A stretch of DNA of 64,000 bases from a virus. This document shows positions 1 to 64,000 of this stretch, piece after piece. The translations under genes were made by a program, and so were the position numbers. Below the pieces are notes generated by a model. That model was not told the DNA's origin, made no database searches, and saw only the letters and a list, made by a program, of their open reading frames with translations. The DNA lies in IMG/VR virus record IMGVR_UViG_3300017971_000008, positions 1 through 64,000 of that record, one strand, 5' to 3'. Position 1 is the first letter of the stretch, and every line of letters begins with the position of its first letter.

Positions 1-2211
1 GATCACATTGGGGATACCTTTGAAGACCCGGGATATTTCAGCGAGTCCAGAGGGGCCAAACGGAGATGGTTTCGGCAAGGTCAATCAATGGAGTTAGAGG
101 ATCTCCCTGCGTGGCAGACTACATTCCCTGACGAGATCAAGCAGCTATGGTTTGATGGAAATAGAGAAGAAGCTCTTGACCAGTTGTTCCAGACCGATGG
201 CGGCTATGCTATCTATCAGCAGATACAGGAGGACTGGGGTGATGCGGAGTTTGCGGCTGCTGTGAGTGACCGTCATTCAAAGAATATGGAAGACCTCAAG
301 CGTAGCCGTAGTTCTGCTCGACGGAGGCGTCTTCGGCAAGGCTCCCGAAGGGCCAATGCCACCTCGTCGATCATAAGCAAAATCGACAACGACCCGCGCT
401 CGTACATCGGCGCGAAGAAGCTCATCGACCAGACTGACGACAAGCTGAAATTAGCCGAGAAACTCGAAGCCTACTTCACCAAGAGGGATGGAATCTCCAC
501 GGACGGCGTGAACTGGGGCAAGGTCGTGGATGCAGTCCATGCAAAGTTCGGTGAGGAAGCCGTGAAGGACAATGATGGGAAAGAAGCCCGTCGCAGACGT
601 GCTTTTCACATTCCGATAGAGGAAGTGGAGTTTGATCTTGAGATTATGGAAGACGATGTTCCTGTTCGCGGGAATGCCATAGTCTCTGGTGATGATGATC
701 TTGATAAGGAAGTTGAGGATGAGATTCTTGAGCGTCTTGAGACCGGCGATTTGTGGGCCTGGTGTACCGTTAAGGTCACTGCCGAGTGGGAAGCTGAGGA
801 TGGCCGTATTTTTAGCGGCGAGGACTATTTGGGGGGTTGCTCTTACAGGGATGAGGAAGACTTCACGGAGCCTGGGGGCTACTACGACGATATGAAGGAG
901 CAGGCCTATGCAGAGCTTCTTGCAGAGGCTTCAGGTGCAGATCCGCAACCGATGGACCCTCGCCAGCAGAAGCTTCCCGGAGTTGATGCCCGTCGCCAAG
1001 CCAAGAGCATAAAAGAAAAGCTGGAAGAGTTCCAAGGTGTGGAGATAATCTTCGAGGATACTGGAGATGAGGATACCGAATATATTGTCAAAGCACTTCA
1101 GGACGCAGGGGTTGATGCCAGTCTGGGTGACTACACTGAAGTGGATGGTGATAGTCTTGCCAATAGTGTGTACGCTGAAAACATCATCAAAGATATAGAA
1201 GCAATCGTTTTCGGTGATGATGACGAGGAAGAGGAACCTGAGCGTGGAGAGCGTTGGGAAGATCTGAGTGACGATGAGAAACGCTGGTACCACGAGGAAC
1301 AACGTATCATAGACAGAAACAGAGGTCTGGAATCTCGCCGCCATGCCCAGGATGATATGATTCCTCAAGTATGGGAGGGTTCTTTTTACGCTTTGGATTT
1401 TCCTTCCGGGACCGAGTTTATTGATGCCAGCTGGGTGGATGAGTCTCTTTCCGAATTGAAAAATGCTAATTTTGCTAAGGGAGGTGTCCCTGAAGATGTG
1501 CGGGAGGTCCAGGGCTGGGGTGCTCAGTTGGTTTCTCCTGATGGCGTTGAGTACACAGATTTAGAAGTGTTTGACACCGAGGATGAAGCTCGGGCGTCTT
1601 TGAAGAGGGGAAGAGGGGCTCGTCGCCAGGCCCAGACCTACGAATGGACCAACGACATCACCCGGCAGGCCTATGAGGTTCTGAACCGCGACAAGGCCAC
1701 TGTAGCCGCCGTGGAGGAACTCATGGCTGCTCATGCCGAGGACGCCGACAACACCATCCTAGTAGGCAACCTGGCACCTCTCCTTGGAAGTGAGATGGAT
1801 TTCACCGAGGGCAGCTCTCACGAGATTGTCTGGGAAGAGGTCATTGAGAACTTCCAAGGCGGCACCCCCGAGACCATGTACGATGAGAGCTACCAGATGG
1901 CCGCTTCCCGGCAGGCCATGCCCATGGAAGAGGACTTGGAGATGGACGGACCCCCGATGGAACTCGAAGAGTTCATCGATGAGGAACCGGCCCCCAAAGA
2001 GCCGCGCAAGTGGCCCGGTACCAAAGCCCCCATGGAGAACGGTGATAAAGCGAAGTTCAATGGGCATGACGGTCCCATCCGCGGGAAGATTGTGGAGATC
2101 GATGAGGCGGGAGATACCCTCATCCTGGAGAGCAAGGGGATGCAGTACCGGGTAGTGGTGGATGACGTGGAGGCTCTCCCGAGTACGATGAACAAGATGT
2201 GGAAAGAGTAG
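1..2211 (+). CDS. Acidic multi-module protein, 5' end outside the window (polyprotein-like)
   Basis: The frame is open from the first base, so the gene probably starts upstream; the first in-window ATG is at 88 (707 residues from there, used for numbering). Function not recognised. The protein is very acidic and built of modules separated by short basic motifs: RRRRLRQGSRRANA (78-91), RRRRAFH (168-174), ARRQAK (301-306), SRRHAQDD (416-423), ARRQAQTYE (511-519) and ASRQAMP (606-612); another, RRWFRQGQ, lies just before residue 1. The same [R/K]-x-A-Q motif ends the N-terminal leaders of the small proteins at 10.5-15.3 and 46-51 kb, and TYEW follows it both here and in the gene at 13215. I infer a proteolytically processed virion-internal polyprotein. 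Three bases separate it from the next gene. Confidence 0.75.
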   Translation, partial: DHIGDTFEDPGYFSESRGAKRRWFRQGQSMELEDLPAWQTTFPDEIKQLWFDGNREEALDQLFQTDGGYAIYQQIQEDWGDAEFAAAVSDRHSKNMEDLKRSRSSARRRRLRQGSRRANATSSIISKIDNDPRSYIGAKKLIDQTDDKLKLAEKLEAYFTKRDGISTDGVNWGKVVDAVHAKFGEEAVKDNDGKEARRRRAFHIPIEEVEFDLEIMEDDVPVRGNAIVSGDDDLDKEVEDEILERLETGDLWAWCTVKVTAEWEAEDGRIFSGEDYLGGCSYRDEEDFTEPGGYYDDMKEQAYAELLAEASGADPQPMDPRQQKLPGVDARRQAKSIKEKLEEFQGVEIIFEDTGDEDTEYIVKALQDAGVDASLGDYTEVDGDSLANSVYAENIIKDIEAIVFGDDDEEEEPERGERWEDLSDDEKRWYHEEQRIIDRNRGLESRRHAQDDMIPQVWEGSFYALDFPSGTEFIDASWVDESLSELKNANFAKGGVPEDVREVQGWGAQLVSPDGVEYTDLEVFDTEDEARASLKRGRGARRQAQTYEWTNDITRQAYEVLNRDKATVAAVEELMAAHAEDADNTILVGNLAPLLGSEMDFTEGSSHEIVWEEVIENFQGGTPETMYDESYQMAASRQAMPMEEDLEMDGPPMELEEFIDEEPAPKEPRKWPGTKAPMENGDKAKFNGHDGPIRGKIVEIDEAGDTLILESKGMQYRVVVDDVEALPSTMNKMWKE

Positions 2212-2214
2212 ACC

Positions 2215-3951
2215 ATGGACGAAGGATACACATTCACGCTCCAGGGTTACGACGTAGTTGTGAACGAGACCGAGAATTCCGAGGTTTTCCATGTTCAGAT
2301 TCATGAAGGTGGGGCGCCTGTCTATGAGACCGATGTCCCCATCACTTTGGAGGACGAGGAAATTATCCTTGATGAGGTAATCGATCACGCGGCCAAGGCT
2401 GCGATTGATATGTACGAGTCGGAGAAAGGTACCTTGGGACAAGGTGCTGAACCGCTAGAAATAGAGGCCAAAATGAAAAGAGGACAAGCGATAGCTTCCC
2501 CAGGATGCTACTGGATGGAGTCGTGCAACTACACCGAATGGCTCATGCAGCTCAAAGGCACCCCCTACGAGCAGCAGGCCATCGTTCTGCTTGAGGAACT
2601 TATCAACCTCCAGGCCCCAGGCGCGACCAACACCGAGCTGGATGCTTTGTATAAGCAGAAAAGCCAGGTGGAGCATGAGCTGGATCGGCTGAACCTGGAG
2701 AGACTCAAGACTGCCGATCCTCCCAAACAGATCGTTGTCATTGAGGCCAACCGTACCCGGCGTGTGAGCTTCTCCGGGTTAGACTGGGTCGAAGGTTTCC
2801 TGGATGCGTTCAAAGACCACAGGCTGGAGCCTCAGGCCATTCTCAAGGTCAAGGAACTGATCGACCTGGAAGCGGCCATCGACGTGGCCAGCGCCACCGA
2901 GAGTGGTACCTGGGACCAGCAGGACGAGGTTCGCCGGCAGATGGACGCACTGCTCATCGAGAAGACCAAGTCCGAGGTGGACCAGAAGCTCCCCCAGAGC
3001 GGCATCGAGGTGGCCCCTGAGATGGCCAACGACATCGCTGACCTGATGGAAGGCGTCTCGATGGACGCTCCCCTGGAGCCGATGGTGGCTCGTCGCCGGC
3101 AGGTTGCTTACGAGGAGTACTACCCCGGTGAACACGGGGAAGGTGCGACAAGCAACTCGATTCTGGATGCCATGGCCCGTGCCGTGTATGTGACCAGCTG
3201 GTCTAGTGAGTGGGAGTACCTGTGGGAAGACTATGAGGACGAGGTTATCGAAGAAGAAGCTGAAGAACTCGGAATCGAAGTTCCCAATTTCATGGGTGCT
3301 GAACTCATGTCGATTGCACCGCCCACTGAGAAAGAGGCTCATGACCTTGCCAAGAAAGTGTATGACGAAATCGAGCGCGATAACAATGTGAACCTCGAAG
3401 ACTTCATCCCGCCAGGAGAGGATGAGGACTTTGATCAGTTTGAGTTTGGTCACTATCTCATGATGGAGGTGCTGGGTTCTGGTGTTGCCTGGAGCGATGA
3501 CCACGAAGACCACGGGTTGAAGCTCCCGTGGGAGGAGGGGGTCCAAGTTGAGGGCCTGACTCCTTTGGTGAATGTCTTGTACGAGAAATATGGGGAGGGT
3601 CGCGAGGCTTCCAGAAAAGGCTGCCGCAGACCTGTTAGAAAGAGAGCCCAGGATGACAAGAAAGACCCTTTCGAGGTTGAGGAATTTGGTACGGAACTGG
3701 GGAAGGGTCACGGGGACCTGGACCCCGCGGAGGTTCCCGAAGCGACCCGAGTTCCTTTCGGCCCAGGCAACTACATAAAGCTCAAGAACGAGGTCAAGGT
3801 TCCGTTGTGGGGAGGAGCTTCTCGTACCATACCCAAAGGTACGAAAGGGTTTGTGGACTCTTTGTATGACGGCCACGGCGACCGTTTCTATATCAGAACT
3901 GAAGAAGGCGCTCTGTTCAGCACCGACCGAGATAATTTGGCAAAAGCTTAG
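2215..3951 (+). CDS. Acidic multi-module protein, second polyprotein-like gene
   Basis: 578 residues, starting 3 bases after the previous stop, so co-translated. No family recognised. Acidic modules are again separated by basic, Q-containing motifs: KMKRGQAIA (86-94), ARRRQVAYEEY (292-302) and VRKRAQDDK (474-482). The module after residue 480 is a compact 100-residue piece with a beta-rich end. Residues 135-260 look helical or coiled-coil (charged heptads around ALYKQKSQVEHELDRLNLE). Context and motif sharing suggest the same role as its upstream neighbour. A strong terminator follows at 3974. Confidence 0.75.
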   Translation: MDEGYTFTLQGYDVVVNETENSEVFHVQIHEGGAPVYETDVPITLEDEEIILDEVIDHAAKAAIDMYESEKGTLGQGAEPLEIEAKMKRGQAIASPGCYWMESCNYTEWLMQLKGTPYEQQAIVLLEELINLQAPGATNTELDALYKQKSQVEHELDRLNLERLKTADPPKQIVVIEANRTRRVSFSGLDWVEGFLDAFKDHRLEPQAILKVKELIDLEAAIDVASATESGTWDQQDEVRRQMDALLIEKTKSEVDQKLPQSGIEVAPEMANDIADLMEGVSMDAPLEPMVARRRQVAYEEYYPGEHGEGATSNSILDAMARAVYVTSWSSEWEYLWEDYEDEVIEEEAEELGIEVPNFMGAELMSIAPPTEKEAHDLAKKVYDEIERDNNVNLEDFIPPGEDEDFDQFEFGHYLMMEVLGSGVAWSDDHEDHGLKLPWEEGVQVEGLTPLVNVLYEKYGEGREASRKGCRRPVRKRAQDDKKDPFEVEEFGTELGKGHGDLDPAEVPEATRVPFGPGNYIKLKNEVKVPLWGGASRTIPKGTKGFVDSLYDGHGDRFYIRTEEGALFSTDRDNLAKA

Positions 3952-3973
3952 TTCCGCTTAGTTCCTCTCTCCC

Positions 3974-4006
3974 GAGGCCCCTGGTTCGCCTTTCGCCAGG
4001 GGCCTC
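3974..4006 (+). terminator. Strong stem-loop terminator
   Basis: Perfect 11-bp stem GAGGCCCCTGG / CCAGGGGCCTC with an 11-base loop, 22 bases after the stop of the gene ending at 3951, followed by AATTATTTG. It closes the operon of the two multi-module proteins. There is no long U tract, so its efficiency is uncertain. Confidence 0.75.
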
Positions 4007-4052
4007 AATTATTTGATTGACGATAACCTCCTCATATTTTAAGCTCTGATTC

Positions 4053-4147
4053 TCCATTCCGACAGAACTGGGTTGGCCTTCCTGGGCCGTTCAAACTTTT
4101 CCATTCGCTGGACAAAAACCGCACTCAGTTCTGTCGGTTCTTTTTTT
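4053..4147 (+). ncRNA. Putative small RNA with long closing stem and U-tract terminator
   Basis: A perfect 12-bp inverted repeat (CCGACAGAACTG at 4059-4070, CAGTTCTGTCGG at 4126-4137) encloses 55 bases and is followed by TTCTTTTTTT, a rho-independent terminator layout. A promoter-like TTGACG-N17-TAAGCT lies immediately upstream (about 4018-4046), placing the transcript start near 4053. No convincing reading frame lies inside. It could instead be only a second terminator; the upstream promoter makes a discrete roughly 90-base RNA plausible. Confidence 0.5.
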
Positions 4148-4192
4148 GACATTGACCTTCGCATATTGATAGCCTATTTTAAGGAGGTCAAT

Positions 4193-4366
4193 ATGAGACG
4201 TATAGATGAATCAATAGCAAGGGGCGCAGGCTGTGTGTACATCATGAGTGTTCCACTGCTTAAAGAACTCGCAAAGAGGTATGGTACAATGTCAGCTGCT
4301 GAAGTATTTGAGATGGAGAGGAGAAGACGTGAACAAAAAGTCGCAGAGAAAAAAGCGCAAGCGTAA
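4193..4366 (+). CDS. Small hypothetical protein (57 aa)
   Basis: ATG at 4193 follows AAGGAGG with ideal spacing; the frame is open further upstream but without a usable start. A promoter-like TTGACC-N17-TATTTT precedes it. The sequence is short and helical, ending in a strongly charged tail (EMERRRREQKVAEKKAQA), and terminates in KAQA, reminiscent of the A-Q motif discussed elsewhere. Function unknown. Confidence 0.6.
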   Translation: MRRIDESIARGAGCVYIMSVPLLKELAKRYGTMSAAEVFEMERRRREQKVAEKKAQA

Positions 4367-4460
4367 AGAGAAGCGGAGAGCCCAGGATGCTACAGTTCCC
4401 ATTAAGAAACCCAAGATACAGCCCCCACCTGTTCAGAAGGAACTTTCTGAAGATTTATAG
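4329..4460 (+). CDS. Very basic 43-aa protein with KRRAQD motif
   Basis: GTG start at 4329 preceded by GGAGAGGAG, overlapping the previous gene by 38 bases in another frame. The product is a lysine/arginine-rich N-terminus (KKRKRKEKRRAQD) followed by a proline-rich tail. KRRAQD matches the SRRHAQDD and RKRAQDD motifs of the two long proteins upstream, so this could be a minimal leader-plus-cargo protein. Start choice and coding status are moderately uncertain. Confidence 0.45.
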   Translation: MNKKSQRKKRKRKEKRRAQDATVPIKKPKIQPPPVQKELSEDL

Positions 4461-4470
4461 TCCGCTTTAA

Positions 4471-4490
4471 AAGTTCCAACGGTATATTAG
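4471..4490 (+). promoter_or_regulatory. GGTATATT promoter-like element
   Basis: AAGTTCCAACGGTATATTAG carries the GGTATATT core shared with the CAAACTTTTTTGGTATATT family and lies 43 bases before the start of the gene at 4533. Confidence 0.45.
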
Positions 4491-4532
4491 ATATGATGGT
4501 TTCGTTAACCCAATACTAGGAGGTGTTCGAGT

Positions 4533-5222
4533 ATGCGAGTTCCGTTGATGTTTGTGTTAGGTTCCGTGCTGGTAATGATGCTGGCTGCGGTGAGTGTAAG
4601 AGGTATGACCGATAAGGGCCTTAACCGGCCCGTTTCTATCGGTCAGTGGACAGAGAAGACAAAAAGGATAGCCGCGCAATCAGTGATCGGTGAAGCAGGG
4701 TGGGGCAGTTCAGAACGTCCGCATGAAGTTATGAATGAATGGGTTTCAATCATGCAGGTGTATGTGGTCAGGTATAGGGAGATACGGCAGACGGGCAGAA
4801 ACTGGTCTTTGTCGAAAGTTATCAGAAAGTATTCAGCTGCGGTGAAGAAAAGGAGTACTCATGCAAGGCCGTGGATACTTGGAATAGACAGAGAGTGCAA
4901 ACGTCCGCGAGGGTGGCCTCAGGAACTCAGGTGGAAGTCTGTACATAAGCCGATATGTGAAAGGGCCTTCCTTACTTTGGATAGGTGGGCCAATGGTGAT
5001 ATCAAGACCTTGACTCCTGAGGCAAATCATTATGGCGGCTCAATGGATGCATGGTATGCGGAGAAAGTAATGAAGTGGAAACGTGTACCGACTCCTCCAT
5101 ATTACGGTAACAAGTTTTATGATTCTCGCCGCCTTACAGGCAAGCCCCTCGTCGCACCCAGAATGGCAGCTCCTGGGATTCCGATGTTCGGGAACCTGGA
5201 ACTCGTCCGACCGAAGATTTAG
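4533..5222 (+). CDS. Secreted protein, possible cell-wall hydrolase-like
   Basis: 229 residues. Start at 4533 is supported by AGGAGGTG upstream. Residues 1-24 form a hydrophobic signal or anchor (MRVPLMFVLGSVLVMMLAAV). The mature part has AAQSVIGEAGWG near residue 48, a central Cys-containing ILGIDRECKRPRGWP and a late ANHYGG. This order vaguely recalls SleB-type cell-wall hydrolases (E near the start of the domain, NHY/F near the end), but I could not confirm the family. An exported lysis-related role is a guess. Confidence 0.55.
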   Translation: MRVPLMFVLGSVLVMMLAAVSVRGMTDKGLNRPVSIGQWTEKTKRIAAQSVIGEAGWGSSERPHEVMNEWVSIMQVYVVRYREIRQTGRNWSLSKVIRKYSAAVKKRSTHARPWILGIDRECKRPRGWPQELRWKSVHKPICERAFLTLDRWANGDIKTLTPEANHYGGSMDAWYAEKVMKWKRVPTPPYYGNKFYDSRRLTGKPLVAPRMAAPGIPMFGNLELVRPKI

Positions 5223-5228
5223 TCCTTC

Positions 5229-5280
5229 TCAAAAAAAAGAACCTCGATATATTGACAGGTTCTGAAAAATGTGCAGAATA
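5229..5280 (+). promoter_or_regulatory. Promoter with AACCT...AGGTT inverted repeat upstream of the helicase operon
   Basis: AGAACCT (5238-5244) and AGGTTCT (5256-5262) are complementary, and TTGACA (5252) is followed after 17 bases by AGAATA (5275), a good sigma70-type promoter. The arrangement A-tract, A(A/T)CCT, ATTGACAGGTT is repeated before the gene at 24447 and, partly, before 14078. A common regulator is a reasonable inference. Confidence 0.55.
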
Positions 5281-5327
5281 GTAGTTGTGAATCAATTTCC
5301 AAGCCTTTAACGGCAAAGGAGGTTACA

Positions 5328-7676
5328 TTGACAAAAACCCTAAACATAGCATGTGAGCTTCAACGGGCGGCGAACGCCTTGTCCCAAGTCTGTGATGGGG
5401 CTGTTGAGGATGATGGCATGGGCTACAACGCCTGTGACACGTCATTCGGCAAGTACATCGCCGCGGTGGACCCTTCGGAGTGGGATGACGAGATCTGCTT
5501 CGTAGTTCATCGTATGCTCAAGAAGTACCAGGAGCAACTCGAATCCTACGACATCATTTATGACGAGCTGCCCAGGCCCGAGGTCAAGTGGGAGAAGGCC
5601 CCTAAGCGCGGTGACGTCTCCAAGCGCATGAAATCCAAGGCTGCTCGGGCCGACTGCCTCAAGGAACTTCAGCGGGAGCGTTCTGAGGGCGGTGGCGCAC
5701 TGAATATCAAGAATACGTTCAAGAAGGTCATGATGTGCGGGTGGAGTGAAACGCATCAGGCTTTCGAGCTGGTGTCGCCTAAGGACTGGGACCTGGTGAA
5801 CCGTATCAAGGAAGCTAAGTACAAGGACCGTAAGTGGACCGGCATGGCCTGGTTGATGTCAGGTGCCGGTCTTCTGCTGCTTCCGGCCATATTAAATGAC
5901 TTCGATTTCGTCATCACGGACGAGGATCGTAAACGCCTGGACAAGATGATTAAGAAGGTCAAGGTTGAGCTGGCTGAAAAGGCTTCCAAGCCCCAGGTCT
6001 GGATCGAGGGCGATGTTGTCGTGACCAAGACTGATTACCATCCAGACCTTGTCCAGGTCATGCAGAACATCCAGGGTCGCAAATGGCGCGGTAGGGATGG
6101 TGGCCCTAAGGATGAGAACACTTTCCCGCTTAACGTAATCGCTGGCAGGCAGATTCTTGAGATGGTCGAACAGTTCAACCTCAGGGTTGCTGACGGCGTT
6201 AAGGGGCGGCTGGAGGATCTGGGTAAGGCGGCTGCCGAGCGTGTGAGTGCCAGCAACGCCCTGGATGCGGATCTGGACATCGAGGGCTTTGGTACCGACG
6301 AGCTGGTTCCTTATCCCTTCCAGAAGGGTGGCATCAAGTACGCCATGGGCGCGAAGAACACTTTTATCGCGGATGAGATGGGTCTTGGCAAGACCGTCCA
6401 GGCCCTCGGGACCTTGCAGGCCACTAACACCTACCCCGCGCTCGTTATCGTTCCTAAAGGTGTCAACCTTCAGTGGGTGCGTGAAGCCGGTAGGTGGCTC
6501 CCCGGTCGGAGCTGTCAGCTTGTACGCGGCACCAAGCCTGTCGAGTACACCGCAGAAATCGTGGTCATCAATTACGACATCCTTTTGAAGCACCTTCCAG
6601 GGCTCTTGGAACGCCCCTGGAAAGCCATTGTTCTCGACGAGAGCCACTACATCAAGAACCGCAAGGCGCAGCGCACAGCGGCTGCCATGGCGCTCTCAGC
6701 ACTCGATAGCCTCGAAGTCAGACTGTGCCTCACGGGTACCCCGGTTCTGAACAGGCCCATTGAGCTGGTTCAGCAGCTTACCTTTCTGGGTACCTTGAAC
6801 GACATGGGCGGTTTCTGGCATTTCGCCAAAAGGTTTTGTGACGCTCATGAAGCTGACGGGTTTTGGGATATGAACGGCGCCTCGAACCTGGAGGAGCTGT
6901 CTAAGCGGCTCAGGGCCACCTGCTTTGTGAGGCGCGAGAAGGCCGATGTCATCAAGGAACTCCCGCCCCTGCAACGGACTGTGGTTCCCGTCGAGCTGGA
7001 CAACCTGGCAACGTATGAGGCGGCTCTCGCGGATGTTATCTCCTGGATGAGGTCCAAGAAGGCTGATGGCAGCGCCGATGCAGACAAGCGTGAGTACACC
7101 ATCGAGGCCCTGGCGAAGATTGAGGGCCTGAAGCAACTGGTTGTCGAGCACAAGTTCAACAGTTGCGTTGAGTGGATTTCCAGCTTCCTGGACAGCGATG
7201 GTAAACTGGTGGTCTTCGCTCATCATCGCAACGTGCAGGACAAGCTGGCTGCGGCCCTGGCTGACTATAATCCCGCCAGGATCGTGGGCGCGATGAATGA
7301 TGAGGCTCGTAAAGGCCAGATTGACAAGTTCCGTAATGACGACTCCTGCCGGGTGGCCATCGTGTCCTTGAAGGCCGGTGGTACGGGCATCGACGGTTTG
7401 CAGATCGCTTCCAGCGTGGCCTTCGTCGAGTTCGGTTGGCACCCCGGTGAGATGGACCAGGCCGAGGCCAGGGTACACCGTATCGGTTCTGATGAAGGTG
7501 TGTCTGCGGTCAACTCCTACTGGCTGGGCGCCGAGGATACCTTTGACGATGACATTATCGGGCTTATTGAGGAGAAGCGGGTAGTCACCGAGGCCATTAA
7601 TGCGGGACGGGAAATCGAGGGGAATGTGGATATCGTGAGCTGGTTTGAGATGCTCACGGGAGTTGAGGAGAAGTAA
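5328..7676 (+). CDS. SNF2-family DNA helicase/translocase
   Basis: I place the start at the TTG at 5328, preceded by AAAGGAGG; an ATG 19 codons upstream has no such site. The 782-residue product has an unassigned N-terminal part of about 330 residues followed by a superfamily 2 SNF2 core. It shows Walker A GLGKT (near 352-356), motif II DESH (near 437), motif III LTGTP and the C-terminal helicase lobe ending in QAEARVHRIGS. Such proteins translocate on duplex DNA using ATP; in phages they are linked to replication, recombination or anti-host functions. First gene of an operon running to about 10.5 kb. Confidence 0.92.
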   Translation: MTKTLNIACELQRAANALSQVCDGAVEDDGMGYNACDTSFGKYIAAVDPSEWDDEICFVVHRMLKKYQEQLESYDIIYDELPRPEVKWEKAPKRGDVSKRMKSKAARADCLKELQRERSEGGGALNIKNTFKKVMMCGWSETHQAFELVSPKDWDLVNRIKEAKYKDRKWTGMAWLMSGAGLLLLPAILNDFDFVITDEDRKRLDKMIKKVKVELAEKASKPQVWIEGDVVVTKTDYHPDLVQVMQNIQGRKWRGRDGGPKDENTFPLNVIAGRQILEMVEQFNLRVADGVKGRLEDLGKAAAERVSASNALDADLDIEGFGTDELVPYPFQKGGIKYAMGAKNTFIADEMGLGKTVQALGTLQATNTYPALVIVPKGVNLQWVREAGRWLPGRSCQLVRGTKPVEYTAEIVVINYDILLKHLPGLLERPWKAIVLDESHYIKNRKAQRTAAAMALSALDSLEVRLCLTGTPVLNRPIELVQQLTFLGTLNDMGGFWHFAKRFCDAHEADGFWDMNGASNLEELSKRLRATCFVRREKADVIKELPPLQRTVVPVELDNLATYEAALADVISWMRSKKADGSADADKREYTIEALAKIEGLKQLVVEHKFNSCVEWISSFLDSDGKLVVFAHHRNVQDKLAAALADYNPARIVGAMNDEARKGQIDKFRNDDSCRVAIVSLKAGGTGIDGLQIASSVAFVEFGWHPGEMDQAEARVHRIGSDEGVSAVNSYWLGAEDTFDDDIIGLIEEKRVVTEAINAGREIEGNVDIVSWFEMLTGVEEK

Positions 7677-8108
7677 TTGAACGCACTAACCAAAGAAGAG
7701 GCCCTGGAGATAACTGCTCGACACTGCTACGGCAAGTCCTTTTCCGAGTACACCGATCCTGAGAGGGACCAGGTGGTGATTTCGGTCATCACCAAGATTG
7801 CCAAGCGCAGGATGGCTGGCAAGCCCGAGCCTCAATTCCAGGTGGATGACGAAGTCCTGGTGAAGCGCGGCAGGGCTCGTGGTGAGCTTGCAACGGTTAC
7901 TGCTCTGCGCTGGGACGATTGGGAGTACCGGTGGGAGGTCATCGTGTACACAGAAGGTACCGAACGCAGGATGGGTCGCAGGATGGGCGGTAAGGAATCT
8001 AGCTTTAAGCTGGTTAGCAGGCCTGAACCGGTTCAGGAGCAGGTATCTGAAGAGACTCGTAAACGCAGTGATGAGCTTATGAAAGCTCTGGAAAGTTTGG
8101 AGGGCTAG
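7677..8108 (+). CDS. Hypothetical protein, KOW-like beta segment
   Basis: 143 residues, TTG start directly abutting the helicase stop and preceded by GTTGAGGAGAAG. The N-terminus is helical. The middle (FQVDDEVLVKRGRARGELATVTAL...W) resembles a small KOW/Tudor-like barrel, but the match is too weak for assignment. Translational coupling to the helicase suggests a partner. Confidence 0.7.
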   Translation: MNALTKEEALEITARHCYGKSFSEYTDPERDQVVISVITKIAKRRMAGKPEPQFQVDDEVLVKRGRARGELATVTALRWDDWEYRWEVIVYTEGTERRMGRRMGGKESSFKLVSRPEPVQEQVSEETRKRSDELMKALESLEG

Positions 8109-8109
8109 A

Positions 8110-8718
8110 ATGACAAACGAAAGACAATACACAAAAGCGGTAGATTTTGGCGACATACCTGTTGGCAGGTTGTTTATCTACCACGAAACTGTCTGGGTTA
8201 AGGTTAATCGGAAGGACGCAGCTTTCCTCAATGCCGAGGGTCCTGGCGTTGCTCAGTTTGATTTGCTCCAGAAAAGCTTTTCCGAGGATGAGTCGAATGA
8301 GGATGCTCCTATCCAGCTCCTGGATGGCGGCATGGTCGCAGAACTCATCATAGAGAAGCACCAGGCCTTGCTCAGGGAGGCCGCGGAGCAGACGGCGCAG
8401 GAGACCCTGGACAAGGAAAAGAACAAGATAATGGAAGTGTATAAGGGCTACGGTTGGGTGATCACGAGGGAGTTCATCGATTCCCCGGAAGCCGTGGGTA
8501 AGATGGGTCCGAGGGATGTGGAGTTCTCTCAGGAATACATCGAAAAATATGGTGCCGAGTTCCAGATGTATGATGACGATGGGAACCTGTATTTCATCGG
8601 CAAGATTCTGGGCGACTACCAGGGCTTTGAGCCCCTGGACGACTTCGGTACTGCGTGGGCCGGTGCCACGTATATCAAGTACCTCAACCAGGAAACGAAC
8701 ACCTGGGAGATTATTTAG
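8110..8718 (+). CDS. Hypothetical protein (202 aa)
   Basis: ATG at 8110, one base after the previous stop, with GGAGGGC upstream. Residues 11-45 (VDFGDIPVGRLFIYHETVWVKVN) look like a small beta domain commonly seen in phage proteins of unknown role. Residues 80-115 are a charged helix rich in Q and E. Function unknown. Confidence 0.75.
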   Translation: MTNERQYTKAVDFGDIPVGRLFIYHETVWVKVNRKDAAFLNAEGPGVAQFDLLQKSFSEDESNEDAPIQLLDGGMVAELIIEKHQALLREAAEQTAQETLDKEKNKIMEVYKGYGWVITREFIDSPEAVGKMGPRDVEFSQEYIEKYGAEFQMYDDDGNLYFIGKILGDYQGFEPLDDFGTAWAGATYIKYLNQETNTWEII

Positions 8719-8727
8719 GAGGGCAAG

Positions 8728-8982
8728 ATGACTGATTCCCTGGAGAAACCGCAAGTGACAAAAATAATCAAGGGGCATTCTATAACTCTTGAGAAGAGGG
8801 TTCGTTATGTAGCGAGTCTGGCGGCGATCACGCAAGATCGCAGGATATATCCAGTATCGATACGCAAGTACGATGATTCTGAACTTGAAGTGGTGATTGC
8901 TGATCTTGAGTATGACCAAGCGAAAGAGCTGGTCAATGCTTTTAACAACGGGGCGAAAAGTCGTGATGGTAGGATTTGGTAA
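8728..8982 (+). CDS. Hypothetical protein (84 aa)
   Basis: ATG with TTAGGAGGGC upstream, 9 bases after the previous stop. A mixed alpha/beta protein with no recognised motif, and the last gene directly coupled to the helicase group. Confidence 0.65.
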   Translation: MTDSLEKPQVTKIIKGHSITLEKRVRYVASLAAITQDRRIYPVSIRKYDDSELEVVIADLEYDQAKELVNAFNNGAKSRDGRIW

Positions 8983-9029
8983 CATGTGTCTTTCGTTTGA
9001 AAGGGCTTTGACGAAAATGGAGGTGTTAT

Positions 9030-9323
9030 ATGGAGGATACTAAATTACGAATAGGCGACGTTGTAAAAACTGTTTTTGGTGTGACTGGGGCTGTAGTGGG
9101 TTCTGTTAATGATTGGGTTATCGTAGAACACAATACTGGATTGGCTTATTATAGGGAAAGTGAAGTGGGACATTCAACCTGTCCTATATGCAACACGATA
9201 GACCTTGACGGACTTGAAGCTTGCTCTGGTTGTTATATGCAAGTGGTTACAGAATTAGCCAAAGTCAAAAAAGAGAATAAGGCGCTTCGAGAGACTATTG
9301 CAAGAGGCGATCACACCATTTAA
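9030..9323 (+). CDS. Small zinc-binding protein
   Basis: 97 residues after AATGGAGG. An N-terminal SH3/KOW-like beta segment (IGDVVKTVFGVTGAVVGSV) is followed by CPIC and CSGC pairs (a zinc knuckle near 52-71) and a terminal helix. Lower GC than its neighbours. Function unknown. Confidence 0.65.
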   Translation: MEDTKLRIGDVVKTVFGVTGAVVGSVNDWVIVEHNTGLAYYRESEVGHSTCPICNTIDLDGLEACSGCYMQVVTELAKVKKENKALRETIARGDHTI

Positions 9324-9348
9324 GCACGGTTTGTAAGGAGGAAGACCG

Positions 9349-9561
9349 ATGAACATTTATGATTGGAAATGTCCAAAATGTGATCGAACTTGGCGTATAA
9401 TTTCTTTTCCTCATCGATGTACTTGCGGTTATTTGAATGACAGCGAAGCGTTGCGACTGCATTTAAACGCACAATTTGATGATGATAGCGGAAGCGAAGG
9501 CTATTCACATTATCACGAAACAGGAAGTGCCTGTTATTTGGGATGTAATTTCAGGCGATAA
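9349..9561 (+). CDS. Small zinc-ribbon protein
   Basis: 70 residues after AGGAGG. The N-terminus WKCPKCDRTWRI...HRCTCGY has a CxxC...CxC zinc ribbon. AT-rich like the preceding gene, so the pair 9030-9561 may be a recent insertion in the operon. Confidence 0.6.
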   Translation: MNIYDWKCPKCDRTWRIISFPHRCTCGYLNDSEALRLHLNAQFDDDSGSEGYSHYHETGSACYLGCNFRR

Positions 9562-9579
9562 TAGCAAGGAGGAAGTCCA

Positions 9580-10488
9580 ATGAAAGAACGATACGTAGCA
9601 AAGAATTTCAGACCGGCCACATTGGATTTGATTGAGATCTGTGAGGGCATCCTGAACGATTATGCCGCAGATGGGTATGATTTGACGCTTCGGCAGCTGT
9701 ACTACCAGCTCGTGTCCAGGGACATCATTCCCAACAGTCAGAAAGAATACTCCAGGCTGGGTTCCATTGTGAACGATGCTCGACTGGCCGGTTTGCTGGA
9801 CTGGGAGCAGATTGTGGACCGTGGCAGAAAAACGGTGGAGAACTCTCACTGGACCGACCCGAGCGCCATATTACGCTCCGCAGCCGCCTCATTCGCCATC
9901 GACAAGTGGGAGGCCCAACCCTACTACGTCGAGGTCATGTGCGAGAAGCAGGCCCTGGAAGGGGTCTTGGCGCCCGTCTGTGAGCGTCTGGATATTCCTT
10001 TCTCCTCGAACAAAGGGTACTCGTCCCAGAGCTTCATGTGGCGCAAGGGTAAGAACCTTTTGAGGAAGGTGCGGAGGGGCAAGGAAATTCTGCTGCTCTA
10101 TCTCGGTGATCACGATCCTTCAGGATTGGATATGGACAGAGACATCAAGGACCGGCTTTCCATGTTCGTGGGTAATAGTGACCGTCTGCATGTGGAGAAT
10201 CTGGACTTGAATCGGGTGGCTTTGACGATGGATCAGATCGAAGAGTTCAACCCGCCGCCGAACCCGGCGAAGATTACGGACAGCCGTGCCAAGGAGTACA
10301 TCAAGAAGCACGGTGACGAGAGCTGGGAGCTGGATGCCTTGGAGCCGCGGATATTGGCAGCGTTAGTCGAGGACGCTGTTTTCGGGGTGCGGGACGAGGA
10401 TCTCTGGATGGAAGCTCTGGCGAAGGAGCAGGCCATGACCGAGAGCCTGAAGGGCCTTGCGGACGAGTATAAGGATAAGGAATGGTAA
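9580..10488 (+). CDS. Spo11/Topo VI-A-like TOPRIM protein
   Basis: 302 residues with an AGGAGG site. LRQLYYQL (38-45) matches the R-x-x-Y-Y active-site signature of topoisomerase VI subunit A and Spo11. The TOPRIM metal site is represented by the Glu in VMCEKQAL (E122) and DHD in YLGDHDPSG (D177, D179). These enzymes break duplex DNA through a tyrosyl linkage. No B-type (GHKL ATPase) partner is visible in the window. It is shorter than archaeal Topo VI-A (about 360-390). A free-standing DNA-breaking or nicking role is inferred. Confidence 0.8.
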   Translation: MKERYVAKNFRPATLDLIEICEGILNDYAADGYDLTLRQLYYQLVSRDIIPNSQKEYSRLGSIVNDARLAGLLDWEQIVDRGRKTVENSHWTDPSAILRSAAASFAIDKWEAQPYYVEVMCEKQALEGVLAPVCERLDIPFSSNKGYSSQSFMWRKGKNLLRKVRRGKEILLLYLGDHDPSGLDMDRDIKDRLSMFVGNSDRLHVENLDLNRVALTMDQIEEFNPPPNPAKITDSRAKEYIKKHGDESWELDALEPRILAALVEDAVFGVRDEDLWMEALAKEQAMTESLKGLADEYKDKEW

Positions 10489-10561
10489 TCACCTTCAACT
10501 TTAGAGAACCCACACGGCTTATTGTACACTGGTGCTTGGAGATTTTTGCCCAGAGGAGCCC

Positions 10562-11215
10562 ATGGAATTATTCTCTGAAATATCGAAGATTGCAAGGAAA
10601 AGAGCCATGCGTAAAAAGTCCATGAAGGATTACGATATCTTCCTGGAGGTGGCGAAGAGGTACGCCCAGACCACAGATACCACAACGCTTGCCCCGGATG
10701 ACATTCAAGTAGGTCAATCTGTGTTCGATCCAAACGATGAGGAGTTCATCGTTTTGGAGTCGGAAGATGCGGCCACCACCAAGGTGCTGATGCCTGCCGA
10801 GCAGCTCAACACAGGAGGCCTCCCGGAGAGCGTCCAGACCGTGGATGACGTTGCTCTTGAGTCAGACTATACTCTACAGCCCAGTGGCGCCCAGACGGGT
10901 GTGACGGCCTTCCACAAGGTACTGCCCGAGTTCCGGGAGAAAAAGCGGGCGGGAGTTTTGAAGGAGTTTCAGAAGAAAGCCCAGGCGACTCCCCAGGACA
11001 TTATGTTGGAGAAGATCCAGGAGTTGCAGGAGGAGTTCCAGTATGCAGCCTACGCTCTTGTGGGTGCGTTGGCTGACTACTCAAACAACGGTGATCTCAA
11101 TAAGCTGGATTTGGAACTTTCCAAGTTGAGAGTGGAAGGCATCCCGGATGAGGGCTTGGGGGTATCGGACCTGCGGGATCTGGTCGATGATGTCATGAGG
11201 GCTGAGGAAGTTTAA
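10562..11215 (+). CDS. Multi-module small virion-type protein with two A-Q motifs
   Basis: Start chosen at 10562 (GAGGAGCCC upstream). The N-terminus MELFSEISKIARKRAMRKKS is a basic amphipathic helix. KRYAQTT (32-38) and FQKKAQAT (136-143) carry the same [K/R]-x-A-Q motif that ends the leaders of the following genes. The segments between are acidic, and residues 145-217 look all-helical. Interpreted as a leader plus two cargo modules. First gene of the 10.5-15.3 kb cluster. Confidence 0.65.
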   Translation: MELFSEISKIARKRAMRKKSMKDYDIFLEVAKRYAQTTDTTTLAPDDIQVGQSVFDPNDEEFIVLESEDAATTKVLMPAEQLNTGGLPESVQTVDDVALESDYTLQPSGAQTGVTAFHKVLPEFREKKRAGVLKEFQKKAQATPQDIMLEKIQELQEEFQYAAYALVGALADYSNNGDLNKLDLELSKLRVEGIPDEGLGVSDLRDLVDDVMRAEEV

Positions 11216-11269
11216 GGTTATGTTTAAGAAATCGGACATATTCCATTTTATCCTTTATGAGGTTAAACT

Positions 11270-11539
11270 ATGAGGAATCGCAGAAACCCACGCTGCTCAA
11301 GCCCCGGAGAGAATCGGGCCGGTTCTAAGTTTAAGGCTAAGTTTAATTACAGGAGATCCCAGGACGTGGACGGGTTCAGGTTCGGTGAAGATGGCTACAT
11401 GGAAGTAATGGATGCCATCGTGGAGATGGTTGAGAACGGATACGGGGTCGTGGACATCATGCTCAACATCGGTGAGAGGTTTCCGCGGGAAATGGCAACA
11501 AAGGTGCTTGAGGAAGCACGAGCGCAGGGAATCTTATGA
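11270..11539 (+). CDS. Hypothetical protein (89 aa)
   Basis: ATG after TATGAGG. The basic N-terminus (MRNRRNPRCSSPGENRAGSKFKAKFNYRR) is followed by an acidic helical domain. Its stop overlaps the next start. Not recognised; it lacks the MKLKGL leader but has the same basic-then-acidic layout as its neighbours. Confidence 0.65.
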   Translation: MRNRRNPRCSSPGENRAGSKFKAKFNYRRSQDVDGFRFGEDGYMEVMDAIVEMVENGYGVVDIMLNIGERFPREMATKVLEEARAQGIL

Positions 11540-11814
11540 AACTCAAAGGCCTCACGGATAAGTCGGTAAAGAGGGTGGCCAAGGCTACCAAGACCCGAGA
11601 GGATATTTTGAGTATGGCTCAGTCGAATGCGGAAATGGCAATTGACCAGGCTTATGAACCAGATTTTGAGGATCTCCAGGATGCGATAGACTCTTACTAT
11701 GAGAATGCAGCAGACACGATGGCGGAATGGGGTTTTACCGTGTCAGACCGTGAATGGGATCTCATGTACGATGAATACTTTGCTACCGTAGAACGACTTC
11801 GGGGAGACCAATGA
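11536..11814 (+). CDS. Leader-bearing small acidic protein (MKLKGL class)
   Basis: 92 residues, start inside an ATGA overlap. The N-terminal leader MKLKGLTDKSVKRVAKATK is nearly identical to those of the genes at 11811-13526 and 46735-50411, while the remainder is unrelated and acidic. A possible cleavage context is LSMAQSNAE (residues 30-38). Paralogous leader on a different cargo. Confidence 0.7.
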   Translation: MKLKGLTDKSVKRVAKATKTREDILSMAQSNAEMAIDQAYEPDFEDLQDAIDSYYENAADTMAEWGFTVSDREWDLMYDEYFATVERLRGDQ

Positions 11815-12224
11815 AACTCAAAGGCCTCACGGATAAGTCTATCAGCCGTATTGCGGACATGTTCGAGGTACCTTATTCCAAGAGCTACAAGAACAAGATG
11901 GACGAGCTGGAGGCATACCAGCCAGCTGATGAGGAGCTGGTGGACCTGGCAGAGGTACTTTACGGTTGCATCGATGACGAGGATACCTGGGTACCTCAGG
12001 TGACGAATTCCAGGATACCGACCAGGAGTGATAACAATGTGGAGTCGGTGAGGTTCTACATGAATGTCGCCGCCGACGATATGGGCCGAGGTTTGGATTG
12101 GCTGGGTGCTTTGGCGAAACTGTGGGCAGTACATTCGGCCACCGGGTACACCCATGCCATAGATGAGCTGCACGGAAGGTGCTGTGTTCAGGAGGAAGAG
12201 GATGAGACTCAAGGGATTATCTGA
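11811..12224 (+). CDS. Leader-bearing small acidic protein (MKLKGL class)
   Basis: 137 residues. The leader MKLKGLTDKSISRIADMF is followed by an unrelated mixed alpha/beta cargo. The first 20 nucleotides are identical to those of the preceding gene, suggesting leader duplication. No obvious A-Q site follows the leader. The next start lies inside its 3' end. Confidence 0.68.
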   Translation: MKLKGLTDKSISRIADMFEVPYSKSYKNKMDELEAYQPADEELVDLAEVLYGCIDDEDTWVPQVTNSRIPTRSDNNVESVRFYMNVAADDMGRGLDWLGALAKLWAVHSATGYTHAIDELHGRCCVQEEEDETQGII

Positions 12225-12582
12225 TGAAGGTGTTAAGAGGGTGGCAGGTACCTTGCGAAAGACTGCGGACCTGGCTCCCAAGGACTTCATGACGGATATC
12301 GTGGTGAGTGATGACGGTTGGGGGTACTACCTGATTTACGAGAAGGCCGACGATTCCTTGTACGTTTTCAGAGATGACAGGGACGCCGAGGAGGATAAGA
12401 CTTTCAGTCTTGAGGTTGTCTGGGATGGGGTGGAACTCGAAGGTACCTTGGAGGACTGGGACGCTTTCAATGCGATTGATTGGGAAACCAAGAAAGGTCT
12501 CGCCGATGCCTTGGAGAAAGAGCTGAAGGATGTTGAGGAGGGGGAGCAGACCCGTAAGGAATATCTGAGAAGAGGTTGGTGA
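12202..12582 (+). CDS. Leader-bearing small acidic protein (MKLKGL class)
   Basis: Start set at 12202, where AGGAGGAAGAGG precedes the leader MRLKGLSDEGVKRVAGTLR; a further-upstream ATG at 12163 would overlap the previous gene unnecessarily. The cargo is an acidic 105-residue domain with a WGYYLIYEKAD beta region. 126 residues, function unknown. Confidence 0.68.
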   Translation: MRLKGLSDEGVKRVAGTLRKTADLAPKDFMTDIVVSDDGWGYYLIYEKADDSLYVFRDDRDAEEDKTFSLEVVWDGVELEGTLEDWDAFNAIDWETKKGLADALEKELKDVEEGEQTRKEYLRRGW

Positions 12583-12977
12583 TGAAACTTAAAGGATTAT
12601 CTAACAAAGGTGTGAAGCGGGTAGCTTCTGTCATTAAAGGATATGGCCAGCGCGATCCTCAGAATGCTGTGGGCATAAGCGCATTTGAGGTCTTCGGAGA
12701 CTCCGTTGATGCCTACCAAGAGTTTGCCTGGAACTATTTTGATAGAGGCCCGGAGGGCGGTATTGAGCTTCCGCAGACTTCTCTCGATAAAGAGATGATC
12801 ATGTATGCCATGCAGGAGCATGTTGACGAGACCACCCAGCCGGGAGGTCCTGGGAGAGCTTTGGGGACAGGTGAGTACCTTGAGCTGGAGGACGCTGGGT
12901 ACTACCTTGAAACTGTCATTGAGGAGCTTGAAATACTCCCCATGACCGACGAGGAGCTTTACGGGAGCCCGTATTGA
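12582..12977 (+). CDS. Leader-bearing small acidic protein (MKLKGL class)
   Basis: The TGATG overlap sets the start at 12582. The leader MKLKGLSNKGVKRVASVIKG continues into YGQRDPQ, then an acidic helical cargo. 131 residues. Stop and next start overlap again. Confidence 0.68.
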   Translation: MKLKGLSNKGVKRVASVIKGYGQRDPQNAVGISAFEVFGDSVDAYQEFAWNYFDRGPEGGIELPQTSLDKEMIMYAMQEHVDETTQPGGPGRALGTGEYLELEDAGYYLETVIEELEILPMTDEELYGSPY

Positions 12978-13210
12978 TGAGCCAGAAGGATAACATCATC
13001 GCTACCACTGAAGGGATACTGGACGCCTTGAGGGCACTCACAGGGCGTCTCTATGATGCTTTGGAGAGGTACCGGGAGGATGATGATGTGGAATCTTTGG
13101 GTGAGGAGATAGAGGACCAGGTGGACTATATGATACCGGATGTGGCCACGGTCATGAAAGACCTTGCTTTGGACATCAGTCTTGAGGCTGTTGAAACTTT
13201 GGAGGATTAG
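12977..13210 (+). CDS. Small acidic helical protein without leader
   Basis: 77 residues from the ATG at 12977 inside a TGATGA overlap. Predominantly helical and acidic (LYDALERYREDDDVESLGEEIEDQVDY). It lacks the basic leader, unlike the genes on either side, which argues that the leader is not simply a cluster-wide artefact. Confidence 0.65.
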   Translation: MSQKDNIIATTEGILDALRALTGRLYDALERYREDDDVESLGEEIEDQVDYMIPDVATVMKDLALDISLEAVETLED

Positions 13211-13214
13211 GGAA

Positions 13215-13529
13215 ATGCGTTTAAAAGGATTATCAGAAAAGGGTGTCCAGCAGGTTGCCAGGACGATTAAGGGACAGGATACCTATGAGTGGCAGTACGG
13301 TACTGAGATAGACCCCCTGGCCACCGCAGTACACAACGATTTGAATGATGCCGAGGCTTATGCCAAGGAGCTTGTCTCGGATGTTGACGCTATTCTGTAT
13401 TCAGCTACCTCACCCCATCAGGAAGTGAAGGACTGGGTACATGAAGTTCGTTGGGCCGCTGAAAAAGCACAGGCTCTCGTTAACCTTTTGGAGATGGTTG
13501 CTGATACATTAGAGGAGGGTAGTCAATGA
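13215..13529 (+). CDS. Leader-bearing small acidic protein (MKLKGL class)
   Basis: Start at 13215, where the leader MRLKGLSEKGVQQVARTIKG begins; the longer upstream frame is not needed. The leader ends ...TIKGQ|DTYEW, and TYEW also follows the A-Q motif at residue 516 of the long protein ending at 2211, suggesting related cargo or site context. 104 residues, helical cargo. Confidence 0.7.
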   Translation: MRLKGLSEKGVQQVARTIKGQDTYEWQYGTEIDPLATAVHNDLNDAEAYAKELVSDVDAILYSATSPHQEVKDWVHEVRWAAEKAQALVNLLEMVADTLEEGSQ

Positions 13530-14002
13530 GACTCAAAGGAATCACAGGACAGGGCATTCAACGGGTTGCCAGGACGATTAAGGCTCAGGGTGAAGGGCTT
13601 ACCATGTTTGACCTGGACACCTTCGCACAGGCCTATGTAGAAGCCATGCTGTGGTCCTCCTCCACCATGGAGGATGATGCAGAGATGTTCGGTGAGGAGT
13701 TTGCCGAGAACCTGGATGACTTGGTAGGGTTCATTGACATGTCTCCTGAGGCGGTAGCCCAGGTGAAAGAGGACTGTGATCAGTTCCAGGAGGAGAATGC
13801 GGAACTTCTCGATCAGGTGTCGGAGGAGTTCGGGGTTGGCGACGACCAACACGGCCATGATTTCTGGCTTACTAGAGCAGGTCATGGTGCTGGGTTCTGG
13901 GACCGCGGTTACGGTGACTTGGGGGAGAGGCTGTCGGACGCCGCCCGGAAGTTTGGGCATATCGATCCTTATATCGGTGATGACAAGAAAGTCTATTTTT
14001 GA
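13526..14002 (+). CDS. Leader-bearing small acidic protein (MKLKGL class)
   Basis: 158 residues. The leader MRLKGITGQGIQRVARTIKA is followed by Q|GEGLTMFDLD. The nucleotide stretch coding GVQQVARTIKG/GIQRVARTIKA is very similar to that of the preceding gene (GGTTGCCAGGACGATTAAGG in both), consistent with recent leader duplication. The cargo contains HGHDFWLTRAGHGAGFWDRGYGD, which resembles a short DUF seen in phage proteins. Confidence 0.7.
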   Translation: MRLKGITGQGIQRVARTIKAQGEGLTMFDLDTFAQAYVEAMLWSSSTMEDDAEMFGEEFAENLDDLVGFIDMSPEAVAQVKEDCDQFQEENAELLDQVSEEFGVGDDQHGHDFWLTRAGHGAGFWDRGYGDLGERLSDAARKFGHIDPYIGDDKKVYF

Positions 14003-14003
14003 A

Positions 14004-14060
14004 AAAAGAACCTAAAAATATATCCAGGTTGTCAGATCTCTGGTATACCTTCCGTCTGAG
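14004..14060 (+). promoter_or_regulatory. Promoter region with partial AAAAAAGAACCT...AGGTTGTCAG element
   Basis: AAAAAAGAACCT and AGGTTGTCAG resemble the elements at 5229 and 24392. TCTGGTATACCTTCC downstream gives an extended -10 (TGGTATACC). It precedes the gene at 14078. Confidence 0.45.
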
Positions 14061-14077
14061 TAGGTAAGGAGGTCAGC

Positions 14078-14359
14078 ATGACAATTTTTCAAGAAGGCGG
14101 CATCAGGGTTTACGATGAGAACACCAAGGAAACCTGGGACGGTATCAGGGAGCCTTCAGAGGCATTCTTAGAGAGGCTCTCAGATGTGTCTGTGAACGCC
14201 GAGATGGCCTATGCCGAGGTTATCCTGGAGTTCTTCAAGACCCTGGAACCCGAGGACCGTGATGAGGCCCTGGAATGGTTTGAGAACCATTACGAGAACG
14301 ATACGGCCATGCTGTCCGAGATAGTAAACTGGATTCGCCGTGGCCTGAGGGACTGGTAA
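14078..14359 (+). CDS. Small acidic helical protein
   Basis: 93 residues after AAGGAGG. Acidic, all-helical, no leader. First gene after the regulatory element at 14004. Function unknown. Confidence 0.65.
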   Translation: MTIFQEGGIRVYDENTKETWDGIREPSEAFLERLSDVSVNAEMAYAEVILEFFKTLEPEDRDEALEWFENHYENDTAMLSEIVNWIRRGLRDW

Positions 14360-14370
14360 AGGAGGTTCAA

Positions 14371-14667
14371 ATGAGACACGAGGACTTCATAAAAGGTGTG
14401 AACAAGAACGCAGCTAGGGCAGTTCGTAGACGTGGTGATGCCTTGAACACTTCATACGAGGCTCAGGTGGATGTACTGAAGGGCTTTCTTGCGGAGAGGC
14501 TAGATGGTATTCAACGTGAGTTGAGTGAAGGTCCCGCAGCTGAACGTCTACCGGAAGTTTTGACAGACATGTCGGAGTTAGCAGAGTCCCTGAAGTCTCA
14601 ACTGAGCGTCTTGGATATGGAATACGAAACCCATCGAGAGATGTCCGATGCCGGGTTCACAGGATAG
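14371..14667 (+). CDS. Leader-bearing small protein (MRHEDFIKGV class)
   Basis: 98 residues after AAAGGAGG. The leader MRHEDFIKGVNKNAARAVRR is shared almost exactly by the next two genes and, as MKHSDFIKNVNQ, by the gene at 46356. The cargo is helical and acidic, unlike its neighbours' cargo. The EDFIK-x-V start recalls the T4 internal-protein capsid-targeting start (YQEFI), by analogy only. Confidence 0.7.
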   Translation: MRHEDFIKGVNKNAARAVRRRGDALNTSYEAQVDVLKGFLAERLDGIQRELSEGPAAERLPEVLTDMSELAESLKSQLSVLDMEYETHREMSDAGFTG

Positions 14668-14676
14668 GAGTAACCA

Positions 14677-15027
14677 ATGAGACACGAGGATTTCATAAAA
14701 GGTGTGAACAAGAACGCTGCCAAGGCCATCAGGGCTGATGTGGTTCAGCCGAAGGTTACCCAGGCCCGTATCATCTATGACGACAATTCAGACAACCCTG
14801 GGTGGTTCGTCCGGTACACTTTGTCGGATGGTCAGATACTTGATACGTCTTACGGGATGCCTGATGATCCTGAGTACCCCGAGAACGATTTGTACGATGC
14901 CGCCGACGATGCTTTATTCTATGAGGGCTATTCCCATGATGACGTAATCTATGAGATTGTAGGCGGCAATCCTGGTGAAGGTGATCCCGACCCAGAGGGT
15001 GTGTTCCCGGACGACATCTTAGACTGA
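14677..15027 (+). CDS. Leader-bearing small protein (MRHEDFIKGV class)
   Basis: 116 residues. The leader MRHEDFIKGVNKNAAKAIR differs in only a few codons from the preceding gene, then diverges into a beta-rich acidic cargo. VVQPKVTQARII (residues 21-32) holds candidate Q sites. Confidence 0.7.
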   Translation: MRHEDFIKGVNKNAAKAIRADVVQPKVTQARIIYDDNSDNPGWFVRYTLSDGQILDTSYGMPDDPEYPENDLYDAADDALFYEGYSHDDVIYEIVGGNPGEGDPDPEGVFPDDILD

Positions 15028-15046
15028 CAGAGACAAGGAGAGACCG

Positions 15047-15322
15047 ATGAGACATGAAGACTTCATCAAAGGTGTGAAGAAGAACGCTGTGAAGGCCAAG
15101 GTTGTGGTGGCCCAGGATGCAGAGAGTGGGCCTATCTACGACCACGCTTACACGGTGGCCTTCTCTGTCAAGACCCCACACGAAGCCCAGGACGTTACGG
15201 CTGAGGAGCTCCTGGATGGTTTGGCTGACCGGCTCAAGGATCTGGAAGCAACTGGCGAGGTTTTCGAGGCTGTCGGGATGCCCTACGACACTGCAAAAAT
15301 CGAGGATGGCTTCATCGAGTGA
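15047..15322 (+). CDS. Leader-bearing small protein (MRHEDFIKGV class)
   Basis: 91 residues after AAGGAGAG. The leader MRHEDFIKGVKKNAVKAKV is followed by VVAQ|DAESGPIYDHAY, a clear A-Q-D site. Acidic alpha/beta cargo. Last gene of the first leader cluster. Confidence 0.7.
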   Translation: MRHEDFIKGVKKNAVKAKVVVAQDAESGPIYDHAYTVAFSVKTPHEAQDVTAEELLDGLADRLKDLEATGEVFEAVGMPYDTAKIEDGFIE

Positions 15323-15388
15323 ACCTCCTCCTTTAATCCCCCCAACACCGTACATGGTACAATACCTTCCAGGAAAAGGAGGTACTCG

Positions 15389-16087
15389 ATGTACGAGTTC
15401 TACCCATTATGGAAACACAAATTCACAGGAGCGATTCTCCTGGGGATTCTGATTATATTCGTCACCGTGATGATGGTGACCAACGGCGCCAAAGTAAACC
15501 CGTTCACCACAACCCAGACACTCACCGCGGGAGGAGTTCTCTCAGGAACTCTACTGGTAACGACCACCATTCAAGCCATCGCAAGGTACATTCTCAGAAG
15601 AGGTATATTCCATTCCCACTTTGTCATTCTCCGGGATGGCCACACAACCAATGTTGTCTTCAGGTACGGCTCCGGGATAGCTTCCAAGTTGCTCAAGTTA
15701 TGGGATGTCATACCCAAGGAAGGTGAGATCCGCCCACTGCTGAGTGAAAGTGAGAAGCTCCTGGGGAAGGCGGCTCCAAGGGTAACCTTGAACAACTTAG
15801 ACCCTTACATCTTCGTGACGTTCAAAAGGCAGGGTACTTTGAAGAGTTGGGAATCCAGGGCGTCTCTCCTGCTGTGGCTGGCAGGTCTGAAGAGGTGGCA
15901 GTGGTGTGAGCTGGAATGGTTGAATGATGACCAGCACAATACCAGGACAGGGATGAGGAACCTTCTGAGACACGAGTTGGAGCATACCATGATTGCAAGG
16001 TCATATCCCATGTGGGAGGAGAGCATGCACCACAGGGTAATGGAGTTCTCCAGGATGGAGGAGGTCTTGGAGGATCATAATGGATGA
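15389..16087 (+). CDS. Integral membrane protein (two N-terminal segments)
   Basis: 232 residues after AAAGGAGG; an upstream promoter-like ATGGTACAATACC lies near 15353. Two hydrophobic segments (about 14-32 and 50-70) are followed by a soluble basic C-terminal domain with several Trp residues. No family recognised. It ends in a histidine-rich helix (MHHRVMEFSRMEEVLEDH). Confidence 0.7.
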   Translation: MYEFYPLWKHKFTGAILLGILIIFVTVMMVTNGAKVNPFTTTQTLTAGGVLSGTLLVTTTIQAIARYILRRGIFHSHFVILRDGHTTNVVFRYGSGIASKLLKLWDVIPKEGEIRPLLSESEKLLGKAAPRVTLNNLDPYIFVTFKRQGTLKSWESRASLLLWLAGLKRWQWCELEWLNDDQHNTRTGMRNLLRHELEHTMIARSYPMWEESMHHRVMEFSRMEEVLEDHNG

Positions 16088-16088
16088 G

Positions 16089-16361
16089 CTACTGATCGCA
16101 GTGTGAGCAGGGTTCCTTTGCAGTCGCCTCGTCCATAGGCGTTCCACACACATGGCAGGCGTACCCTCCGATGTCCAGGGCGGTGGTGAGTATCATCCTG
16201 CGGACAGGATCGTATGACCTGAGGTAGGTGACCTCCTCGTCGCTGGACAGCTCCTCGATGAGATGCTGGGCGGTGAGCTTCCTGATGGTGAGGATAGCTG
16301 GCTGGCCGTCGATGGTGGCCGTGTACGGGTCTTCAAACAATGGTGTGAAGTCCTGGGGCAT
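16089..16361 (-). CDS. Zinc-binding small protein on the opposite strand
   Basis: The only leftward gene I can support. On the minus strand, AGGAAGGAGGTACC sits directly before its ATG. The 90-residue product has a hydrophilic start, a regular alpha/beta body and a C-terminal CHVC...CSHC zinc site. It ends one base from the stop of the convergent gene at 16087. A promoter-like TTGTCA occurs upstream on the minus strand around 16410. The composition (PYTATIDGQPAILTIRKLT) looks like a real folded protein, similar in feel to tail-assembly chaperone-like or small regulatory proteins, but unassigned. Confidence 0.7.
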   Translation of the reverse strand: MPQDFTPLFEDPYTATIDGQPAILTIRKLTAQHLIEELSSDEEVTYLRSYDPVRRMILTTALDIGGYACHVCGTPMDEATAKEPCSHCDQ

Positions 16362-16430
16362 GGGGTACCTCCTTCCTATGGTAGGTATGACGGGGTGCAG
16401 GTACTTTTTCTGACAAATATGTGAATGGCT

Positions 16431-16453
16431 TCAAACTTTTTTGGTATCTTCCC
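16431..16453 (+). promoter_or_regulatory. TTTTTTGGTATCTT promoter-like element
   Basis: TCAAACTTTTTTGGTATCTT followed by CCC, one mismatch in the core from the family consensus, 16 bases before the start of the bL12-like gene, with AGGAGG between. Confidence 0.6.
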
Positions 16454-16468
16454 TATGAGGAGGTACCG

Positions 16469-17182
16469 ATGAGCGAATCAAAACCAGGCAAACTGAAACC
16501 TTACAATAAGTGTACGAAGAGTGAACTGATCGATCATCTGCGGATACGGGATTTGCAGTTGGGGGAGGAGAAGGCCAACGTCAAGTCCTACACGATAGCC
16601 TTGGACAAAGCCCAGGAGGAGCTGGAGGATGCCATAGTCGCCAGGGAGAACCTGCTGATAGAGAAGACCCAGATGGGTGTTGACCAGGCTGCGGAACTGC
16701 ACAAGGTCAGTACAGACTGTGGGGAGGCCGCGGGGTTTGTCAATAATGTGCTGGACAGGTTGATTGGTCTGGTGGCCGAGGAGAAACTGAACAGAGGGGT
16801 GTTCGAGGAAGTTTCCATGAAGCTCCACATAGCCATCTCTCTGATGCACAGGGACTCTACTTCAACGTATGTCAAACGGCTTATAGATACCATGGAGAAG
16901 GCCAAAGCCGCGGCTGAAGGTACTCCAATGAAAAAGAGCATATCTGTGGGAGAGCCCAAGCCCATCATCCTGCACCTGGAGAAGGTGGGTAAGAAGAAGA
17001 TTGATGTTATCAGGCTCATTCGGAATTACATGGGACTAGGGTTGCAGGAAGCAAAGGTTCTGGCAGAGGATTGTACCAACTTCGGGAAGTCCATTGAGGT
17101 GTACTCACACGTTGACCTTCGGGAGATAGTCAAGGTAGCCACGGAGTTTCAGGAAGTGGGAGCGAAGGTTTACTACAAGTAG
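16469..17182 (+). CDS. Coiled-coil protein with C-terminal ribosomal bL12-like domain
   Basis: Start set at 16469 after TGAGGAGGTACCG; the longer frame would run through the promoter. 237 residues: a basic start, a helical middle (about 20-150), then from about 165 a domain aligning to the C-terminal domain of ribosomal protein bL12. KKIDVIRLIRNYMGLGLQEAK corresponds to the bL12 pattern [21 protein letters not shown], and the end GAKVYYK corresponds to GAEVEVK. In bL12 this domain recruits translation factors. A phage version may bind host ribosomes or factors; that role is inferred. Confidence 0.8.
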   Translation: MSESKPGKLKPYNKCTKSELIDHLRIRDLQLGEEKANVKSYTIALDKAQEELEDAIVARENLLIEKTQMGVDQAAELHKVSTDCGEAAGFVNNVLDRLIGLVAEEKLNRGVFEEVSMKLHIAISLMHRDSTSTYVKRLIDTMEKAKAAAEGTPMKKSISVGEPKPIILHLEKVGKKKIDVIRLIRNYMGLGLQEAKVLAEDCTNFGKSIEVYSHVDLREIVKVATEFQEVGAKVYYK

Positions 17183-17195
17183 GAAGGAAGTTCTA

Positions 17196-17393
17196 ATGGA
17201 GATGTCGGGAATTGAATGTCCAAGCTGCGGTGAGGAGATGGTACTTGTTGAGGATGCAACCATGGTACCGAGGAGGAAGACCCACAAGAGGGTATGTGTC
17301 GAATGTGAGTACTTCGAGGAACATGTAGTACCCGAGGTTGAGCAACCTGGGTTTGACCCGAAGGATGAGCCCTACGTTGAGGACAGGAGGTAG
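17196..17393 (+). CDS. Small zinc-ribbon protein
   Basis: 65 residues. CPSC...CVEC zinc ribbon (near 6-9 and 34-37) with an acidic tail. GGAAGG lies upstream. Function unknown. Confidence 0.65.
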   Translation: MEMSGIECPSCGEEMVLVEDATMVPRRKTHKRVCVECEYFEEHVVPEVEQPGFDPKDEPYVEDRR

Positions 17394-17395
17394 GT

Positions 17396-17890
17396 ATGTC
17401 TGACAGTTCATATGACGAACGCATGGGTAAGGGCACACCTGATCCTTGTATTCGATGTAAGAACCTCAGGGTGGACCACGACAGGTGGTCGGTGGATATT
17501 GATTACAAAGGTCACTGTGACTGGGATGAGGACGAAGGCCGCTTGTGGGGTCATGCTCACTGCCCAAAGTTCTGTGAGGTTCAGCCTGCTGAGGAACCCG
17601 AGACTGAAGTACCTGAGCCAGAGGAAACTGAATCTACCAAAGACGAGTCCTACAGTCTGACTAAGGATGGTGATCTGCTGCTCTATTATGTATGGGGTAT
17701 CGGGGGTTCTCTTGAGGAGATGGGCATCGATTTCTCATGTGTACCTGAGGAGAAACAGGAGTGGCTTGCAGAGGCCGTTACGGAGATGGTGCAGGCTGCC
17801 TACCAGGAAGGTCAGAAGAAGGCCAGGAAGGACATCAGGAAGGCCCGAGAGGCGTACCTGGAGAGCATGGGGGTGGAAGATGCCGACTGA
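17396..17890 (+). CDS. Cys-rich acidic protein
   Basis: 164 residues. The N-terminal CIRC...GHCDW...HCPKFC region probably binds metal. A Glu/Pro-rich linker (62-85) is followed by a helical C-terminus. The next gene starts inside its last codons. Confidence 0.65.
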   Translation: MSDSSYDERMGKGTPDPCIRCKNLRVDHDRWSVDIDYKGHCDWDEDEGRLWGHAHCPKFCEVQPAEEPETEVPEPEETESTKDESYSLTKDGDLLLYYVWGIGGSLEEMGIDFSCVPEEKQEWLAEAVTEMVQAAYQEGQKKARKDIRKAREAYLESMGVEDAD

Positions 17891-18203
17891 TCCAAAAGAC
17901 TTGAAGAAGATGACCAAGGCCGAACTCATATCGAAGATTACTCGGATGGATATCCTACTCCGCAACCTGGACGAGGTGAAACCTCCTGAGAAGGTTTTCA
18001 AGACACCAAACTTCAGAGGTATCCGAAGGTTCATGGTTACCGAGGTGGCCACCCACGAAGGATCTGGAACTGAAGATGATCCGTCCCGTCTGGTATATTG
18101 GGTATATGACGATGAGGGTGAACTCATCGCCGTGACCGATACTTCTCACGAGATACACCCAAGGTTCAGGTCGCATGCAGAGAGTCTGCAAATGGAGAAA
18201 TGA
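17880..18203 (+). CDS. Hypothetical protein (107 aa)
   Basis: Start at 17880, overlapping the previous gene by 11 bases; the longer upstream frame is a shadow. A charged helix (KDLKKMTKAELISKITRMDILL) is followed by a beta domain. Unassigned. Confidence 0.62.
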   Translation: MPTDPKDLKKMTKAELISKITRMDILLRNLDEVKPPEKVFKTPNFRGIRRFMVTEVATHEGSGTEDDPSRLVYWVYDDEGELIAVTDTSHEIHPRFRSHAESLQMEK

Positions 18204-18625
18204 TGACTGACTACAAACAAGTGTACGTTGAGCCCGAACCTTTTGGAGAGGTTCCAGAGCAAATCATAAGGCACATCTATTCGGTGGCCAGTATGGGTTT
18301 GAGTACTATGGAGATGCTTCCACATTGGATTGGTGAGATGCCGCCCTATGAGGAACAGGAGATACCTTGGGTCCAGGTAACCTGTGAAGCTCGGGACGGG
18401 AAAATCATCCTTTTTACCGAGTTCCAGTTGGGTCCGTTGGCTGAGTACCTGCGGGACAAGTTCAGGTTGCCTAAGGGTTTGTCGAAGGAACCCATGTTTC
18501 TGACACCTCCTGCGAGGGTGTACTTTCAAGAGTTGGTTGCCCATGAGCTGAGGGAGCTGCTCGGGGCTGGCAAGTTAGTCAAAGGAAGCGACCGCTGGGT
18601 GTTTAATGGAGGAGAAACCAAATGA
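18200..18625 (+). CDS. Hypothetical protein (141 aa)
   Basis: ATGATG start at 18200/18203 overlapping the previous stop. Alpha/beta protein without recognised motif. Its stop overlaps the thyX start, so it is translationally coupled to it. Confidence 0.65.
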   Translation: MMTDYKQVYVEPEPFGEVPEQIIRHIYSVASMGLSTMEMLPHWIGEMPPYEEQEIPWVQVTCEARDGKIILFTEFQLGPLAEYLRDKFRLPKGLSKEPMFLTPPARVYFQELVAHELRELLGAGKLVKGSDRWVFNGGETK

Positions 18626-19275
18626 AAGTAATTGAACCATACATTGAATACATCCTGTTCCACAGACCTGAAGGTTTGTCCATGGAGGAGTGCCTGGAGA
18701 GGGCTGGAAGGACCTGCTACAAGTCCGAGGACAAGATAACCGATGAGAGCGCACCCAAGTTTGTGAGGATGCTCAGGAAGCGCGGACACCATGCCATGCT
18801 GGAACATGCCATCGCCACGGTCAAGTTCGTGGCTGACCGCGGTCTGACCCATGAGCTGGTCAGACATCGGCTGGCTTCCTTCGGCCAGGAGAGTACGAGG
18901 TACTGCAATTATTCCAAGGGCAAATTCAATAGTGAGATAACTGTGGTGCAGCAACCAGGGTTGGAGGAGCATAAGTTTCCACGTAGAAGGGCTTTATGGG
19001 TTAAAGCCATGGAAGATGCAGAACGTCATTATTTTGAGTTAATTGAAGCAAAAGTTCCACCAGAGATAGCCCGTTCGGTACTCCCCATCGGGCTCAAGGC
19101 CGAGATAGTGATGACCGCCAACCTCAGGGAGTGGCGCCATGTGTTCAAGATGCGCTGTGACAAGTATGCCCATCCGATTATCCGAGGTCTGATGTTGCAG
19201 GTACTGGCAAGGTTCAATGAGGAGATTCCATCGGTGTACGAGGATCAGGCTGAGGAATTCCTGAAGGAGGGCTAG
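18622..19275 (+). CDS. thyX: Flavin-dependent thymidylate synthase ThyX
   Basis: 217 residues, the normal size for the family. The ThyX signature RHRxxSxxxxSxRY appears as RHRLASFGQESTRY at residues 81-94. The enzyme makes dTMP from dUMP using methylene-tetrahydrofolate, FAD and NADPH. The N-terminal CLERAGRTCYKS is also typical. With the thymidylate kinase 4.4 kb downstream it would supply dTTP for phage replication. Confidence 0.95.
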   Translation: MKVIEPYIEYILFHRPEGLSMEECLERAGRTCYKSEDKITDESAPKFVRMLRKRGHHAMLEHAIATVKFVADRGLTHELVRHRLASFGQESTRYCNYSKGKFNSEITVVQQPGLEEHKFPRRRALWVKAMEDAERHYFELIEAKVPPEIARSVLPIGLKAEIVMTANLREWRHVFKMRCDKYAHPIIRGLMLQVLARFNEEIPSVYEDQAEEFLKEG

Positions 19276-19466
19276 TGTCACTTTTTATCGAAGAGGAAGT
19301 TTGCAGTAGGTGTACACATGCGGTGTTCCATCAATGTTGTGAAAAGTTTTGTTACTGCCTTTTGGGGGAGGAACCCGATTTGGTGAAAGGTAAGTGCGAG
19401 TACTACGCCCCGCTATATGACATCAAGGCTGAGAAGTCTTTAAAGGAAGGTACCAATGAAGATTAG
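19275..19466 (+). CDS. Small Cys-rich protein
   Basis: 63 residues, GTG start overlapping the thyX stop, with AAGGAGGGC upstream. Five Cys and two His in the first 45 residues (CSRCTHAVFHQCCEKFCYC...KCEYY) suggest a metal-binding fold. Confidence 0.6.
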   Translation: MSLFIEEEVCSRCTHAVFHQCCEKFCYCLLGEEPDLVKGKCEYYAPLYDIKAEKSLKEGTNED

Positions 19467-19731
19467 TTGCGACATCACAGTCATGGTCCTGATACACGGC
19501 GACGGGTATGGTCATGACGATATAGTCGGAGTCTTCAGCTCGGACGCCAAGGCCATTGCGTACCTACAGAAGGAGAATGTAGGGAGGAAATGCTGGAAGT
19601 GCAAGGATGGTACGATGTACGTAGGGGATAACTTCGGTTCGGAACTGTTTGTGTGTCCAAAGTGTGGGTATGCCCATGATGGCGGTTACTGGACTGAGGA
19701 CTACGAAATAGATGAGGAGGTTTTGGGATGA
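19456..19731 (+). CDS. Zinc-ribbon protein
   Basis: 91 residues after AAGGAAGGTACC. CWKC and CPKC pairs (near 44-47 and 64-67) form a zinc ribbon after an N-terminal beta/alpha segment. ATGA overlap with the next gene. Confidence 0.62.
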   Translation: MKISCDITVMVLIHGDGYGHDDIVGVFSSDAKAIAYLQKENVGRKCWKCKDGTMYVGDNFGSELFVCPKCGYAHDGGYWTEDYEIDEEVLG

Positions 19732-19928
19732 CTGAACCTCTCAGGGTGCCTAAGGAGTTTGAGGAGTACTGCATGTCAGCCCGAGAGGTATCCGAGTTCC
19801 TTGGCGTACATAGGAACACTGTCTGCAATTGGGTAAGGGACGGCAAGATACCTTACATCCGCATTGGGAGAAGGAAGTTGATGTTTCGCAAAGTCGATGC
19901 AGAAGGGATGCGTGTACAACATGACTGA
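19728..19928 (+). CDS. Excisionase-type helix-turn-helix DNA-binding protein
   Basis: 66 residues. SAREVSEFLGVHRNTVCNWVRDGKIPYIRIGRRKLMF is the winged-helix MerR/excisionase signature (helix-turn-helix then the IGRR wing). A small regulator or recombination directionality factor; with no integrase in the window, a transcriptional role is more likely. Confidence 0.8.
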   Translation: MTEPLRVPKEFEEYCMSAREVSEFLGVHRNTVCNWVRDGKIPYIRIGRRKLMFRKVDAEGMRVQHD

Positions 19929-20244
19929 ACTTGACAAGGTATTCAAGAAAGCCCACGGGATGATCACCCGCATCCACCAGGGTATCTTCGACATAGAGAA
20001 GCTCAGGTTGCCCGTGGTGGCCATTCTCATGGCTCCCGAGGACTACAAGCTATTCCTGACTTATCTGACTAATGAGTACCCTCTGGGCCACGTCATGCTC
20101 TCCAGCCACGATACCTTTCGGGACATTCCGATTCTGGTGGTACCCGGCGCCAAGCTCAAGGTACTGACCTCGGCCTACGAGGAGTACATGAAGCTCCCCG
20201 ATGTGGAGCCCTTGCACATGATTAGGAGGATGCCTGATGTCTGA
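19921..20244 (+). CDS. Hypothetical protein (107 aa)
   Basis: Start at 19921 overlapping the previous gene by 8 bases. A regular alpha/beta sequence containing MAPEDYKLFLTYL and GHVMLSSHDTFRDIPILVVPG, a pattern of phage proteins of unknown function. It ends in the next gene's start. Confidence 0.65.
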   Translation: MTELDKVFKKAHGMITRIHQGIFDIEKLRLPVVAILMAPEDYKLFLTYLTNEYPLGHVMLSSHDTFRDIPILVVPGAKLKVLTSAYEEYMKLPDVEPLHMIRRMPDV

Positions 20245-20662
20245 AATCAAAGTCGGAGAGGTCTACGAAGAACGGGTACAGGTGGAAGTAGTTGGTGTGT
20301 ACCCGAAGGACAACGCAGAAGGACCGCGAAACGAGGTTCATACCTACGAAGTTGGCACAGGAGCACGAATGCATTTCACCCTTGAAAGTTTCAAGAACAG
20401 GTTCAAACCTGTAGATTTTGAAGATGAAACCACCGACAGCATCCCCGTGGGAGGTCTCCGTTCATGGGATGATGTCCTGTTCGAGTCCTGCATACCGATC
20501 ATGAAAGAGGTGGATAGGATAAATGAGATCTGCAAGAGTACCCGGACAAAGTACACTGCCAAGGAGTTCCACGAAGCTGAACTGGCCGCATTGGAGGTTG
20601 CAGTGCGTATCAAGCTCAAAGCCTACAGACAGTGGAAGGAGATGGAGGGCGATAAGGTATGA
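20237..20662 (+). CDS. Hypothetical protein (141 aa)
   Basis: ATG with AGGAGGATGCCTG upstream. The N-terminal half is beta-rich (VYEERVQVEVVGVYP), the C-terminal half helical. Unassigned. Confidence 0.62.
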   Translation: MSEIKVGEVYEERVQVEVVGVYPKDNAEGPRNEVHTYEVGTGARMHFTLESFKNRFKPVDFEDETTDSIPVGGLRSWDDVLFESCIPIMKEVDRINEICKSTRTKYTAKEFHEAELAALEVAVRIKLKAYRQWKEMEGDKV

Positions 20663-20889
20663 AACGCCGAAAGTTCTTCAAAGCACTGGGAATAGGTTTT
20701 GGAGGTGCTGTTCTCCTGAAGGACTGGAAACCTCCTGTGGCGGACACCATGAAATACATCAGGTTGAAGCCTGGTGAGATCAGGTCCATGTACCTTCCTC
20801 CAAAGGGCAGGGAGGTACTCGGCGTGAACGTGACCTTCACAAACCCGACAGACCAGACAGTCTCTATTCCGATGGTAACTTTCAAATAA
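20659..20889 (+). CDS. Small exported protein with Tat-like signal
   Basis: 76 residues. The N-terminus MKRRKFFKALGIGFGGAVLL has a twin-arginine pattern (RRKFFK) followed by a weakly hydrophobic, glycine-rich segment as in Tat signal peptides. The short remainder is a beta sandwich-like strand set (VLGVNVTFTNPTDQTVSIPMVTF). It would be exported folded by the host Tat system or anchored. Unusual for a phage protein. Confidence 0.65.
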   Translation: MKRRKFFKALGIGFGGAVLLKDWKPPVADTMKYIRLKPGEIRSMYLPPKGREVLGVNVTFTNPTDQTVSIPMVTFK

Positions 20890-20900
20890 CTCATCCACTT

Positions 20901-20922
20901 CAAACTTTTTTGGTATATTCCT
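20901..20922 (+). promoter_or_regulatory. Consensus CAAACTTTTTTGGTATATT promoter-like element
   Basis: Exact copy of the family core, ending 6 bases before the ATG at 20928 with no ribosome binding site between, so the transcript would be nearly leaderless. Confidence 0.65.
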
Positions 20923-20927
20923 TATAG

Positions 20928-21116
20928 ATGGAACCCAAAGCACCCATAGAAGTCAGGTTCAAGCCAGCAGAGTTCGGCTTGTGGGAAAATGTGTTTATTG
21001 AGTTCATCGTCAAGTTGGAGTTACGTCAGGCCGGGATACCTTTGGACAAGGGGATCATCCACAGGTGGAGGGATCTCCAGACGGACGAGGAAGTGTTTTT
21101 GTGGAGAAACGAATGA
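20928..21116 (+). CDS. Small hypothetical protein (62 aa)
   Basis: The ATG lies 6 bases after the promoter-like block, without a Shine-Dalgarno. Helical with conserved-looking aromatic residues. Stop overlaps the next start. Confidence 0.55.
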   Translation: MEPKAPIEVRFKPAEFGLWENVFIEFIVKLELRQAGIPLDKGIIHRWRDLQTDEEVFLWRNE

Positions 21117-21328
21117 CCACTAGATTGATAATCAGCATAGACCTAGGCGACACCTGTGAAGAACGGGAGAGGGCCTACAAACGTTACCAGGACAGGGTTG
21201 CCCGATGCGAGTACAGGTTTCCTGTGAGCATTGCAGGAAATTTGGTCATCCAGAGGTTACAGAACAAAGGAAATGAGAGAGTCATTGAGTGTGACTTGGA
21301 TGGTATATTTATGGAGGAGGACTTTTGA
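21113..21328 (+). CDS. Small hypothetical protein (71 aa)
   Basis: Start at 21113 in an ATGA overlap with AACG upstream; the longer upstream frame is discarded. LIISIDLGDTCEERERAYKRYQDRVARCEYRFPVSI looks like a small alpha/beta fold. Its 3' end carries TGGTATATTT and forms the first bases of the following RNA stem. Confidence 0.58.
   Translation: MTTRLIISIDLGDTCEERERAYKRYQDRVARCEYRFPVSIAGNLVIQRLQNKGNERVIECDLDGIFMEEDF
21301..21309 (+). promoter_or_regulatory. TGGTATATT element before the structured RNA
   Basis: TGGTATATTT matches the core of the promoter family but lacks the CAAACTTTT part. Initiation 7-12 bases downstream would start at the 5' arm of the RNA stem at 21322. Confidence 0.35.
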
Positions 21329-21587
21329 ATCCAACCAGGAACAGCTTCAGCGAACCTAAATCAGCCATGAGCGCGATGGTGCCGAGGGGCCGAGGGTCCC
21401 TCTCCGACCAGAGTGTTGGAATCCATTAGTCATGACCGTGTGTTTGGCTGTAACGCTGCTTCAGGGACGCTTGAAGGAAAGAGTAGGTGATGAGGTTCGA
21501 GTACGGTATCACGAGGAAGTGCTACCGGAAAATCCTGATAAGGATGCCTCTTCGGAACTTCTAGCTGTTCCTGGTTGGATTTGAAAG
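21322..21587 (+). ncRNA. Putative structured noncoding RNA closed by a 25-bp helix
   Basis: Bases 21328-21346 (AATCCAACCAGGAACAGCT) are the exact reverse complement of 21563-21581. Six more pairs (two of them G-U) extend the stem to 21322/21587. Inside are GC-rich hairpins: GAGGGTCCCTC near 21393, CTTCA/TGAAG at 21459-21476, GTGAT/ATCAC at 21487-21512 and ATCC/GGAT at 21532-21545. No good reading frame covers the stretch. It matches no RNA family I can name; a large-bubble rod like 6S RNA is the nearest shape comparison. Confidence 0.6.
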
Positions 21588-21599
21588 AGGCGAAGAAAG

Positions 21600-21758
21600 A
21601 TGATTAACCTTTCATGGGTGGTCTTAGTGGTATTCATCATCCTGAAATTGGTGGATGTCATAACCTGGAGTTGGGGATGGGTGCTGTCACCACTATGGAT
21701 TATTATCCTGATAGCGATATTGTGCGGAACGTTCAGCAACTCTTCCTGGGAGGACTAG
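21600..21758 (+). CDS. Small membrane protein (52 aa)
   Basis: ATG at 21600 with AAAGAGG upstream. Two hydrophobic segments (5-20 and 30-42) separated by TWSWGWVLSPLWI, a pattern typical of phage-encoded transmembrane Fragile-X-F-associated-like small proteins. Membrane location is clear, role unknown. The next gene starts at the base after its stop. Confidence 0.7.
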   Translation: MINLSWVVLVVFIILKLVDVITWSWGWVLSPLWIIILIAILCGTFSNSSWED

Positions 21759-22049
21759 GTGGACTACTTCGTTCTATACTTTGCGATAACAATTACTCTG
21801 GGAATGCTGGCTGGTCTCTTGTTGGCCAAAGATGAATTCTACGATGGGATTTCGGTCATGGAGATCCTTTTTCTATGTTGGGTTCATATGGGATTCGGTG
21901 TCATACTTGGAATATTCTCACCATTTATCCTGGTTATTGTTGTACTCCACAACATCAAGGTTGTGGATGGCTGGCCGACATGGAAACCTGGATTTAGCTT
22001 GTTGAACTGGAAACAGGGAGTGAAAGAATACCTGGGGTCATTGGGATAG
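21759..22049 (+). CDS. Membrane protein with two or three transmembrane segments
   Basis: 96 residues, GTG start abutting the previous stop and preceded by GGGAGGACTAG. Hydrophobic spans at about 3-23, 34-52 and 55-66, then a soluble tail with WPTWKPGF. Unassigned; forms a membrane pair with its upstream neighbour. Confidence 0.68.
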   Translation: MDYFVLYFAITITLGMLAGLLLAKDEFYDGISVMEILFLCWVHMGFGVILGIFSPFILVIVVLHNIKVVDGWPTWKPGFSLLNWKQGVKEYLGSLG

Positions 22050-22060
22050 AGGAGAACAGA

Positions 22061-22318
22061 ATGTCGAAACTGAAAGAAATAGTTGCTTCATTAATGACGG
22101 GCAGCACCTATGATGAACATGGTGCCACCAAGCAGGCCAGGAAGAGGATCGCTCGGGCTAAACAGTGGGAGAACATCGAGCATGACCGCAAGAACCAGAG
22201 ATGGTGGAGGAAGTGGCAGCTCACGGTCATTGAGGGCAAGACCAAGGAGGAGTTTGAGAAGGCCGAGGAAGTGATCTCAGAGAAGTTCCGCGGTAACATT
22301 CACAGGTACAGTACCTGA
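22061..22318 (+). CDS. Basic helical protein (85 aa)
   Basis: ATG after GAGGAGAACAG. Strongly charged and helical, rich in Lys, Arg and Trp, with no motif recognised. Last gene before the structured region at 22326. Confidence 0.62.
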   Translation: MSKLKEIVASLMTGSTYDEHGATKQARKRIARAKQWENIEHDRKNQRWWRKWQLTVIEGKTKEEFEKAEEVISEKFRGNIHRYST

Positions 22319-22325
22319 AACTTTA

Positions 22326-22680
22326 AGGGGTAGTCGTGCAATGTTTTCTTTGCGTGTGTTCAAGAAGTTTTACCCCTGGCTTATGTGTCCGCTTGGCGCA
22401 GCTCCGCACACGCAGAATAGGGCCTCCCGGTTCCTGGGCTCTATGGCTTGGCTGACGAATCATGACTAAAGCGGCATGATGACATTGCATGATGAAAACA
22501 GAACGGGTGACCTGGGTAAGGCAGAGAGCGCACAAGGGTTGGTATTCCCGATGACACTCTTTGGCTGTGTATGTGTGCGTAGGCAGCCAGTACCTGGTTC
22601 GACTCCAGGCCCGTTCCCCGAGCGATGCCGGTGATGCCAAAGATGCCCCCCACATCCCAACCGGTACACCAGCATCGCTC
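22326..22680 (+). ncRNA. Putative structured RNA region with a tRNA-like 3' domain
   Basis: No gene fits this 400-base gap. Helices include AGGGGTA/TACCCCT (22326-22332/22371-22377), ATAGGGCC with GGCTCTAT (near 22417-22445), and TGCAATGT (near 22337) with ACATTGCA (near 22482). The 3' part is tRNA-like: 7-bp acceptor GAACGGG (22501-22507)/CCCGTTC (22610-22616) directly following a perfect T-arm CCTGG-TTCGACT-CCAGG (22593-22609), a weak CTG/CAG D-stem, and a long central arm GCGCACA (22528-22534)/TGTGCGT (22574-22580). That arm replaces a normal anticodon arm. A 9-bp hairpin GAGCGATGC/GCATCGCTC ends at 22680. A tRNA mimic or tmRNA-like molecule is possible; I found no tag reading frame and no encoded CCA. 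Confidence 0.55.
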
Positions 22681-22687
22681 ACTTCTT

Positions 22688-22710
22688 TAAACTTTTTTGG
22701 TATATTACCT
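22688..22710 (+). promoter_or_regulatory. TAAACTTTTTTGGTATATT promoter-like element
   Basis: Near-exact family copy, immediately followed by CCTTTGCAGGAGG and the gene at 22727. Confidence 0.65.
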
Positions 22711-22726
22711 TTGCAGGAGGAAAACT

Positions 22727-23011
22727 ATGGGAATGAATCCAGACACAAATAGGTTTGAGATGCTCGTTACCGAAAGCCAGAAGAAGTCATTGGCAGAGGC
22801 TATCCAGGAGAACCAGGATCGGTTTGCAGAACAAGCTGTGGCCAAGTTGATGCGACCAGATGGAACTCCAGTACCAAAGCATTGGTCGGTGTTCAGGGTT
22901 GGCGAGAAAGTAGTCATCAAGGACTACACCTTCAAAGTGGCGTACATTGGTGAGTCCAACATCCTCTTCGAGCCGGTGGGGCCTGTGGTGATCGGTGAGG
23001 CTTCCGAATGA
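22727..23011 (+). CDS. Hypothetical protein (94 aa)
   Basis: Start chosen at the ATG after AGGAGGAAAACT. An N-terminal helix is followed by a small beta domain (WSVFRVGEKVVIKDYTFKVAYIGESNILFEPVGP) like an SH3 barrel; such short proteins are common in phages. Stop overlaps the next start. Confidence 0.68.
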   Translation: MGMNPDTNRFEMLVTESQKKSLAEAIQENQDRFAEQAVAKLMRPDGTPVPKHWSVFRVGEKVVIKDYTFKVAYIGESNILFEPVGPVVIGEASE

Positions 23012-23226
23012 GAGCCAAACTCAGTACTGACGGTTACCTGAGTGTGCTTCGCAGTAATGGAGGTTACAAACGCCAGGTCTGTCCTTTCAGGGAGAAGTTC
23101 TGTGGTGACTCTTGTCCACACTTCAGAGAGGTTGAGATCGGATGTGACTATGAACATCAAGTGTACCTGACCTGCGGTGTGGGAGGGGCTCAGTTCAGGG
23201 TTGAGTCCAGGGGAGGTAAGAAGTGA
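23008..23226 (+). CDS. Small Cys-containing protein
   Basis: 72 residues, ATGA overlap on both sides. Four Cys and one His (CPFREKFCGDSCPHFREVEIGC) probably bind metal or form disulfides. Beta-rich. Confidence 0.62.
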   Translation: MRAKLSTDGYLSVLRSNGGYKRQVCPFREKFCGDSCPHFREVEIGCDYEHQVYLTCGVGGAQFRVESRGGKK

Positions 23227-23693
23227 AGACCAAGAGGTACAAATCCCCTGAGGCCGCGTCAGCCGTCTTCTGGGGTATCTCCGAAGAGGAACTGATGGAA
23301 GGTAACATCACCAACTTTGACGAGGATGGGGAACTGTCGGAGTTCCCTGCCGAGCAGGTTATGGAAGGTATCAGGAAGGTGGGCGTGTGGGGCTTTGTAG
23401 ATCCTGAATGCTGCATCCACTTCTGGTGTACCGATGACATCGATATGAAGGATCTCATCGGGTTCTTTGCCCATGAGATAGGACATCGGACGGGCAGGCC
23501 CATCTACGACCCGAAGGACTCCCTTGTAAAACCTGATGACGTTACCGAGGAGATGCTCAAGGACTTGAAGGAAGAGGATATGGTTGATGAGGAGACCATC
23601 CTGGAAGAGGAACTCCGCGCCGAGGACTTCCGACATGTGGCAGAGAAGGCCTATCTGATGGCTTTGGAGGTGAAGGAGAAACCAAATGACTGA
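23223..23693 (+). CDS. HEXXH-motif protein, possible zinc metallopeptidase-like
   Basis: 156 residues, GTG start overlapping the previous stop, with GGAGGTAAGA upstream. FFAHEIGHRTG (near 80-90) is a zinc-binding HExxH motif in a helix preceded by an acidic N-terminus. The C-terminal half is a very acidic helix. Too small for known peptidase families; it may be a zincin-like fold without activity. Overlaps the tmk start by 8 bases. Confidence 0.65.
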   Translation: MKTKRYKSPEAASAVFWGISEEELMEGNITNFDEDGELSEFPAEQVMEGIRKVGVWGFVDPECCIHFWCTDDIDMKDLIGFFAHEIGHRTGRPIYDPKDSLVKPDDVTEEMLKDLKEEDMVDEETILEEELRAEDFRHVAEKAYLMALEVKEKPND

Positions 23694-24360
23694 AAGAGGA
23701 AAGTTCATAGTGATTGAGGGCATCGATGGTGCAGGTACCACAACCTTGGCCAGGGAGCTTGAAATACATCTCAGAGGAGAGGTTCCTGCTGTCCAGGCCA
23801 CCTTCGAGCCCACGGCCACCCAGACGGGAGTGTTTATCAGAGAGTTCCTTAACGGGAAGTACCCGCTGATGGGCTGGAGAGCGATGGCAATGCTGTTCTC
23901 TGCGGACAGGTATGACCACTGCGACTGGATTGAGGAATGGCTTGAGGCTGGCTCCTGGGTCATCTGTGATCGATATCGCTGGTCAACCTTCGCCTACCAG
24001 ACAGCATCGGCGGCTGTAACCGAGTGCAAGGGTCTGGAAGGTCAGGAGAGGATGGCCTGCATGTCCCATCTCCTGGGGTGGTTGGAGAAGATCAATGCAG
24101 ATGCCCTGGCGCCCGACATGACCGTCATGCTGGACATCGACCCCAAGGTGGCCCTTAAGAGGGTTGACAAAGGCCGTAAAGCCCCTCGTGAGGTTTATGA
24201 GAAGAAAGCCTTCCTGGATGTCGTGGCCGAGGTCTACGAGCGTCTGGTGGACCTGCACACCCCTTCCATGGACGGCGTACTCACCACCATCGACGCCTCC
24301 CAGTCCATCGACACCGTAACCGATGAATGCTGGGATGAGGTGAAGCGGGTTTTTCTGTAA
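23686..24360 (+). CDS. tmk: Thymidylate kinase
   Basis: 224 residues. P-loop GIDGAGTTT at 12-20, DRYRWSTFAYQ (near 99-109) as the family's DR-Y motif, and a lid region rich in Arg/Lys (KRVDKGRKAPREVYEKKAF). Phosphorylates dTMP to dTDP. The second Thr after the Lys position (AGTTT instead of AGKTT/GKST) leaves the P-loop Lys replaced by Thr, which is unusual; this is seen in some phage and eukaryotic-like versions but should be noted. Works downstream of thyX. Confidence 0.85.
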   Translation: MTERGKFIVIEGIDGAGTTTLARELEIHLRGEVPAVQATFEPTATQTGVFIREFLNGKYPLMGWRAMAMLFSADRYDHCDWIEEWLEAGSWVICDRYRWSTFAYQTASAAVTECKGLEGQERMACMSHLLGWLEKINADALAPDMTVMLDIDPKVALKRVDKGRKAPREVYEKKAFLDVVAEVYERLVDLHTPSMDGVLTTIDASQSIDTVTDECWDEVKRVFL

Positions 24361-24362
24361 CC

Positions 24363-24426
24363 TTGACGAATTGTCAGCACCCACCCCGACCGAAAAAGTT
24401 ACCTCACGGTATTGACAGGTTGTCAA
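24363..24426 (+). promoter_or_regulatory. Two palindromic operator-like sites with promoter
   Basis: TTGACGAATTGTCA (24363-24376) and TTGACAGGTTGTCAA (24412-24426) are both inverted repeats of TTGAC/GTCAA type. Between them is AAAAAGTTACCTCACGGTATTGACAGGTT, which resembles the element at 5229. TTGACA can serve as -35 with TATAGG 15 bases further on. The following gene encodes an HTH protein, so autoregulation is plausible. Confidence 0.5.
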
Positions 24427-24446
24427 GCCTCCTATAGGCTCCCTGT

Positions 24447-26168
24447 ATGCGTAGGTTAGTGAATATCCCAGAGTTTGAAGTTCAAATCAGGTTAAGAAAC
24501 AACCTTCTAGTGCAGCGAAGGGAGCAGCTGGACCTGACCCAGGCAGGGTTCGCCCGCATCCTGGGTATGAGTCAGAGCTCCTACAATCAGTACGAATGTA
24601 TGCGTACCTCCCCGATGAATATGAAAACCGGCAGGTGGAAAGAGATACCTTTAAAGATAGCTGAATTCTGGGGCGAGAGTCCAGAGAACCTGTGGCCTGA
24701 TGTAGTTAGGGCGATAAGGAAGGCTATGGTTAGGTTCAGGCTGGACGGAGAAGCTGCGCTGATGCTGGTTGGTCAGGCAACTAGGGAAATGTCTTCGTCA
24801 CCTGAAGCCTTGTTTGAGTTCAAGGAGCGTGATCATGTTTTGGGTGCCATGGTCAAAACAAGTCTGACCCCTAGAGAGTCTGTGATCCTGTCTCGGAAGT
24901 TCGGGCTGGGTGACACAAAAGAACACACCTATCAGGAATTGGCTGCCTACCTTGAAGTGTATCATAAAGAAAGACCCAGACAGATTGCCGAGAAGTCGTT
25001 GAGAAAGCTGAGGCATCGTGAGTGCTCAGAACCTTTGAAAGAATATTTGGATATGGACCGAACGGATTTGAACCTTTTTGGTATATTACCTGATGTAGGT
25101 GACGATGCAGGAACCTACGATGAAAGGAGGTTGAGTATCCCAACTGTAAGTAAGTATTCAGACAGAACGACAAAGTGTCGCTGGTGCAGCAAACCTTTTT
25201 TGAAGAGAAGCTGGCTGGCTAGACATGAAAGAGGCTGTCTGGAACGGAACAAGACTCGTAAAAAAGCGAAACCAAAAGAAAGGAAACGCAAAATGAGTAG
25301 TAACAAAACGAATGAAGAGAAAGTCTGGAATAATCCAGGGCAGGCGGGTGAGTTTATGTGGGTTCCGAAGGGAGACATAGAGATTGACCACACGTACCAG
25401 CGGGATGAGCTGTCTGGGCATGTGAACAAGATGGCTAAAAACTTTACCTGGCGGTGGTTCGGAACCCTCTCGGTAGAGCGGAGGTCAAGTGGGAGGCTGT
25501 TCGGTATCGACGGCCAGCAGCGGCTCCTGGCCGCGCTCAAGCGCCCGGACATCACGGAAGTTCCCTGCATGGTTCATGTTTCAAAGGGGGTCAAAGGGGA
25601 AGCCGCAGACTATAGTGGGATAAACAATAACAGAAGGAACCTCCAGGCTTATGACAAATTCAAGTCTGAGCTCACCCAGAAGATCCCTCTGGCGGTGAGG
25701 ATCAACGAGATGGTTCAGAAGAATGGCTATCACATCAAGTACAAGACCAGTGAACCTTATAGTTTCATGGCTATTGGTACGCTGTGGAGTCTGTCAAAGC
25801 GGGACGAAGCCACAACTGCTGAGGTGTTCCGTTACCTGGCCGCTATTGCCATTGACGGAGAACGCATCCACCAGCGGGTTTTCCACGGCATGTACCTATT
25901 CGTGCGCTATCAGCGAAGAGGCGGTTATGATTTCCTGGCCGATAAAGAGAGGATGCAGGACTTGAAGATGCTCGGACTCAAGAACATCCCGAAGGCAGCC
26001 AAACGGGTATCCCAGGACGAGAGCCTGGACTTTGAGGGTCCATCTGCCTACGCCTACGCCATTTTCCAGGAACTGAATCGGGATCTCCCGAAAAATCAGA
26101 AGATAAAGTGGTACGGGCCAAAGAACTCTAAGGAGTCCAAGGCAGAAGAAGCTAAAGAAGCTGCGTAA
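24447..26168 (+). CDS. Fusion: Cro/C1-type HTH, sigma region 4-like HTH, zinc finger and ParB-like domain
   Basis: 573 residues. An XRE-type helix-turn-helix (about 28-50, LDLTQAGFARILGMSQSSYNQYE) is followed by a sigma-70 region 4-like segment (139-190, LTPRESVILSRKFGLG...TYQELAAYL...IAEKSLRKLRH). Then comes a C2H2/C2HC finger (C244, C247, H260, C264) and a basic linker. From about 310 there is a ParB/sulfiredoxin-like fold with the catalytic-type loop FGIDGQQRLLAAL (352-364). A promoter-like block lies inside the gene at 25069, and an in-frame ATG at 25293 (MSSNKTNEEK) has AAAGGAAA upstream, so a shorter C-terminal product of 291 residues is possible. Regulatory or DNA-partition role inferred. 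Confidence 0.8.
   Translation: MRRLVNIPEFEVQIRLRNNLLVQRREQLDLTQAGFARILGMSQSSYNQYECMRTSPMNMKTGRWKEIPLKIAEFWGESPENLWPDVVRAIRKAMVRFRLDGEAALMLVGQATREMSSSPEALFEFKERDHVLGAMVKTSLTPRESVILSRKFGLGDTKEHTYQELAAYLEVYHKERPRQIAEKSLRKLRHRECSEPLKEYLDMDRTDLNLFGILPDVGDDAGTYDERRLSIPTVSKYSDRTTKCRWCSKPFLKRSWLARHERGCLERNKTRKKAKPKERKRKMSSNKTNEEKVWNNPGQAGEFMWVPKGDIEIDHTYQRDELSGHVNKMAKNFTWRWFGTLSVERRSSGRLFGIDGQQRLLAALKRPDITEVPCMVHVSKGVKGEAADYSGINNNRRNLQAYDKFKSELTQKIPLAVRINEMVQKNGYHIKYKTSEPYSFMAIGTLWSLSKRDEATTAEVFRYLAAIAIDGERIHQRVFHGMYLFVRYQRRGGYDFLADKERMQDLKMLGLKNIPKAAKRVSQDESLDFEGPSAYAYAIFQELNRDLPKNQKIKWYGPKNSKESKAEEAKEAA
25069..25091 (+). promoter_or_regulatory. Intragenic TGAACCTTTTTGGTATATT promoter-like element
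   Basis: Matches the family consensus closely, although it lies inside codons for residues 208-215 of the fusion protein. It would give a transcript for the internal start at 25293. Confidence 0.5.
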
Positions 26169-26186
26169 CCTACCTTTCTCACCGTT

Positions 26187-26208
26187 TCAAACTTTTTTGG
26201 TATATTCC
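26187..26208 (+). promoter_or_regulatory. TCAAACTTTTTTGGTATATT promoter-like element
   Basis: Exact core copy 30 bases before the methyltransferase start; GGAGGGCTGCT serves as ribosome binding site. Confidence 0.65.
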
Positions 26209-26237
26209 TTTATGTAACCAGCTGATGGAGGGCTGCT

Positions 26238-26969
26238 ATGAGTGTATCTATTTCGCATGGAGATTATCGCAAAGTTTTGAAGGATGTGGAGGCCGATCTT
26301 ATCTTCACATCCCCACCTTACAACATTGGGTCGAAGTCGAAGAGAATCGACGGTTATCGCAGAAAGGGGAAGTACGACCCAAAGAGCTACGGGGCCATAC
26401 GAGGCTACCCTGACAGCATGCCCGAGGACGTTTACCAGGACAGCCAGGTGGAGTTTCTCCAATGGGCTGCGGAGCACATGAAGTCGAATGGTGTCCTGGC
26501 GTACAACCACAAACCCAGGCGACGGGACGGTAGGATGGTCCATCCCGTGGAGTGGCTTGTACGTGTGCCTGAGCTTGCTCTGATGGAGGAGATTATCTGG
26601 GATCGCGGTTCTACCCACAATCACAGCAACCGTCTTATGTGGCCCCATACGGAAAGGGTGTATGTGTTCCGCCTGACAGATGGGCAGTACCCCTTTCTGA
26701 ATGCCAGGGATCTACGATTCAGATCGGATGTCTGGAGAATCAACCCGTCGAAGGCGAACGGTCACAACGCACCTTTTCCCGAGGAACTGGCCGAGGCGGT
26801 TGTGAAGGCTTGGTCACCTAAAGGAGGTCTGGTTGTGGACCCCTATTGCGGAAGCGGTACTGTAGGTGTGGTGGCGAAGAGGCTCGGCAGGAGGTTCAGA
26901 GGTTCAGAGATACTGCGAAAGTATTACGACCTGGCGCAGAACCGGGTATGCGGAGATGTGGCATGTTAG
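26238..26969 (+). CDS. DNA methyltransferase (N4-cytosine/N6-adenine type)
   Basis: 243 residues. Motif IV TSPPYNIG is at 24-31 and the AdoMet motif VVDPYCGSGTVG near 199-210, so catalytic motif precedes the AdoMet motif (beta-like order). SPPY is found in both m4C and m6A enzymes, so the base cannot be fixed. An amino-methyltransferase without a visible restriction partner, probably for protection of phage DNA. Confidence 0.88.
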   Translation: MSVSISHGDYRKVLKDVEADLIFTSPPYNIGSKSKRIDGYRRKGKYDPKSYGAIRGYPDSMPEDVYQDSQVEFLQWAAEHMKSNGVLAYNHKPRRRDGRMVHPVEWLVRVPELALMEEIIWDRGSTHNHSNRLMWPHTERVYVFRLTDGQYPFLNARDLRFRSDVWRINPSKANGHNAPFPEELAEAVVKAWSPKGGLVVDPYCGSGTVGVVAKRLGRRFRGSEILRKYYDLAQNRVCGDVAC

Positions 26970-27754
26970 GGGCATATCTGCGTAGTGGGTACCGAGCTGA
27001 GGACCCCAATCTGGACTACGACAAGCTCACCGAGTCAGAGAAGCAGAAAATTGACGCGGCCCGGGAGTTCAACGAGAATCTGGAATTTCATACCAAAAAA
27101 GTACCAAATTATCCGCACGACCCTTCTAAACATTTTCAGTGTCATTTTGCTGCACTTATAAACAGTAAGCTTGAACGAGGTAATGCTACTATCGGGATCT
27201 GGTTTCACTGCTGCATGCTCGATGCCTTGATGATTTTTGTAGATCCCGAGACAGGCGCGACATTAGACCCCCACAGGATGACGTTGGACACCCATGTTTG
27301 CAAAGATAAAGAGGCGGAAGTGGATATTTTGATTTGTACCTCCAAGTCTCTTTTAAGGGACGCTGCTCTGGAGGCTGTCAAAGTGCAGATAGACTCTTTT
27401 GAAGGAGTACTCAAGTCCAAGGGTGGGAAACCTGTTAATTTGCGAGACTTGGAGAAAGAACGCAACCGTCTTTTAAACGTGTGGGTGGGCAGACCTTTTC
27501 AGATACACGAAAAAAGGTCTCTCAGAGAGAGGTGGAAACAGATTGATCGTGACGCTGGTGTTGCCGTGCATATATGTTACCCCAAGCCGATTACAGTTGC
27601 CTTGTTTGACAGGGAATATGTTGGTCATTCTTTGGAGCGATCTAAGGAGCTGGCCTTACATCATCTCCGTCACTCAGTCTATATCGATGAGTTCTACACG
27701 GCCAACGATAGTGAGTCGATGTTCGACTTATTTTGCCGTATCGTAAACTCATGA
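26963..27754 (+). CDS. Hypothetical protein (263 aa)
   Basis: Start set at 26963 (GGAG 9 bases upstream), overlapping the methyltransferase by 7 bases; the longer frame at 26846 is a shadow. Contains FHCCMLDALMIFVDPETGATLDPHRM and a charged region. AT-richer than its neighbours. Linked to the methyltransferase by overlap, but no family recognised. Confidence 0.65.
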   Translation: MLGAYLRSGYRAEDPNLDYDKLTESEKQKIDAAREFNENLEFHTKKVPNYPHDPSKHFQCHFAALINSKLERGNATIGIWFHCCMLDALMIFVDPETGATLDPHRMTLDTHVCKDKEAEVDILICTSKSLLRDAALEAVKVQIDSFEGVLKSKGGKPVNLRDLEKERNRLLNVWVGRPFQIHEKRSLRERWKQIDRDAGVAVHICYPKPITVALFDREYVGHSLERSKELALHHLRHSVYIDEFYTANDSESMFDLFCRIVNS

Positions 27755-28206
27755 CAGACCTTGAACAAGCCAGAGCAGCGATGCTTGCCGAGTCAGAGAA
27801 AGGTACTAAGTGTCCTTGCTGCGGCCAGACCGTGAAGCTCTACAAGAGGAAGTTACATGCAGAGATGGCAGACTTCCTGGTGAAGCTTGTGAGGAAGTAT
27901 CGCAATCATCAACGGTACTATTCCACCAGGGAGCTGCTGCCGGATGCGGTTAAAGCTGCCACGGACGGGTCCTACTTGGTGAAGTGGGGGCTCGTCGAGA
28001 AAGTTGACAGCTCTAACACTGCCGGCGGTAAGGCAGGGTTGTACCGACCAACCCCTATGGGAGTGGATTTTGTCATGGGCCGCATCAATGTGGTCTCACA
28101 CATCCACATGCTCTGCGGAGTCTTTGTGGGCTACAGTGATACCTACGTGTCTATCAAGGATTGTCTGGGTGAGGACTTTGATTACCCGGAGCTCATGACT
28201 AGCTGA
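27751..28206 (+). CDS. Zinc-finger protein, possible winged-helix
   Basis: 151 residues from the ATG at 27751 in an ATGA overlap. CPCC (about 22-25) is part of a half zinc site. The body (FLVKLVRKYRNHQRYYSTRELLPDA...GLVEKVDSS...GLYRPTPMGVDFV) resembles a winged-helix DNA-binding fold. Unassigned. Confidence 0.65.
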   Translation: MTDLEQARAAMLAESEKGTKCPCCGQTVKLYKRKLHAEMADFLVKLVRKYRNHQRYYSTRELLPDAVKAATDGSYLVKWGLVEKVDSSNTAGGKAGLYRPTPMGVDFVMGRINVVSHIHMLCGVFVGYSDTYVSIKDCLGEDFDYPELMTS

Positions 28207-28230
28207 TCAGATCCCCAAACCTCACATCCC

Positions 28231-28253
28231 CAAACTTTTTTGGTATATTACCT
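28231..28253 (+). promoter_or_regulatory. Consensus CAAACTTTTTTGGTATATT promoter-like element
   Basis: Followed by ACCTCTAGGAGG and the gene at 28268; identical over 30 bases to the element before 35241 (CAAACTTTTTTGGTATATTA, then CCTCTAGGAGGT). Confidence 0.68.
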
Positions 28254-28267
28254 CTAGGAGGTTCCGC

Positions 28268-28522
28268 ATGAATGTACCTGTCACCAGAGAACAAAAAGCA
28301 TTGCAGGCCCAACAGATGTTGGGCGAGTCCTTGGGATTGGGACTGGCCGCTGAGAGAGTTCTGGAAATGGCCAAGGCCAGCTTCGGTAGCTACGACGATA
28401 AGATTGCTAAAGTTTTGAGGGAGGCCTCCGTCCAGCTCAAGGACCAGGCTGCTCGGTACAAGGCCAAGTACGATGTGTACGTCAGTGAGAACGGGATACT
28501 CCGGGGGGAGGTTCCCGAGTGA
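28268..28522 (+). CDS. Small helical protein (84 aa)
   Basis: First gene of the 28.3-34.4 kb string. All-helical (ALQAQQMLGESLGLGLAAERVLEMAKASFGSYDDKI). Function unknown. Confidence 0.62.
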   Translation: MNVPVTREQKALQAQQMLGESLGLGLAAERVLEMAKASFGSYDDKIAKVLREASVQLKDQAARYKAKYDVYVSENGILRGEVPE

Positions 28523-28908
28523 CCAACGAGTCTGCCAAAACAGCTTTCGCTGTAATAGGGGTGATCGCTGTCTCCGTGTTCCTGACGTTGACCGTGATAG
28601 CCACCTGGGATCTTGAGACTAAACGACAACATGCCGAGGAGGAAAAGATGAGTGACGGAGCACCCCGCGTAAGTAATCCCGGAATATATACAGGTGGACC
28701 CTCACAGGTCATGACCTGGAAGTGGGAAGTTTCCAATGTCACTTCCAGGTTTCCTGACCCGAAGCACATGGACGACATGGAGGACAAGCTCAAGATGGGG
28801 TGGGAACCCTTCGGGGTAGCCATCACTGGACCCGGTATGGTCACAACCTGGTTCAAGCGCCAGGTTGAGGTACCTTATGAGAAGCCCAAGGAGAAGCCCG
28901 ATGAATGA
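28519..28908 (+). CDS. Membrane-anchored small protein
   Basis: 129 residues, GTG start overlapping the previous stop after GGGGGAGG. One transmembrane helix (about 8-28, FAVIGVIAVSVFLTLTVIATW), then a soluble domain with MDDMEDKLKMGWEPFGVAITGPGMVTTWFKRQVE, a pattern common in phage DUF1737/DUF4177-like domains. Ends in a Lys/Pro-rich tail. Confidence 0.68.
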   Translation: MTNESAKTAFAVIGVIAVSVFLTLTVIATWDLETKRQHAEEEKMSDGAPRVSNPGIYTGGPSQVMTWKWEVSNVTSRFPDPKHMDDMEDKLKMGWEPFGVAITGPGMVTTWFKRQVEVPYEKPKEKPDE

Positions 28909-29146
28909 GTTGACTTTGAACAAAGGGGATCTTCGTCAGATATGTAAGTTGCTCTCGCAAAACGGAAAGACCCCTGCGATACAGAGGCTGGCAAACCTGG
29001 CTGACGCATCCTGTGAGAAGACTCGCGGACTCGAAGGAACATTTAAGATCAGCAAGGAAAAACTGGGATACGTAGTCATTGACCCTGCTCTGGTGGAACG
29101 AACAGGAGTAAACCGATGCAAAAGATACCTGAGCATCTCAGGATAG
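28901..29146 (+). CDS. Small hypothetical protein (81 aa)
   Basis: Start at 28901 (GGAGAAGCCCG upstream), overlapping the previous gene by 8 bases. Overlaps the next gene by 31 bases. Helix then beta strands; unassigned. Confidence 0.6.
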   Translation: MNELTLNKGDLRQICKLLSQNGKTPAIQRLANLADASCEKTRGLEGTFKISKEKLGYVVIDPALVERTGVNRCKRYLSISG

Positions 29147-29574
29147 ACGACAAGGTGGACACGATTTGGGACTGGTGTTTGGTGAGGTACCAGAAGGGCA
29201 ACGGCATGTGTTGTGGGCCTCTTTCATTACACGGAGGTTCACCGGACGTGCTGGGGTTCCCCGGAGGATACATAGGCCCGGAGGTTCTTACCTTCGAGAC
29301 CCCGCAGAAGGCCCAGAAGTTCCTCGATGACAACCCTCGCCTGGGCGGTGCCGTGGACAAGGTACAGCGGGTGGACTCTTTAGAGTTCCTTGTGTCCGTG
29401 TTCAACAGTTATGATTGCACAACCAAAGTGATCTACAGAGGCAGCGACCTGCTGGAGGTTCGGAAAGTCTACTTTGCTCAGGTGGGTCGGATTCAGTTGA
29501 TAGGCTTTTCTTATCGTAATGTGCAAATCAGTTTGGTGACCGACTCGAAGCCGAAGGAGAACTCCGATGAGTGA
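29116..29574 (+). CDS. Hypothetical protein (152 aa)
   Basis: ATG after GGAGTAAACCG. Contains GNGMCCGPLSLHGGSPDVLGFPGGYIG and a C-terminal alpha/beta stretch. No family recognised. Confidence 0.62.
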   Translation: MQKIPEHLRIDDKVDTIWDWCLVRYQKGNGMCCGPLSLHGGSPDVLGFPGGYIGPEVLTFETPQKAQKFLDDNPRLGGAVDKVQRVDSLEFLVSVFNSYDCTTKVIYRGSDLLEVRKVYFAQVGRIQLIGFSYRNVQISLVTDSKPKENSDE

Positions 29575-29770
29575 CTTGGAGGGTAAAACAGCAATAAAGA
29601 GAAGCAATGGTGCGATTGGATCTTATATGTTTATTGGTGAAATTGGAACAATACTCGAACATGATCTTGAGTTATCCAGAGTTTATATAAAGGGAGAGAA
29701 CTTTAGTACATGGGTGTACTTGCGTAATGTAGAAATACTATGTGATAGGGAGAACTCCGATGACTCTTGA
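29567..29770 (+). CDS. Small hypothetical protein (67 aa)
   Basis: ATG in an overlap with AAGGAGAACTCCG upstream; the same GGGAGAACTCCGATGA start context recurs at the next gene. Beta-rich, AT-rich codons. Confidence 0.58.
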   Translation: MSDLEGKTAIKRSNGAIGSYMFIGEIGTILEHDLELSRVYIKGENFSTWVYLRNVEILCDRENSDDS

Positions 29771-30422
29771 TACCGACATGGTTTGCTGGGAATGTGGAAC
29801 AGAGATGGAACCCGAGAAGCGTGTGGGCCTGTTCCTGAAGTTCTACTGTCCGAAGTGCGTTGATGAGTATGAGGATGGTAAGCTCAAGTTCGATGCTGAA
29901 CCAATACGCAGACAGTTCGATGAGGAACCAGAAGCTACTCTCAAAATGGTAACCGCCGAACTTGAAGATACTACTACTCACTGGTCGGAGGACAACGACA
30001 TCAAGCTGGCATGCCCCTTCTGTAGGGAATCGACCATGAATGTGGAAATAGAATCCGATAGAGAGGTAGTTTGGAGGTGTTCTAATTGTGATCATATTGA
30101 GAACATGCCGAAGAAGCAGGACGAGACAATCATATCATGTACCAGATGTAGCACCGCGCTAGTTGTCCAGAATGTAGGTGATGGAATCACCACGCACTGT
30201 CCCAATTGTGGAGGGTATAGTGATTCCGAGGTGCGTGTGTTACTCACCAAGGACGAACTTACACAACTCCTGGCATCTCACAGGATGGCAGTGGAGTTCC
30301 ATAAACTTGTTGGTGCTGGACGAGGAGAGACCATCAGGCACTTACATATACTGGAAACTCTGTTGACCAAATTGGAAAATGTTCTGGAGAATTTTGATAA
30401 AGAAAGGCGGGGCGATGGGTAA
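29760..30422 (+). CDS. Multi-zinc-ribbon protein
   Basis: 220 residues from the ATG at 29760. Three zinc-ribbon units: CWEC...CPKC (near 9-37), CPFC...CSNC (near 84-110) and CTRC...CPNC (near 125-147), followed by a helical C-terminus. Possibly a nucleic-acid or protein-binding scaffold. Confidence 0.68.
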   Translation: MTLDTDMVCWECGTEMEPEKRVGLFLKFYCPKCVDEYEDGKLKFDAEPIRRQFDEEPEATLKMVTAELEDTTTHWSEDNDIKLACPFCRESTMNVEIESDREVVWRCSNCDHIENMPKKQDETIISCTRCSTALVVQNVGDGITTHCPNCGGYSDSEVRVLLTKDELTQLLASHRMAVEFHKLVGAGRGETIRHLHILETLLTKLENVLENFDKERRGDG

Positions 30423-30451
30423 ACCACGAACAGAACCAATACTAGGCACTC
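30403..30451 (+). repeat. 49-bp direct repeat, copy 1 (gene-start duplication)
   Basis: Bases 30403-30451 are identical to 31676-31724. The repeat includes the ribosome binding site AAAGGCGGGG, the start codon and the first 12 codons (MGKPRTEPILGT). Shorter GGCGGGGCGATGG copies also occur at 30594 and 31423. Confidence 0.85.
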
Positions 30452-30585
30452 CACAGGATACCATACGACTTTTGAGGTCTAACATAGCTGTTTTACGCGC
30501 CGAGCTTGCCGAGGTGAAAAAGGAATTGGCCGAAACACAAAGGGATAGAAATTACTGGCGCGATAAAGCAAAAGGAAACGGTTAA
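30415..30585 (+). CDS. Small coiled-coil protein (56 aa)
   Basis: Start in GGCGGGGCGATGGG. MGKPRTEPILGTPQDTIRLL is followed by a leucine-zipper-like helix (LRAELAEVKKELAETQRDRNYWRD). The N-terminus is duplicated at 31688. Confidence 0.58.
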   Translation: MGKPRTEPILGTPQDTIRLLRSNIAVLRAELAEVKKELAETQRDRNYWRDKAKGNG

Positions 30586-30683
30586 CGAAAGGCGGGGCGA
30601 TGGGTGATGTAATAAAGTAAGGAAGGGAAGAAAATGAAACTCGAAACAGGTTGCCGCATTCTCAAATGTGAAAGCGAGGGGTG

Positions 30684-31187
30684 ATGGATGATTTAGACAA
30701 GCTGCACGATGAACGGATGCAGTATGCCCGTGACTACATATCTGACCTTGAGCAAAAATGGAGACAATACGAAATAGACCATATGGCGGAAGTAAATGCG
30801 ACCCCATGCATGTATAAAGGAGACAAAGGCAGTGTGCCAAGGCCCCCATTTATTGACACGGCTGTTTTAGATATTGCCCGCCTGGCCGCAGACAAAGCTG
30901 TTTTGCAACGACAGCTTGCCTCAGTCAAGGCCGAGCGTGACGGGCTAAAATACGATTTAAAATGCGCGATGAAATTGAATGTGGATCGCAATGCCGAGGC
31001 CGACACGCGGCGGAATAAAATAGCGGCGCTGGCCGTTGAAAACGCGCGGCTGAAAGTACAGCTTGCCGAGTGTAAGGCGGACCGGGATGCATGGTGTGAT
31101 AGATGCGCAAACGTTGAGCACGCGTTTGGTGTATTGCAAAAAAAACACGACACTCTAAAAGGCGACATCGCCAACATGAGCTTCTGA
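30684..31187 (+). CDS. Coiled-coil protein (167 aa)
   Basis: ATG at 30684 (GTG three bases earlier also possible) after GCGAGGGGTG. Two long charged helices (residues 1-40 and 65-165) with heptads and Ala/Leu repeats (AVLQRQLASVKAERDGLKYDL). The coiled-coil wording AELxEVKxERDxLR is shared with genes at 30415 and 32165, suggesting paralogy. Confidence 0.62.
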   Translation: MDDLDKLHDERMQYARDYISDLEQKWRQYEIDHMAEVNATPCMYKGDKGSVPRPPFIDTAVLDIARLAADKAVLQRQLASVKAERDGLKYDLKCAMKLNVDRNAEADTRRNKIAALAVENARLKVQLAECKADRDAWCDRCANVEHAFGVLQKKHDTLKGDIANMSF

Positions 31188-31252
31188 TATAGCAGAACTA
31201 GAGAAGGAGCGGAATAAGCTGCATAAGCAGACTACAAACAAGGAGCGGGGCG

Positions 31253-31453
31253 ATGGGTGAAAATAAATATTACGTAATAACGCAATGTGATACACCAATA
31301 GAAATAGTTATAGGTAGCATACAAGAGGCAGACGAAAGGCTTTTGTCTTGGAGGGAAGGGGACACGTCAGATCATTATGAGTGTTTAGAGGTGGATGTAT
31401 TCCGGCCACCAAAAGAAAGAAAGGCGGGGCGATGGCAATTAGTAGCTACATAA
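31253..31453 (+). CDS. Small hypothetical protein (66 aa)
   Basis: Start in GGAGCGGGGCGATGGG, the same start module as its neighbours. Alpha/beta, YYVITQCDTPIEIVIGSIQEADERLLSW. AT-rich. Overlaps the next gene by 22 bases. Confidence 0.58.
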   Translation: MGENKYYVITQCDTPIEIVIGSIQEADERLLSWREGDTSDHYECLEVDVFRPPKERKAGRWQLVAT

Positions 31454-31677
31454 CATGTCGTGTCTGTAAGGAAGAGGTCAGGGTGATGCACTCTGTGCGT
31501 GGCCCTACTCCTACTATCTGTAGAGATTGCAAGGAAAAAGAGTCTGACAAAGAGAGGACAAAATATCTTGAAGGGCTTAAAAAGTTATCGTTGGAAGATA
31601 GAATAGCGCGAATAGAGGAAGCTTTATATGACCAGCCTCCAGTTCGTCGTAGTGTGCGAGACATCATAATAGGATAA
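31432..31677 (+). CDS. Small zinc-binding protein
   Basis: 81 residues. Start in GGCGGGGCGATGG. CRVC...CRDC zinc pair (near 8-11 and 31-34), then a charged helix. The longer upstream frame is not used. Confidence 0.6.
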   Translation: MAISSYITCRVCKEEVRVMHSVRGPTPTICRDCKEKESDKERTKYLEGLKKLSLEDRIARIEEALYDQPPVRRSVRDIIIG

Positions 31678-31724
31678 AGGCGGGGCGATGGGTAAACCAC
31701 GAACAGAACCAATACTAGGCACTC
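31676..31724 (+). repeat. 49-bp direct repeat, copy 2
   Basis: Identical to 30403-30451; carries the start of the short gene at 31688. Confidence 0.85.
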
Positions 31725-31798
31725 TAGCGGATATGGGGATTGTATGTCTGCGTAAAATGTGGCGACAGGCAGCCGAACACCGTGGCGACTATGTATGA
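31688..31798 (+). CDS. 36-aa truncated paralogue of the gene at 30415
   Basis: Shares MGKPRTEPILGT exactly with the gene at 30415 and then diverges (LADMGIVCLRKMWRQAAEHRGDYV). Probably a decayed or chimeric copy; whether it is functional is unknown. Confidence 0.45.
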   Translation: MGKPRTEPILGTLADMGIVCLRKMWRQAAEHRGDYV

Positions 31799-31810
31799 GA
31801 AGGAGGAACC

Positions 31811-31987
31811 ATGAAAACGCAATGGCAGTTGCTCTTGGTAGCTTTAGGTTTGTTTGTCGGACTCTTCATGGAAGAGACTGTGGCTTTGGCTACTACTCTT
31901 TGGCTGGTATTGTTCGCTGCTGTTATGATTGTGCGTGACGCTGTGCGCCACTACCGGTCCATAAAATCATATAGGGAGAAACAATGA
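31811..31987 (+). CDS. Small membrane protein (58 aa)
   Basis: ATG after AAGGAGGAACC. Two transmembrane helices (about 5-20 and 24-43) with a short acidic turn (MEET), then a basic cytoplasmic-type tail. ATGA overlap with the next gene. Holin-like in size, but its position gives no support for lysis. Confidence 0.65.
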   Translation: MKTQWQLLLVALGLFVGLFMEETVALATTLWLVLFAAVMIVRDAVRHYRSIKSYREKQ

Positions 31988-32172
31988 CCCAAACAAAAGA
32001 CGAAGGCTACCTAATCCGGTGCACCCGTGAGAGCGACGGCGAAGTAACCTACTTGCGCCTATCCGCTGGTCGCCACTATCTGTGTGGGATGTTCGGTCCG
32101 TGTTTCCGCACTCCCTACGGTGATTTATACCCCGTCCTAATCATCCCTGACGAAAGCCGAGACGATGGATAA
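31984..32172 (+). CDS. Small hypothetical protein (62 aa)
   Basis: ATG overlapping the previous stop, GGGAGAAACA upstream. Ends FGPCFRTPYGDLYPVLIIPDESRDDG; a similar end (FRVFPVLILKDESKTE) closes the next gene, so the two are partial paralogues. Confidence 0.6.
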   Translation: MTQTKDEGYLIRCTRESDGEVTYLRLSAGRHYLCGMFGPCFRTPYGDLYPVLIIPDESRDDG

Positions 32173-32548
32173 TAATTTAGACATGATGAAACGTGAACCA
32201 CTGTTAAGGGAAATCGAAAAACTCCGCGCCGAGCTGGTCGAGGTGAAGGCGGAACGGGATGCGCTGCGGGAAACAAACCGAGCCTTAGAACTAAACGCCA
32301 CCGAACGGCTGGATAAAAAAGCGGCTAGAATCGATAATCTGGAAAATGAACTTGCGCGGGTTGTAGACAAACGGGATGCGCTGCAAGCACGGATTGATGG
32401 GGCGGTTAGGGGGTTTGGGCTATTTTCTCGCGGTATGCCAAAGGATTCGCTAGTGGAAGCACGACCGCGAGATCACTTTTCATTTGATATAAACTACTTC
32501 AGGGTTTTCCCCGTCCTAATCCTAAAAGACGAAAGCAAGACCGAATGA
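32165..32548 (+). CDS. Coiled-coil protein with shared C-terminus
   Basis: 127 residues. A long coiled coil (10-80, EKLRAELVEVKAERDALRETNRALELN) then a C-terminal segment FPVLILKDESKTE similar to the end of the preceding gene. Starts inside GACGATGG. Confidence 0.62.
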   Translation: MDNNLDMMKREPLLREIEKLRAELVEVKAERDALRETNRALELNATERLDKKAARIDNLENELARVVDKRDALQARIDGAVRGFGLFSRGMPKDSLVEARPRDHFSFDINYFRVFPVLILKDESKTE

Positions 32549-32790
32549 CAAGTCATGTTCAATGGCTGGATGCGGAACCCGAAAGAACGAAACAACAGGA
32601 GAAGGAGCGTGTCAAACTACACCTGGCAGTGGACAGGGCTGTGGACTTGATTCATGAGAGCATAGGCAGCTGTCCTGCAAACGTCTTCAACTGGGACAAC
32701 AACTGTGAAGAGAAGTGTGGAGCCAGGTCAGAACGCAGGTTCGCTTGGAAAGAATGTTGGAGAGATTATTTACTAAGGGAGGAGTCATGA
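32545..32790 (+). CDS. Hypothetical protein (81 aa)
   Basis: ATGA overlap. Helical with C-terminal CEEKCGARSERRFAWKECWRDY. Unassigned. Confidence 0.58.
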   Translation: MTSHVQWLDAEPERTKQQEKERVKLHLAVDRAVDLIHESIGSCPANVFNWDNNCEEKCGARSERRFAWKECWRDYLLREES

Positions 32791-33056
32791 CCACAGCCGC
32801 CTGCCCGATATGTCACCACCCACAGAATGAGTGCATGTGTACCACTAAGGTCGGTGTTATCGATGTTGCACCCATGCCGCAATGGACCTGTGAGATCTGT
32901 GGCAGAATGCAATTAGGGGTCACGCCCAGCGAGTGTACGTCACCACTATGTTCCAGGATCAAGTTGTTGGAAGCTAAGATAACCTACTTGGAGGGAGGAC
33001 TTCACCTGATCAGAGGTGAGATGTTGCTGAAGAGAGAATCCGATGACCAAAGCTAA
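32787..33056 (+). CDS. Small zinc-binding protein
   Basis: 89 residues from the ATG at 32787 (AGGGAGGAGTC upstream). CPICHHPQNECMC and CEIC...CTSPLC form two zinc sites; C-terminal helix. Overlaps its neighbours. Confidence 0.62.
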   Translation: MTTAACPICHHPQNECMCTTKVGVIDVAPMPQWTCEICGRMQLGVTPSECTSPLCSRIKLLEAKITYLEGGLHLIRGEMLLKRESDDQS

Positions 33057-33321
33057 ACTCATAAGTCCTGGCGACGAGTACAACGAGCATACCTGCATCA
33101 CAGCTGCCGAACTTCGTGAGATGGGGTTCAAAATTCCAGAGCACATTCCCAACTGTGCATGGGTGCCGCGGGATAGCTTGTTACCTGTCGGTGACTTGAG
33201 TATAGAAGCTGACAGTCATGATAACAGCAGGTTCCACATGTCACTTTTCACCAGGTTCACCAAACCTTTTAAGTGGATTGGTGCTGATGTGGTGATCCCA
33301 ATGGAGAAAACTGATGAGTGA
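33043..33321 (+). CDS. Hypothetical protein (92 aa)
   Basis: ATG with AGAGAGAATCCG upstream. Contains a helical first half and FTRFTKPFKWIGADVVIP at the end. Unassigned. Confidence 0.58.
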   Translation: MTKAKLISPGDEYNEHTCITAAELREMGFKIPEHIPNCAWVPRDSLLPVGDLSIEADSHDNSRFHMSLFTRFTKPFKWIGADVVIPMEKTDE

Positions 33322-33529
33322 AAGGTCCAAGCTCATAGACACCGTTCAGCTAGGTGAGCATGCCTTGAATATCATCACCACAAAAGTTCTGAACCCAGAC
33401 GAGGCAATCCTAGTCTCTTTCCCGTCCAGGTACCCTGGCGAATCCTTGGACGACTATCTGGAACGTGTGGCGAGAAGCAAACGTTGGGCAAAGCTGGTGA
33501 ACCTGGGAAAGAAGAAAACTGATGAGTGA
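33314..33529 (+). CDS. Hypothetical protein (71 aa)
   Basis: Start context GAGAAAACTGATGAGTG is repeated at the next gene (GAAGAAAACTGATGAGTG), as if start regions had been copied. Helical C-terminus (ESLDDYLERVARSKRWAKLVNL). Confidence 0.58.
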   Translation: MSERSKLIDTVQLGEHALNIITTKVLNPDEAILVSFPSRYPGESLDDYLERVARSKRWAKLVNLGKKKTDE

Positions 33530-33740
33530 CGCTTTCAAATGGTTTTGTGAAGAAAGGTGTGAACATCGAACCGTGGCCCAGGCTTTAGGGGAACCCCAGG
33601 CCAGACATCCTTACTGCAAACTGAGAAGGGATACTCCTCCATTATGTGGCGACATCGGTTGTTCCATCTGGAGGCAAAATAGAATCCATATCGAGATTGC
33701 CTACGAGAAGAGAGGGAAACATGAACCTCAGGAAACTTGA
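33522..33740 (+). CDS. Small Cys/His-rich protein
   Basis: 72 residues. CEERCEHRTVAQALG...HPYCKLR...CGDIGCSIW suggests metal binding. Overlaps the next gene by 20 bases. Confidence 0.58.
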   Translation: MSDAFKWFCEERCEHRTVAQALGEPQARHPYCKLRRDTPPLCGDIGCSIWRQNRIHIEIAYEKRGKHEPQET

Positions 33741-33909
33741 AACAGCCATGGCCGAGGCCAAGAGGTTCCTTGCCAAGGCCAAGGTTCTGAAAGACCGCAT
33801 GGACGGTGACACGAGCTACTACTGGATGGGCACCAAGGAGAGTGGTGCTGTCAAACGTTCCAGCATGGATCTTACCCGAGCACTGGCCGAGTTAAGAAAA
33901 CCCAACTAA
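33721..33909 (+). CDS. Small helical protein (62 aa)
   Basis: Start at 33721 (AGAGAGGGAAAC upstream), overlapping the previous gene. Two charged helices (LETAMAEAKRFLAKAKVLKDRM). Function unknown. Confidence 0.55.
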   Translation: MNLRKLETAMAEAKRFLAKAKVLKDRMDGDTSYYWMGTKESGAVKRSSMDLTRALAELRKPN

Positions 33910-33928
33910 CCTCTGATAGGATAAGCCC

Positions 33929-34354
33929 ATGAACCAGTACCAAAAGGGATACCAGAACCCGATTACCAACCGGCAGCGCCAGGTGCTGGATGTCATTGTG
34001 ACCCACCTGCTCGACAAGGGGTATGCGCCTACTCTGCGGGAGATAGGTACCTCCATGAAAATCAACTCCACGAACGGGGTGTCTGACCACCTCCGGGCCT
34101 TGGAGCGCAAAGGTTGGATAAGGGTGGCCGAGATGCAGTCCAGAGGCATCACGCTGACCGAGAAGGCCAAGACTGACTATTACCTAGAACCAATATCACC
34201 ACTTGAAAGAAGGGCTCTGGAGGAGGTTCAGGACCTCATCAAAGAGTTCCCATACAACCTGACTCTGGGTACATGCTCGGACCCTGTGGATGGTGCTGAG
34301 AAGGTCATCGACAAACTGAAGGGCATCCTGCAACGAGCCGAGATGGAGGCATAA
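33929..34354 (+). CDS. LexA-type winged-helix regulator
   Basis: 141 residues. TNRQRQVLDVIVTHLLDKGYAPTLREIGTSM...NGVSDHLRALERKGWIRV...RGITLT matches the LexA N-terminal DNA-binding domain (about 12-75). The C-terminal half is helical and lacks the LexA peptidase Ser-Lys region, so it is not self-cleaving. Likely a phage transcriptional regulator acting near the lysis gene that follows. Confidence 0.8.
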   Translation: MNQYQKGYQNPITNRQRQVLDVIVTHLLDKGYAPTLREIGTSMKINSTNGVSDHLRALERKGWIRVAEMQSRGITLTEKAKTDYYLEPISPLERRALEEVQDLIKEFPYNLTLGTCSDPVDGAEKVIDKLKGILQRAEMEA

Positions 34355-34356
34355 CG

Positions 34357-35187
34357 ATGGACACTTTGAAACTTACCCTTCCGCACATGCACGGACCCGC
34401 GGTGAAGCGGCTCCAGGAATTCGGAGATCTCCTCGGGTATGACTACGGACCCAATGATGGAATCTTCGGACACGATACAGAGCTGGTTGTGCTGGACCTT
34501 CAGAAAGCCTTCGGGCTGCGCCAGGACGGCGCCTGTGGCCCGAAGACGTGGAAGGCCATACTTGACCACTTAGACAAGGATCATGTCCCTGAAAGCGGTA
34601 TTATCGACATCATAGGGCAACACCAGAGGCCCAAGCTCTACGCCAGACCCAGACGTTGGAGCGACATTAAAGGTGTAACTCTTCACCAAACAGGGTGCAA
34701 AATGCCTGCGGACCCCCAGAAGTGGAGGAGGTTGAACGCTCATATCGGACTCCCGCGGGATGGAGGTATTGTCCTGGTGAATGCCATGACCGACATGATC
34801 TGGCATGGCCAGGGACTGTCCCAGCACACCATCGGTATCGAAATCGAGGGTAACTTCATGGGTGTTGAAGGTAAGCCAAACACCTTATGGAAGGGTGGAG
34901 GGCCTGCGGCCAAGCTCACCGATGGCCAGCTTCTCGCTGCTCATGAGCTGTTCAGGTACCTTCAGAAGCAGTTCAACGACAATGACCAGGTCTGGGTGGT
35001 GGTCAGAGGTCATCGGCAGTCCTCCAAGACGCGCCACGGCGACCCAGGTTCCGCGATATGGGAAGGCATTGCCATGCCATGGATAAGCCAGCTCAACGCC
35101 ACTGACGGCGGTCCCAAGTGGTCCACGGGCTCAGGAAGGCCCATTCCCAGGGACTGGAACCGAACCTATCCAGGTACCTACTGGTAG
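34357..35187 (+). CDS. Endolysin: peptidoglycan-binding domain plus N-acetylmuramoyl-L-alanine amidase
   Basis: 276 residues. An N-terminal PG_binding_1-like repeat (about 8-72, HGPAVKRLQEFGDLLG...GIFGHDTELVVLDLQKAFGL...GPKTWKAIL) is followed by an Amidase_2 (T7 lysozyme-like) domain (about 100-255). The domain has VTLHQTG (zinc His110), HTIGIEIEG and the late GHRQ...KTRHGDPG (zinc and catalytic His). Cleaves the MurNAc-L-Ala bond of the host wall. No signal peptide, so a holin would be needed; none is adjacent. Confidence 0.92.
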   Translation: MDTLKLTLPHMHGPAVKRLQEFGDLLGYDYGPNDGIFGHDTELVVLDLQKAFGLRQDGACGPKTWKAILDHLDKDHVPESGIIDIIGQHQRPKLYARPRRWSDIKGVTLHQTGCKMPADPQKWRRLNAHIGLPRDGGIVLVNAMTDMIWHGQGLSQHTIGIEIEGNFMGVEGKPNTLWKGGGPAAKLTDGQLLAAHELFRYLQKQFNDNDQVWVVVRGHRQSSKTRHGDPGSAIWEGIAMPWISQLNATDGGPKWSTGSGRPIPRDWNRTYPGTYW

Positions 35188-35203
35188 GAATTTTCATAAC
35201 CCT

Positions 35204-35227
35204 TCAAACTTTTTTGGTATATTACCT
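35204..35227 (+). promoter_or_regulatory. Consensus CAAACTTTTTTGGTATATT promoter-like element
   Basis: Located 14 bases before the gene at 35241 with TAGGAGGTG between. Confidence 0.68.
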
Positions 35228-35240
35228 CTAGGAGGTGAAC

Positions 35241-36683
35241 ATGCCTAAGTATGTAGTTAAAAATGCTGATGGAGGTCCAGTCGTCCATAATACCCAGGAG
35301 AAAGCCATGCCAGGATTCAAACCTTTCGATGAGCAGGATTATCTTGCGGCCATGAAGGAGTGTCATGCGAACAGTGCGCTCAAGAAACACTTTCGAGGAT
35401 TCAAGGTAAGCGAGGCGCAACGGGACAATTCCAAACCTCCCAGGTTGCCGGACTTTGATACCCAGGGCTGGTGGAGGCTGGCCAATGCTCATCTGACGGA
35501 TGACCAGATCAAGGTGTGTTTCAACGAATCTGAAGGTTACACGAACTGGATATGGGACAGAAGTACCTTCTGCACCTGCGAGAAACCTCACCTTCAGAAG
35601 GGTTCATGGGACAAGAACGCAGACCGCGGAACCTGTTTCTATTGCCGCAAGGTGCTCACCGCCGAAAGGATGGCCGAGACAAAAGGTGCCGTGGAGGTAA
35701 GGCCCTGGACTGATCAGGACTTCCAGGCTGCGGTTACCTGCTTGGTTCCATCACAGCGGGAGAAGCTCCACCACTTCCACATCTCCAGGCATCACGAAGA
35801 ACGATGGGTTCACACACCCCAGCATTATTATGTGGGGGCGTATCATATCCATACCGCGTGTGTGCCAGACATACACCCCGACAACATCATAATGCACGAT
35901 GCGGGTCACAATTCGTTGGGCCAGTACGTTCGGGATTCTTTGGCGGTGCAGGAGATGACCGACAGGGATCGTGCTGCGCTCAAGATAAACGGCGCCGTTC
36001 GGGACCGCGCCCAGGAAGCTGTGGACCACATTAACAGCAGAAGCTCCGCTTCTCAGGTCAACATGCAGAAAAGGGCCAAGATGAATCCTCCGAAAGACAT
36101 GGAAGGTATTGAAGAGATCGTGGCTGCATATGGTTACAAAAGGCAGGCGTCAGTCAGGATGCCGAAGCCTGCCAAGCAGATCACCCATACCGCCGAGTTC
36201 GAGTTCCCCAATGGAGACCGATTCACGATACCTGACCCTATCGAACCTGAGTGGAAGGGTTCGGATGTGATTGTGGACCCGTGGAGTAAACCTTTGGTTC
36301 ACAACACAGAGTATGGCGATAGGTCTAGTCATTATGCCCTGTGCGATGGGGATGGTGGGTGTACGAAGATACAAGGACCAAATGGTACTTCTTTGGATTT
36401 TGCTCACAAGGAAGGTAAGTTGATTGCCGATGAGTACGCACGCAGAGCTGTGAGGGAGAAAGCCAAGGTTCTCTGGTGGAGGGAATGGAAGAGACCTTTA
36501 TCTAAATCTGTACCACGCAGGAAGTATACACCTCCGAGATATTTCAAAAGAGCGACAGAGGTGCTGATGGCAGAGAAAAATGCAATACCCGTTGAGGGGT
36601 CTAAAGGGCGACCTGAATGGCCCGAGGGCAAACATCCTCGCCGCATCATTGAGGAAGGCCGAGAGGAAACTGACGAGAAGTAG
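35241..36683 (+). CDS. Large hypothetical protein with Cys/His-rich centre
   Basis: 480 residues; ATG at 35241 after AGGAGG. Zinc-like CTCEK...CFYC (near 116-139) and a His-rich stretch (KLHHFHISRHHEERWVHTPQHYYVGAYHIHT, 185-215). The sequence has GYKRQASVRMP near 297, which resembles the A-Q motif family, and a basic C-terminus. No family recognised. Confidence 0.68.
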   Translation: MPKYVVKNADGGPVVHNTQEKAMPGFKPFDEQDYLAAMKECHANSALKKHFRGFKVSEAQRDNSKPPRLPDFDTQGWWRLANAHLTDDQIKVCFNESEGYTNWIWDRSTFCTCEKPHLQKGSWDKNADRGTCFYCRKVLTAERMAETKGAVEVRPWTDQDFQAAVTCLVPSQREKLHHFHISRHHEERWVHTPQHYYVGAYHIHTACVPDIHPDNIIMHDAGHNSLGQYVRDSLAVQEMTDRDRAALKINGAVRDRAQEAVDHINSRSSASQVNMQKRAKMNPPKDMEGIEEIVAAYGYKRQASVRMPKPAKQITHTAEFEFPNGDRFTIPDPIEPEWKGSDVIVDPWSKPLVHNTEYGDRSSHYALCDGDGGCTKIQGPNGTSLDFAHKEGKLIADEYARRAVREKAKVLWWREWKRPLSKSVPRRKYTPPRYFKRATEVLMAEKNAIPVEGSKGRPEWPEGKHPRRIIEEGREETDEK

Positions 36684-36685
36684 CT

Positions 36686-37024
36686 ATGACTGTCATTAAC
36701 AATTGGTCTTTGGAGCTTTTTCATGACGACCCGTTGACGGCACCGGAGTTTAATGCTGGCTGTATACATGGGATGGTTGCGACAGACGATGGAGAAAAGA
36801 GTGTCAAAACATCCATAGTGACTTTTATTTGCAGTTCCGATGGGAGGCACATTGAGACGGCGAACGGCGAGGCTTACGTGTTGGGAACAGTGAACCCGGA
36901 ATATAAAGAGTTCGTGCGGTCGTACAGTCCAGATTGGGACGGGACCAATATGTATTGGCCCCTGTTGGATATATTGCTGTGGAAGGGCCGTTTTGATTGT
37001 CGCATCAAGCTGAAAGGGATATGA
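36686..37024 (+). CDS. Hypothetical protein (112 aa)
   Basis: ATG two bases after the previous stop (GAGAAGTAGCT upstream). Beta-rich with several Trp. Stop overlaps the next start. Confidence 0.6.
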   Translation: MTVINNWSLELFHDDPLTAPEFNAGCIHGMVATDDGEKSVKTSIVTFICSSDGRHIETANGEAYVLGTVNPEYKEFVRSYSPDWDGTNMYWPLLDILLWKGRFDCRIKLKGI

Positions 37025-38316
37025 TGGATAAGAACCTCAAGTGTAGAGAGTGCGGCCACTTCCTGGCCAAGTACAACATGAGCAATACTCACATCGGCTG
37101 TTGCACTGCCTGTAAGCCAGATAAGAGTGGCCAGGAGTACATCAGGCCGAAAGATGAGTTTGTTATGGTTCCTGCGGGAATCCCAATCGTAGGTATGTCC
37201 GTCACATCGGATAAGCCAAACAAAAATGATGATTCCTTTGAGGTGTCTACCTACTCCGACAAGCCATTCGAGTACGGTTCCAAAGAGTGGTTTGAGAACA
37301 TTGGTAAAGCATTTGCCAAACCTATTCGTGAGATGTCTCTACCTGCTTCGGCATTCAAACTCTCACCGCACCCATACAAAGCCGAAGCAGAAGCCAACCA
37401 GCGGCTAAACGACCAGGCCCTGGCAGACCACAGGCGGCACTGGGGTTACGGGACGGACGAGCCGATTCTCCGTGATCCCGTGGACCCGATCAAGGACGAC
37501 AAGATAGACCTCTTGGGCAAACCAATTACCATGCAGGACCTGGAGGACCTCAGTAAAAGCCTGCGAGACCGAAAGCCCTACGCCCATGTAGAGGAGACTC
37601 AGAGGTTCAACGAGCAGGTGTTGGCCGAGCACAGGGAACGGCTGAAGGACATCGAGGACGGCACCTTCCCAGGCCCGTCGATGGGTGTGGATGTCAAGAT
37701 GGACACCTGCTGTATCTGTGGACAGTACGCCTGTGATCATCTGCGGTCCCACGAGAAGCCGGTACCCCCACCCACACTGGCCAATGTTCAGGAAGTAGCC
37801 AATGAGGTTCGCAGGTTCATGAATAGTTCCTCATTGAGAGTTACTGTGAACGGGAAAGACATTGGCAAGATTACAGGATGGACGATAACCAAGTCCATGG
37901 AACGCGATGCGGACACGATAAATCTCATTACGGAAGAACCGCGTGAGTTCGCTCCTGAAAAGATGAGTTTATCTAAAGCCATTTCGGAAATGATTCAGGC
38001 TGACTTTGATGTGGAAGATCGGACGCTTCCCTTTCACCTTGTTGGCCCCTCGTCAAAAGGCATGCCCATCGAGAAGGGCACCATCCTTTTCGATGTCTTT
38101 GTTTATGGTGGGCGTACCGCAGAGCCAGTTGGGATCGCTGTTGGGCCACCAGCCCAGGACGGTCTTGTGCGGGTTATCATCGACGCGAAGCACCTGGGTT
38201 ACGGAGTGGCAATGAGAGGTTCGTACAACCTGGACCCGGATAGTGTTGACCAGGTACTGAAGGGCTGTTGCACAATTGTGAGCCGCCGAGTGAAGAAGGA
38301 ATCTGAGGAGGACTGA
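37021..38316 (+). CDS. Zinc-ribbon-containing hypothetical protein (431 aa)
   Basis: ATGATG start at 37021. N-terminal CREC...CCTAC ribbon (near 6-31), internal CCICGQYACDH (near 224-234), and two related repeats, NQRLNDQALADHRRHWG (near 126-142) and TQRFNEQVLAEHRERLK (near 192-208). The C-terminal third is a beta/alpha domain (LRVTVNGKDIGKITGWTI). Function unknown. Confidence 0.66.
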   Translation: MMDKNLKCRECGHFLAKYNMSNTHIGCCTACKPDKSGQEYIRPKDEFVMVPAGIPIVGMSVTSDKPNKNDDSFEVSTYSDKPFEYGSKEWFENIGKAFAKPIREMSLPASAFKLSPHPYKAEAEANQRLNDQALADHRRHWGYGTDEPILRDPVDPIKDDKIDLLGKPITMQDLEDLSKSLRDRKPYAHVEETQRFNEQVLAEHRERLKDIEDGTFPGPSMGVDVKMDTCCICGQYACDHLRSHEKPVPPPTLANVQEVANEVRRFMNSSSLRVTVNGKDIGKITGWTITKSMERDADTINLITEEPREFAPEKMSLSKAISEMIQADFDVEDRTLPFHLVGPSSKGMPIEKGTILFDVFVYGGRTAEPVGIAVGPPAQDGLVRVIIDAKHLGYGVAMRGSYNLDPDSVDQVLKGCCTIVSRRVKKESEED

Positions 38317-38684
38317 TGGAAACCGGATTGATCTACCTGAACGAGTTCACCAAGGCCATGTTCGAGGCCTTCCCCACCTTCCGCATGGAGGTATCTTTCG
38401 GTAAACCGTCCACCAGGGCCGACAAGCCTTGGGTCCACATGCTGAACCTCATGGTACGGCTCTGGGATGACTACACCGAGAGGGTCTACGGCTGGCAGCA
38501 GAAGGTCATCCTCTACGAGCTGGAGCAGATGAAAGACCCCAAAGGTTATTGGTTGGACTTAGCCAGTAGGGCTCGGCTCGAACTGCTCAAGAGGATGGAG
38601 GAAACCGATACCTCCCATGTCCCAGAAGAAAAATCCCGATGTGTCAAAATAGGTGACGGAAAAGGTATCCTCAATAAAGGGTAA
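38316..38684 (+). CDS. Hypothetical protein (122 aa)
   Basis: Start overlaps the previous stop (TGAGGAGGACTG upstream). Helical; contains RMEVSFGKPSTRADKPWVHMLNLMVRLWDD. Unassigned. Confidence 0.6.
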   Translation: METGLIYLNEFTKAMFEAFPTFRMEVSFGKPSTRADKPWVHMLNLMVRLWDDYTERVYGWQQKVILYELEQMKDPKGYWLDLASRARLELLKRMEETDTSHVPEEKSRCVKIGDGKGILNKG

Positions 38685-38729
38685 TCAGTTCTTAAAACCC
38701 CCGACACAACCTGTGGTACCGTATCTTCC

Positions 38730-38960
38730 ATGCCAGATACCTACAAACTCATCCTCGTCGAGTGCCTGCTGGCCGAGAACTCCTCTTTCCAGCAGTGGCT
38801 GGCCCAAACCATGGGCAGCGAAGAAAAGGCCCTGGAAGCCCGTAGGAACCTTCCTGCGGTGATCCTGGAAGGTACCTTCAACCAGGTAAACGTGGCCCAG
38901 CATGTGGCCCTTCAGGGATGGGCCTGGGGGTTGAAACTCCTCATGCAGGCCTCAGACTGA
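38730..38960 (+). CDS. Small helical protein (76 aa)
   Basis: ATG at 38730; upstream TGTGGTACCGTATCTTCC may be a weak promoter of the GGTA type, and no good Shine-Dalgarno is present. YKLILVECLLAENSSFQQWLAQTM... helical. Unassigned. Confidence 0.55.
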   Translation: MPDTYKLILVECLLAENSSFQQWLAQTMGSEEKALEARRNLPAVILEGTFNQVNVAQHVALQGWAWGLKLLMQASD

Positions 38961-38968
38961 ACCTTGTT

Positions 38969-38990
38969 CAAACTTTTTTGGTATATTCCC
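38969..38990 (+). promoter_or_regulatory. TCAAACTTTTTTGGTATATT promoter-like element
   Basis: Exact family core, followed by CCCTTATAGGAGG and the gene at 39006. Confidence 0.67.
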
Positions 38991-39005
38991 TTATAGGAGG
39001 AGTCT

Positions 39006-39278
39006 ATGTCTGTCTTGAAATCAGAAAGAGCCTTGTTACTTCACGGGAAGCTCCTGGCCGATATCGAATGTCAGTATAAGGCCTTGTTTGAGTCCATTCC
39101 AGTTGATTTGTGTTACGCGGAAAGGATGAACGTGATGTTCGCCTTGGCCAATTTCAAGTTGGACCAGGAACGCGCAGCCTACAAGACCGCAGTGGGTGTG
39201 GATCTTGAGTACGCCAAGGCCGATGTCGCCATGAAGGCCACCGCGTACATGCTCCACAACCAGGGGAAGAAGGATTGA
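39006..39278 (+). CDS. Small helical protein (90 aa)
   Basis: ATG after AGGAGGAGTCT. All helical (ALLLHGKLLADIECQYKALFESI). First gene of the operon 39.0-42.3 kb. Confidence 0.62.
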   Translation: MSVLKSERALLLHGKLLADIECQYKALFESIPVDLCYAERMNVMFALANFKLDQERAAYKTAVGVDLEYAKADVAMKATAYMLHNQGKKD

Positions 39279-39290
39279 GGAGAGTAACCA

Positions 39291-39491
39291 ATGCCGATAA
39301 CAATTGAAAAAGCGAAGTGTCTGAAGAAGTCCGACTCGGGCAAGGCCATTCTGGTGGATGCGCCGATATTCGATAATCCTGAGTGGATACCACTTTCCCA
39401 GGTGGACGATGACTCCGAGGTCTACAAAGAAAACACTGAAGGTGATCTGATCATCAGCGACTGGCTGGCCGAGAAGAATGGGTGGGACTGA
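39291..39491 (+). CDS. Conserved-type small phage protein (66 aa)
   Basis: KAKCLKKSDSGKAILVDA...EWIPLSQVDDDSEV...GDLIISDWLAEKNG follows a pattern (KAILV..., WIPKSQI, SEW-A-KKG) I recognise from many short phage proteins of unknown role, near replication genes. TGATGA overlap with the next gene. Confidence 0.68.
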   Translation: MPITIEKAKCLKKSDSGKAILVDAPIFDNPEWIPLSQVDDDSEVYKENTEGDLIISDWLAEKNGWD

Positions 39492-39982
39492 TGATAACTA
39501 AAACCAAATCGATTTTTTCGAGTCGTGTCGTGAGTGCGTTCCCAGGGGTGGGCAAGACCTATTGCGCCGAGCGGACCAAGTTGACCATCCTGGACTCGGA
39601 CAGCATGAGCTTCAGCTGGTCCAGGCCGGGTGTCAGGAACCCGCATTTTCCGAGCAACTACATTGACCACATCAAGGCCTCCATGGTGGACGGTTCGGTT
39701 GATTTTATCTTCGTGTCCTCGCACGACACTGTTCGGGCTGCCTTAGTGGAAGCCGGGATAGACTTCACGCTGCTGTACCCGAACCGCAGCATGAAGGAGG
39801 AGTACCTCCGAAGGTACCGCAACCGGGGCAGCAAGGCCGACTTTGTTGAGCTGCTCGACAAGTCCTGGGATGAGTTCATGGACAGCCTGGAAGCGCAGGA
39901 GAACTGCACACATATCCAACTAAAACGCGGCGAACACTTGAGCGACTACATGCCGCTGAATTGGGGGAAAGACGATGGTTAA
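39491..39982 (+). CDS. P-loop NTPase, nucleotide kinase-like
   Basis: 163 residues from the ATG at 39491. SAFPGVGKTYCAE (near 14-26) is a Walker A. LTILDSDSMSFSW and DFIFVSSHDTVRAAL, then YPNRSMKEEYLRRYRNRG, are typical of phage P-loop kinases of the nucleoside/polynucleotide kinase type. Substrate not determinable. Confidence 0.75.
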   Translation: MITKTKSIFSSRVVSAFPGVGKTYCAERTKLTILDSDSMSFSWSRPGVRNPHFPSNYIDHIKASMVDGSVDFIFVSSHDTVRAALVEAGIDFTLLYPNRSMKEEYLRRYRNRGSKADFVELLDKSWDEFMDSLEAQENCTHIQLKRGEHLSDYMPLNWGKDDG

Positions 39983-40574
39983 ACCAGCAAGGTTCTACAC
40001 AATCAAGTCGGACGGTACGGTCGATGGCGTCACCATCCTGGACCCGGACGGAAAGAAGCTGGGTTTGGTGACCTCTTTAAACATCGAGGCCAGAGCTGAT
40101 GAGGCTCTGGTGAAAGCCAGGATCGGGGTGATGACCAAAGCGGATGTGAAGGTTCTGGAGGAGTACGTGGAGGTCGTGGAGATTGATATCCTTCAACAGA
40201 AACTCAAAGAAGCCGAGGATAAATTGGAGAAGGTGGAAGCCTGGATGTATTCCTGTATCGAAGCAGAAGGTCCTCGTACAGATTTGCCTCCAATTAACCC
40301 TTGGCCAGAGTTGAAAGATATCTTGGGTGTGAAACCTCAGTATATGTTCAGAGAGGGTCCTGGGATGGCCTGGGGAAACCTTGATGGGAAGATGGTACCT
40401 CTTACCCCTGAAACCAGGAGGGTTGCTCGACATATGACTTTTGGGGAGATGCTCGGCTATCCTAAATGCAGCTACACCCAGAAGGACTATGAGGAAATCG
40501 AGGATCATTGTTGTGAGGGTAGTGACTATCATTGGGAAAGAGATTACGAATTGTATTGTAAAACTTCCTCATGA
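39975..40574 (+). CDS. Hypothetical protein (199 aa)
   Basis: Overlaps the previous gene by 8 bases. An N-terminal beta region and a coiled-coil segment (LQQKLKEAEDKLEKVEAWMYSCIEAEG, about 73-98) precede a loop-rich C-terminus. Unassigned. Confidence 0.62.
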   Translation: MVKPARFYTIKSDGTVDGVTILDPDGKKLGLVTSLNIEARADEALVKARIGVMTKADVKVLEEYVEVVEIDILQQKLKEAEDKLEKVEAWMYSCIEAEGPRTDLPPINPWPELKDILGVKPQYMFREGPGMAWGNLDGKMVPLTPETRRVARHMTFGEMLGYPKCSYTQKDYEEIEDHCCEGSDYHWERDYELYCKTSS

Positions 40575-40933
40575 AACCCGAAACCAAAATAATCTGGTTG
40601 AAGATTCTCCAAGCTCTGTTGCAGTTCCTGTTCAGGGACATTTTCAGGATAATCTTCATGGGCCTGATGGTCTGGGCTGTCTGGGCAATGAAGTCCACCT
40701 GGAACGCAGACATGCCGATTATGGCCGAAGACATGTACGAACTGATGTTGGTATTGGGTCTTGCTACCTATGTTGGTATGTCATGGAAGATGGAGAGCGA
40801 GACCAAGGAACTCAAGAAGAGGATAGACCTCATGGAGACTAAGATGGATTCAATCCTGAATAGGATACTGATTAGTCCGATGAGGGTGGATGTGGACCGC
40901 ATGTTTAAAGATGCCAGGAAATACCGACAATAG
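40571..40933 (+). CDS. Membrane protein with coiled coil
   Basis: 120 residues. Two hydrophobic helices (about 16-39 and 54-72) then a charged coiled coil (ESETKELKKRIDLMETKMDSILNRIL). Topology recalls phage holin/hemolysin-like or anchor proteins, but nothing more specific. Confidence 0.65.
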   Translation: MKPETKIIWLKILQALLQFLFRDIFRIIFMGLMVWAVWAMKSTWNADMPIMAEDMYELMLVLGLATYVGMSWKMESETKELKKRIDLMETKMDSILNRILISPMRVDVDRMFKDARKYRQ

Positions 40934-41302
40934 ATGGTCCATGACTTCCAGAAGAAGCAGGTAGCCGACCTCTTCGCCCAGTTCAACCCACAACCTGAGA
41001 AGCCGCCAGAGCCCGAGGAACCGGAGGACCCTTACGCGGGTGTGAAACCATGGGACATACCGGCCCTCAAGCTGGAGGAGGCTGTCAGTGAGCCTGAGCC
41101 TGTATCTGTGGTGATGCTCAAGGGCATGAACCCGCATCTTTGTGAGGTGAGGTTCCAGGAGACCATGGCCATCGAGGGCAACTTGAAGATGTGGGCAAAG
41201 CGGCCCGAGGCGGAAAAAATTCTTGAAGACGCAAATTACTTCTTTCACTCCTGGTATATTAAGGGTGATAGGAAGTTGGGCAAAATCTATATGAAAGGAT
41301 AG
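40934..41302 (+). CDS. Hypothetical protein (122 aa)
   Basis: ATG immediately after the previous stop. A proline/glutamate-rich segment (NPQPEKPPEPEEPEDPYAG) separates a short helix from an alpha/beta C-terminus. TGGTATATT at 41252, inside the gene, may serve the next gene. Confidence 0.6.
   Translation: MVHDFQKKQVADLFAQFNPQPEKPPEPEEPEDPYAGVKPWDIPALKLEEAVSEPEPVSVVMLKGMNPHLCEVRFQETMAIEGNLKMWAKRPEAEKILEDANYFFHSWYIKGDRKLGKIYMKG
41252..41260 (+). promoter_or_regulatory. TGGTATATT element before the MT-A70 gene
   Basis: CCTGGTATATTAAGG lies within the preceding coding sequence, 43 bases before the methyltransferase start. Only the core of the promoter family is present. Confidence 0.3.
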
Positions 41303-41303
41303 G

Positions 41304-41852
41304 ATGAAGTTCCCAAATAAAAAGTATGAGGTGCTGTACGCAGATCCACCCTGGCAATTCACCAACAAGAGAACCGGTGGAAGTCTTAAGAGTGGGTCTG
41401 CCGATCAGTACCAGGTGCTCAATGAGACGGAGATTGGTAAGCTCCCGGTACCGGACATCTGCGCCGACAACTGCGTTCTATTCATGTGGTGGGTTGCGGC
41501 CAAGCCCGAGGAGGCCCTTGCAGTGATCAAGGCCTGGGGGTTTACCTTGAAGACGATGACCGGGTTCAACTGGGTGAAGCGCACTCAGGGTGGCAAGCTG
41601 GACTTCGGAATGGGGTTCTACACGCGCCAGGGCAGTGAGCTGTGCCTCATCGCCACCAAGGGCAAACCCAAACGGGTCTCGGCCAGCGTCCGGTCAGTAA
41701 TCATATCGAAGAAGAGGCAGCACTCACAGAAGCCTCACGGTGTCCGGGAACGCATTGAGGAGCTGTATGGTGATGTCCCAAGAATAGAACTGTTCGCAAG
41801 GGATCGCACCCCAGGATGGGATTCTTGGGGCTTGGAGTTGGAAGATGACTGA
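41304..41852 (+). CDS. MT-A70 family adenine methyltransferase
   Basis: 182 residues. YADPPWQF (D14-W17) is the MT-A70 catalytic motif DPPW. The downstream order NCVLFMWWVAAKPEEALAVIKAWGF, GFNWVKRTQGG, GMGFYTRQGSELCLIATKG and HSQKPHGVRERIEELYG is that of phage N6-adenine methyltransferases of this family. Likely methylates phage DNA. Short RNA-type extensions are absent. Confidence 0.9.
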   Translation: MKFPNKKYEVLYADPPWQFTNKRTGGSLKSGSADQYQVLNETEIGKLPVPDICADNCVLFMWWVAAKPEEALAVIKAWGFTLKTMTGFNWVKRTQGGKLDFGMGFYTRQGSELCLIATKGKPKRVSASVRSVIISKKRQHSQKPHGVRERIEELYGDVPRIELFARDRTPGWDSWGLELEDD

Positions 41853-42084
41853 ACTCGAAAGAGCCAATGCCCGAGCTGACGCCTGGAGAGAGGTGGCTAA
41901 ATGTTTGAATCGCCAACTTCAATGGGAAAGAGAAGAGGCGCAAGCAGAATGGCTGTCCGATGAGGCGACGTGGAGAGAGTACTGCTATCTTGAGAGGGAG
42001 CGAAAAAACGCGAGGTTCTTCTATGTGAGGTACCTCTACCACACCATCAAGGACTGGATAACAGGAAGGAAAAGCACATGGTAG
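41845..42084 (+). CDS. Small Trp/Arg-rich protein (79 aa)
   Basis: Overlaps the methyltransferase stop by 8 bases. Helical, rich in Trp and Arg (WLSDEATWREYCYLERERKNARFFYVRYLY). Unassigned. Confidence 0.58.
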   Translation: MTELERANARADAWREVAKCLNRQLQWEREEAQAEWLSDEATWREYCYLERERKNARFFYVRYLYHTIKDWITGRKSTW

Positions 42085-42278
42085 AAGTTAGAGAAGCGAA
42101 AGTGGTTACGTTCACTTTGCAAGAGGCCGCAGACGCTTTGGCAAAGAAAGCCAGGGAACTGGGTCAGGAGATCCCCAATGCGGTTGAGGGCGTGGAGCTC
42201 AAGGTGGACGGACAGAAGAACGTGGTGGTATGTACCTTCGTCAGTCCTATATCGATAAAGACCTTGGGGAATGCGTGA
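42078..42278 (+). CDS. Small hypothetical protein (66 aa)
   Basis: ATG after GGAAGGAAAAGC, overlapping the previous gene. Alpha then beta (ALAKKARELGQEIPNAVEGVELKVDGQKNVVVCTFV). Unassigned. Confidence 0.58.
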   Translation: MVEVREAKVVTFTLQEAADALAKKARELGQEIPNAVEGVELKVDGQKNVVVCTFVSPISIKTLGNA

Positions 42279-42330
42279 GATGCCTGGTATAGTAATGCTT
42301 GATTGGAGCATGGAGGGGCGATAGGAATAG

Positions 42331-42381
42331 ATGGGAGTTGTAAATTGCACAGACTCAGAACTCTACACCTTTTTGCGCTAA
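42331..42381 (+). pseudogene. Short peptide frame, remnant similar to the start of the frame at 42904
   Basis: ATG...TAA encodes MGVVNCTDSELYTFLR. It resembles MVVLNCTSAELDTYMKN at 42904, about 28 of 39 bases agreeing at the 5' end. The two copies flank the endonuclease gene at 42420, as expected if that gene was inserted into a duplicated stretch. Could also be a tiny uORF. Confidence 0.4.
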
Positions 42382-42419
42382 GTGTTTACGTGGTGGTAAA
42401 TACATGAAATAATGCCGCT

Positions 42420-42917
42420 ATGCCAAGATGTTCAAAGTGCAAAACAAAAAAGGATCTGTCTGAATTTTACAAAAATCGGACCCAATCAAAAGGGTATTCC
42501 TCCAGATGTAAGGAATGTAGTAAAGCTGACCAACGAAACTTGTATAAGGACAATCCTGAGAGACGTAAAACTAGAGCGAAAGCCTGGAAGCTACGTTACG
42601 CCGAAGATCTAAAAGTAAAGAGAAGGGCTAACAGGAAAGCAATCTATATGAGCGAGTCAGCCAGGAAATATAGTACTACTGTCGAGGCAATAAAAGAACT
42701 TTTAGAAATTACAAACTGTCAAATCTGTGACGCTGAAATAATTTTTGGACATCAGAAATCGCATTACCGACCGAATATAGATCATTGTCACAAAACCCAA
42801 AAGATACGTGGGGTCCTTTGTGGTCATTGCAATAACTTACTGGGACGTGCAAAAGACTCTGTTTCTATTTTAGAGCAAGCAGCGGAATATCTAAGGAAGT
42901 TTAATGGTAGTTCTTAA
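42420..42917 (+). CDS. Endonuclease VII-like HNH endonuclease
   Basis: 165 residues. The N-terminal Cys box CSKCKTKKDLSEFYKNR...RCKEC (4-35) and the C-terminal CQICDAEI...NIDHCHKTQKIRGVLCGHCNNLLGRAKDS match the phage recombination endonuclease VII / HNH family with ββα-metal fold (DH in IDHCH). AT-richer than its neighbours and without an upstream strong ribosome binding site, which fits a free-standing homing endonuclease gene inserted before the cytosine methyltransferase. Confidence 0.88.
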   Translation: MPRCSKCKTKKDLSEFYKNRTQSKGYSSRCKECSKADQRNLYKDNPERRKTRAKAWKLRYAEDLKVKRRANRKAIYMSESARKYSTTVEAIKELLEITNCQICDAEIIFGHQKSHYRPNIDHCHKTQKIRGVLCGHCNNLLGRAKDSVSILEQAAEYLRKFNGSS

Positions 42918-42974
42918 TTGCACCTCCGCAGAGTTAGACACCTATATGAAGAACCTAAGAAAGGGTTACTTGCC

Positions 42975-43484
42975 ATGCCACGACTCAGAACCCTTCATCT
43001 CTTCGCAGGGGCTGGAGGAGGGCTTCTTGCCGATCTCACCCTCGGTCACCAGTGCATCTGCGCCGTCGAAATTGATACGTATTGCCAGCAGGTCCTCGCA
43101 GCAAGGCAAGCAGACGGTATCCTTCCCTGGTTTCCAATTTTCGATGATGTTGGAACCTTTGACGGAACCCCCTGGAACGGACTTGTTGACCTCATCGCAG
43201 GAGGGTTCCCCTGCCAGGACATCTCCTGCGCGGGTAAAGGTGAAGGCCTCCGAGGAAACCGATCAGGACTTTGGGGACAAATGGCAAGAATCATCAGTGA
43301 GGTTGAGCCTCCTCTTGTGCTCGTTGAAAACAGCCCACTCCTGCGAAGACGAGGACTCGATCTCGTCTTATCAGATCTGTCCTTTCTGGGGTACGATGCG
43401 GAGTGGTGTCGTGTTTCAGCGGAAAACGTTGGAGCGCCCCATAAAAGGGACAGGATCTGGGTTGTGGCCCACACCAGCAGCTGA
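42975..43484 (+). CDS. C5-cytosine methyltransferase, N-terminal catalytic part (frame interrupted)
   Basis: 169 residues in this frame. Motif I LHLFAGAGGG (7-16), motif IV GGFPCQDIS (catalytic Cys80), motif VI ENSP and motif VIII RDRIWVVA are all present. The frame stops at 43484, before the target-recognition region and motifs IX-X, which lie in another frame (gene ending at 44268). A natural split, a frameshift mutation or a programmed shift are all possible. Confidence 0.8.
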   Translation: MPRLRTLHLFAGAGGGLLADLTLGHQCICAVEIDTYCQQVLAARQADGILPWFPIFDDVGTFDGTPWNGLVDLIAGGFPCQDISCAGKGEGLRGNRSGLWGQMARIISEVEPPLVLVENSPLLRRRGLDLVLSDLSFLGYDAEWCRVSAENVGAPHKRDRIWVVAHTSS

Positions 43485-44268
43485 CGAGTCCCAACCGACC
43501 GAGGAGTTCATCCGCGAGATGCGCGAGAGCACCAAAGCAACCCATGAGCGGCTGTACATGCCTGGACGGAAGTGGCATAGCCAAAGAACTCTTTCGCGGG
43601 TGGTGCATGTCTGGCCAACCGTTAGAGCATCTGATGCAGACCGTGGTGGGCGCGGCGACCTCTTACAGGCTGTAAGAGGGAACGAGAACAGTCATTTTAA
43701 AATGCAGGACCGCTTGATGTTCCCGACTCCTGTAGATGCCAGCAAGGGGGGCGGCTCAAGTCGTAGCGGGAACCGCATAAACGAGATCCCTTCACTGCAA
43801 GGTATGGCAAGAGCGGGTCGGTGGCCCACACCGACAAGGCGCGATTGGAAGAACGGCAAAGCCAGCCAGGCGACACATAACAAAAATAGTAGGCCTTTGA
43901 ACGAGGCGGTTGTAAAATGGCCCACACCTCAGGCAAATGATTCCAGAACTCCCTGTTTCTCAGGGTCCAAACGTGCGAAGGGGATGCTCCCGACAATAGT
44001 TGGCGGGAGCCTTAATCCTGACTGGGTGGAGCTTCTTATGGGCTGGCCTTTAGGTTGGACCTCCCTGTCGGCAATGTATGAAGAGGACATCTACGCTTGG
44101 AGCACAACTGCGGGGTTCTGGGGTAGTGACTGGGAGCAGGATGTACCGAGAACCACACTTGACCGTGACAGCAGGGTGGATCGCCTTAAGGCAATAGGTA
44201 ACGGTCAGGTATCTCTGGCTGCGGTTGTGGCATGGGAGTTCCTGACACGGAACCTGATCTTCTTTTAA
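43144..44268 (+). CDS. Overlapping-frame protein with C5-methyltransferase motif X at its end
   Basis: Open from 42904; I place the start at 43144 (MMLEPLTEPP) because the earlier part looks like a Ser-rich shadow. LLTSSQEGSPARTSPA, CPFWGTMRSGVVF, GSGLWPTPAAD, repeated WPTP and LNPDWVELLMGWPLGWTSL match a protein type often found beside phage C5 methyltransferases. The last 40 residues (RVDRLKAIGNGQVSLAAVVAWEFL) are methyltransferase motif X. Bases 43144-43484 are therefore coding in two frames. Function probably target recognition or completion of the methyltransferase. Confidence 0.7.
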   Translation: MMLEPLTEPPGTDLLTSSQEGSPARTSPARVKVKASEETDQDFGDKWQESSVRLSLLLCSLKTAHSCEDEDSISSYQICPFWGTMRSGVVFQRKTLERPIKGTGSGLWPTPAADESQPTEEFIREMRESTKATHERLYMPGRKWHSQRTLSRVVHVWPTVRASDADRGGRGDLLQAVRGNENSHFKMQDRLMFPTPVDASKGGGSSRSGNRINEIPSLQGMARAGRWPTPTRRDWKNGKASQATHNKNSRPLNEAVVKWPTPQANDSRTPCFSGSKRAKGMLPTIVGGSLNPDWVELLMGWPLGWTSLSAMYEEDIYAWSTTAGFWGSDWEQDVPRTTLDRDSRVDRLKAIGNGQVSLAAVVAWEFLTRNLIFF

Positions 44269-44279
44269 TCCTACTAAAA

Positions 44280-44302
44280 TTCTTGTGATACTATAATCCT
44301 CA
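44280..44302 (+). promoter_or_regulatory. Sigma70-type promoter with TATAAT
   Basis: TTCTTGTGATACTATAATCC has an exact -10 hexamer TATAAT with a weak upstream -35, 18 bases before GAGGAGG and the start at 44317. Confidence 0.5.
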
Positions 44303-44316
44303 AGAGGAGGTCCCTC

Positions 44317-44847
44317 ATGAGCGATAAGTTTAAGATGATTGGTAGCATCACGACGCTGGCACTTACCCTGGTGCTGGCCCTGGTGGGTGCCGTGGGCAAC
44401 TACCTGGACCGCGGCGAGGAGAAAGCCGACAAGGTTCTTGAGGTCATGAAGGTCCAGATAGAGCATACCGAAAGAGTTCAGAAGGCCCTGTCGGAGGATG
44501 TGGGCAAGCTCCAGGATGCACTCCTGATGCTCGGCATGCAGAGCTTAACCGCCAAGAAGGATGCTCCTGTAATGTCCAGCCACCCTCCTGTGGGCCGTTT
44601 CCATTCCCGAGGGCTTGGAGTCGGGGGTGCAGGCTCAGGCAGCTCTGGTGCCGGGAGAGGCTCCTCAGGGAGGAGACCGGCACCTCCTCCTGCGGAACCC
44701 GAGGAACCCGCCGAGGAGGGTGCGGATGAGGAAGCTCCTGAGGAGGAGAAGAAGGAAGCCAAGAAAGTGGTCAAGAAGAAGCTCAAGCTGGATGACATGA
44801 AGTCAGCCCATGTTCAGCAACGTCCGATGCTCCCTGTGGGTCTGTAG
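44317..44847 (+). CDS. Membrane-anchored coiled-coil protein with Pro/Glu-rich tail
   Basis: 176 residues. One transmembrane helix near the N-terminus (11-29, TTLALTLVLALVGAVGNYL) and a coiled coil (about 34-74) are followed by a Gly/Ser-rich linker, then a low-complexity Pro/Glu/Lys region. Layout resembles an inner-membrane spanin or an anchored structural protein; no partner outer-membrane lipoprotein was found. Good ribosome binding site AGAGGAGG. Confidence 0.68.
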   Translation: MSDKFKMIGSITTLALTLVLALVGAVGNYLDRGEEKADKVLEVMKVQIEHTERVQKALSEDVGKLQDALLMLGMQSLTAKKDAPVMSSHPPVGRFHSRGLGVGGAGSGSSGAGRGSSGRRPAPPPAEPEEPAEEGADEEAPEEEKKEAKKVVKKKLKLDDMKSAHVQQRPMLPVGL

Positions 44848-44940
44848 GGTAAGAAATCTTACCCAACCATAAGAAAGTTTATGTTTCCGGGTAGGGTAAC
44901 CCAACATAAGAAATCTTATGTTAGGATAAGAAATCTTATG
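44847..44940. repeat. Four palindromes with TAAGAAATCTTA core
   Basis: GGGTAAGAAATCTTACCC (44847-44864), CATAAGAAAGTTTATG (44868-44883, imperfect), AACATAAGAAATCTTATGTT (44903-44922) and ATAAGAAATCTTAT (44926-44939) lie in tandem in an intergenic stretch. Three share the exact 12-bp core. They could be operators for a dimeric regulator or AT-rich terminator hairpins. Confidence 0.7.
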
Positions 44941-45033
44941 TTTTACCGTAATCATTAAGGAAAATACCCTGTAAATATAAGGAGGCTGGCTTGGCACGGC
45001 ATGTGCAACCTATCCCAGGCAGGAGGTGGCGAC

Positions 45034-45354
45034 ATGCCCAAAGTCAGAGTCAATATCCATGAAATCTTCTCCTCACTTTGCAGCTCCAGGGTCAGTGAGG
45101 TGATCGGCGGCGATGACCTCAAGAAGGTCCAGGAACACCTCGGGCGCCATGACCTGATCAGGTGGGGCCAGTACCCCGAACTCATGATGGTCCACGACAC
45201 GGACCTGAAGGAGACCTACCTCTATTTTGTGGATGTCTCCTCGGGCGACATCGTGTCGGACCTGGTTAGGTTCGACTCCCGCGGCGAGGCCAAGGTGGCA
45301 CCGGCCAAGGTCACCGAGGAATTTCTTAGGCCCCTGCTTAATGAACATGACTAA
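45034..45354 (+). CDS. Hypothetical protein (106 aa)
   Basis: Start set at 45034 (CAGGAGGTGGCGAC upstream); the frame extends 11 codons further without a ribosome binding site. Alpha/beta; MPKVRVNIHEIFSSLCSSRVSEVIGG... No family recognised. Confidence 0.65.
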   Translation: MPKVRVNIHEIFSSLCSSRVSEVIGGDDLKKVQEHLGRHDLIRWGQYPELMMVHDTDLKETYLYFVDVSSGDIVSDLVRFDSRGEAKVAPAKVTEEFLRPLLNEHD

Positions 45355-45460
45355 ATTCATATATCTACAGTCTAATTTAAATTCCCTAATGTGTGTACTT
45401 TATACTGATCGTCAGGAGAACGTACTTCTTCATTGATTACAATGGAGTTGGAAAGTAGAT

Positions 45461-45480
45461 TTTCTTGGTATATTAGAGAC
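45461..45480 (+). promoter_or_regulatory. TTCTTGGTATATT promoter-like element directly before a start codon
   Basis: TTTCTTGGTATATTAGAGAC ends exactly at the ATG of 45481, so a transcript from it would be leaderless. Confidence 0.5.
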
Positions 45481-45915
45481 ATGCACATGAGAAAACTTCA
45501 CAGGCTGGACTTTCTTAAAGACGAGTTTCTGAGTGACCTACGACGGCTCAAGGGCCAGTCATTCTGGGACAAGCCCGATACCGACATCTCGATACTCATC
45601 GCCATCGGAAGTTTCGACTTCGATGTCCAGAGCTTCTCGGCGGTGCATCCCCAGGAATTTGAACAGTGGAAGAAGGACGTGGCCGTACGGCTGCGTGAGG
45701 ACTTCATGGAGTTTGACCTTGACCTGGAGTTTACCTACACCGCGGCAGACCACATCATTGAGTACAAGTCGTGGGTGGATGACGAGCTCTCCACCGAGGA
45801 CCTGATAAAGCTACAGGATGAGATACTCAAGGCCATCCCGGAGATAGCCGACGAGTGTTACGAGGACATACAAGAAAACGGGATCTTCGGACCCGATGGA
45901 CTACTAGGAGAATGA
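45481..45915 (+). CDS. Hypothetical protein (144 aa)
   Basis: The frame is open from 45433, but a promoter-like element at 45461-45480 favours starting at 45481 (or 45487). An alternative start at 45442 with GGAG 17 bases upstream cannot be excluded. Acidic helical protein (LHRLDFLKDEFLSDLRRLKGQSFW). One base separates it from the next gene. Confidence 0.6.
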   Translation: MHMRKLHRLDFLKDEFLSDLRRLKGQSFWDKPDTDISILIAIGSFDFDVQSFSAVHPQEFEQWKKDVAVRLREDFMEFDLDLEFTYTAADHIIEYKSWVDDELSTEDLIKLQDEILKAIPEIADECYEDIQENGIFGPDGLLGE

Positions 45916-45916
45916 G

Positions 45917-46351
45917 ATGACAAAGTTCAACGCAAGTATTCAGGATGAGGGTCTGAAGCGAATCGCAGGGCAGATGGGCGGCTCCTCCCGGCAGGCGCAG
46001 GAAGAATCTGGCGATTACAGATCCTATTGGGATAATGTTGAAGAGACTGCTCAGTGGGTAAAAGACAACTACAAGGATTATGGCGGTAACGTACACGATG
46101 CTCTTAATGAGTCAGTGGAAAGTGATCGTTGGGTGTTCATTACCTGGAAAGCCCATAAGACCATGGAACACACCGCCAATGAGGATGCTCTCTGGGATCA
46201 GATGGGAAGCATGGAAGCGGACAGCTGGAGCCAAGTAGTAACCCAGGCGGCGTTCTTTGCTCTTTCTCAGGATATTACTGATAAGATGTTTGAAATGGGC
46301 TGGGATGGCGGTGAATCCTGGGGTGAAGATGACGAAGACGAGGAGTACTAG
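45917..46351 (+). CDS. Leader-bearing small acidic protein (variant leader)
   Basis: 144 residues after AGGAGAATGAG. The N-terminus MTKFNASIQDEGLKRIAGQM contains DEGLKRIAGQ, the same pattern as D-x-G-V/I-KRIA in the MKLKGL class. SSRQAQEES (residues 24-32) gives an A-Q-E site. Acidic helical cargo. First gene of the second leader cluster. Confidence 0.68.
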   Translation: MTKFNASIQDEGLKRIAGQMGGSSRQAQEESGDYRSYWDNVEETAQWVKDNYKDYGGNVHDALNESVESDRWVFITWKAHKTMEHTANEDALWDQMGSMEADSWSQVVTQAAFFALSQDITDKMFEMGWDGGESWGEDDEDEEY

Positions 46352-46355
46352 ACCA

Positions 46356-46730
46356 ATGAAACACTCAGACTTCATAAAAAATGTGAACCAGCCTCAACGC
46401 ACCGCCCAGGAGAAGGGCTACCAGGGCTGGACTAACTATGAGACTTGGGCTCTCGCGCTGTGGCAGGACAATGACCAAGGTCTTTACCAAATGATTCAAG
46501 AGATGGTGGCTGAAGCAGCACAAACCGATCCTGGCAGAACTGGTGAGGGTGTTCGTGGTGATGACACTATCGTCCTGGCTGACATGATGAAGGACTTCTG
46601 GGAAGAGATGTATCCCGAGAACTTGGATGGCCCCTGGTCAGACCTGCTTCGGGCGGCATGGGATGAGATAGATTGGTACGATATCGCTGAAAGTGAACTG
46701 GCCGAATACAGGCTTCAGAACGAGGAGTAG
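46356..46730 (+). CDS. Leader-bearing small protein (MRHEDFIKGV class) with NYETWAL cargo
   Basis: 124 residues from the ATG at 46356. The leader MKHSDFIKNVNQPQR is followed by TAQ|EKG. The cargo begins YQGWTNYETWALALWQDND, a motif shared with a widespread family of small phage/plasmid proteins of unknown function that start directly at that motif. This shows the leader has been added in front of a known stand-alone domain. Confidence 0.75.
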   Translation: MKHSDFIKNVNQPQRTAQEKGYQGWTNYETWALALWQDNDQGLYQMIQEMVAEAAQTDPGRTGEGVRGDDTIVLADMMKDFWEEMYPENLDGPWSDLLRAAWDEIDWYDIAESELAEYRLQNEE

Positions 46731-46734
46731 ACCG

Positions 46735-47556
46735 ATGAAACTTCAAGGAATTTTAAATCAAGGCATGCAGAGGATCGCCAGGGCCGTGATTGCTCAAGAG
46801 GAACCGATGGGACCGCCCATGGATGAACCTGAAGGCACCACAATGCCCGAGGGTGGTAAGCCCAAGGTGCTGGGGGTAGAGAAGCAGGCTTGGTCCTCTG
46901 GCGGATACAGCGGAGAGGTCACAGATATCGATGTGTTTTCTTCGGCAGCAGCGGAGCAAATGATGGCTCCTTTTGAGGAGGTTCAGGTGTCCGAGGTTTT
47001 ACAGTTTCTTCAAGATGAGTATGAGGTCTCGCCCGAGGAGCTTTTAGAAGAATCTGGCAAAAGTCACCCTGACCAAGGCTTCATCAGAATGAACGCTCCC
47101 GAGACTGTGGAAAACATGCATCTGGGAGATCTTCGGTTAGCTGTCAGGGGTGCTAGACTGGGTTTCAGTGGGAATACCTACAATACGAGCTGGTGGGGTC
47201 CTACCTTCGACTACACAATGCTGCCTGAGGGAGACTCGGATGAGCCTTATGCGGGAGGTATCCTTCTTATCCGAACCCACGAAAGTGGTGATGTACGAGG
47301 AGGTTCTTGGGGTTCTTATAGCGATGACAAAGCATATCGTATTGGCTCCTATGCTGAAGAGGTTCCTTGGTACGATTTGAGGCTGACTGTCATTCTGAAT
47401 ACGGATAGGGGTGAGGTTCTTTTAGACGCTGAAGACGACGAGGCCTACCACTTCATTGTTGTGAAGGACGAGACAGGGACTTTCGGGACAGATGATTATG
47501 TAGATTACGACAATCTGATGGAGGCCTTCGATTGGGAAGGTCAGCATCTCTGGTAA
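46735..47556 (+). CDS. Leader-bearing protein (MKLKGL class), 273 aa
   Basis: Start at 46735. The leader MKLQGILNQGMQRIARAVIA is followed by Q|EEPMGPPMDEPEG. A low-complexity Pro/Met/Glu linker leads to a larger alpha/beta cargo (about 50-270). The largest single-leader member. Followed by a 7-bp hairpin at 47561. Confidence 0.7.
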   Translation: MKLQGILNQGMQRIARAVIAQEEPMGPPMDEPEGTTMPEGGKPKVLGVEKQAWSSGGYSGEVTDIDVFSSAAAEQMMAPFEEVQVSEVLQFLQDEYEVSPEELLEESGKSHPDQGFIRMNAPETVENMHLGDLRLAVRGARLGFSGNTYNTSWWGPTFDYTMLPEGDSDEPYAGGILLIRTHESGDVRGGSWGSYSDDKAYRIGSYAEEVPWYDLRLTVILNTDRGEVLLDAEDDEAYHFIVVKDETGTFGTDDYVDYDNLMEAFDWEGQHLW

Positions 47557-47560
47557 ACAA

Positions 47561-47578
47561 AAGGCTCCGATGAGCCTT
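47561..47578 (+). terminator. Hairpin, probable terminator
   Basis: AAGGCTC-CGAT-GAGCCTT, a perfect 7-bp stem 4 bases after the stop of the preceding gene, without a U tract. A second hairpin GGACC-TGCG-GGTCC (47595-47608) lies just before the next ribosome binding site and could affect translation. Confidence 0.55.
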
Positions 47579-47623
47579 GACAATATTTGACAACGGACCT
47601 GCGGGTCCACGGAGGGAAAGAAA

Positions 47624-48952
47624 ATGGCAAAGACAATTAGGATCACAAACTTACTGGCAAACCCGATTTCGGTTGGCCCGTATCGGATCATCAAGGGCGG
47701 CTACAAAGAGGATGACCTGGCGACAGTCCAGGCCAATTCCCAGACCATGGCCGACATCCTGGAGTATCTGAATGACAGCTACATCAGCGTTACCATTGAC
47801 GGCGTAGCCGCAGGCTACAACGAGATGGACAACTCGCTGTACGTTCCGACTGCGGACTTCAACCTGGCAGGGAGCATCGCCGCGGCGGCGGACTTCCCGA
47901 CTGCTCTGGCAGTCACTAAGGGCGACGTGTACATGATCACGGCAGACGTGACCGATGACGACGCCTCGAAGACCAACACCGGCCTGTCCTTCCCTGCCAA
48001 TGGGGAAATCGTGTGGAATGGAACTACCTGGACCCCATTCGGCGACCAGGAAGGCTTCAAGTCTGTAGCGGCGACCCCGTACACGGTTCTGGATTCGGAC
48101 GGCGTTATCTTAGTGGATACTGTGACCATCGGCGCCCCCTCGGTCGTGAATCTGCCCACAGCGGTGGATAAGGCTGGTAAAAGGATTACTGTTCAGGATT
48201 CTACTGGTGGTGCTGCTGCAAATGCGATTGCGGTCACTCCGGATGGTACTGAGGAGATCAATGGTGTGAATGCTCCTGTGAGTATTGCCACTAATTTCGG
48301 TCAGGTAGCTCTCATCTCGGATGGTGCCAACTGGTTGAATGCCGCTGCTGGTGGAAGTGCTGCGATTGCTGCCAATACCGCTCACCGAACTGGTGATGGT
48401 TCGGACCACGCTGACGTTGCAACGAACACTACCCACTCTACAGGAGATGGAAGTGACCATGCTAACGTGGCTACTAATGATACTCACGTTGCTGGCGACG
48501 GTTCGGATCATGCTGATGTGGCGGCAAACTCCGCAGATATTGCAACCATTATGCCCAAGTTAGTTCAGGTTGTTATTACGGCCACAGGTGGTGTCGGTGG
48601 CGCCACGGCGGGAACCATCTCTGTTCAGGTCAATGACCTGGACGGGAACCCCGTTACCCGTGCAGTGAAGATCGCGCTCGATTCCAGCTTGACCCAGTTC
48701 GCAGGTCCTCTGGCCGCAACGGGTACGGCCTTCTTCGGCGCGGCGACCACAGGCACCTTGAACATTGGTAGCGGTGCGCTGTCGGCAGTCGTCACCACGG
48801 ACGCCACAGGCCTGTACGAGGGTGCTCTGGCCGATGCTGCTGATGAGACGGCCTGGTTCAGCGCCAGGACGGTTCCTGGCGGTGCTGCGGCTCTCACAGA
48901 GGGCTGTGTGGTAGCCGAGTGTGTAGCAGACGACGCGACCTGGACTGCGTAG
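47624..48952 (+). CDS. Virion fibre/decoration-type protein with H-x-x-GDGSDH repeats
   Basis: 442 residues. Residues 1-60 form a small domain (ITNLLANPISVGPYRIIKGG), followed by a capsid- or tail-fibre-type beta segment (about 130-245). Three 17-residue repeats follow (254-304: HRTGDGSDHADVATN, HSTGDGSDHANVATN, HVAGDGSDHADVAAN), seen in many phage fibre proteins. The C-terminal immunoglobulin-like domain (about 315-440) has VQVNDLDGNPVTRAVKIAL. Strong ribosome binding site GGAGGGAAAG. A surface-exposed structural role is likely. Confidence 0.82.
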   Translation: MAKTIRITNLLANPISVGPYRIIKGGYKEDDLATVQANSQTMADILEYLNDSYISVTIDGVAAGYNEMDNSLYVPTADFNLAGSIAAAADFPTALAVTKGDVYMITADVTDDDASKTNTGLSFPANGEIVWNGTTWTPFGDQEGFKSVAATPYTVLDSDGVILVDTVTIGAPSVVNLPTAVDKAGKRITVQDSTGGAAANAIAVTPDGTEEINGVNAPVSIATNFGQVALISDGANWLNAAAGGSAAIAANTAHRTGDGSDHADVATNTTHSTGDGSDHANVATNDTHVAGDGSDHADVAANSADIATIMPKLVQVVITATGGVGGATAGTISVQVNDLDGNPVTRAVKIALDSSLTQFAGPLAATGTAFFGAATTGTLNIGSGALSAVVTTDATGLYEGALADAADETAWFSARTVPGGAAALTEGCVVAECVADDATWTA

Positions 48953-48955
48953 TGA

Positions 48956-49189
48956 ATGAAGCTCCGAGGCATCTCTGACGGAGCCATAAAGAGGATTGCC
49001 GGGACTATGTCAAAAGAGTCCGAAGCATATCCCGGCAATCTTGGCTTCGTAGAGATGTTGGAGTTCTTCAAGATAGCCTCTCCCGAGCAGGAGGCTGAGA
49101 TGGACCGCATGCTCGACGCGGGTGACTACGAAGGAGTCTGGGATCTCCTCAGGGAGGTTACGGGCCATGACCTGGAGGAGTTGAAATGA
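48956..49189 (+). CDS. Leader-bearing small acidic protein (MKLKGL class)
   Basis: 77 residues. The leader MKLRGISDGAIKRIAGTMSK is followed by an acidic helical cargo. No Shine-Dalgarno is obvious; three bases after the previous stop, so coupled. No A-Q after the leader (ends SKESEAY). Confidence 0.65.
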   Translation: MKLRGISDGAIKRIAGTMSKESEAYPGNLGFVEMLEFFKIASPEQEAEMDRMLDAGDYEGVWDLLREVTGHDLEELK

Positions 49190-49428
49190 AACTTGGAGGA
49201 CTCTCATCTAAGAGTGTTGGGCGTATTGCTAAAGCTATTAAGGGAGAGGCTGGTTCGCCTTCCAGTGACCGCATCCTTGAGGTGGCCGGTAAGTTACAGG
49301 AAGTTGTCAGTGGCCTGGAGTTCATTGCTAAAGATAGTACTTTCGCGGATGTTCTCACAGAGAAAGAACTCTCTAAAGCGGAAGAGGCCGCTGAGAGTTT
49401 GATGTCTCTCATTTACGAGACACCTTAA
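49186..49428 (+). CDS. Leader-bearing small acidic protein (MKLKGL class)
   Basis: 80 residues, start overlapping the previous stop, GGAGGAGTTGAA upstream. The leader MKLGGLSSKSVGRIAKAIKG ends GEAGSPSS. Helical cargo. Confidence 0.66.
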   Translation: MKLGGLSSKSVGRIAKAIKGEAGSPSSDRILEVAGKLQEVVSGLEFIAKDSTFADVLTEKELSKAEEAAESLMSLIYETP

Positions 49429-49450
49429 TTGGAGGATCTCCGATGAAGGT

Positions 49451-49470
49451 TGGTTCTGGTATATTATAGG
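49451..49470 (+). promoter_or_regulatory. TGGTTCTGGTATATT promoter-like element
   Basis: TGGTTCTGGTATATTATAGG lies 6 bases before the ATG at 49476, with no ribosome binding site between; a short-leader or leaderless transcript is implied. Confidence 0.5.
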
Positions 49471-49475
49471 ATAGC

Positions 49476-49874
49476 ATGAGACTTCATGGGTTACAGGATA
49501 ACGCAGTCAGAAGGATTGCTAGATCTGTGGCCCGACAGGCATCCAATGTGGAAGGTCTGGAAGCTCCGATTACTCTTGAGTACCAGGTATGGCCGGGAGA
49601 TCCCCCAAAGCCGATTGTCATTCAGAATCAGGAAGCCTTAGATACTTTGGTTGAGGCAGCTCTTTGGTTAGGTGAGGAGTGGGAGCGTCGGACAGTAGCG
49701 GTTGAAGATGGTACCTGCACTGACATTTATTGGGTAGGCGACGAACAGCGTGTTGGCTGGACAGACGTACACTCAAGGTTCCCCCGTCTGCTGGAATTGC
49801 TAGGTGTCGATGCCCGACTCGCGCTCGAAGGAATGAAGAATAAACTGGGCATTGAACTCAGGGAGATACAATGA
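49476..49874 (+). CDS. Leader-bearing small acidic protein (MKLKGL class)
   Basis: 132 residues. The leader MRLHGLQDNAVRRIARSVAR is followed by Q|ASNVEG. The cargo is alpha/beta with Trp-rich WLGEEWERRTVAVEDG...DIYWVG. Confidence 0.68.
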   Translation: MRLHGLQDNAVRRIARSVARQASNVEGLEAPITLEYQVWPGDPPKPIVIQNQEALDTLVEAALWLGEEWERRTVAVEDGTCTDIYWVGDEQRVGWTDVHSRFPRLLELLGVDARLALEGMKNKLGIELREIQ

Positions 49875-50029
49875 GCCCACAAGAACACCCTTACGACAAC
49901 CCAGGATACCTGACAAACATCTTCGAGGAGAAGCGCAAGCACCTGACCCCCGAGGAACGCCAGGACGATGACGAAGCCTTTGCCGCCTTTGCGGATTGGA
50001 TGCTGATGGAGGAAGACGATGAAACTTAA
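49871..50029 (+). CDS. Very small acidic protein (52 aa)
   Basis: Starts in an ATGA overlap after GGGAGATACA and ends inside the next gene (11-base overlap). Acidic; HLTPEERQDDDEAFAAFADWMLMEEDDET. No leader. Coding is supported by the tight overlaps on both sides. Confidence 0.6.
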   Translation: MSPQEHPYDNPGYLTNIFEEKRKHLTPEERQDDDEAFAAFADWMLMEEDDET

Positions 50030-50399
50030 AGGACTGTCGGACAGGAGTGTGGAGAGGATTGCCAAATCGGTTACGGGTCAGGAAGATGACTTTGAAGATA
50101 CTGAAGATACTGATGAGTCTTTTGCGGAAATCAATCCTGCATTTCCAGAATATGTCCAAAATCTTCAAAGATCGTATAATAGGGTAAGCCCTGAAGATTA
50201 TGCCCAGCATAAGAACCTATTAAGTAGACTCGTTCCTCTAAATAAGGACATTGATCGTTTTGCTCGTGATTACGAATGGCTTTTTTCACCAGAAGAATTT
50301 AGCGTGTTGCAGGATGCTAGAGTCCTTTTGGAGAACCTTTCTTACCCTCTTTCTCTTTTAACAGTAGAAGAAGATGATAGGCCGTTAGTATTTTTTTAG
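50019..50399 (+). CDS. Leader-bearing small acidic protein (MKLKGL class)
   Basis: 126 residues. The leader MKLKGLSDRSVERIAKSVTG is followed by Q|EDDFEDTEDTDESF, a very acidic stretch. GGAGGAAGACG precedes the start. Helical cargo. Confidence 0.7.
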   Translation: MKLKGLSDRSVERIAKSVTGQEDDFEDTEDTDESFAEINPAFPEYVQNLQRSYNRVSPEDYAQHKNLLSRLVPLNKDIDRFARDYEWLFSPEEFSVLQDARVLLENLSYPLSLLTVEEDDRPLVFF

Positions 50400-50410
50400 A
50401 GAGAAAAACA

Positions 50411-50680
50411 ATGAGACTCCAAGGTCTTCCAAATAAGTCCATACTAAAGATTGCAAAAGTCATACAAGCTCAGGATCAAATACAACGTGTGGCTCCTGGG
50501 TATTATTCTTTCACAAATAATTATGGCACAACAGGTGAGATATTTCGTCTTGATGAGGGTGTATGGCGTGGATGGTGGGTAGTTCAAATTGATAGATATA
50601 ATGTAAGTGATCCTGTCAGAACTCTGTCAGAAGCTAAAGAAATAGCTTACGAATGGGAAGCCGATACGGGGTTCTATTGA
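50411..50680 (+). CDS. Leader-bearing small protein (MKLKGL class)
   Basis: 89 residues. The leader MRLQGLPNKSILKIAKVIQA is followed by Q|DQIQRVAPG. The cargo is beta-rich (YYSFTNNYGTTGEIFRLDEGVWRGWWVVQI). AT-rich codons compared with the cluster. Confidence 0.68.
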   Translation: MRLQGLPNKSILKIAKVIQAQDQIQRVAPGYYSFTNNYGTTGEIFRLDEGVWRGWWVVQIDRYNVSDPVRTLSEAKEIAYEWEADTGFY

Positions 50681-50898
50681 AAACCAACCGCAACACCTTT
50701 CATTCGGGGTTCTGTCTGGAATGCTACACTAAGACCATGGTCATTCGGTTCAAAGGCAAACCTACCTGTAGGAAATGTCTTGTTCAGTATGATGACTCGC
50801 TGGCTGTTGAGGACTACATCTTCACCACAGATAACTGCGTGAACTACAGTCGCGGAGAGTTCATCAAAGCCACCAGGAGAGGCTCCCTGCCGGTATGA
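50677..50898 (+). CDS. Small zinc-ribbon protein
   Basis: Start probably the TTG at 50677 overlapping the previous stop; an ATG at 50653 is the alternative. CLECYTKTM...CRKC (near 14-33) is a zinc ribbon. 73 residues. Confidence 0.55.
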   Translation: MKTNRNTFHSGFCLECYTKTMVIRFKGKPTCRKCLVQYDDSLAVEDYIFTTDNCVNYSRGEFIKATRRGSLPV

Positions 50899-51080
50899 CC
50901 TCTACCAAGCAGGAAGAGAAGGACGAGGCCCAGAAGGAGCTCCGGGCTATCAGGGACAGTGTTTTCGAGGTCATGCAAACCATCGTGGACGGCGAGTGTA
51001 AGAACAAAGCTCTCGGCCACTGCGAAGACATTGTGGCTCATCTCAAAAAGCTCGGGGAAATCCTAAAAGACAGGTCCTAA
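50895..51080 (+). CDS. Small helical protein (61 aa)
   Basis: ATG in an ATGA overlap. Charged helices with Cys/His (VDGECKNKALGHCEDIVAHLKKL). Last gene before the terminator and AT-rich gap. Confidence 0.6.
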   Translation: MTSTKQEEKDEAQKELRAIRDSVFEVMQTIVDGECKNKALGHCEDIVAHLKKLGEILKDRS

Positions 51081-51082
51081 AT

Positions 51083-51104
51083 CTTGCAGTTAAAAAACTG
51101 CAAG
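51083..51104 (+). terminator. Stem-loop terminator
   Basis: CTTGCAGTT-AAAA-AACTGCAAG, a perfect 9-bp stem, 3 bases after the stop; a T7 tract comes 16 bases later. Confidence 0.6.
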
Positions 51105-51517
51105 AAGAGAGTTTCGATCTTTTTTTGAACCTCACTCAGACTTTTTTGGTATGTTAACCAGAGGTTTAACCTTCGAGCGCAACCTCCATATATTTAGAGC
51201 CTCCAAAGTACCTCGAACACAGCTGAGGTTCTTTAGTTCCCTTCCTTTTCCCCCTTTGGAAACCCCCATATCCATCCCTTATTCTCCTCCAATCATTTAT
51301 GCTATTAAACTTATGGCTAAAACTTAATATTATATGTTACACTCTCTATTGGCCTATTAATTGGTACGTTTTTCGTATAATTAGTACTATTTAGAAAAAT
51401 GTATACGGTGAGAAAAATTGGGAAATTTTATGCAAGGGTAAGTATAATCATACAATTTGCATTTTTATGTGAACGGGGCTGAACCTTTTTGGTATGTTAC
51501 CTATGTGGAGGTGAACC
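51105..51517 (+). other. AT-rich intergenic regulatory region before the packaging genes
   Basis: The longest gene-free gap apart from the RNA region. It contains two copies of the phage promoter-like element, CAGACTTTTTTGGTATGTT at about 51137-51155 and GAACCTTTTTGGTATGTT at about 51481-51498, plus host-type -10 boxes (CGTATAATTAG near 51376). It also has TTCGAGCGC...GTACCTCGAAC segments and A/T runs. No tRNA, repeat array or coding frame seen. It could also hold an origin or packaging-related site. Confidence 0.55.
51481..51501 (+). promoter_or_regulatory. CCTTTTTGGTATGTT promoter-like element (variant)
   Basis: GAACCTTTTTGGTATGTTACC then TATGTGGAGGTG and the ATG at 51518. Core reads TATGTT rather than TATATT, as does the copy at 51137; the two virion-module copies share this variant. 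Confidence 0.6.
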
Positions 51518-51895
51518 ATGTCTGATGCGAATGTTTGTTTTTCGGTGGGTGGTGAAGAGATTCTGAAGTTGGAGAAGGATGGGCCAATCCTTCTGCACGG
51601 CGAGGAGATCGCCAATGACGAAACTCTGTACCGGGATTTCATGAGGCGGCGGGAGATAGCCGAGGAGTCGCCTATCGAGGATGCGGGTGACCTGCCCGAG
51701 GACTCGCCCTATGGCCCTGGGACGATTACTTTCCAGGTTACCGGTGAGGCCGAGCCTCTTATCCGCATGGACCTCGGGGGCATCCGGGTCCGAGGAGAGC
51801 TTACCGAGAATCCCAAGAAGATAGTGTCGGCTTTGCGTGAGTTCCTGGACAGAGCCATGGTGGATGTCAAAGCCGCGGAGGACGCCGATGCCTAA
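51518..51895 (+). CDS. Hypothetical protein (125 aa)
   Basis: ATG after GTGGAGGTGAACC. Beta-rich start (CFSVGGEEILKLEKDGPILLHGEEI), an acidic centre and a C-terminal helix. First gene of the packaging operon, so possibly packaging-linked. Overlaps the next gene by 8 bases. Confidence 0.66.
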   Translation: MSDANVCFSVGGEEILKLEKDGPILLHGEEIANDETLYRDFMRRREIAEESPIEDAGDLPEDSPYGPGTITFQVTGEAEPLIRMDLGGIRVRGELTENPKKIVSALREFLDRAMVDVKAAEDADA

Positions 51896-52661
51896 GCCGA
51901 GTCCCGGATTACGTCTGAACGGGTACCAGCCCGAGGCCCGGTGCAAGCTCTGCAAATTCTCTGAGGTGGACCTGCCGCTGTGGGTGGAGGTCCATGAGAA
52001 GGTACTTCATGAGGGTTTGAGCAACGCCTCGGTGATGTCCTGGCTGAACGGGCGCATCGATGTGCTGAATGCCCACAAGGAGGACGAGCCGCCGATTACC
52101 AAGTTCAACGAAGCAAATTTCTCAAAGCACTTTAGTAATCACATATCCGAACGTGATATGATGCTTCAACATGTGAGGAAGCTCATGAAGCAGAGAAACG
52201 AGAGAGATTTGAACAAGCTGCCTCCGGTGGTCCAGGCCGCTGCTGATGGTACCCTTCAGGATGGTGGTCCGGTTATGAGTTCCTATGCCGCTATGCTGGA
52301 GGACATCGCGTTCCTGAGGGAACTGTTGGATGAATTCAAGAAAGCCCAGCGCAAGAAGACGACGCCGATTTCTCCGGTGGACCTGACGAAGATACAGTCT
52401 ACCATGGCTACTATTTCCTCGATGACTTCCAGCATGACAAAGTTCATTGTTACCGGTGGGCTGGCCCGGACTGCGGTGCAGTATGCTCTGGATGCACAGG
52501 GCAGGGCGTGGCTTGCCGCGGTTGACAAGGGGCTGGAGTCCGTCTCGCACAAGCTGACGCAGGAGGACCAGGACTTGTTCAAGCGGTCGGTGTCCGATGA
52601 CATCAAGATGGCTCTCAGGGGTGTCCACGAGGACTTGACCCGTAAGTTCAGTTTTAAATAA
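51888..52661 (+). CDS. Hypothetical protein preceding terminase (possible small terminase)
   Basis: 257 residues from the ATG at 51888. An N-terminal CKLC...HEKVLHEG zinc-like region and a helical part with SNHISERDMMLQHVRKLMKQ are followed by long helices (140-240). Position two genes before the terminase large subunit, a basic N-terminus and all-helical structure would fit a small terminase subunit, but no signature is visible. Confidence 0.6.
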   Translation: MPKPSPGLRLNGYQPEARCKLCKFSEVDLPLWVEVHEKVLHEGLSNASVMSWLNGRIDVLNAHKEDEPPITKFNEANFSKHFSNHISERDMMLQHVRKLMKQRNERDLNKLPPVVQAAADGTLQDGGPVMSSYAAMLEDIAFLRELLDEFKKAQRKKTTPISPVDLTKIQSTMATISSMTSSMTKFIVTGGLARTAVQYALDAQGRAWLAAVDKGLESVSHKLTQEDQDLFKRSVSDDIKMALRGVHEDLTRKFSFK

Positions 52662-52672
52662 GGGATTTGCCA

Positions 52673-52942
52673 ATGGATTATTTTGAGAAGGACGGGCTGG
52701 TCAGAAATGCTCAGGGAATCCCTTTGGGCCGTGTTGTGCTGGCCGAGCCCTACGTGAAGGGAGAGGACATCAAGGTGGCCACGTTGACGGTCCCAAAAAG
52801 CCAGAACGGGAGTCTGCTTGGTTCCACGTATTATGTTGATGGGCTGCCTTACAAGCTCCCGGCTGACCTGCCCGAGGTGAAGATTACCCGGTACCGGAAC
52901 CGGTGGGTTGCCGATACCTTTGTTCTGGAGAGAGTGGAATGA
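52673..52942 (+). CDS. Small beta-rich protein (89 aa)
   Basis: ATG at 52673 with AAGGG upstream. YFEKDGLVRNAQGIPLGRVVLAEPYVKGEDIKVATLTVPKSQNGSLLGSTYYVDGLPYKLPADL, a compact beta protein. Unassigned. Confidence 0.65.
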   Translation: MDYFEKDGLVRNAQGIPLGRVVLAEPYVKGEDIKVATLTVPKSQNGSLLGSTYYVDGLPYKLPADLPEVKITRYRNRWVADTFVLERVE

Positions 52943-53142
52943 TTAGAAAGCTACTCAAGACAATGGTTTCCTGTGTGACTCTCCCATTGGTGCTGGTCAG
53001 GTTCGGTCATATTCAACAGGATCTTGACGTTCTCGAAGGTCGGCTTATCGTGCTTGAAGGACGGTTGGTCAATATAGAGAATGTCTTGTTGCTAAACCAG
53101 GAGATACGCGCTGGCACCGCAAAGCGACAGCCCCAGGCCTGA
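52939..53142 (+). CDS. Small membrane/coiled-coil protein
   Basis: 67 residues from the ATG at 52939 in an ATGA overlap. A hydrophobic start (about 4-20, LLKTMVSCVTLPLVLVRF) and a leucine-zipper-like helix with the internal repeat LEGRLIVLEGRLVNIENVLL. Unassigned. Confidence 0.6.
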   Translation: MIRKLLKTMVSCVTLPLVLVRFGHIQQDLDVLEGRLIVLEGRLVNIENVLLLNQEIRAGTAKRQPQA

Positions 53143-53164
53143 GCTGGAGTACCACGAGTCTTAT

Positions 53165-55315
53165 GTGAACGAGTGGCAGCTGGGCCGTTCTGCTGTGGTA
53201 GACGAGGAACTCACCTATCTTGCCACACCTGCACCGAACATCATTGAGTGGGTAACTGGAAAGAATTTCTGGAACGTCCCGAGTACGTTTAAACATTGGG
53301 GCCAGTACCAGCATCTCCGGGACATGTTCAACCTGAGATGCAGGATCTGCAATTCGCAGAAGCCCGAGGACATCTCCTGCTGGGGGAAGTCCCGAGAGTA
53401 CCTTGAGTCGGAGACTCTTCTGACCTGGGATATGGACTACCAGGATTTTGTGTGTCCCTCGTGCAGGACCACGATGAACGAGTTCATCAACGATGGTCTG
53501 CTAATTCCCTACAACGATCTGATCCTCATCATCGGCATGAGGGCGGGTAAGTCCTACACGGGTGCCCACATCGGTGGGTACGTTGAACACTTTGCCATCT
53601 CTCAGGGAGTCAAGGCCAGGGGCGACCTCCAGCGGCTGCTCGGGGTGGAGAAGTCCGAGTGGCTGGAAGCGACCTTTGCCGCGTCCACCGCCACCCAGGC
53701 CCAGGACACCATCTATGCGAAGTACCGTGAGATGCGGAGGAACTCTCCTTGGATTCAGAGGTATGTTTCCTGGGTGAAGGAGCAGGAGAGAAAGCAACCG
53801 GCCAGTCGGGAGATGTGGAAGTACAAGCAGCTCGATGACAAGATACTGGATGGGTATCTTCAGGTTCGGTTCAACCGGATTGCATCGGACTCGGCAGGTG
53901 TTGCCGGTAAGACTCGAATCTTTGCCAGCATTGATGAGTGGGCGCGTCTGGTGTCCACAGAGAGTTCCAGGTCTGCTCAGGAGCTGTGGCGTGTGCTGAA
54001 CCAGAGTCTGAAGACGGTTCGGTCATATACCATGCAGCACGGTCTTATCACGTTACCTTTCACCTGGATGGCTAACGTTACCTCCCCTATCAGCCAGGAC
54101 GATCCAGCGGTGCTTCATTACAGGAGGTTCGAGGAGGGCGAACTCCAACGGACATATGGACATTGGTGTCCTACCTGGGAGTACAATCCAGGCATGCCTC
54201 GGGAGGCTTTTGACGACGAGTATGCCAAGGACCCTCTCGGGGCGGAACGGGATTTCGGCGCCAACCCGCCGAATGCAGCCATGCCCCTGATCGACGACCC
54301 TATCCGGTTCTGGGGGTGCGTAGACTTCGAGGCCAAGCCGATTGCTGAGTTCCAGGAGGATTACCGAAGCGATCCCACGGGGAAGATGTACATTTCTTCC
54401 AGTGTGGCCGATTGCGCCCTGGTTCCTCGGATACCCAGGTATATCTTCATGGACGCTGGGCTGAACTTTGACGCCTTCGGTATTGCCTGCGCCCATCCCG
54501 AGTGGGTGCCCACCAATGTGCTGTACGAGGAGGAAGAGGACGCAGAACCCATTGCACGAGGCCGTATTGAGCCCTCTGGTGTCCGCAGACACACCACTGT
54601 AGAGGAAAGGTTCGGTATCCATCCAAGCGGCCCACAGGCCATGGGGCTGGCTCCTGTGAGAGGCCCCTATCAGAAACCTGGGAGCATCGCGTCCAACGCG
54701 CATCCTGGTGAGATGCTGGTGACCGTTCTGGACTTCGTTATGAGACTTGTCCCGACGCATGATCGGGACATCTGGTTTCAGTCCTTGGTGGACATTGTAT
54801 CGGTACTCAAACAGAGATTGAACGTAGCCCTGGTATGCGCGGACCACTGGAGCAGCGACAGTACCTTGCAGCAGATTCGTGACCTCAACATCATGAGCCA
54901 CAAAGTTTCGTTGAAGGCCGAACATTTTGTGATGTTTGTCCGGTCTGCCTACAATGGCAGGGTAAGGATGCTTCCACCGGCAGAGAGTGACAAGCTGGCC
55001 CTGGACTCCAAAGGAAACCTGCTCCTGGGATCTCAGCAACCGGATATGTCGGGGCCTGGGGTGGCTCTTGTAGAGCTTCTCAAGCTCAACAGGTCACCGG
55101 ATCTGAAGAAGGTGTTCAACCCCAATAAAGGCCGGGTAAGGGGCGTGGACTCGGACGATCTGGCCTGGTGTGTGGTCGGGGCGCATCACATGGTTCAGGA
55201 CTCGGTGATAGATCGTCAGGCCGATAGTTTGAAGCGCAGGGAGAGCAGGAAGCGCCAGGTTGTCAGCCAGGGGGCTTTTCGTGGTGTGGTTCTACCTGGA
55301 AGGGGGCGTCGGTAA
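53165..55315 (+). CDS. terL: Terminase large subunit
   Basis: 716 residues from the GTG at 53165; no ATG is available, and the frame stays open back to 53096. Two CxxC pairs (CRIC 59-62, CPSC 97-100) precede the ATPase. Walker A-like GMRAGKSY is at 124-131; Walker B with catalytic Glu in IFASIDEWARL (D257, E258). The C-terminal RNase H-like nuclease shows acidic clusters in YIFMDAGLNFDAFG, VALVCADHWSSDS and GVDSDDLAWCVVGAHH. Motor and nuclease for packaging the genome into proheads. The zinc-like insertion before Walker A is unusual. Confidence 0.93.
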   Translation: MNEWQLGRSAVVDEELTYLATPAPNIIEWVTGKNFWNVPSTFKHWGQYQHLRDMFNLRCRICNSQKPEDISCWGKSREYLESETLLTWDMDYQDFVCPSCRTTMNEFINDGLLIPYNDLILIIGMRAGKSYTGAHIGGYVEHFAISQGVKARGDLQRLLGVEKSEWLEATFAASTATQAQDTIYAKYREMRRNSPWIQRYVSWVKEQERKQPASREMWKYKQLDDKILDGYLQVRFNRIASDSAGVAGKTRIFASIDEWARLVSTESSRSAQELWRVLNQSLKTVRSYTMQHGLITLPFTWMANVTSPISQDDPAVLHYRRFEEGELQRTYGHWCPTWEYNPGMPREAFDDEYAKDPLGAERDFGANPPNAAMPLIDDPIRFWGCVDFEAKPIAEFQEDYRSDPTGKMYISSSVADCALVPRIPRYIFMDAGLNFDAFGIACAHPEWVPTNVLYEEEEDAEPIARGRIEPSGVRRHTTVEERFGIHPSGPQAMGLAPVRGPYQKPGSIASNAHPGEMLVTVLDFVMRLVPTHDRDIWFQSLVDIVSVLKQRLNVALVCADHWSSDSTLQQIRDLNIMSHKVSLKAEHFVMFVRSAYNGRVRMLPPAESDKLALDSKGNLLLGSQQPDMSGPGVALVELLKLNRSPDLKKVFNPNKGRVRGVDSDDLAWCVVGAHHMVQDSVIDRQADSLKRRESRKRQVVSQGAFRGVVLPGRGRR

Positions 55316-55483
55316 ATGGCTAAAAGACCGAAAGAAGTAAAGAAAATCGATATAGAGTATCTGGATATGGATGAGGAGGATAAGCCCGAATGCTTTGAGA
55401 GCTGGGAGGAGGGCTGCGATGAGAAACTTTGTGGTCCCTACTTCAAAGAGTGTAAGTATCAAAGTACGACAGAACCTTTCTGA
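55316..55483 (+). CDS. Very small Cys-containing acidic protein (55 aa)
   Basis: ATG overlapping the terminase stop. MAKRPKEVKKIDIEYLDMD then CFESWEEGCDEKLCGPYFKEC with four Cys, possibly metal binding. Too short to assign. Confidence 0.55.
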   Translation: MAKRPKEVKKIDIEYLDMDEEDKPECFESWEEGCDEKLCGPYFKECKYQSTTEPF

Positions 55484-55576
55484 ATAATTTCGATTTCGCT
55501 TTAGAACCACCAACAAATTTCATTTTATAATTCGTTTGATGAGGTACTAGCCTCTATCGAAGGGATTTTTACGATC

Positions 55577-56311
55577 ATGAGTCTGCCCACGGACTTTAGA
55601 TGGATACGGGTACAGAACCTTCAGCAGCATAAGGGTGTTGTGGTTGAGGACAGCAAAGGTATCCCGCGGTTCTCTATGGGGCCTTTGCAGTACGAGACAA
55701 AGGATCTAAAAGATGTTCAGCTGAATACCGGCTGGATAGATGAAGCCTTAAAATTCCTGCGGCAGAACCTTATCAAGGTGTTTCTGGATGATGTGGAGCT
55801 GACGGACACTGCGTTGGCTGAACTTAAATATATTGATACCGCAGGTTCAGTAACCGGGTATCTCAAGCGGTCTCCGAACGATTTTACCACCTTTCCATCG
55901 AAATCGAACTTGGCTGCCGATGATGTCTTCCTGATTGAGGACAGCGGTGACGGGTTCTCGAAGAAGCAGGTTAAGTTCAGTGACATCGGGCAGCAACCTC
56001 TTCGGGTGGACTTTGACCATACTGATGTTGTGGGTGGTAGCCTGAGCCTGGGTACGGTTATTTCCGGGCATCTTGTGCGGCTGACCGTTGTGGAGGTCTT
56101 ATCTCCTTTTGATGGGAGTACCGACATCACGGTAGGGGATAATGTGGCACAGGGAAGGTTCCAGGACGAGAGGGACAACAATCCCAGAAAGATTGATGTG
56201 TACCAGGCTTTCAATCATTACGAATATGCGGGGGACACAGAAATAAAACTTTTTTTCCCGGCTGGAGCACCTACAACGGGGTCTGGCCGAGCAATCGTCT
56301 ATGTCGATTAG
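55577..56311 (+). CDS. Virion structural protein, fibre/tail type
   Basis: 244 residues. A promoter-like TTTATAATTCG lies upstream near 55529. An N-terminal segment (RWIRVQNLQQHKGVVVEDSKGIPRFSMGPLQ) is followed by repeated tail-fibre-like beta modules including DVFLIEDSGDGFSKKQVKFSDIG. C-terminal domain ends in a beta sandwich-like region. First of a run of fibre-like genes. Confidence 0.68.
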   Translation: MSLPTDFRWIRVQNLQQHKGVVVEDSKGIPRFSMGPLQYETKDLKDVQLNTGWIDEALKFLRQNLIKVFLDDVELTDTALAELKYIDTAGSVTGYLKRSPNDFTTFPSKSNLAADDVFLIEDSGDGFSKKQVKFSDIGQQPLRVDFDHTDVVGGSLSLGTVISGHLVRLTVVEVLSPFDGSTDITVGDNVAQGRFQDERDNNPRKIDVYQAFNHYEYAGDTEIKLFFPAGAPTTGSGRAIVYVD

Positions 56312-56320
56312 GAGGATCAC

Positions 56321-57145
56321 ATGGGAGTCTATGAGAAGCTAAGAGGTATAACGGGTAATCTGTTCCAGTTCCTGAAGGGCGAGGGTTCGCAGATTAAGGA
56401 TGATGCTGCTGGTGCGTTTGAGATCAGGGACAAAGACGATGCTGATTTTGATGCACTGCGAGTGGCAGCTATCAGATCCACCAATACGATAAATGATGTC
56501 CCTGCATTGGTCGATCTTCAAGGTCGTATTGCGGACATCTATTTCTCGTTTGATGGCGCTAGTGCTCCTGCTCCTGGGACCAACACGAATGAGTTTGGGT
56601 TTTGCCATACGACAGGTGGATCGTACACGGCTGGTCAAGTGGTTTACGATGATGGTACTTCTTTGTTGCTGATGCCTGATGAGGTCGTGACTGGCCTTAC
56701 GACGAGAAGTGCGATTAGCGGGACGATCTCGTTCAACGCTAATTGTCTCTATGTGCTTGAGGGTGGAAGTTGGATTCTGAAAGGTGTGGCTCCTGACCTT
56801 GGTGTGGAGCACATCATTGAGATTCCTTTTGACTACACGGACACAACCGTTGATTCCACTTCAGTTGTTCCAGATGGTGCAAAGGTAACGAGGGTTGCCG
56901 TGGTTGTAACGACTGCTTTTAATGGGTCGAATCCAACAGTTGGTGCCGTTGTCAATGGAGGTACTCCGCTTACGATTTGGCAGACCGGAGACTCGAACCT
57001 CAAGCTGACGAACCAGTATGAAGACAACGAAGTCAAGGAAGTTGGTGCAGCTAACGAGGGTGTTGTCAGATTGACTGTCACCCCTGCCGGTAGCACGGCT
57101 GGTGAGGGTTTCATGCTTGTTGAGTACGACATTACCAGTTCATAG
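56321..57145 (+). CDS. Virion structural protein, fibre type
   Basis: 274 residues after AGGAGGATCAC. The N-terminal MGVYEKLRGITGNLFQF resembles the start of the next gene (MGVKDKLLGTTRTDFQI), so the two share an attachment-type domain. Beta-rich; the middle (GFCHTTGGSYTAGQVVYDDGTSLLLMPDEVVTGL) is typical of tail-fibre segments. Confidence 0.7.
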   Translation: MGVYEKLRGITGNLFQFLKGEGSQIKDDAAGAFEIRDKDDADFDALRVAAIRSTNTINDVPALVDLQGRIADIYFSFDGASAPAPGTNTNEFGFCHTTGGSYTAGQVVYDDGTSLLLMPDEVVTGLTTRSAISGTISFNANCLYVLEGGSWILKGVAPDLGVEHIIEIPFDYTDTTVDSTSVVPDGAKVTRVAVVVTTAFNGSNPTVGAVVNGGTPLTIWQTGDSNLKLTNQYEDNEVKEVGAANEGVVRLTVTPAGSTAGEGFMLVEYDITSS

Positions 57146-57152
57146 GTGACGG

Positions 57153-57449
57153 ATGGGTGTGAAGGATAAACTTCTCGGGACGACTCGCACTGATTTTCAG
57201 ATTGGTCCAGAGGCTACTCACGGCGTCAGACATGAGGGTGACGAGATCGCGCTCTATGACCCCGTTAGCGGTCCCGTAAAGCTATCTGAGATGGGTGGCG
57301 GTGCTGGAGGTGGCGTAGGTTGGAGACATATAGCAAACAGTCAGACGAGAACTATCGCAAACAACTATACGCACACAGTAGACGAGATTGTTATAGAGGA
57401 TGGCGGGGAGTTGTATCAAGAGGATGATGGGCATTACATTTTGGTTTAG
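57153..57449 (+). CDS. Small virion protein, paralogous N-terminus
   Basis: 98 residues. MGVKDKLLGTTRTDFQIGPEATHGVRHEGDEIALYDPVSGPVKLSE, a shared N-terminal module with the preceding gene, then a Gly-rich hinge and a short C-terminal strand set. Possibly a truncated fibre or adaptor. Confidence 0.65.
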   Translation: MGVKDKLLGTTRTDFQIGPEATHGVRHEGDEIALYDPVSGPVKLSEMGGGAGGGVGWRHIANSQTRTIANNYTHTVDEIVIEDGGELYQEDDGHYILV

Positions 57450-57457
57450 GAGGCTAA

Positions 57458-58438
57458 ATGCCCCTTATAAATAAAAGCGTTAAGAGCGCACACCCGACAA
57501 GACCAGCAGCGGGGACGTTTCACTTCTACGTGCTGTCAACAGATGGTCATCCGTATTTGCAGACAAACGGTGCTGAGTTTGACCTGACGACAGCGGCAGT
57601 GAACGAGCTGATCATTCTGGTTAAGAAGGCAACGGCAGGAACGATACCGGCTGGTTCTCCGGTTTATGCAAAAAGCTGGAACGCTATCGGTGGGTTTCTG
57701 GAAGTCGAGGCGGCTAAAGCAGATAGCCTTACTACCATGCCAGCGATTGGTATTGCTGAGGAGGAGATTGGTACTGGCGATCTGAAGCCAGTGGTAATGG
57801 GTGGTCACGTTGGCGGTATCAATACGTCGTCGTGGGCTGTTGGAGATCCTCTGTATGTTAGCGAGGCTACGGCTGGAGCATTACGGAACACGGCACCACA
57901 GGGGCCGCATTATATTCAGAAGGTAGCCCAGGTTGCCAAGAGTGATGGTGTGGATGGGGTGGTATTGGTTTTCGGTGCGGGGCGTGTGAACGCTCTGCCG
58001 AATTTGGCAGAGGGTAAATACTGGAAAGGGGATTCAAACGGTGTTCCACAAGAGGTAACGGCTCCGGTTTACGGTGAGGATTACGATTATCAGGTTGTAG
58101 AAGCTAGAACTACTACGGACTTAGATACATGGCCGCCACGAGTTACGATCTATATCCCGGCTGGAACCGGAAACAAGTACCAGTTGGATTTCACTTGTAG
58201 AATAGATGCCGCCAATAAACCCGGTGGTGCCAGGGTTTATAATGTAACTGACGCGACGACTTTAGATAGTGCTGTACTGAAACCAGCATCTTCGGATCAG
58301 AGAGTGACGTACGCCGGGTTCGTGGAGATTACGGCAGGAGCTTCGCAGAAACAGATTGAACTTCAGTGGAGGTCAGAGGCCGGTGGCGACACCATAGGGA
58401 TTGAACAAGCACGAATGAAGAGGATAAGGGTGAGTTAA
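57458..58438 (+). CDS. Virion fibre protein with trimeric beta domain
   Basis: 326 residues after TTAGGAGGCTAA. Residues 55-180 (KATAGTIPAGSPVYAKSWNA...MPAIGIAEEEI...GGHVGGINTSSWAVGDPLYVSEATAGALRNTAP) follow a repeat module common in phage fibre/baseplate proteins. C-terminal 200-326 is a beta-rich attachment-type domain. Four-base overlap-like stop/start to the next gene. Confidence 0.75.
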   Translation: MPLINKSVKSAHPTRPAAGTFHFYVLSTDGHPYLQTNGAEFDLTTAAVNELIILVKKATAGTIPAGSPVYAKSWNAIGGFLEVEAAKADSLTTMPAIGIAEEEIGTGDLKPVVMGGHVGGINTSSWAVGDPLYVSEATAGALRNTAPQGPHYIQKVAQVAKSDGVDGVVLVFGAGRVNALPNLAEGKYWKGDSNGVPQEVTAPVYGEDYDYQVVEARTTTDLDTWPPRVTIYIPAGTGNKYQLDFTCRIDAANKPGGARVYNVTDATTLDSAVLKPASSDQRVTYAGFVEITAGASQKQIELQWRSEAGGDTIGIEQARMKRIRVS

Positions 58439-59067
58439 TGCCTGTTCTATACAAGAAGACCAAAAGCCCCATAGATCACGATACGCTTAGGCGGGAACTG
58501 CTGGCGTCTGCGATAGAGACAGGGTTGATTGGGATCACTATCAGGGCAACAGAAGAGGACAACGCAGAAGTGTGGTTTGCGGATACTTTACCCGCTGAAG
58601 AGGAGACAATCCTTGATGGAGTTTTAGCATCCCATAGCGGAGATCCTTCTTCGATGTATCGTGTATGGTGTGCTGATTGCGGTGATTATGTTGAGGAGTT
58701 TTTTGTCGGGTTTCCTTCGGCTTGCCCTACCTGTTCTGGTGAGAACATAGAAGACGTAACGGATAAGCAGTTTGCGATTCAGGGGAAGCCGGTTTCAGAT
58801 GATATGCCAAGTGGGTTCCATACATTCAGGCTTTCGGATAGAGGTGGAAATAAGTGGACTTTGCATCGTGGATATGTTCAGTTTCCGAGCAAGCTAGACA
58901 AGGTTCCAGGCTCGATAAATATCACTAATGCGATTTTCGACGGTACGGCCAGCCTTACAATTGAGTCGATAAGTAGACATGGTTTTAAGTTTGTAGTCGG
59001 CGCAGTCGGCAAGGCTGGAAATTGGGGTTTTACGTCCGTTGAATTTGATTGGGAGGCAGTGGAATGA
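58438..59067 (+). CDS. Virion-associated protein with zinc ribbon
   Basis: 209 residues, ATG overlapping the previous TAA. A zinc ribbon CADC...CPTC (near 78-101) inserted after an N-terminal alpha/beta region. The C-terminal beta sandwich is GFHTFRLSDRGGNKWTLHRGYVQFP. Ends in a TGA/ATG overlap. Confidence 0.68.
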   Translation: MPVLYKKTKSPIDHDTLRRELLASAIETGLIGITIRATEEDNAEVWFADTLPAEEETILDGVLASHSGDPSSMYRVWCADCGDYVEEFFVGFPSACPTCSGENIEDVTDKQFAIQGKPVSDDMPSGFHTFRLSDRGGNKWTLHRGYVQFPSKLDKVPGSINITNAIFDGTASLTIESISRHGFKFVVGAVGKAGNWGFTSVEFDWEAVE

Positions 59068-59666
59068 GTTTGCAAAATAGTCCTGTGGCAAGAGGGATTT
59101 CAAGCGACGGTATTGCGTTTGATACGCTGACATCTCATAGCTGGAAAGATCCAACTGCTTGGCCCGCAGTGGACAACAGCGAATGGATTGTTGAACCTGA
59201 TGCCGGTCAGGTGATTGTGCTTCTTGGTGTTCTTATCAAGTTCACACATGGCATGGACATACCAGCAGATAGCAAGATGACTCTTGAAGGGATTTTCGAT
59301 GACGGTGTGGACCCGTATCTAATCACTGAGTACGACAGTGTAGAGGCACTTTATCGGCGTGGAGATCAGGAGTCGTTTTTGAATTTGAACGATCCGGGTG
59401 GAGGGCCGTTCAGAAAACCGATTGTCGAATTAAAGTACGAATTCTCTCAGCACATTTTTTTATGGTCTTCGGCTGGATTGACAGGAGATCCGCCACCGAA
59501 TCATTTGTATGTAGACAAGTTGGGTATTCCGAAGTTCAAGAAGCTCAGGGTGAAAATCGCAGATAATGTTCCGTACAAATACTACAGCGACGGTGAGGGT
59601 GACAGCACATTAGAGATTGCGTGTTCGCGGTATTTTGCGGCGATATATGCAGATCCTGGAAATTGA
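59064..59666 (+). CDS. Virion-associated beta-rich protein
   Basis: 200 residues from the ATG at 59064 (TTGGGAGGCAGTGGA upstream). Contains a DDGVDPYLITEYDSVEAL region and KLGIPKFKKLRVKIAD..., typical of beta-structured tail proteins. Unassigned. Confidence 0.65.
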   Translation: MSLQNSPVARGISSDGIAFDTLTSHSWKDPTAWPAVDNSEWIVEPDAGQVIVLLGVLIKFTHGMDIPADSKMTLEGIFDDGVDPYLITEYDSVEALYRRGDQESFLNLNDPGGGPFRKPIVELKYEFSQHIFLWSSAGLTGDPPPNHLYVDKLGIPKFKKLRVKIADNVPYKYYSDGEGDSTLEIACSRYFAAIYADPGN

Positions 59667-60202
59667 TGAGTGAGCGTGTTCTCATAGTGCCGATTGCAAC
59701 CAACGACTGGTGGGCTCCAGTTGTGCGTTGGTTCCTGTGTTCTAAGTACAACCATATTTTCGTTCTCTTTGAGGATTCCACTCTTGGTGGGTGGTGGGCC
59801 AGGGAAGCTTTGTTCAATGGTGTTCAGATTATTTCTTCAGAGAGGTCTTCGTTGAGCCGAGTCAAACACGCAGAGTTTTACGAGTACAAAGATTCTCTGG
59901 TGCCAGGATTGCAAGAATCGAGGAAGTCAGTGGGAGTGGGGTACGACCGTTGCGGGTTGGTTATAAATATATTTAGGATGTTTCTGTACAAAGTGTTCAA
60001 GATTAAATGGTTAAGGCCGGTACATGATCCTGAGAAGCATACATGTCCCGAGGACATCATGCAGATTTTCGAGGCTGTTTTTGTTCCAGGTATTGATGAT
60101 CTCAGACCCTCCATGGTGATGCCTGGGGAGTTGCGAGATTTCATGTTGTTCAGTGAGGATTTTCATACGGTGGAAAATCCAACGACGTTCGGGGGAAGTT
60201 AA
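59666..60202 (+). CDS. Permuted papain-like (NlpC/P60-type) protein, putative
   Basis: 178 residues from the ATG at 59666 in a TGATG overlap. The order YNHIFVLFE (His), AREALFNGVQIIS, GYDRCGLVINIF and CPEDIMQIFE (late Cys) resembles the permuted NlpC/P60 papain-like fold found in phage tail genes, where catalytic Cys follows His. Could be a peptidoglycan- or peptide-cleaving virion enzyme; catalytic identity is inferred. Confidence 0.55.
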   Translation: MSERVLIVPIATNDWWAPVVRWFLCSKYNHIFVLFEDSTLGGWWAREALFNGVQIISSERSSLSRVKHAEFYEYKDSLVPGLQESRKSVGVGYDRCGLVINIFRMFLYKVFKIKWLRPVHDPEKHTCPEDIMQIFEAVFVPGIDDLRPSMVMPGELRDFMLFSEDFHTVENPTTFGGS

Positions 60203-60214
60203 GGGGAGTTATGG

Positions 60215-60751
60215 ATGTCTCCTACAAAAACGAAGAGTATTTCGTCACCTCCTGGAGAGGTGGAACGGCTGAGAAAAAAGCTCAAGGAGAAGGAAGATCA
60301 GGAATGGGAGGGAAGGTTTGCCAGATTGGAGGAGCGTGTGGACGAATCAATGGATATCTCAAAGAGTGCCATGAAACAAGCCACAGAACATAGGTGTAGT
60401 CGGCCACACGATTTCACGCTCATAGACAAGAGCTTTGCTGAGGGACGCGAGGAGTTCAAGTCTATCAGGGCAAAAATCGAATCCATGTCCAGTAGAAGCT
60501 TCTGGTCCATCGTCGGCGGTATCTCAGCTATTGTCATCGCAGGTCTGATCGCCATGTACAACTACGGCAGGAACGAGTCCAAGTGGGAACAGACCACTGA
60601 TCGGGTTCAGAAGGTAGAGGTTTCTGCGGCGAAAATAGATAAGAATGTGAATGGGCTCACGACTTCATTCAGGTTGATGGAGCAGAAGCTGGAGGAAACC
60701 CCGAAGAAGGTTGAAGAGGCTGTTCGCAACGGTATGAAAAAGAATTACTAA
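60215..60751 (+). CDS. Membrane-anchored coiled-coil protein (holin/tail-anchor type)
   Basis: 178 residues after AAGGGGAGTTATGG. A charged coiled coil (18-60), one transmembrane helix (about 92-112, FWSIVGGISAIVIAGLIAMYN) and another coiled coil (120-175). The layout resembles phage hemolysin XhlA-like membrane proteins, but it is longer than holins. The transmembrane helix is central, with coiled coils on both sides. Confidence 0.7.
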   Translation: MSPTKTKSISSPPGEVERLRKKLKEKEDQEWEGRFARLEERVDESMDISKSAMKQATEHRCSRPHDFTLIDKSFAEGREEFKSIRAKIESMSSRSFWSIVGGISAIVIAGLIAMYNYGRNESKWEQTTDRVQKVEVSAAKIDKNVNGLTTSFRLMEQKLEETPKKVEEAVRNGMKKNY

Positions 60752-60827
60752 TTCTCTGTTTTTCCTCCTTCCGTTTTAAAATTCCTACAAGATCTACTTT
60801 AGAATGTACCATTGAGGAGGTACCATT

Positions 60828-62093
60828 TTGCCTATAGTACTTCAGGATGCGATAGAACGGGCCGAGCTGATGGCTGGTAAATCTGGGGATCTGAAGCAGG
60901 AATCCTACAATCTGCTTTCCAGTCAGCTCGACACGGCTGATGTCTACCCGTTTACGGTTGCCTTGGTTGAGCGCAACATCAATGTACGAACTGGGTCTGG
61001 CCGCAGGGCCGATATAGCTGTCATGGAAGACCTGGTGTACGATGAGGCGCTTCAGGAGCCCGAGGAGGCCCTTGGAGTGGACATCGTGGAAAGGCTGGCC
61101 CGAGCAGCCCAGACCATGCGCCAGCGGGAACCTGGTGGCTTGTGGGTGCCTGAGCAGTACACTATGGAGGACGCGGAGCTTCCCATCTACCCAGGCATCC
61201 CCGAAGAGGAAGCTTATGAGGAGCTTACCGAGGAGGATATCGAGTGGATGGGTTCTCCCGAGGAATATGAGGTTCTCGAAGAGGTGGAGGCTCTCCAGGA
61301 CGAGCTTGAGTTCCTCGGTATCTCATTGAGTCCTGATGGCCAGGTATCGTTCTACCAGTCCAATCTTCCTGGGGTGTACACCGAGCAGATACCTCTGAGG
61401 CCGATGCCTCTTGAGAAGGCATTCAAGTACTACGAGCAGTCTTTGGGTGGTGTGGACAGGGAGCAGACCCGCGTGAACCAGCTTCAGGACCTCCTGGCCA
61501 GGTTGACTCGGGCCACGGGTGAGGTGGAGTTCGCGCTGGATGACCTGGACTCGTTCAAGTACTCAGCGGATAGCAGGTCACCCGAGATCCAGGAGATCGC
61601 CTACGGCATCGAGGAGGTCAAGGACAGCATTGCCAGCGGTGACTGGAACATTGCTGGGCAGTCCATTGACAACCTGAAGGGTATCCTTGAGGGGTATTCA
61701 GGTGGGCAGTACGGCAAGTACGAGCAGTCTTTGGCTACCTTGGAGGCCCTGGACAAGCTCATGGACATCCAGGAGTTCGAGCCTGAGAAATTTCAGCAGA
61801 TTTCAGAGGGCCTTGGCGCCATTCCCAGGGCCGCGTACAGGAGGCATGCCATGGCTTTTGAGGATGTGGTTTTCTTCCCTGTGGAGAGTTCCAACGTTGA
61901 GGAGTTCGGCTACGACGAGGAGAACAGGAACCTGTACGTTCGGTTCCTGGCCAAGGGGGTTTCCCCTAGTTCGTTGTATGTCTACTATGACGTTGAGCCA
62001 GAGGTCTATGACCAGTTCTTTGAGGCCCCGTCCAAGGGAAAGTTCATTTGGTCCCATCTGAGGGGCAGGTACAATTACGAGAGGCTTGAGTAA
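60828..62093 (+). CDS. Large acidic protein with C-terminal KTSC domain
   Basis: 421 residues from the TTG at 60828, with TTGAGGAGGTACCA upstream. Acidic helical body. IVERLARAAQTMRQ (87-99) contains an A-Q site, as in the small-protein leaders. AAYRRHAMAFED (335-346) precedes a C-terminal KTSC-like domain (about 350-421: VESSNVEEFGYDEENRNLYVRFL, then YDVEPEVYDQFFEAPSKGKF and NYERL). KTSC domains are short RNA-binding-linked domains also found at the ends of phage proteins. Suggests a processed virion protein. Confidence 0.75.
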   Translation: MPIVLQDAIERAELMAGKSGDLKQESYNLLSSQLDTADVYPFTVALVERNINVRTGSGRRADIAVMEDLVYDEALQEPEEALGVDIVERLARAAQTMRQREPGGLWVPEQYTMEDAELPIYPGIPEEEAYEELTEEDIEWMGSPEEYEVLEEVEALQDELEFLGISLSPDGQVSFYQSNLPGVYTEQIPLRPMPLEKAFKYYEQSLGGVDREQTRVNQLQDLLARLTRATGEVEFALDDLDSFKYSADSRSPEIQEIAYGIEEVKDSIASGDWNIAGQSIDNLKGILEGYSGGQYGKYEQSLATLEALDKLMDIQEFEPEKFQQISEGLGAIPRAAYRRHAMAFEDVVFFPVESSNVEEFGYDEENRNLYVRFLAKGVSPSSLYVYYDVEPEVYDQFFEAPSKGKFIWSHLRGRYNYERLE

Positions 62094-64000
62094 TGACCAC
62101 AGTATACCCTGCCAGTAACTACCCGACCGCGCTGGACAGCTTCCTGCCGCGGCTCATTGACAATACTGATGAGGTCATAGTAAACCACCAGAACACTGGT
62201 TTCGAGGCCATAGAAAACATCCAGGCCAAGCTCGGCATCGACGGAGATCCTATTGTCGGTCTTGGTGGCGTGTCTTTCGACCCAGCAGGTAAAGCGGCGA
62301 ATCCTGGTGCGCCAGGGTCACCTACTTTATGGGTGGACAATTCTGGGGGTCCTGGGTTTCCTCTCAAGTACACTGATGACACAGGGGCTGTCCTTACTGT
62401 TGGGGAGAGCAACTGGGACAGGTCTGGTACCAAGGTTTTCCCTGCTACGGCTGGAGACTATGCCGAGATAACGATTCCAGATACGACCAACACAGAAGCT
62501 TTGAAGCTCATCCAGCAGGACGTGACCAACAACCCTGCTGTTCTGATAATCGATAATGCAGGAACAGGACCATCGGTCAGTTTGGAAGGATCTGGTTCCA
62601 GGTCGGTGAACTCCGACAGTGCGGATTTGGAGATAACCACCACGACCAGCGGGGATGTGAAGGTGAATTCCGCAGGCGTGGTGACCTTTGAAGATCAGTA
62701 CAAGGGAGGTTCTACTTATACAGGTGATTTCAGAGTCTCGGCCAGCTCTGCTGAGTGGGATACCTTTGAATCCAATATGAGTGGAGAAGTTTCTATACTG
62801 GGTGGCATGAACACCCTGTACACTTTGATTTCCACCGAGGACATATGGGATAGGACTGGAACGGTAATTGATCCTAAGAATACAGGTGACACAGTTCAGT
62901 TCAGTGCTGGAACAGTTTCATTGCCAGGTCTTGCCTTTGTAGGTGATCCTGATACCGGCATTTATCGTTCAGGCACAAACGAATTAGCTATTGCATCGGC
63001 TGGTCAACAGGTAGCGATGTTTGCCTCGGAGCAATTTTTACTTAACTCGGCTGAAGGAACGATCACCTTTGAAAATGATTCCAGTTTGACGGTGACGGCT
63101 GGCGACTGGGCTGTAGATGCAGTTGATATTGATATAACGGCGTCTGCTAATTTGGATTTGTCCGGTATTTCAAGTGTTGATATTGCATCATCTGGTGGTG
63201 GTGTAACTGTTATTGCCAGTGGGGATCGATTGTTTCTATCTGGTACAAACATCCAGTTGACAGATAGCTACAGACCGTCTTCTACGTATTCGGTTCCTAT
63301 TAAGTTGGCGAACGATACAGCCGAGTGGGATGCTTTTGAGGCTGATTTTGGGGAAGTATCCTTATTTAATGCCCTTGACCAACTTTATGATGCGGTAGTT
63401 GCCGAAGACATTTGGCAGGTAAATTCAAATGTCATTTCACCCCAGACAGCGGGTGATGGGCTTCTTGTTGACGCTTTGAATCAAAGTGTTTCACTGACAA
63501 GCAGTACGGATAATACTAGCCAAGCACTTGCTAGTATTAATGCCGTTTCTAAGAATGGTGCGGGAAGTGGACTAATTTTTGGAGTTCCACATGCTACCCT
63601 TTCTAGTTTAGTAGAAGTGGGTTCTACTGCTGATATAGGTTACACATGGGTTAAGGCTACAACTGAAGATGATGCAAAGGCCAGGGTAAATATTCGTGCT
63701 GAAGGTCATGCTGGAAATGCTGGTGAAATTGATGTCAATGTTGTGGCCGAGCATATTGATTATACGCAAACAGGTTCTCATGATGGTGGTGACGGTCAGG
63801 CGATTTTGACAGATACAGGTGCTTCCTGGGATATAAACAGGTTTGTAGGGTATCCTGTTCGTAATCTGACTGATGGCAGTTCTGGAACGATCACGGCCAA
63901 CACGGCTACAACTGTGACAGCTACTCTTAGTGGCGGGACTGATAATGACTGGGATAACGGGGATAATTATTCGATTGATTACGTGAGTCCGAACGATGCC
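62093..64000 (+). CDS. Tail-fibre-type protein, 3' end beyond window
   Basis: 636 residues to the window edge with no stop. The ATG at 62093 overlaps the preceding TAA (TAATG). GDPDTGIYRSGTNELAIASAGQQ (near 284-306) is a well-known phage tail-fibre motif (GDPDTGIYRPG...AIA-G). SWASSAEWDTFESNM and NDTAEWDAFEADFG are paired repeats (near 218-232 and 402-416), each followed by LY...V-EDIW, indicating an internal duplication. Likely host-recognition fibre. Confidence 0.85.
   Translation, partial: MTTVYPASNYPTALDSFLPRLIDNTDEVIVNHQNTGFEAIENIQAKLGIDGDPIVGLGGVSFDPAGKAANPGAPGSPTLWVDNSGGPGFPLKYTDDTGAVLTVGESNWDRSGTKVFPATAGDYAEITIPDTTNTEALKLIQQDVTNNPAVLIIDNAGTGPSVSLEGSGSRSVNSDSADLEITTTTSGDVKVNSAGVVTFEDQYKGGSTYTGDFRVSASSAEWDTFESNMSGEVSILGGMNTLYTLISTEDIWDRTGTVIDPKNTGDTVQFSAGTVSLPGLAFVGDPDTGIYRSGTNELAIASAGQQVAMFASEQFLLNSAEGTITFENDSSLTVTAGDWAVDAVDIDITASANLDLSGISSVDIASSGGGVTVIASGDRLFLSGTNIQLTDSYRPSSTYSVPIKLANDTAEWDAFEADFGEVSLFNALDQLYDAVVAEDIWQVNSNVISPQTAGDGLLVDALNQSVSLTSSTDNTSQALASINAVSKNGAGSGLIFGVPHATLSSLVEVGSTADIGYTWVKATTEDDAKARVNIRAEGHAGNAGEIDVNVVAEHIDYTQTGSHDGGDGQAILTDTGASWDINRFVGYPVRNLTDGSSGTITANTATTVTATLSGGTDNDWDNGDNYSIDYVSPNDA

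Follow-up and report, generated by a model that had tools for sequence, protein, structure and literature searches.

Phage proteins that enter the host together with the DNA have, as a rule, been identified one protein at a time. In a 64,000-nucleotide stretch (hereafter the window) of a 157.9-kb myovirus contig, small proteins with unrelated bodies begin with nearly the same short basic sequence, which raises the question of what this shared leader is for. The reading that we favor, at a probability of about two in three, is that the leader is a capsid-targeting sequence, or packaging tag, and that its cargoes are packaged in the head, cut after A/G-Q in most cases and injected. If this is true, the tag may reveal the injected arsenal of a phage directly from its genome sequence.

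A detachable N-terminal leader

The leader (leader 1) is a detachable, mobile N-terminal module on many unrelated proteins. It follows the pattern M-K/R-x-x-G-I/L-S/T-D-x-G-hydrophobic-x-R-I/V-A, with a basic core of about 15 residues, GI(S/T)DxG-hydrophobic-(K/R)R(I/V)A. The original prediction had listed twelve copies, and every one is present in frame where it had been placed; the whole contig holds 17, the five others being a variant inside the window, at 45917, plus copies past it at 80833, 81555, 87019 and 87566. The first six leader genes (11536 to 13526) had been described as consecutive; their leaders stand but the strict succession does not, since a leaderless gene intervenes. In the following list a slash marks the putative site, distances are counted from the Ala that ends the core, and the canonical distance is a Q six residues past this Ala.

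11536..11814, +, leader-1 protein, 92 aa: MKLKGLTDKSVKRVA KATKTREDILSMAQ; canonical Q absent, first AQ at +14
11811..12224, +, leader-1 protein, 137 aa: MKLKGLTDKSISRIA; without [A/G]Q site
12202..12582, +, leader-1 protein, 126 aa: MRLKGLSDEGVKRVA; without [A/G]Q site
12582..12977, +, leader-1 protein, 131 aa: MKLKGLSNKGVKRVA SVIKGYGQ/RDP; GQ at +8
12977-13210, leaderless gene, 77 aa, between leader genes 12582 and 13215
13215..13529, +, leader-1 protein, 104 aa: MRLKGLSEKGVQQVA RTIKGQ/DTY
13526..14002, +, leader-1 protein, 158 aa: MRLKGITGQGIQRVA RTIKAQ/GEG; cargo of the PHROG 1915 family
45917..46351, +, leader-1 variant protein, 144 aa: MTKFNASIQDEGLKRIAGQ...RQAQ/EES; missing from the original list
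46735..47556, +, leader-1 protein, 273 aa: MKLQGILNQGMQRIA RAVIAQ/EEP
48956..49189, +, leader-1 protein, 77 aa: MKLRGISDGAIKRIA; without Q site
49186..49428, +, leader-1 protein, 80 aa: MKLGGLSSKSVGRIA KAIKGE; without Q site
49476..49874, +, leader-1 protein, 132 aa: MRLHGLQDNAVRRIA RSVARQ/AS; R-Q
50019..50399, +, leader-1 protein, 126 aa: MKLKGLSDRSVERIA KSVTGQ/EDD
50411..50680, +, leader-1 protein, 89 aa: MRLQGLPNKSILKIA KVIQAQ/DQI

A PSSM built from the leaders scored at least 11 at 55 starts in the fetched loci (some of them overlapping, with the window phage among them) and at none of 54,187 shuffled N-termini. Moreover, when N-termini were clustered de novo, all against all and without the PSSM, the leader family was recovered in nine loci (G000, G002, G001, G015, G009, G004, G005, G013 and G012). 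The distinct leader-1 proteins number 67, from ten contigs. The leader is basic in 90% of cases and its hydrophobic moment is highest at the helical angle of 100 degrees (0.578 versus 0.310 for shuffled sequences), which fits an amphipathic helix.

The leader might also be a functionless peptide, spread by recent 5'-end duplication or recombination of a translation-initiation region. A few leaders do share DNA words (the genes at 11536 and 11811 are identical over their first 23 bases), and among the leaders of this genome the same codon is used in 341 of 891 amino-acid-identical codon pairs, slightly over the 267 predicted from codon usage; conservation is hence mainly at the peptide level, with a small share for recent copying. 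The same pattern is found across 36–60% GC, with mostly different codons and strict constraints at the G, R, A and hydrophobic positions. As residues and not bases are conserved, this explanation is barely credible.

The cargoes

The description of the cargoes as unrelated and acidic is borne out: net charge is negative in all 67, with a mean of −0.151 per residue compared with −0.040 in the other genes of comparable size. The cargoes are mutually unrelated, the set varies between phages, and other phages have some of their domains as proteins on their own. The gene 13526 cargo (PHROG 1915) has leaderless counterparts beyond the clade, in Klebsiella and Serratia phages, where the gene starts at the junction or close to it. 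In G004, the cargo encoded at 44953-45720 is an ArdA antirestriction homolog (PF07275, 5.8e-34; PHROG 2059, 8.9e-41), whose antirestriction function is predicted by homology only; ArdA is a type of protein that phages deliver along with their DNA. Further cargo domains include HAD_SAK_1 (a HAD enzyme) and, weakly, a ParB-like domain. Candidate ADP-ribosyltransferase cargoes in G015 and G009, proposed from motifs spotted by eye (YHVT...EGL), are no more than a lead, Pfam and PHROGs yielding either no match or a weak one to Tpt1 (E 0.023).

The acidity of every cargo, reminiscent of T4 gp67 and gp22, and the presence of leader genes near those for the major capsid protein (MCP) and scaffold in most contigs would suit assembly-core proteins like T4 gp67/gp68, that is, acidic co-scaffolds that help to set the size of the prohead and are expelled from it after cleavage instead of being injected. 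However, the cargoes are unrelated to one another and phage-specific, and comprise ArdA, a HAD enzyme and domains that stand alone in other phages, making such a role very unlikely.

The A/G-Q ending

It had been proposed that the leader usually ends in [A/G]-Q. Among the twelve leaders originally listed, seven do so and only five at the canonical distance; "usually" is thus sustained only through the relatives, [A/G/S]-Q following leader 1 in 43 of the 67 proteins, with a usual spacing of 1–8 residues from the core and two favored distances (+1 in 13 and +6 in 19 of the 43). Within 12 residues of the core, [A/G]Q occurs in 40/67, where other genes would predict about 5, cargo windows 4.5 and shuffles 13. 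By contrast, sites of the Glu type are not enriched ([A/G/S]xE in 21/67 versus 19.8 in cargo windows). We ruled out that A/G-Q is an A-X-E site in disguise, the P1' residue being variable; E directly follows A/G-Q in only 12 of the 43. The position of the motif coincides with the switch from basic to acidic charge. Cleavage could not be universal, because [A/G/S]Q is missing from 24 of the 67 leaders, among them those of a conserved group of orthologs (80833 and kin) encoded close to the MCP gene. The proposal of a Q-type site is therefore strengthened by the marked enrichment of [A/G/S]-Q, and not of [A/G/S]-x-E, and restricted by the leaders devoid of the motif, and cleavage after Q, itself putative, is only suggested by these patterns.

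These leaders bring up targeting without cleavage, in which the leader stays on the cargo after docking it to the scaffold or the inside of the capsid, A/G-Q being a helix cap or a docking element. A third of the leaders have no motif, and in the 80833 orthologs the leader core is preserved while the Q is mostly absent. Against retention, the motif is strongly enriched, lies at two preferred distances and at the charge switch, and recurs after a second leader, and a gp21-like protease is present (see below); we hold retention to be unlikely.

A second and possibly a third leader

Six proteins of this genome carry another leader (leader 2, MRHEDFIKGV), which differs from leader 1 in sequence and resembles it in its ending. 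Leader-2 proteins and the possible third leader are encoded in the window as follows.

10562..11215, +, possible third leader: MKDYDIFLEVAKRYAQ/TTD from codon ~21; weak, two sequences only
14371..14667, +, leader-2 protein, 98 aa: MRHEDFIKGVNKNAARAVRRRG
14677..15027, +, leader-2 protein, 116 aa: MRHEDFIKGVNKNAAKAIRAD
15047..15322, +, leader-2 protein, 91 aa: MRHEDFIKGVKKNAVKAKVVVAQ/DAE
46356..46730, +, leader-2 protein, 124 aa: MKHSDFIKNVNQPQRTAQ/EKGYQGW; cargo DUF7249/PHROG 871

The DUF7249 cargo family follows leader 2 in the window phage (46356) and leader 1 in phage G005, both joined at A-Q-E. Regarding the possible third leader, the G002 ortholog of its gene begins MSDLSVFEELATRYAQ. The only match of a leader-2 DNA pattern, a large ATPase-like protein starting with HSDF, was judged to be due to chance. 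A broader proposal is that of a modular tagging code, with at least two interchangeable leaders ending in A/G-Q, about two dozen effectors per head at most and a protease shifted from Glu to Gln; we advance it tentatively, giving it somewhat less than even odds.

Distribution and position of the leader genes

Nine related phages from metagenomes (36–60% GC) have proteins with leader 1. The leader-bearing phages, uncultivated large myoviruses, form a single MCP clade (SH-aLRT 99), with a separate protease gene in their loci; leader 1 is absent from loci with a fused protease-scaffold as well as from the relatives Rctr197k and G003. Degenerate DNA patterns of leader 1 matched only members of the same clade in IMG/VR, and exact or degenerate patterns found nothing in prokaryote (GTDB) genomes. 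The head module of the window phage extends past the window.

53165..55315, +, terminase large subunit, first gene of the head/tail module
contig 69925, portal, outside the window
contig 73318-74223, prohead protease, outside the window, between portal and MCP in gene order
contig 74228, scaffold, outside the window
contig 76979, MCP, outside the window
contig 89240, sheath, outside the window

A leader gene lies 2.5–4 kb downstream of the MCP gene in eight of the ten leader-bearing contigs, four of these eight being fragments retrieved via their MCP. The clusters at 11.5–14 kb and 46–50.7 kb stand apart from the head module, and leader genes are far from the MCP gene in G012 and G013 and, one copy excepted, in G015. 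Several clusters being distant from head genes, the leader could be an intracellular address unrelated to the head, for instance for import into a replication compartment, membrane attachment through the amphipathic helix or binding of a host protein, all the more since basic amphipathic helices are common as membrane- or partner-binding tags. Yet only one capsid clade has it, and its genes often lie just downstream of the MCP gene; in addition, an ArdA cargo suits delivery with the DNA, and an address would leave the A/G-Q ending unexplained. We thus see an intracellular address as quite unlikely.

The prohead protease and the major capsid protein

The prohead protease expected elsewhere in the genome is indeed present at contig positions 73318-74223, where the gene product matches the PHROG head maturation protease (6.6e-30) with H111 and S183-M-G invariant. 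The best three PDB matches of its AlphaFold model (pLDDT 89) are all T4 gp21 (5jbl), at weak values (E 0.1, TM about 0.5 on target). As hmmsearch of the protease profile against T4 gp21 gave no match, only the fold comparison ties the two, which weakly suggests a gp21-like protease. Its specificity for Gln may be considered as hypothetical, being unreadable from sequence. In the MCP, the sole conserved [A/G]Q, VVGQ/EL, was rejected as evidence for maturation at a Q-type site: it is invariant in relatives without the leader too, and the MCP of phage G, which has no N-terminal extension, aligns A-Q there. This motif is probably structural. The MCP of the clade has a homolog in PaBG, a phage in which proteolytic processing affects the MCP along with other virion proteins (PMC7412058).

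A proposed packaging and delivery model

The capsid-targeting or propeptide interpretation first put forward for these genes is supported by the detachable module, its confinement to one capsid clade, its proximity to the MCP gene, the ArdA cargo and the protease, while packaging is what we infer from them and cleavage is only suggested. According to this model, during prohead assembly the tag would bind the scaffold, the core or the inner face of the shell, carrying the cargo into the prohead. The gp21-like protease would then cut after A/G-Q in most cargoes, setting them free inside the head, whereas cargoes without the motif would keep their tag. On ejection, cargoes would leave with the DNA and might act immediately in antirestriction or takeover of the new host, as do T4 IPI-III, Alt and the P1 Dar proteins, to which we liken them. 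Confirmation would turn the tagged proteins, most of them without known function, into a list of candidates for antirestriction and host takeover; it would also supply a new packaging signal usable to load foreign proteins into heads and an argument for a Gln-cutting prohead protease.

Comparison with known systems

Packaging of a cargo by an N-terminal tag no longer than 30 residues has precedents in T4 and P1 (PMC5694885, PMC9024508, PMC12373910). As in T4, where the capsid targeting sequence (CTS) of IPI, IPII, IPIII and Alt is cut by gp21, a short common N-terminal leader precedes unrelated small proteins, the cargo set is variable and includes antirestriction cargo, the protease is gp21-like and there is more than one gene cluster. 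The sequences are nevertheless unrelated: with the leader PSSM, T4 ipI/II/III reach −2.3 to 0.9 versus 15–22 for members, so that similarity of leader 1 to the T4 CTS was discarded, and leader 2 only loosely resembles the CTS M-K-x-x-x-E-F-I. Furthermore, the putative site here follows Gln instead of the (I/L)-x-Glu of T4 leaders, the tagged set comprises 17 leader-1 and six leader-2 proteins versus three IPs, and the cargoes are acidic whereas T4 IPs are slightly basic.

P1 Dar proteins, antirestriction proteins that are injected, likewise bear a packaging signal at the N-terminus, the first 30 residues of DarB sending a reporter into the head; this signal was demonstrated on one large protein, unlike the repeated leader described here. 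In P1, cleavage of the MCP occurs after Glu120 (PMC9024508). No PHROG or Pfam match obtained here names a Dar protein. In phiKZ / SPN3US, ejected head proteins are also processed by the prohead protease, gp53 and gp54 share 15 identical N-terminal residues, and several propeptides exceed 100 residues and are cut after Glu at A-X-E sites (PMC5694885, PMC10052503), versus a leader of about 21 residues and Gln here. Finally, a parallel with polyvalent proteins (Iyer et al. 2017, PMC5512222) is that certain cargo domains are also fused into large proteins of the leader-bearing phages (648–2097 aa), plausibly an alternative delivery format; the tagged cargoes differ in being small separate proteins with one tag each.

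Leaders and the glutamine motif

Every one of the twelve basic leaders of the original prediction, near-identical N-termini (M-K/R-x-x-G-I/L-S/T-D; leader 1) of otherwise unrelated small proteins, is present, and de novo N-terminus clustering over the whole contig added genes starting at 45917, 80833, 81555 and 87019, with another at 87566 recovered by pattern and PSSM. Clustering also revealed leader 2, M(R/K)HxDFIKGV..., which begins six proteins of this phage (14371, 14677, 15047, 46356, 80100 and 83566), several of them with an A/G-Q ending as well. For leader 1 this ending had been described as usual; within the window seven of the twelve leaders carry it and the rest do not. At 10562-11215, a possible third leader, MKDYDIFLEVAKRYAQ/TTD, is conserved in the ortholog (MSDLSVFEELATRYAQ) of the related contig G002.

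Among the 67 distinct leader-1 proteins now known, from ten contigs including this one, and taking the core Ala as position 0, residues are strongly constrained: G at -10 (63/67), I/L/V at -9, a small residue at -5, a hydrophobic one at -4 and I/V/L at -1 (67/67 each), and R at -2 (64/67). With a moment of 0.578 at 100 degrees (0.310 shuffled), the core is compatible with an amphipathic helix. Of the leaders, 90% are basic; the cargoes that follow are acidic without exception. In 40 of the 67, [A/G]Q occurs no more than 12 residues after the core. About 5 such cases would be expected going by other genes, 4.5 going by cargo windows and 13 if the same residues are shuffled. After the leaders, [A/G/S]xE is not enriched relative to cargo windows. 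The Gln lies at +6 in 19 cases and at +1 in 13, and since the next residue varies (E, A, S, G, M, D or others), the constant residue is Q, not E.

Distribution among related phages

The major capsid protein (MCP) shares 77% identity with its counterpart in G002, a 36% GC phage, and 57% with the one in Virus Rctr197k. An MCP profile scan retrieved 80 loci. In the fetched loci, some of which overlap and include this phage itself, the leader PSSM (score >=11) recovered 55 N-termini vs 0 of 54,187 shuffled ones; additional whole contigs were also read. The leader recurs in other phage genomes, and a single clade of the MCP tree (SH-aLRT 99) holds every leader locus. By the same leader test, G014, a whole 163-kb contig inside this clade, has none. 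Exact degenerate DNA patterns, which overlook diverged copies, matched IMG/VR contigs from this clade and no others, and a single such pattern had no match in 84,980 prokaryote genomes.

Head genes and the protease

Of the 194 genes called on the full record (157,936 bases, the window being bases 1-64000), 191 lie on the plus strand. Because of its head and sheath genes, the phage is most likely a myovirus:

Head and sheath genes (terminase inside the window, all others beyond it; scaffold and sheath by sequence and alignment with relatives)
53165-55315, terminase, the sole head gene inside the window
69925-71736, portal
73318-74223, head maturation protease (73318 being the better start)
74228-76168, scaffold, separate and acidic
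76979-78280, MCP (76979 being the better start)
89240-91681, sheath

The prohead protease gene to be sought elsewhere in the genome is present in the contig. Simple gene calling starts both protease and MCP too late (locus L005, 9318-10223 and 12979-14280); relatives back the upstream starts MSFRKTAQVQFLG... (protease) and MGNPYTRVSRKSRR... (MCP). In an alignment of 40 protease relatives, H111, S183-M-G and others are invariant; the AlphaFold model (pLDDT 89) has three T4 gp21 chains as its best, weak PDB matches (E 0.1-0.2, probability 0.5-0.6). The MCP is homologous to that of PaBG, whose MCP loses ~20% of its mass on maturation, other virion proteins also being processed (PMC7412058); proteolytic maturation is thus known in the wider family.

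Among MCP loci L049-L125, many relatives have protease and scaffold in a single protein of 800-1450 aa and others encode them separately; each arrangement is found on both sides of the midpoint-rooted MCP tree. The leader is absent from all fused loci.

Modular cargoes

Leaders and cargoes are modular. A DUF7249 cargo stands behind leader 2 at 46356 (...RTAQ/EKGYQGWTNYETW) and behind leader 1 in the related contig G005 (...KQVKAQ/EEGYQGWKNYETW), joined at an identical AQE. The 13526 cargo belongs to PHROG 1915, a protein widespread among phages, whose versions in Klebsiella phage KP2025 and Serratia phage ChuuTotoro begin no more than a few residues from the 13526 junction; the G002 ortholog of 13526 lies between the MCP and sheath genes, so that cargoes move between clusters. 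The majority of cargoes match nothing, and the window's own have no functional annotation. Among G004 cargoes is a homolog of the antirestriction protein ArdA (PF07275, 5.8e-34; PHROG 2059, 8.9e-41); other matches are HAD_SAK_1, DUF5662, DUF7249 and a weak ParB-like domain, and one member weakly matches (2.7e-4) an McrBC inhibitor family.

Large multidomain proteins, in these phages and in related ones, contain some of the cargo domains as well, and genes that carry a leader may become fused into longer ones. In the leaderless G014, a 300-aa protein at 9551 (L174) joins two cargo domains behind the leader-like PLGADAIQRIATEAGE; in G015, GNGVRRIAEAL is internal to a 428-aa protein (166183-167469; L135:10183-11469), ahead of a ParB-like domain. 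Across the family, proteins of 1557-2097 aa have short segments in common with cargo proteins and are possibly polyvalent-type injected proteins:

Large proteins with cargo segments
148921-153594, this phage (L009:8921-13594), zero Pfam matches
62053-68346, related contig G003
146011-152130, Rctr197k

A proposed capsid-targeting model

The best supported reading is that the leader would act as a capsid-targeting tag, binding scaffold or shell so that the cargo is packaged; the prohead protease would then cut after A/G-Q in most cargoes, and the cargo would be injected. The tag, its modular use, its confinement to one clade, the charge pattern, the motif enrichment and the protease gene are shown directly; binding to scaffold or shell, packaging, cleavage and injection are inferred. 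T4 internal proteins are packaged by an N-terminal signal, Ip1-3 inhibiting type IV restriction enzymes (PMC12373910), the packaging signal of P1 DarB lies within its first 30 residues (PMC9024508) and SPN3US gp245 cuts after A-X-E (PMC10052503). The open literature searched, outside which most subscription journals fall, yielded no description of leader 1 or of a Gln-type prohead site; the system is thus a variation on a known theme. It is striking for how many proteins are tagged, for its conservation throughout the clade, for having two leaders that can replace each other and for the Gln site.

G002 also encodes ~19 small proteins with another N-terminus, MK(T/I/A)xGK(P/S)V (L031-L039; e.g. 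3749-4427, 155079-157768 and 168165-168998, minus strand), by sequence unrelated to leader 1 and in many cases leading into low-complexity repeats, for example SVWDSVWDSVRNSV.
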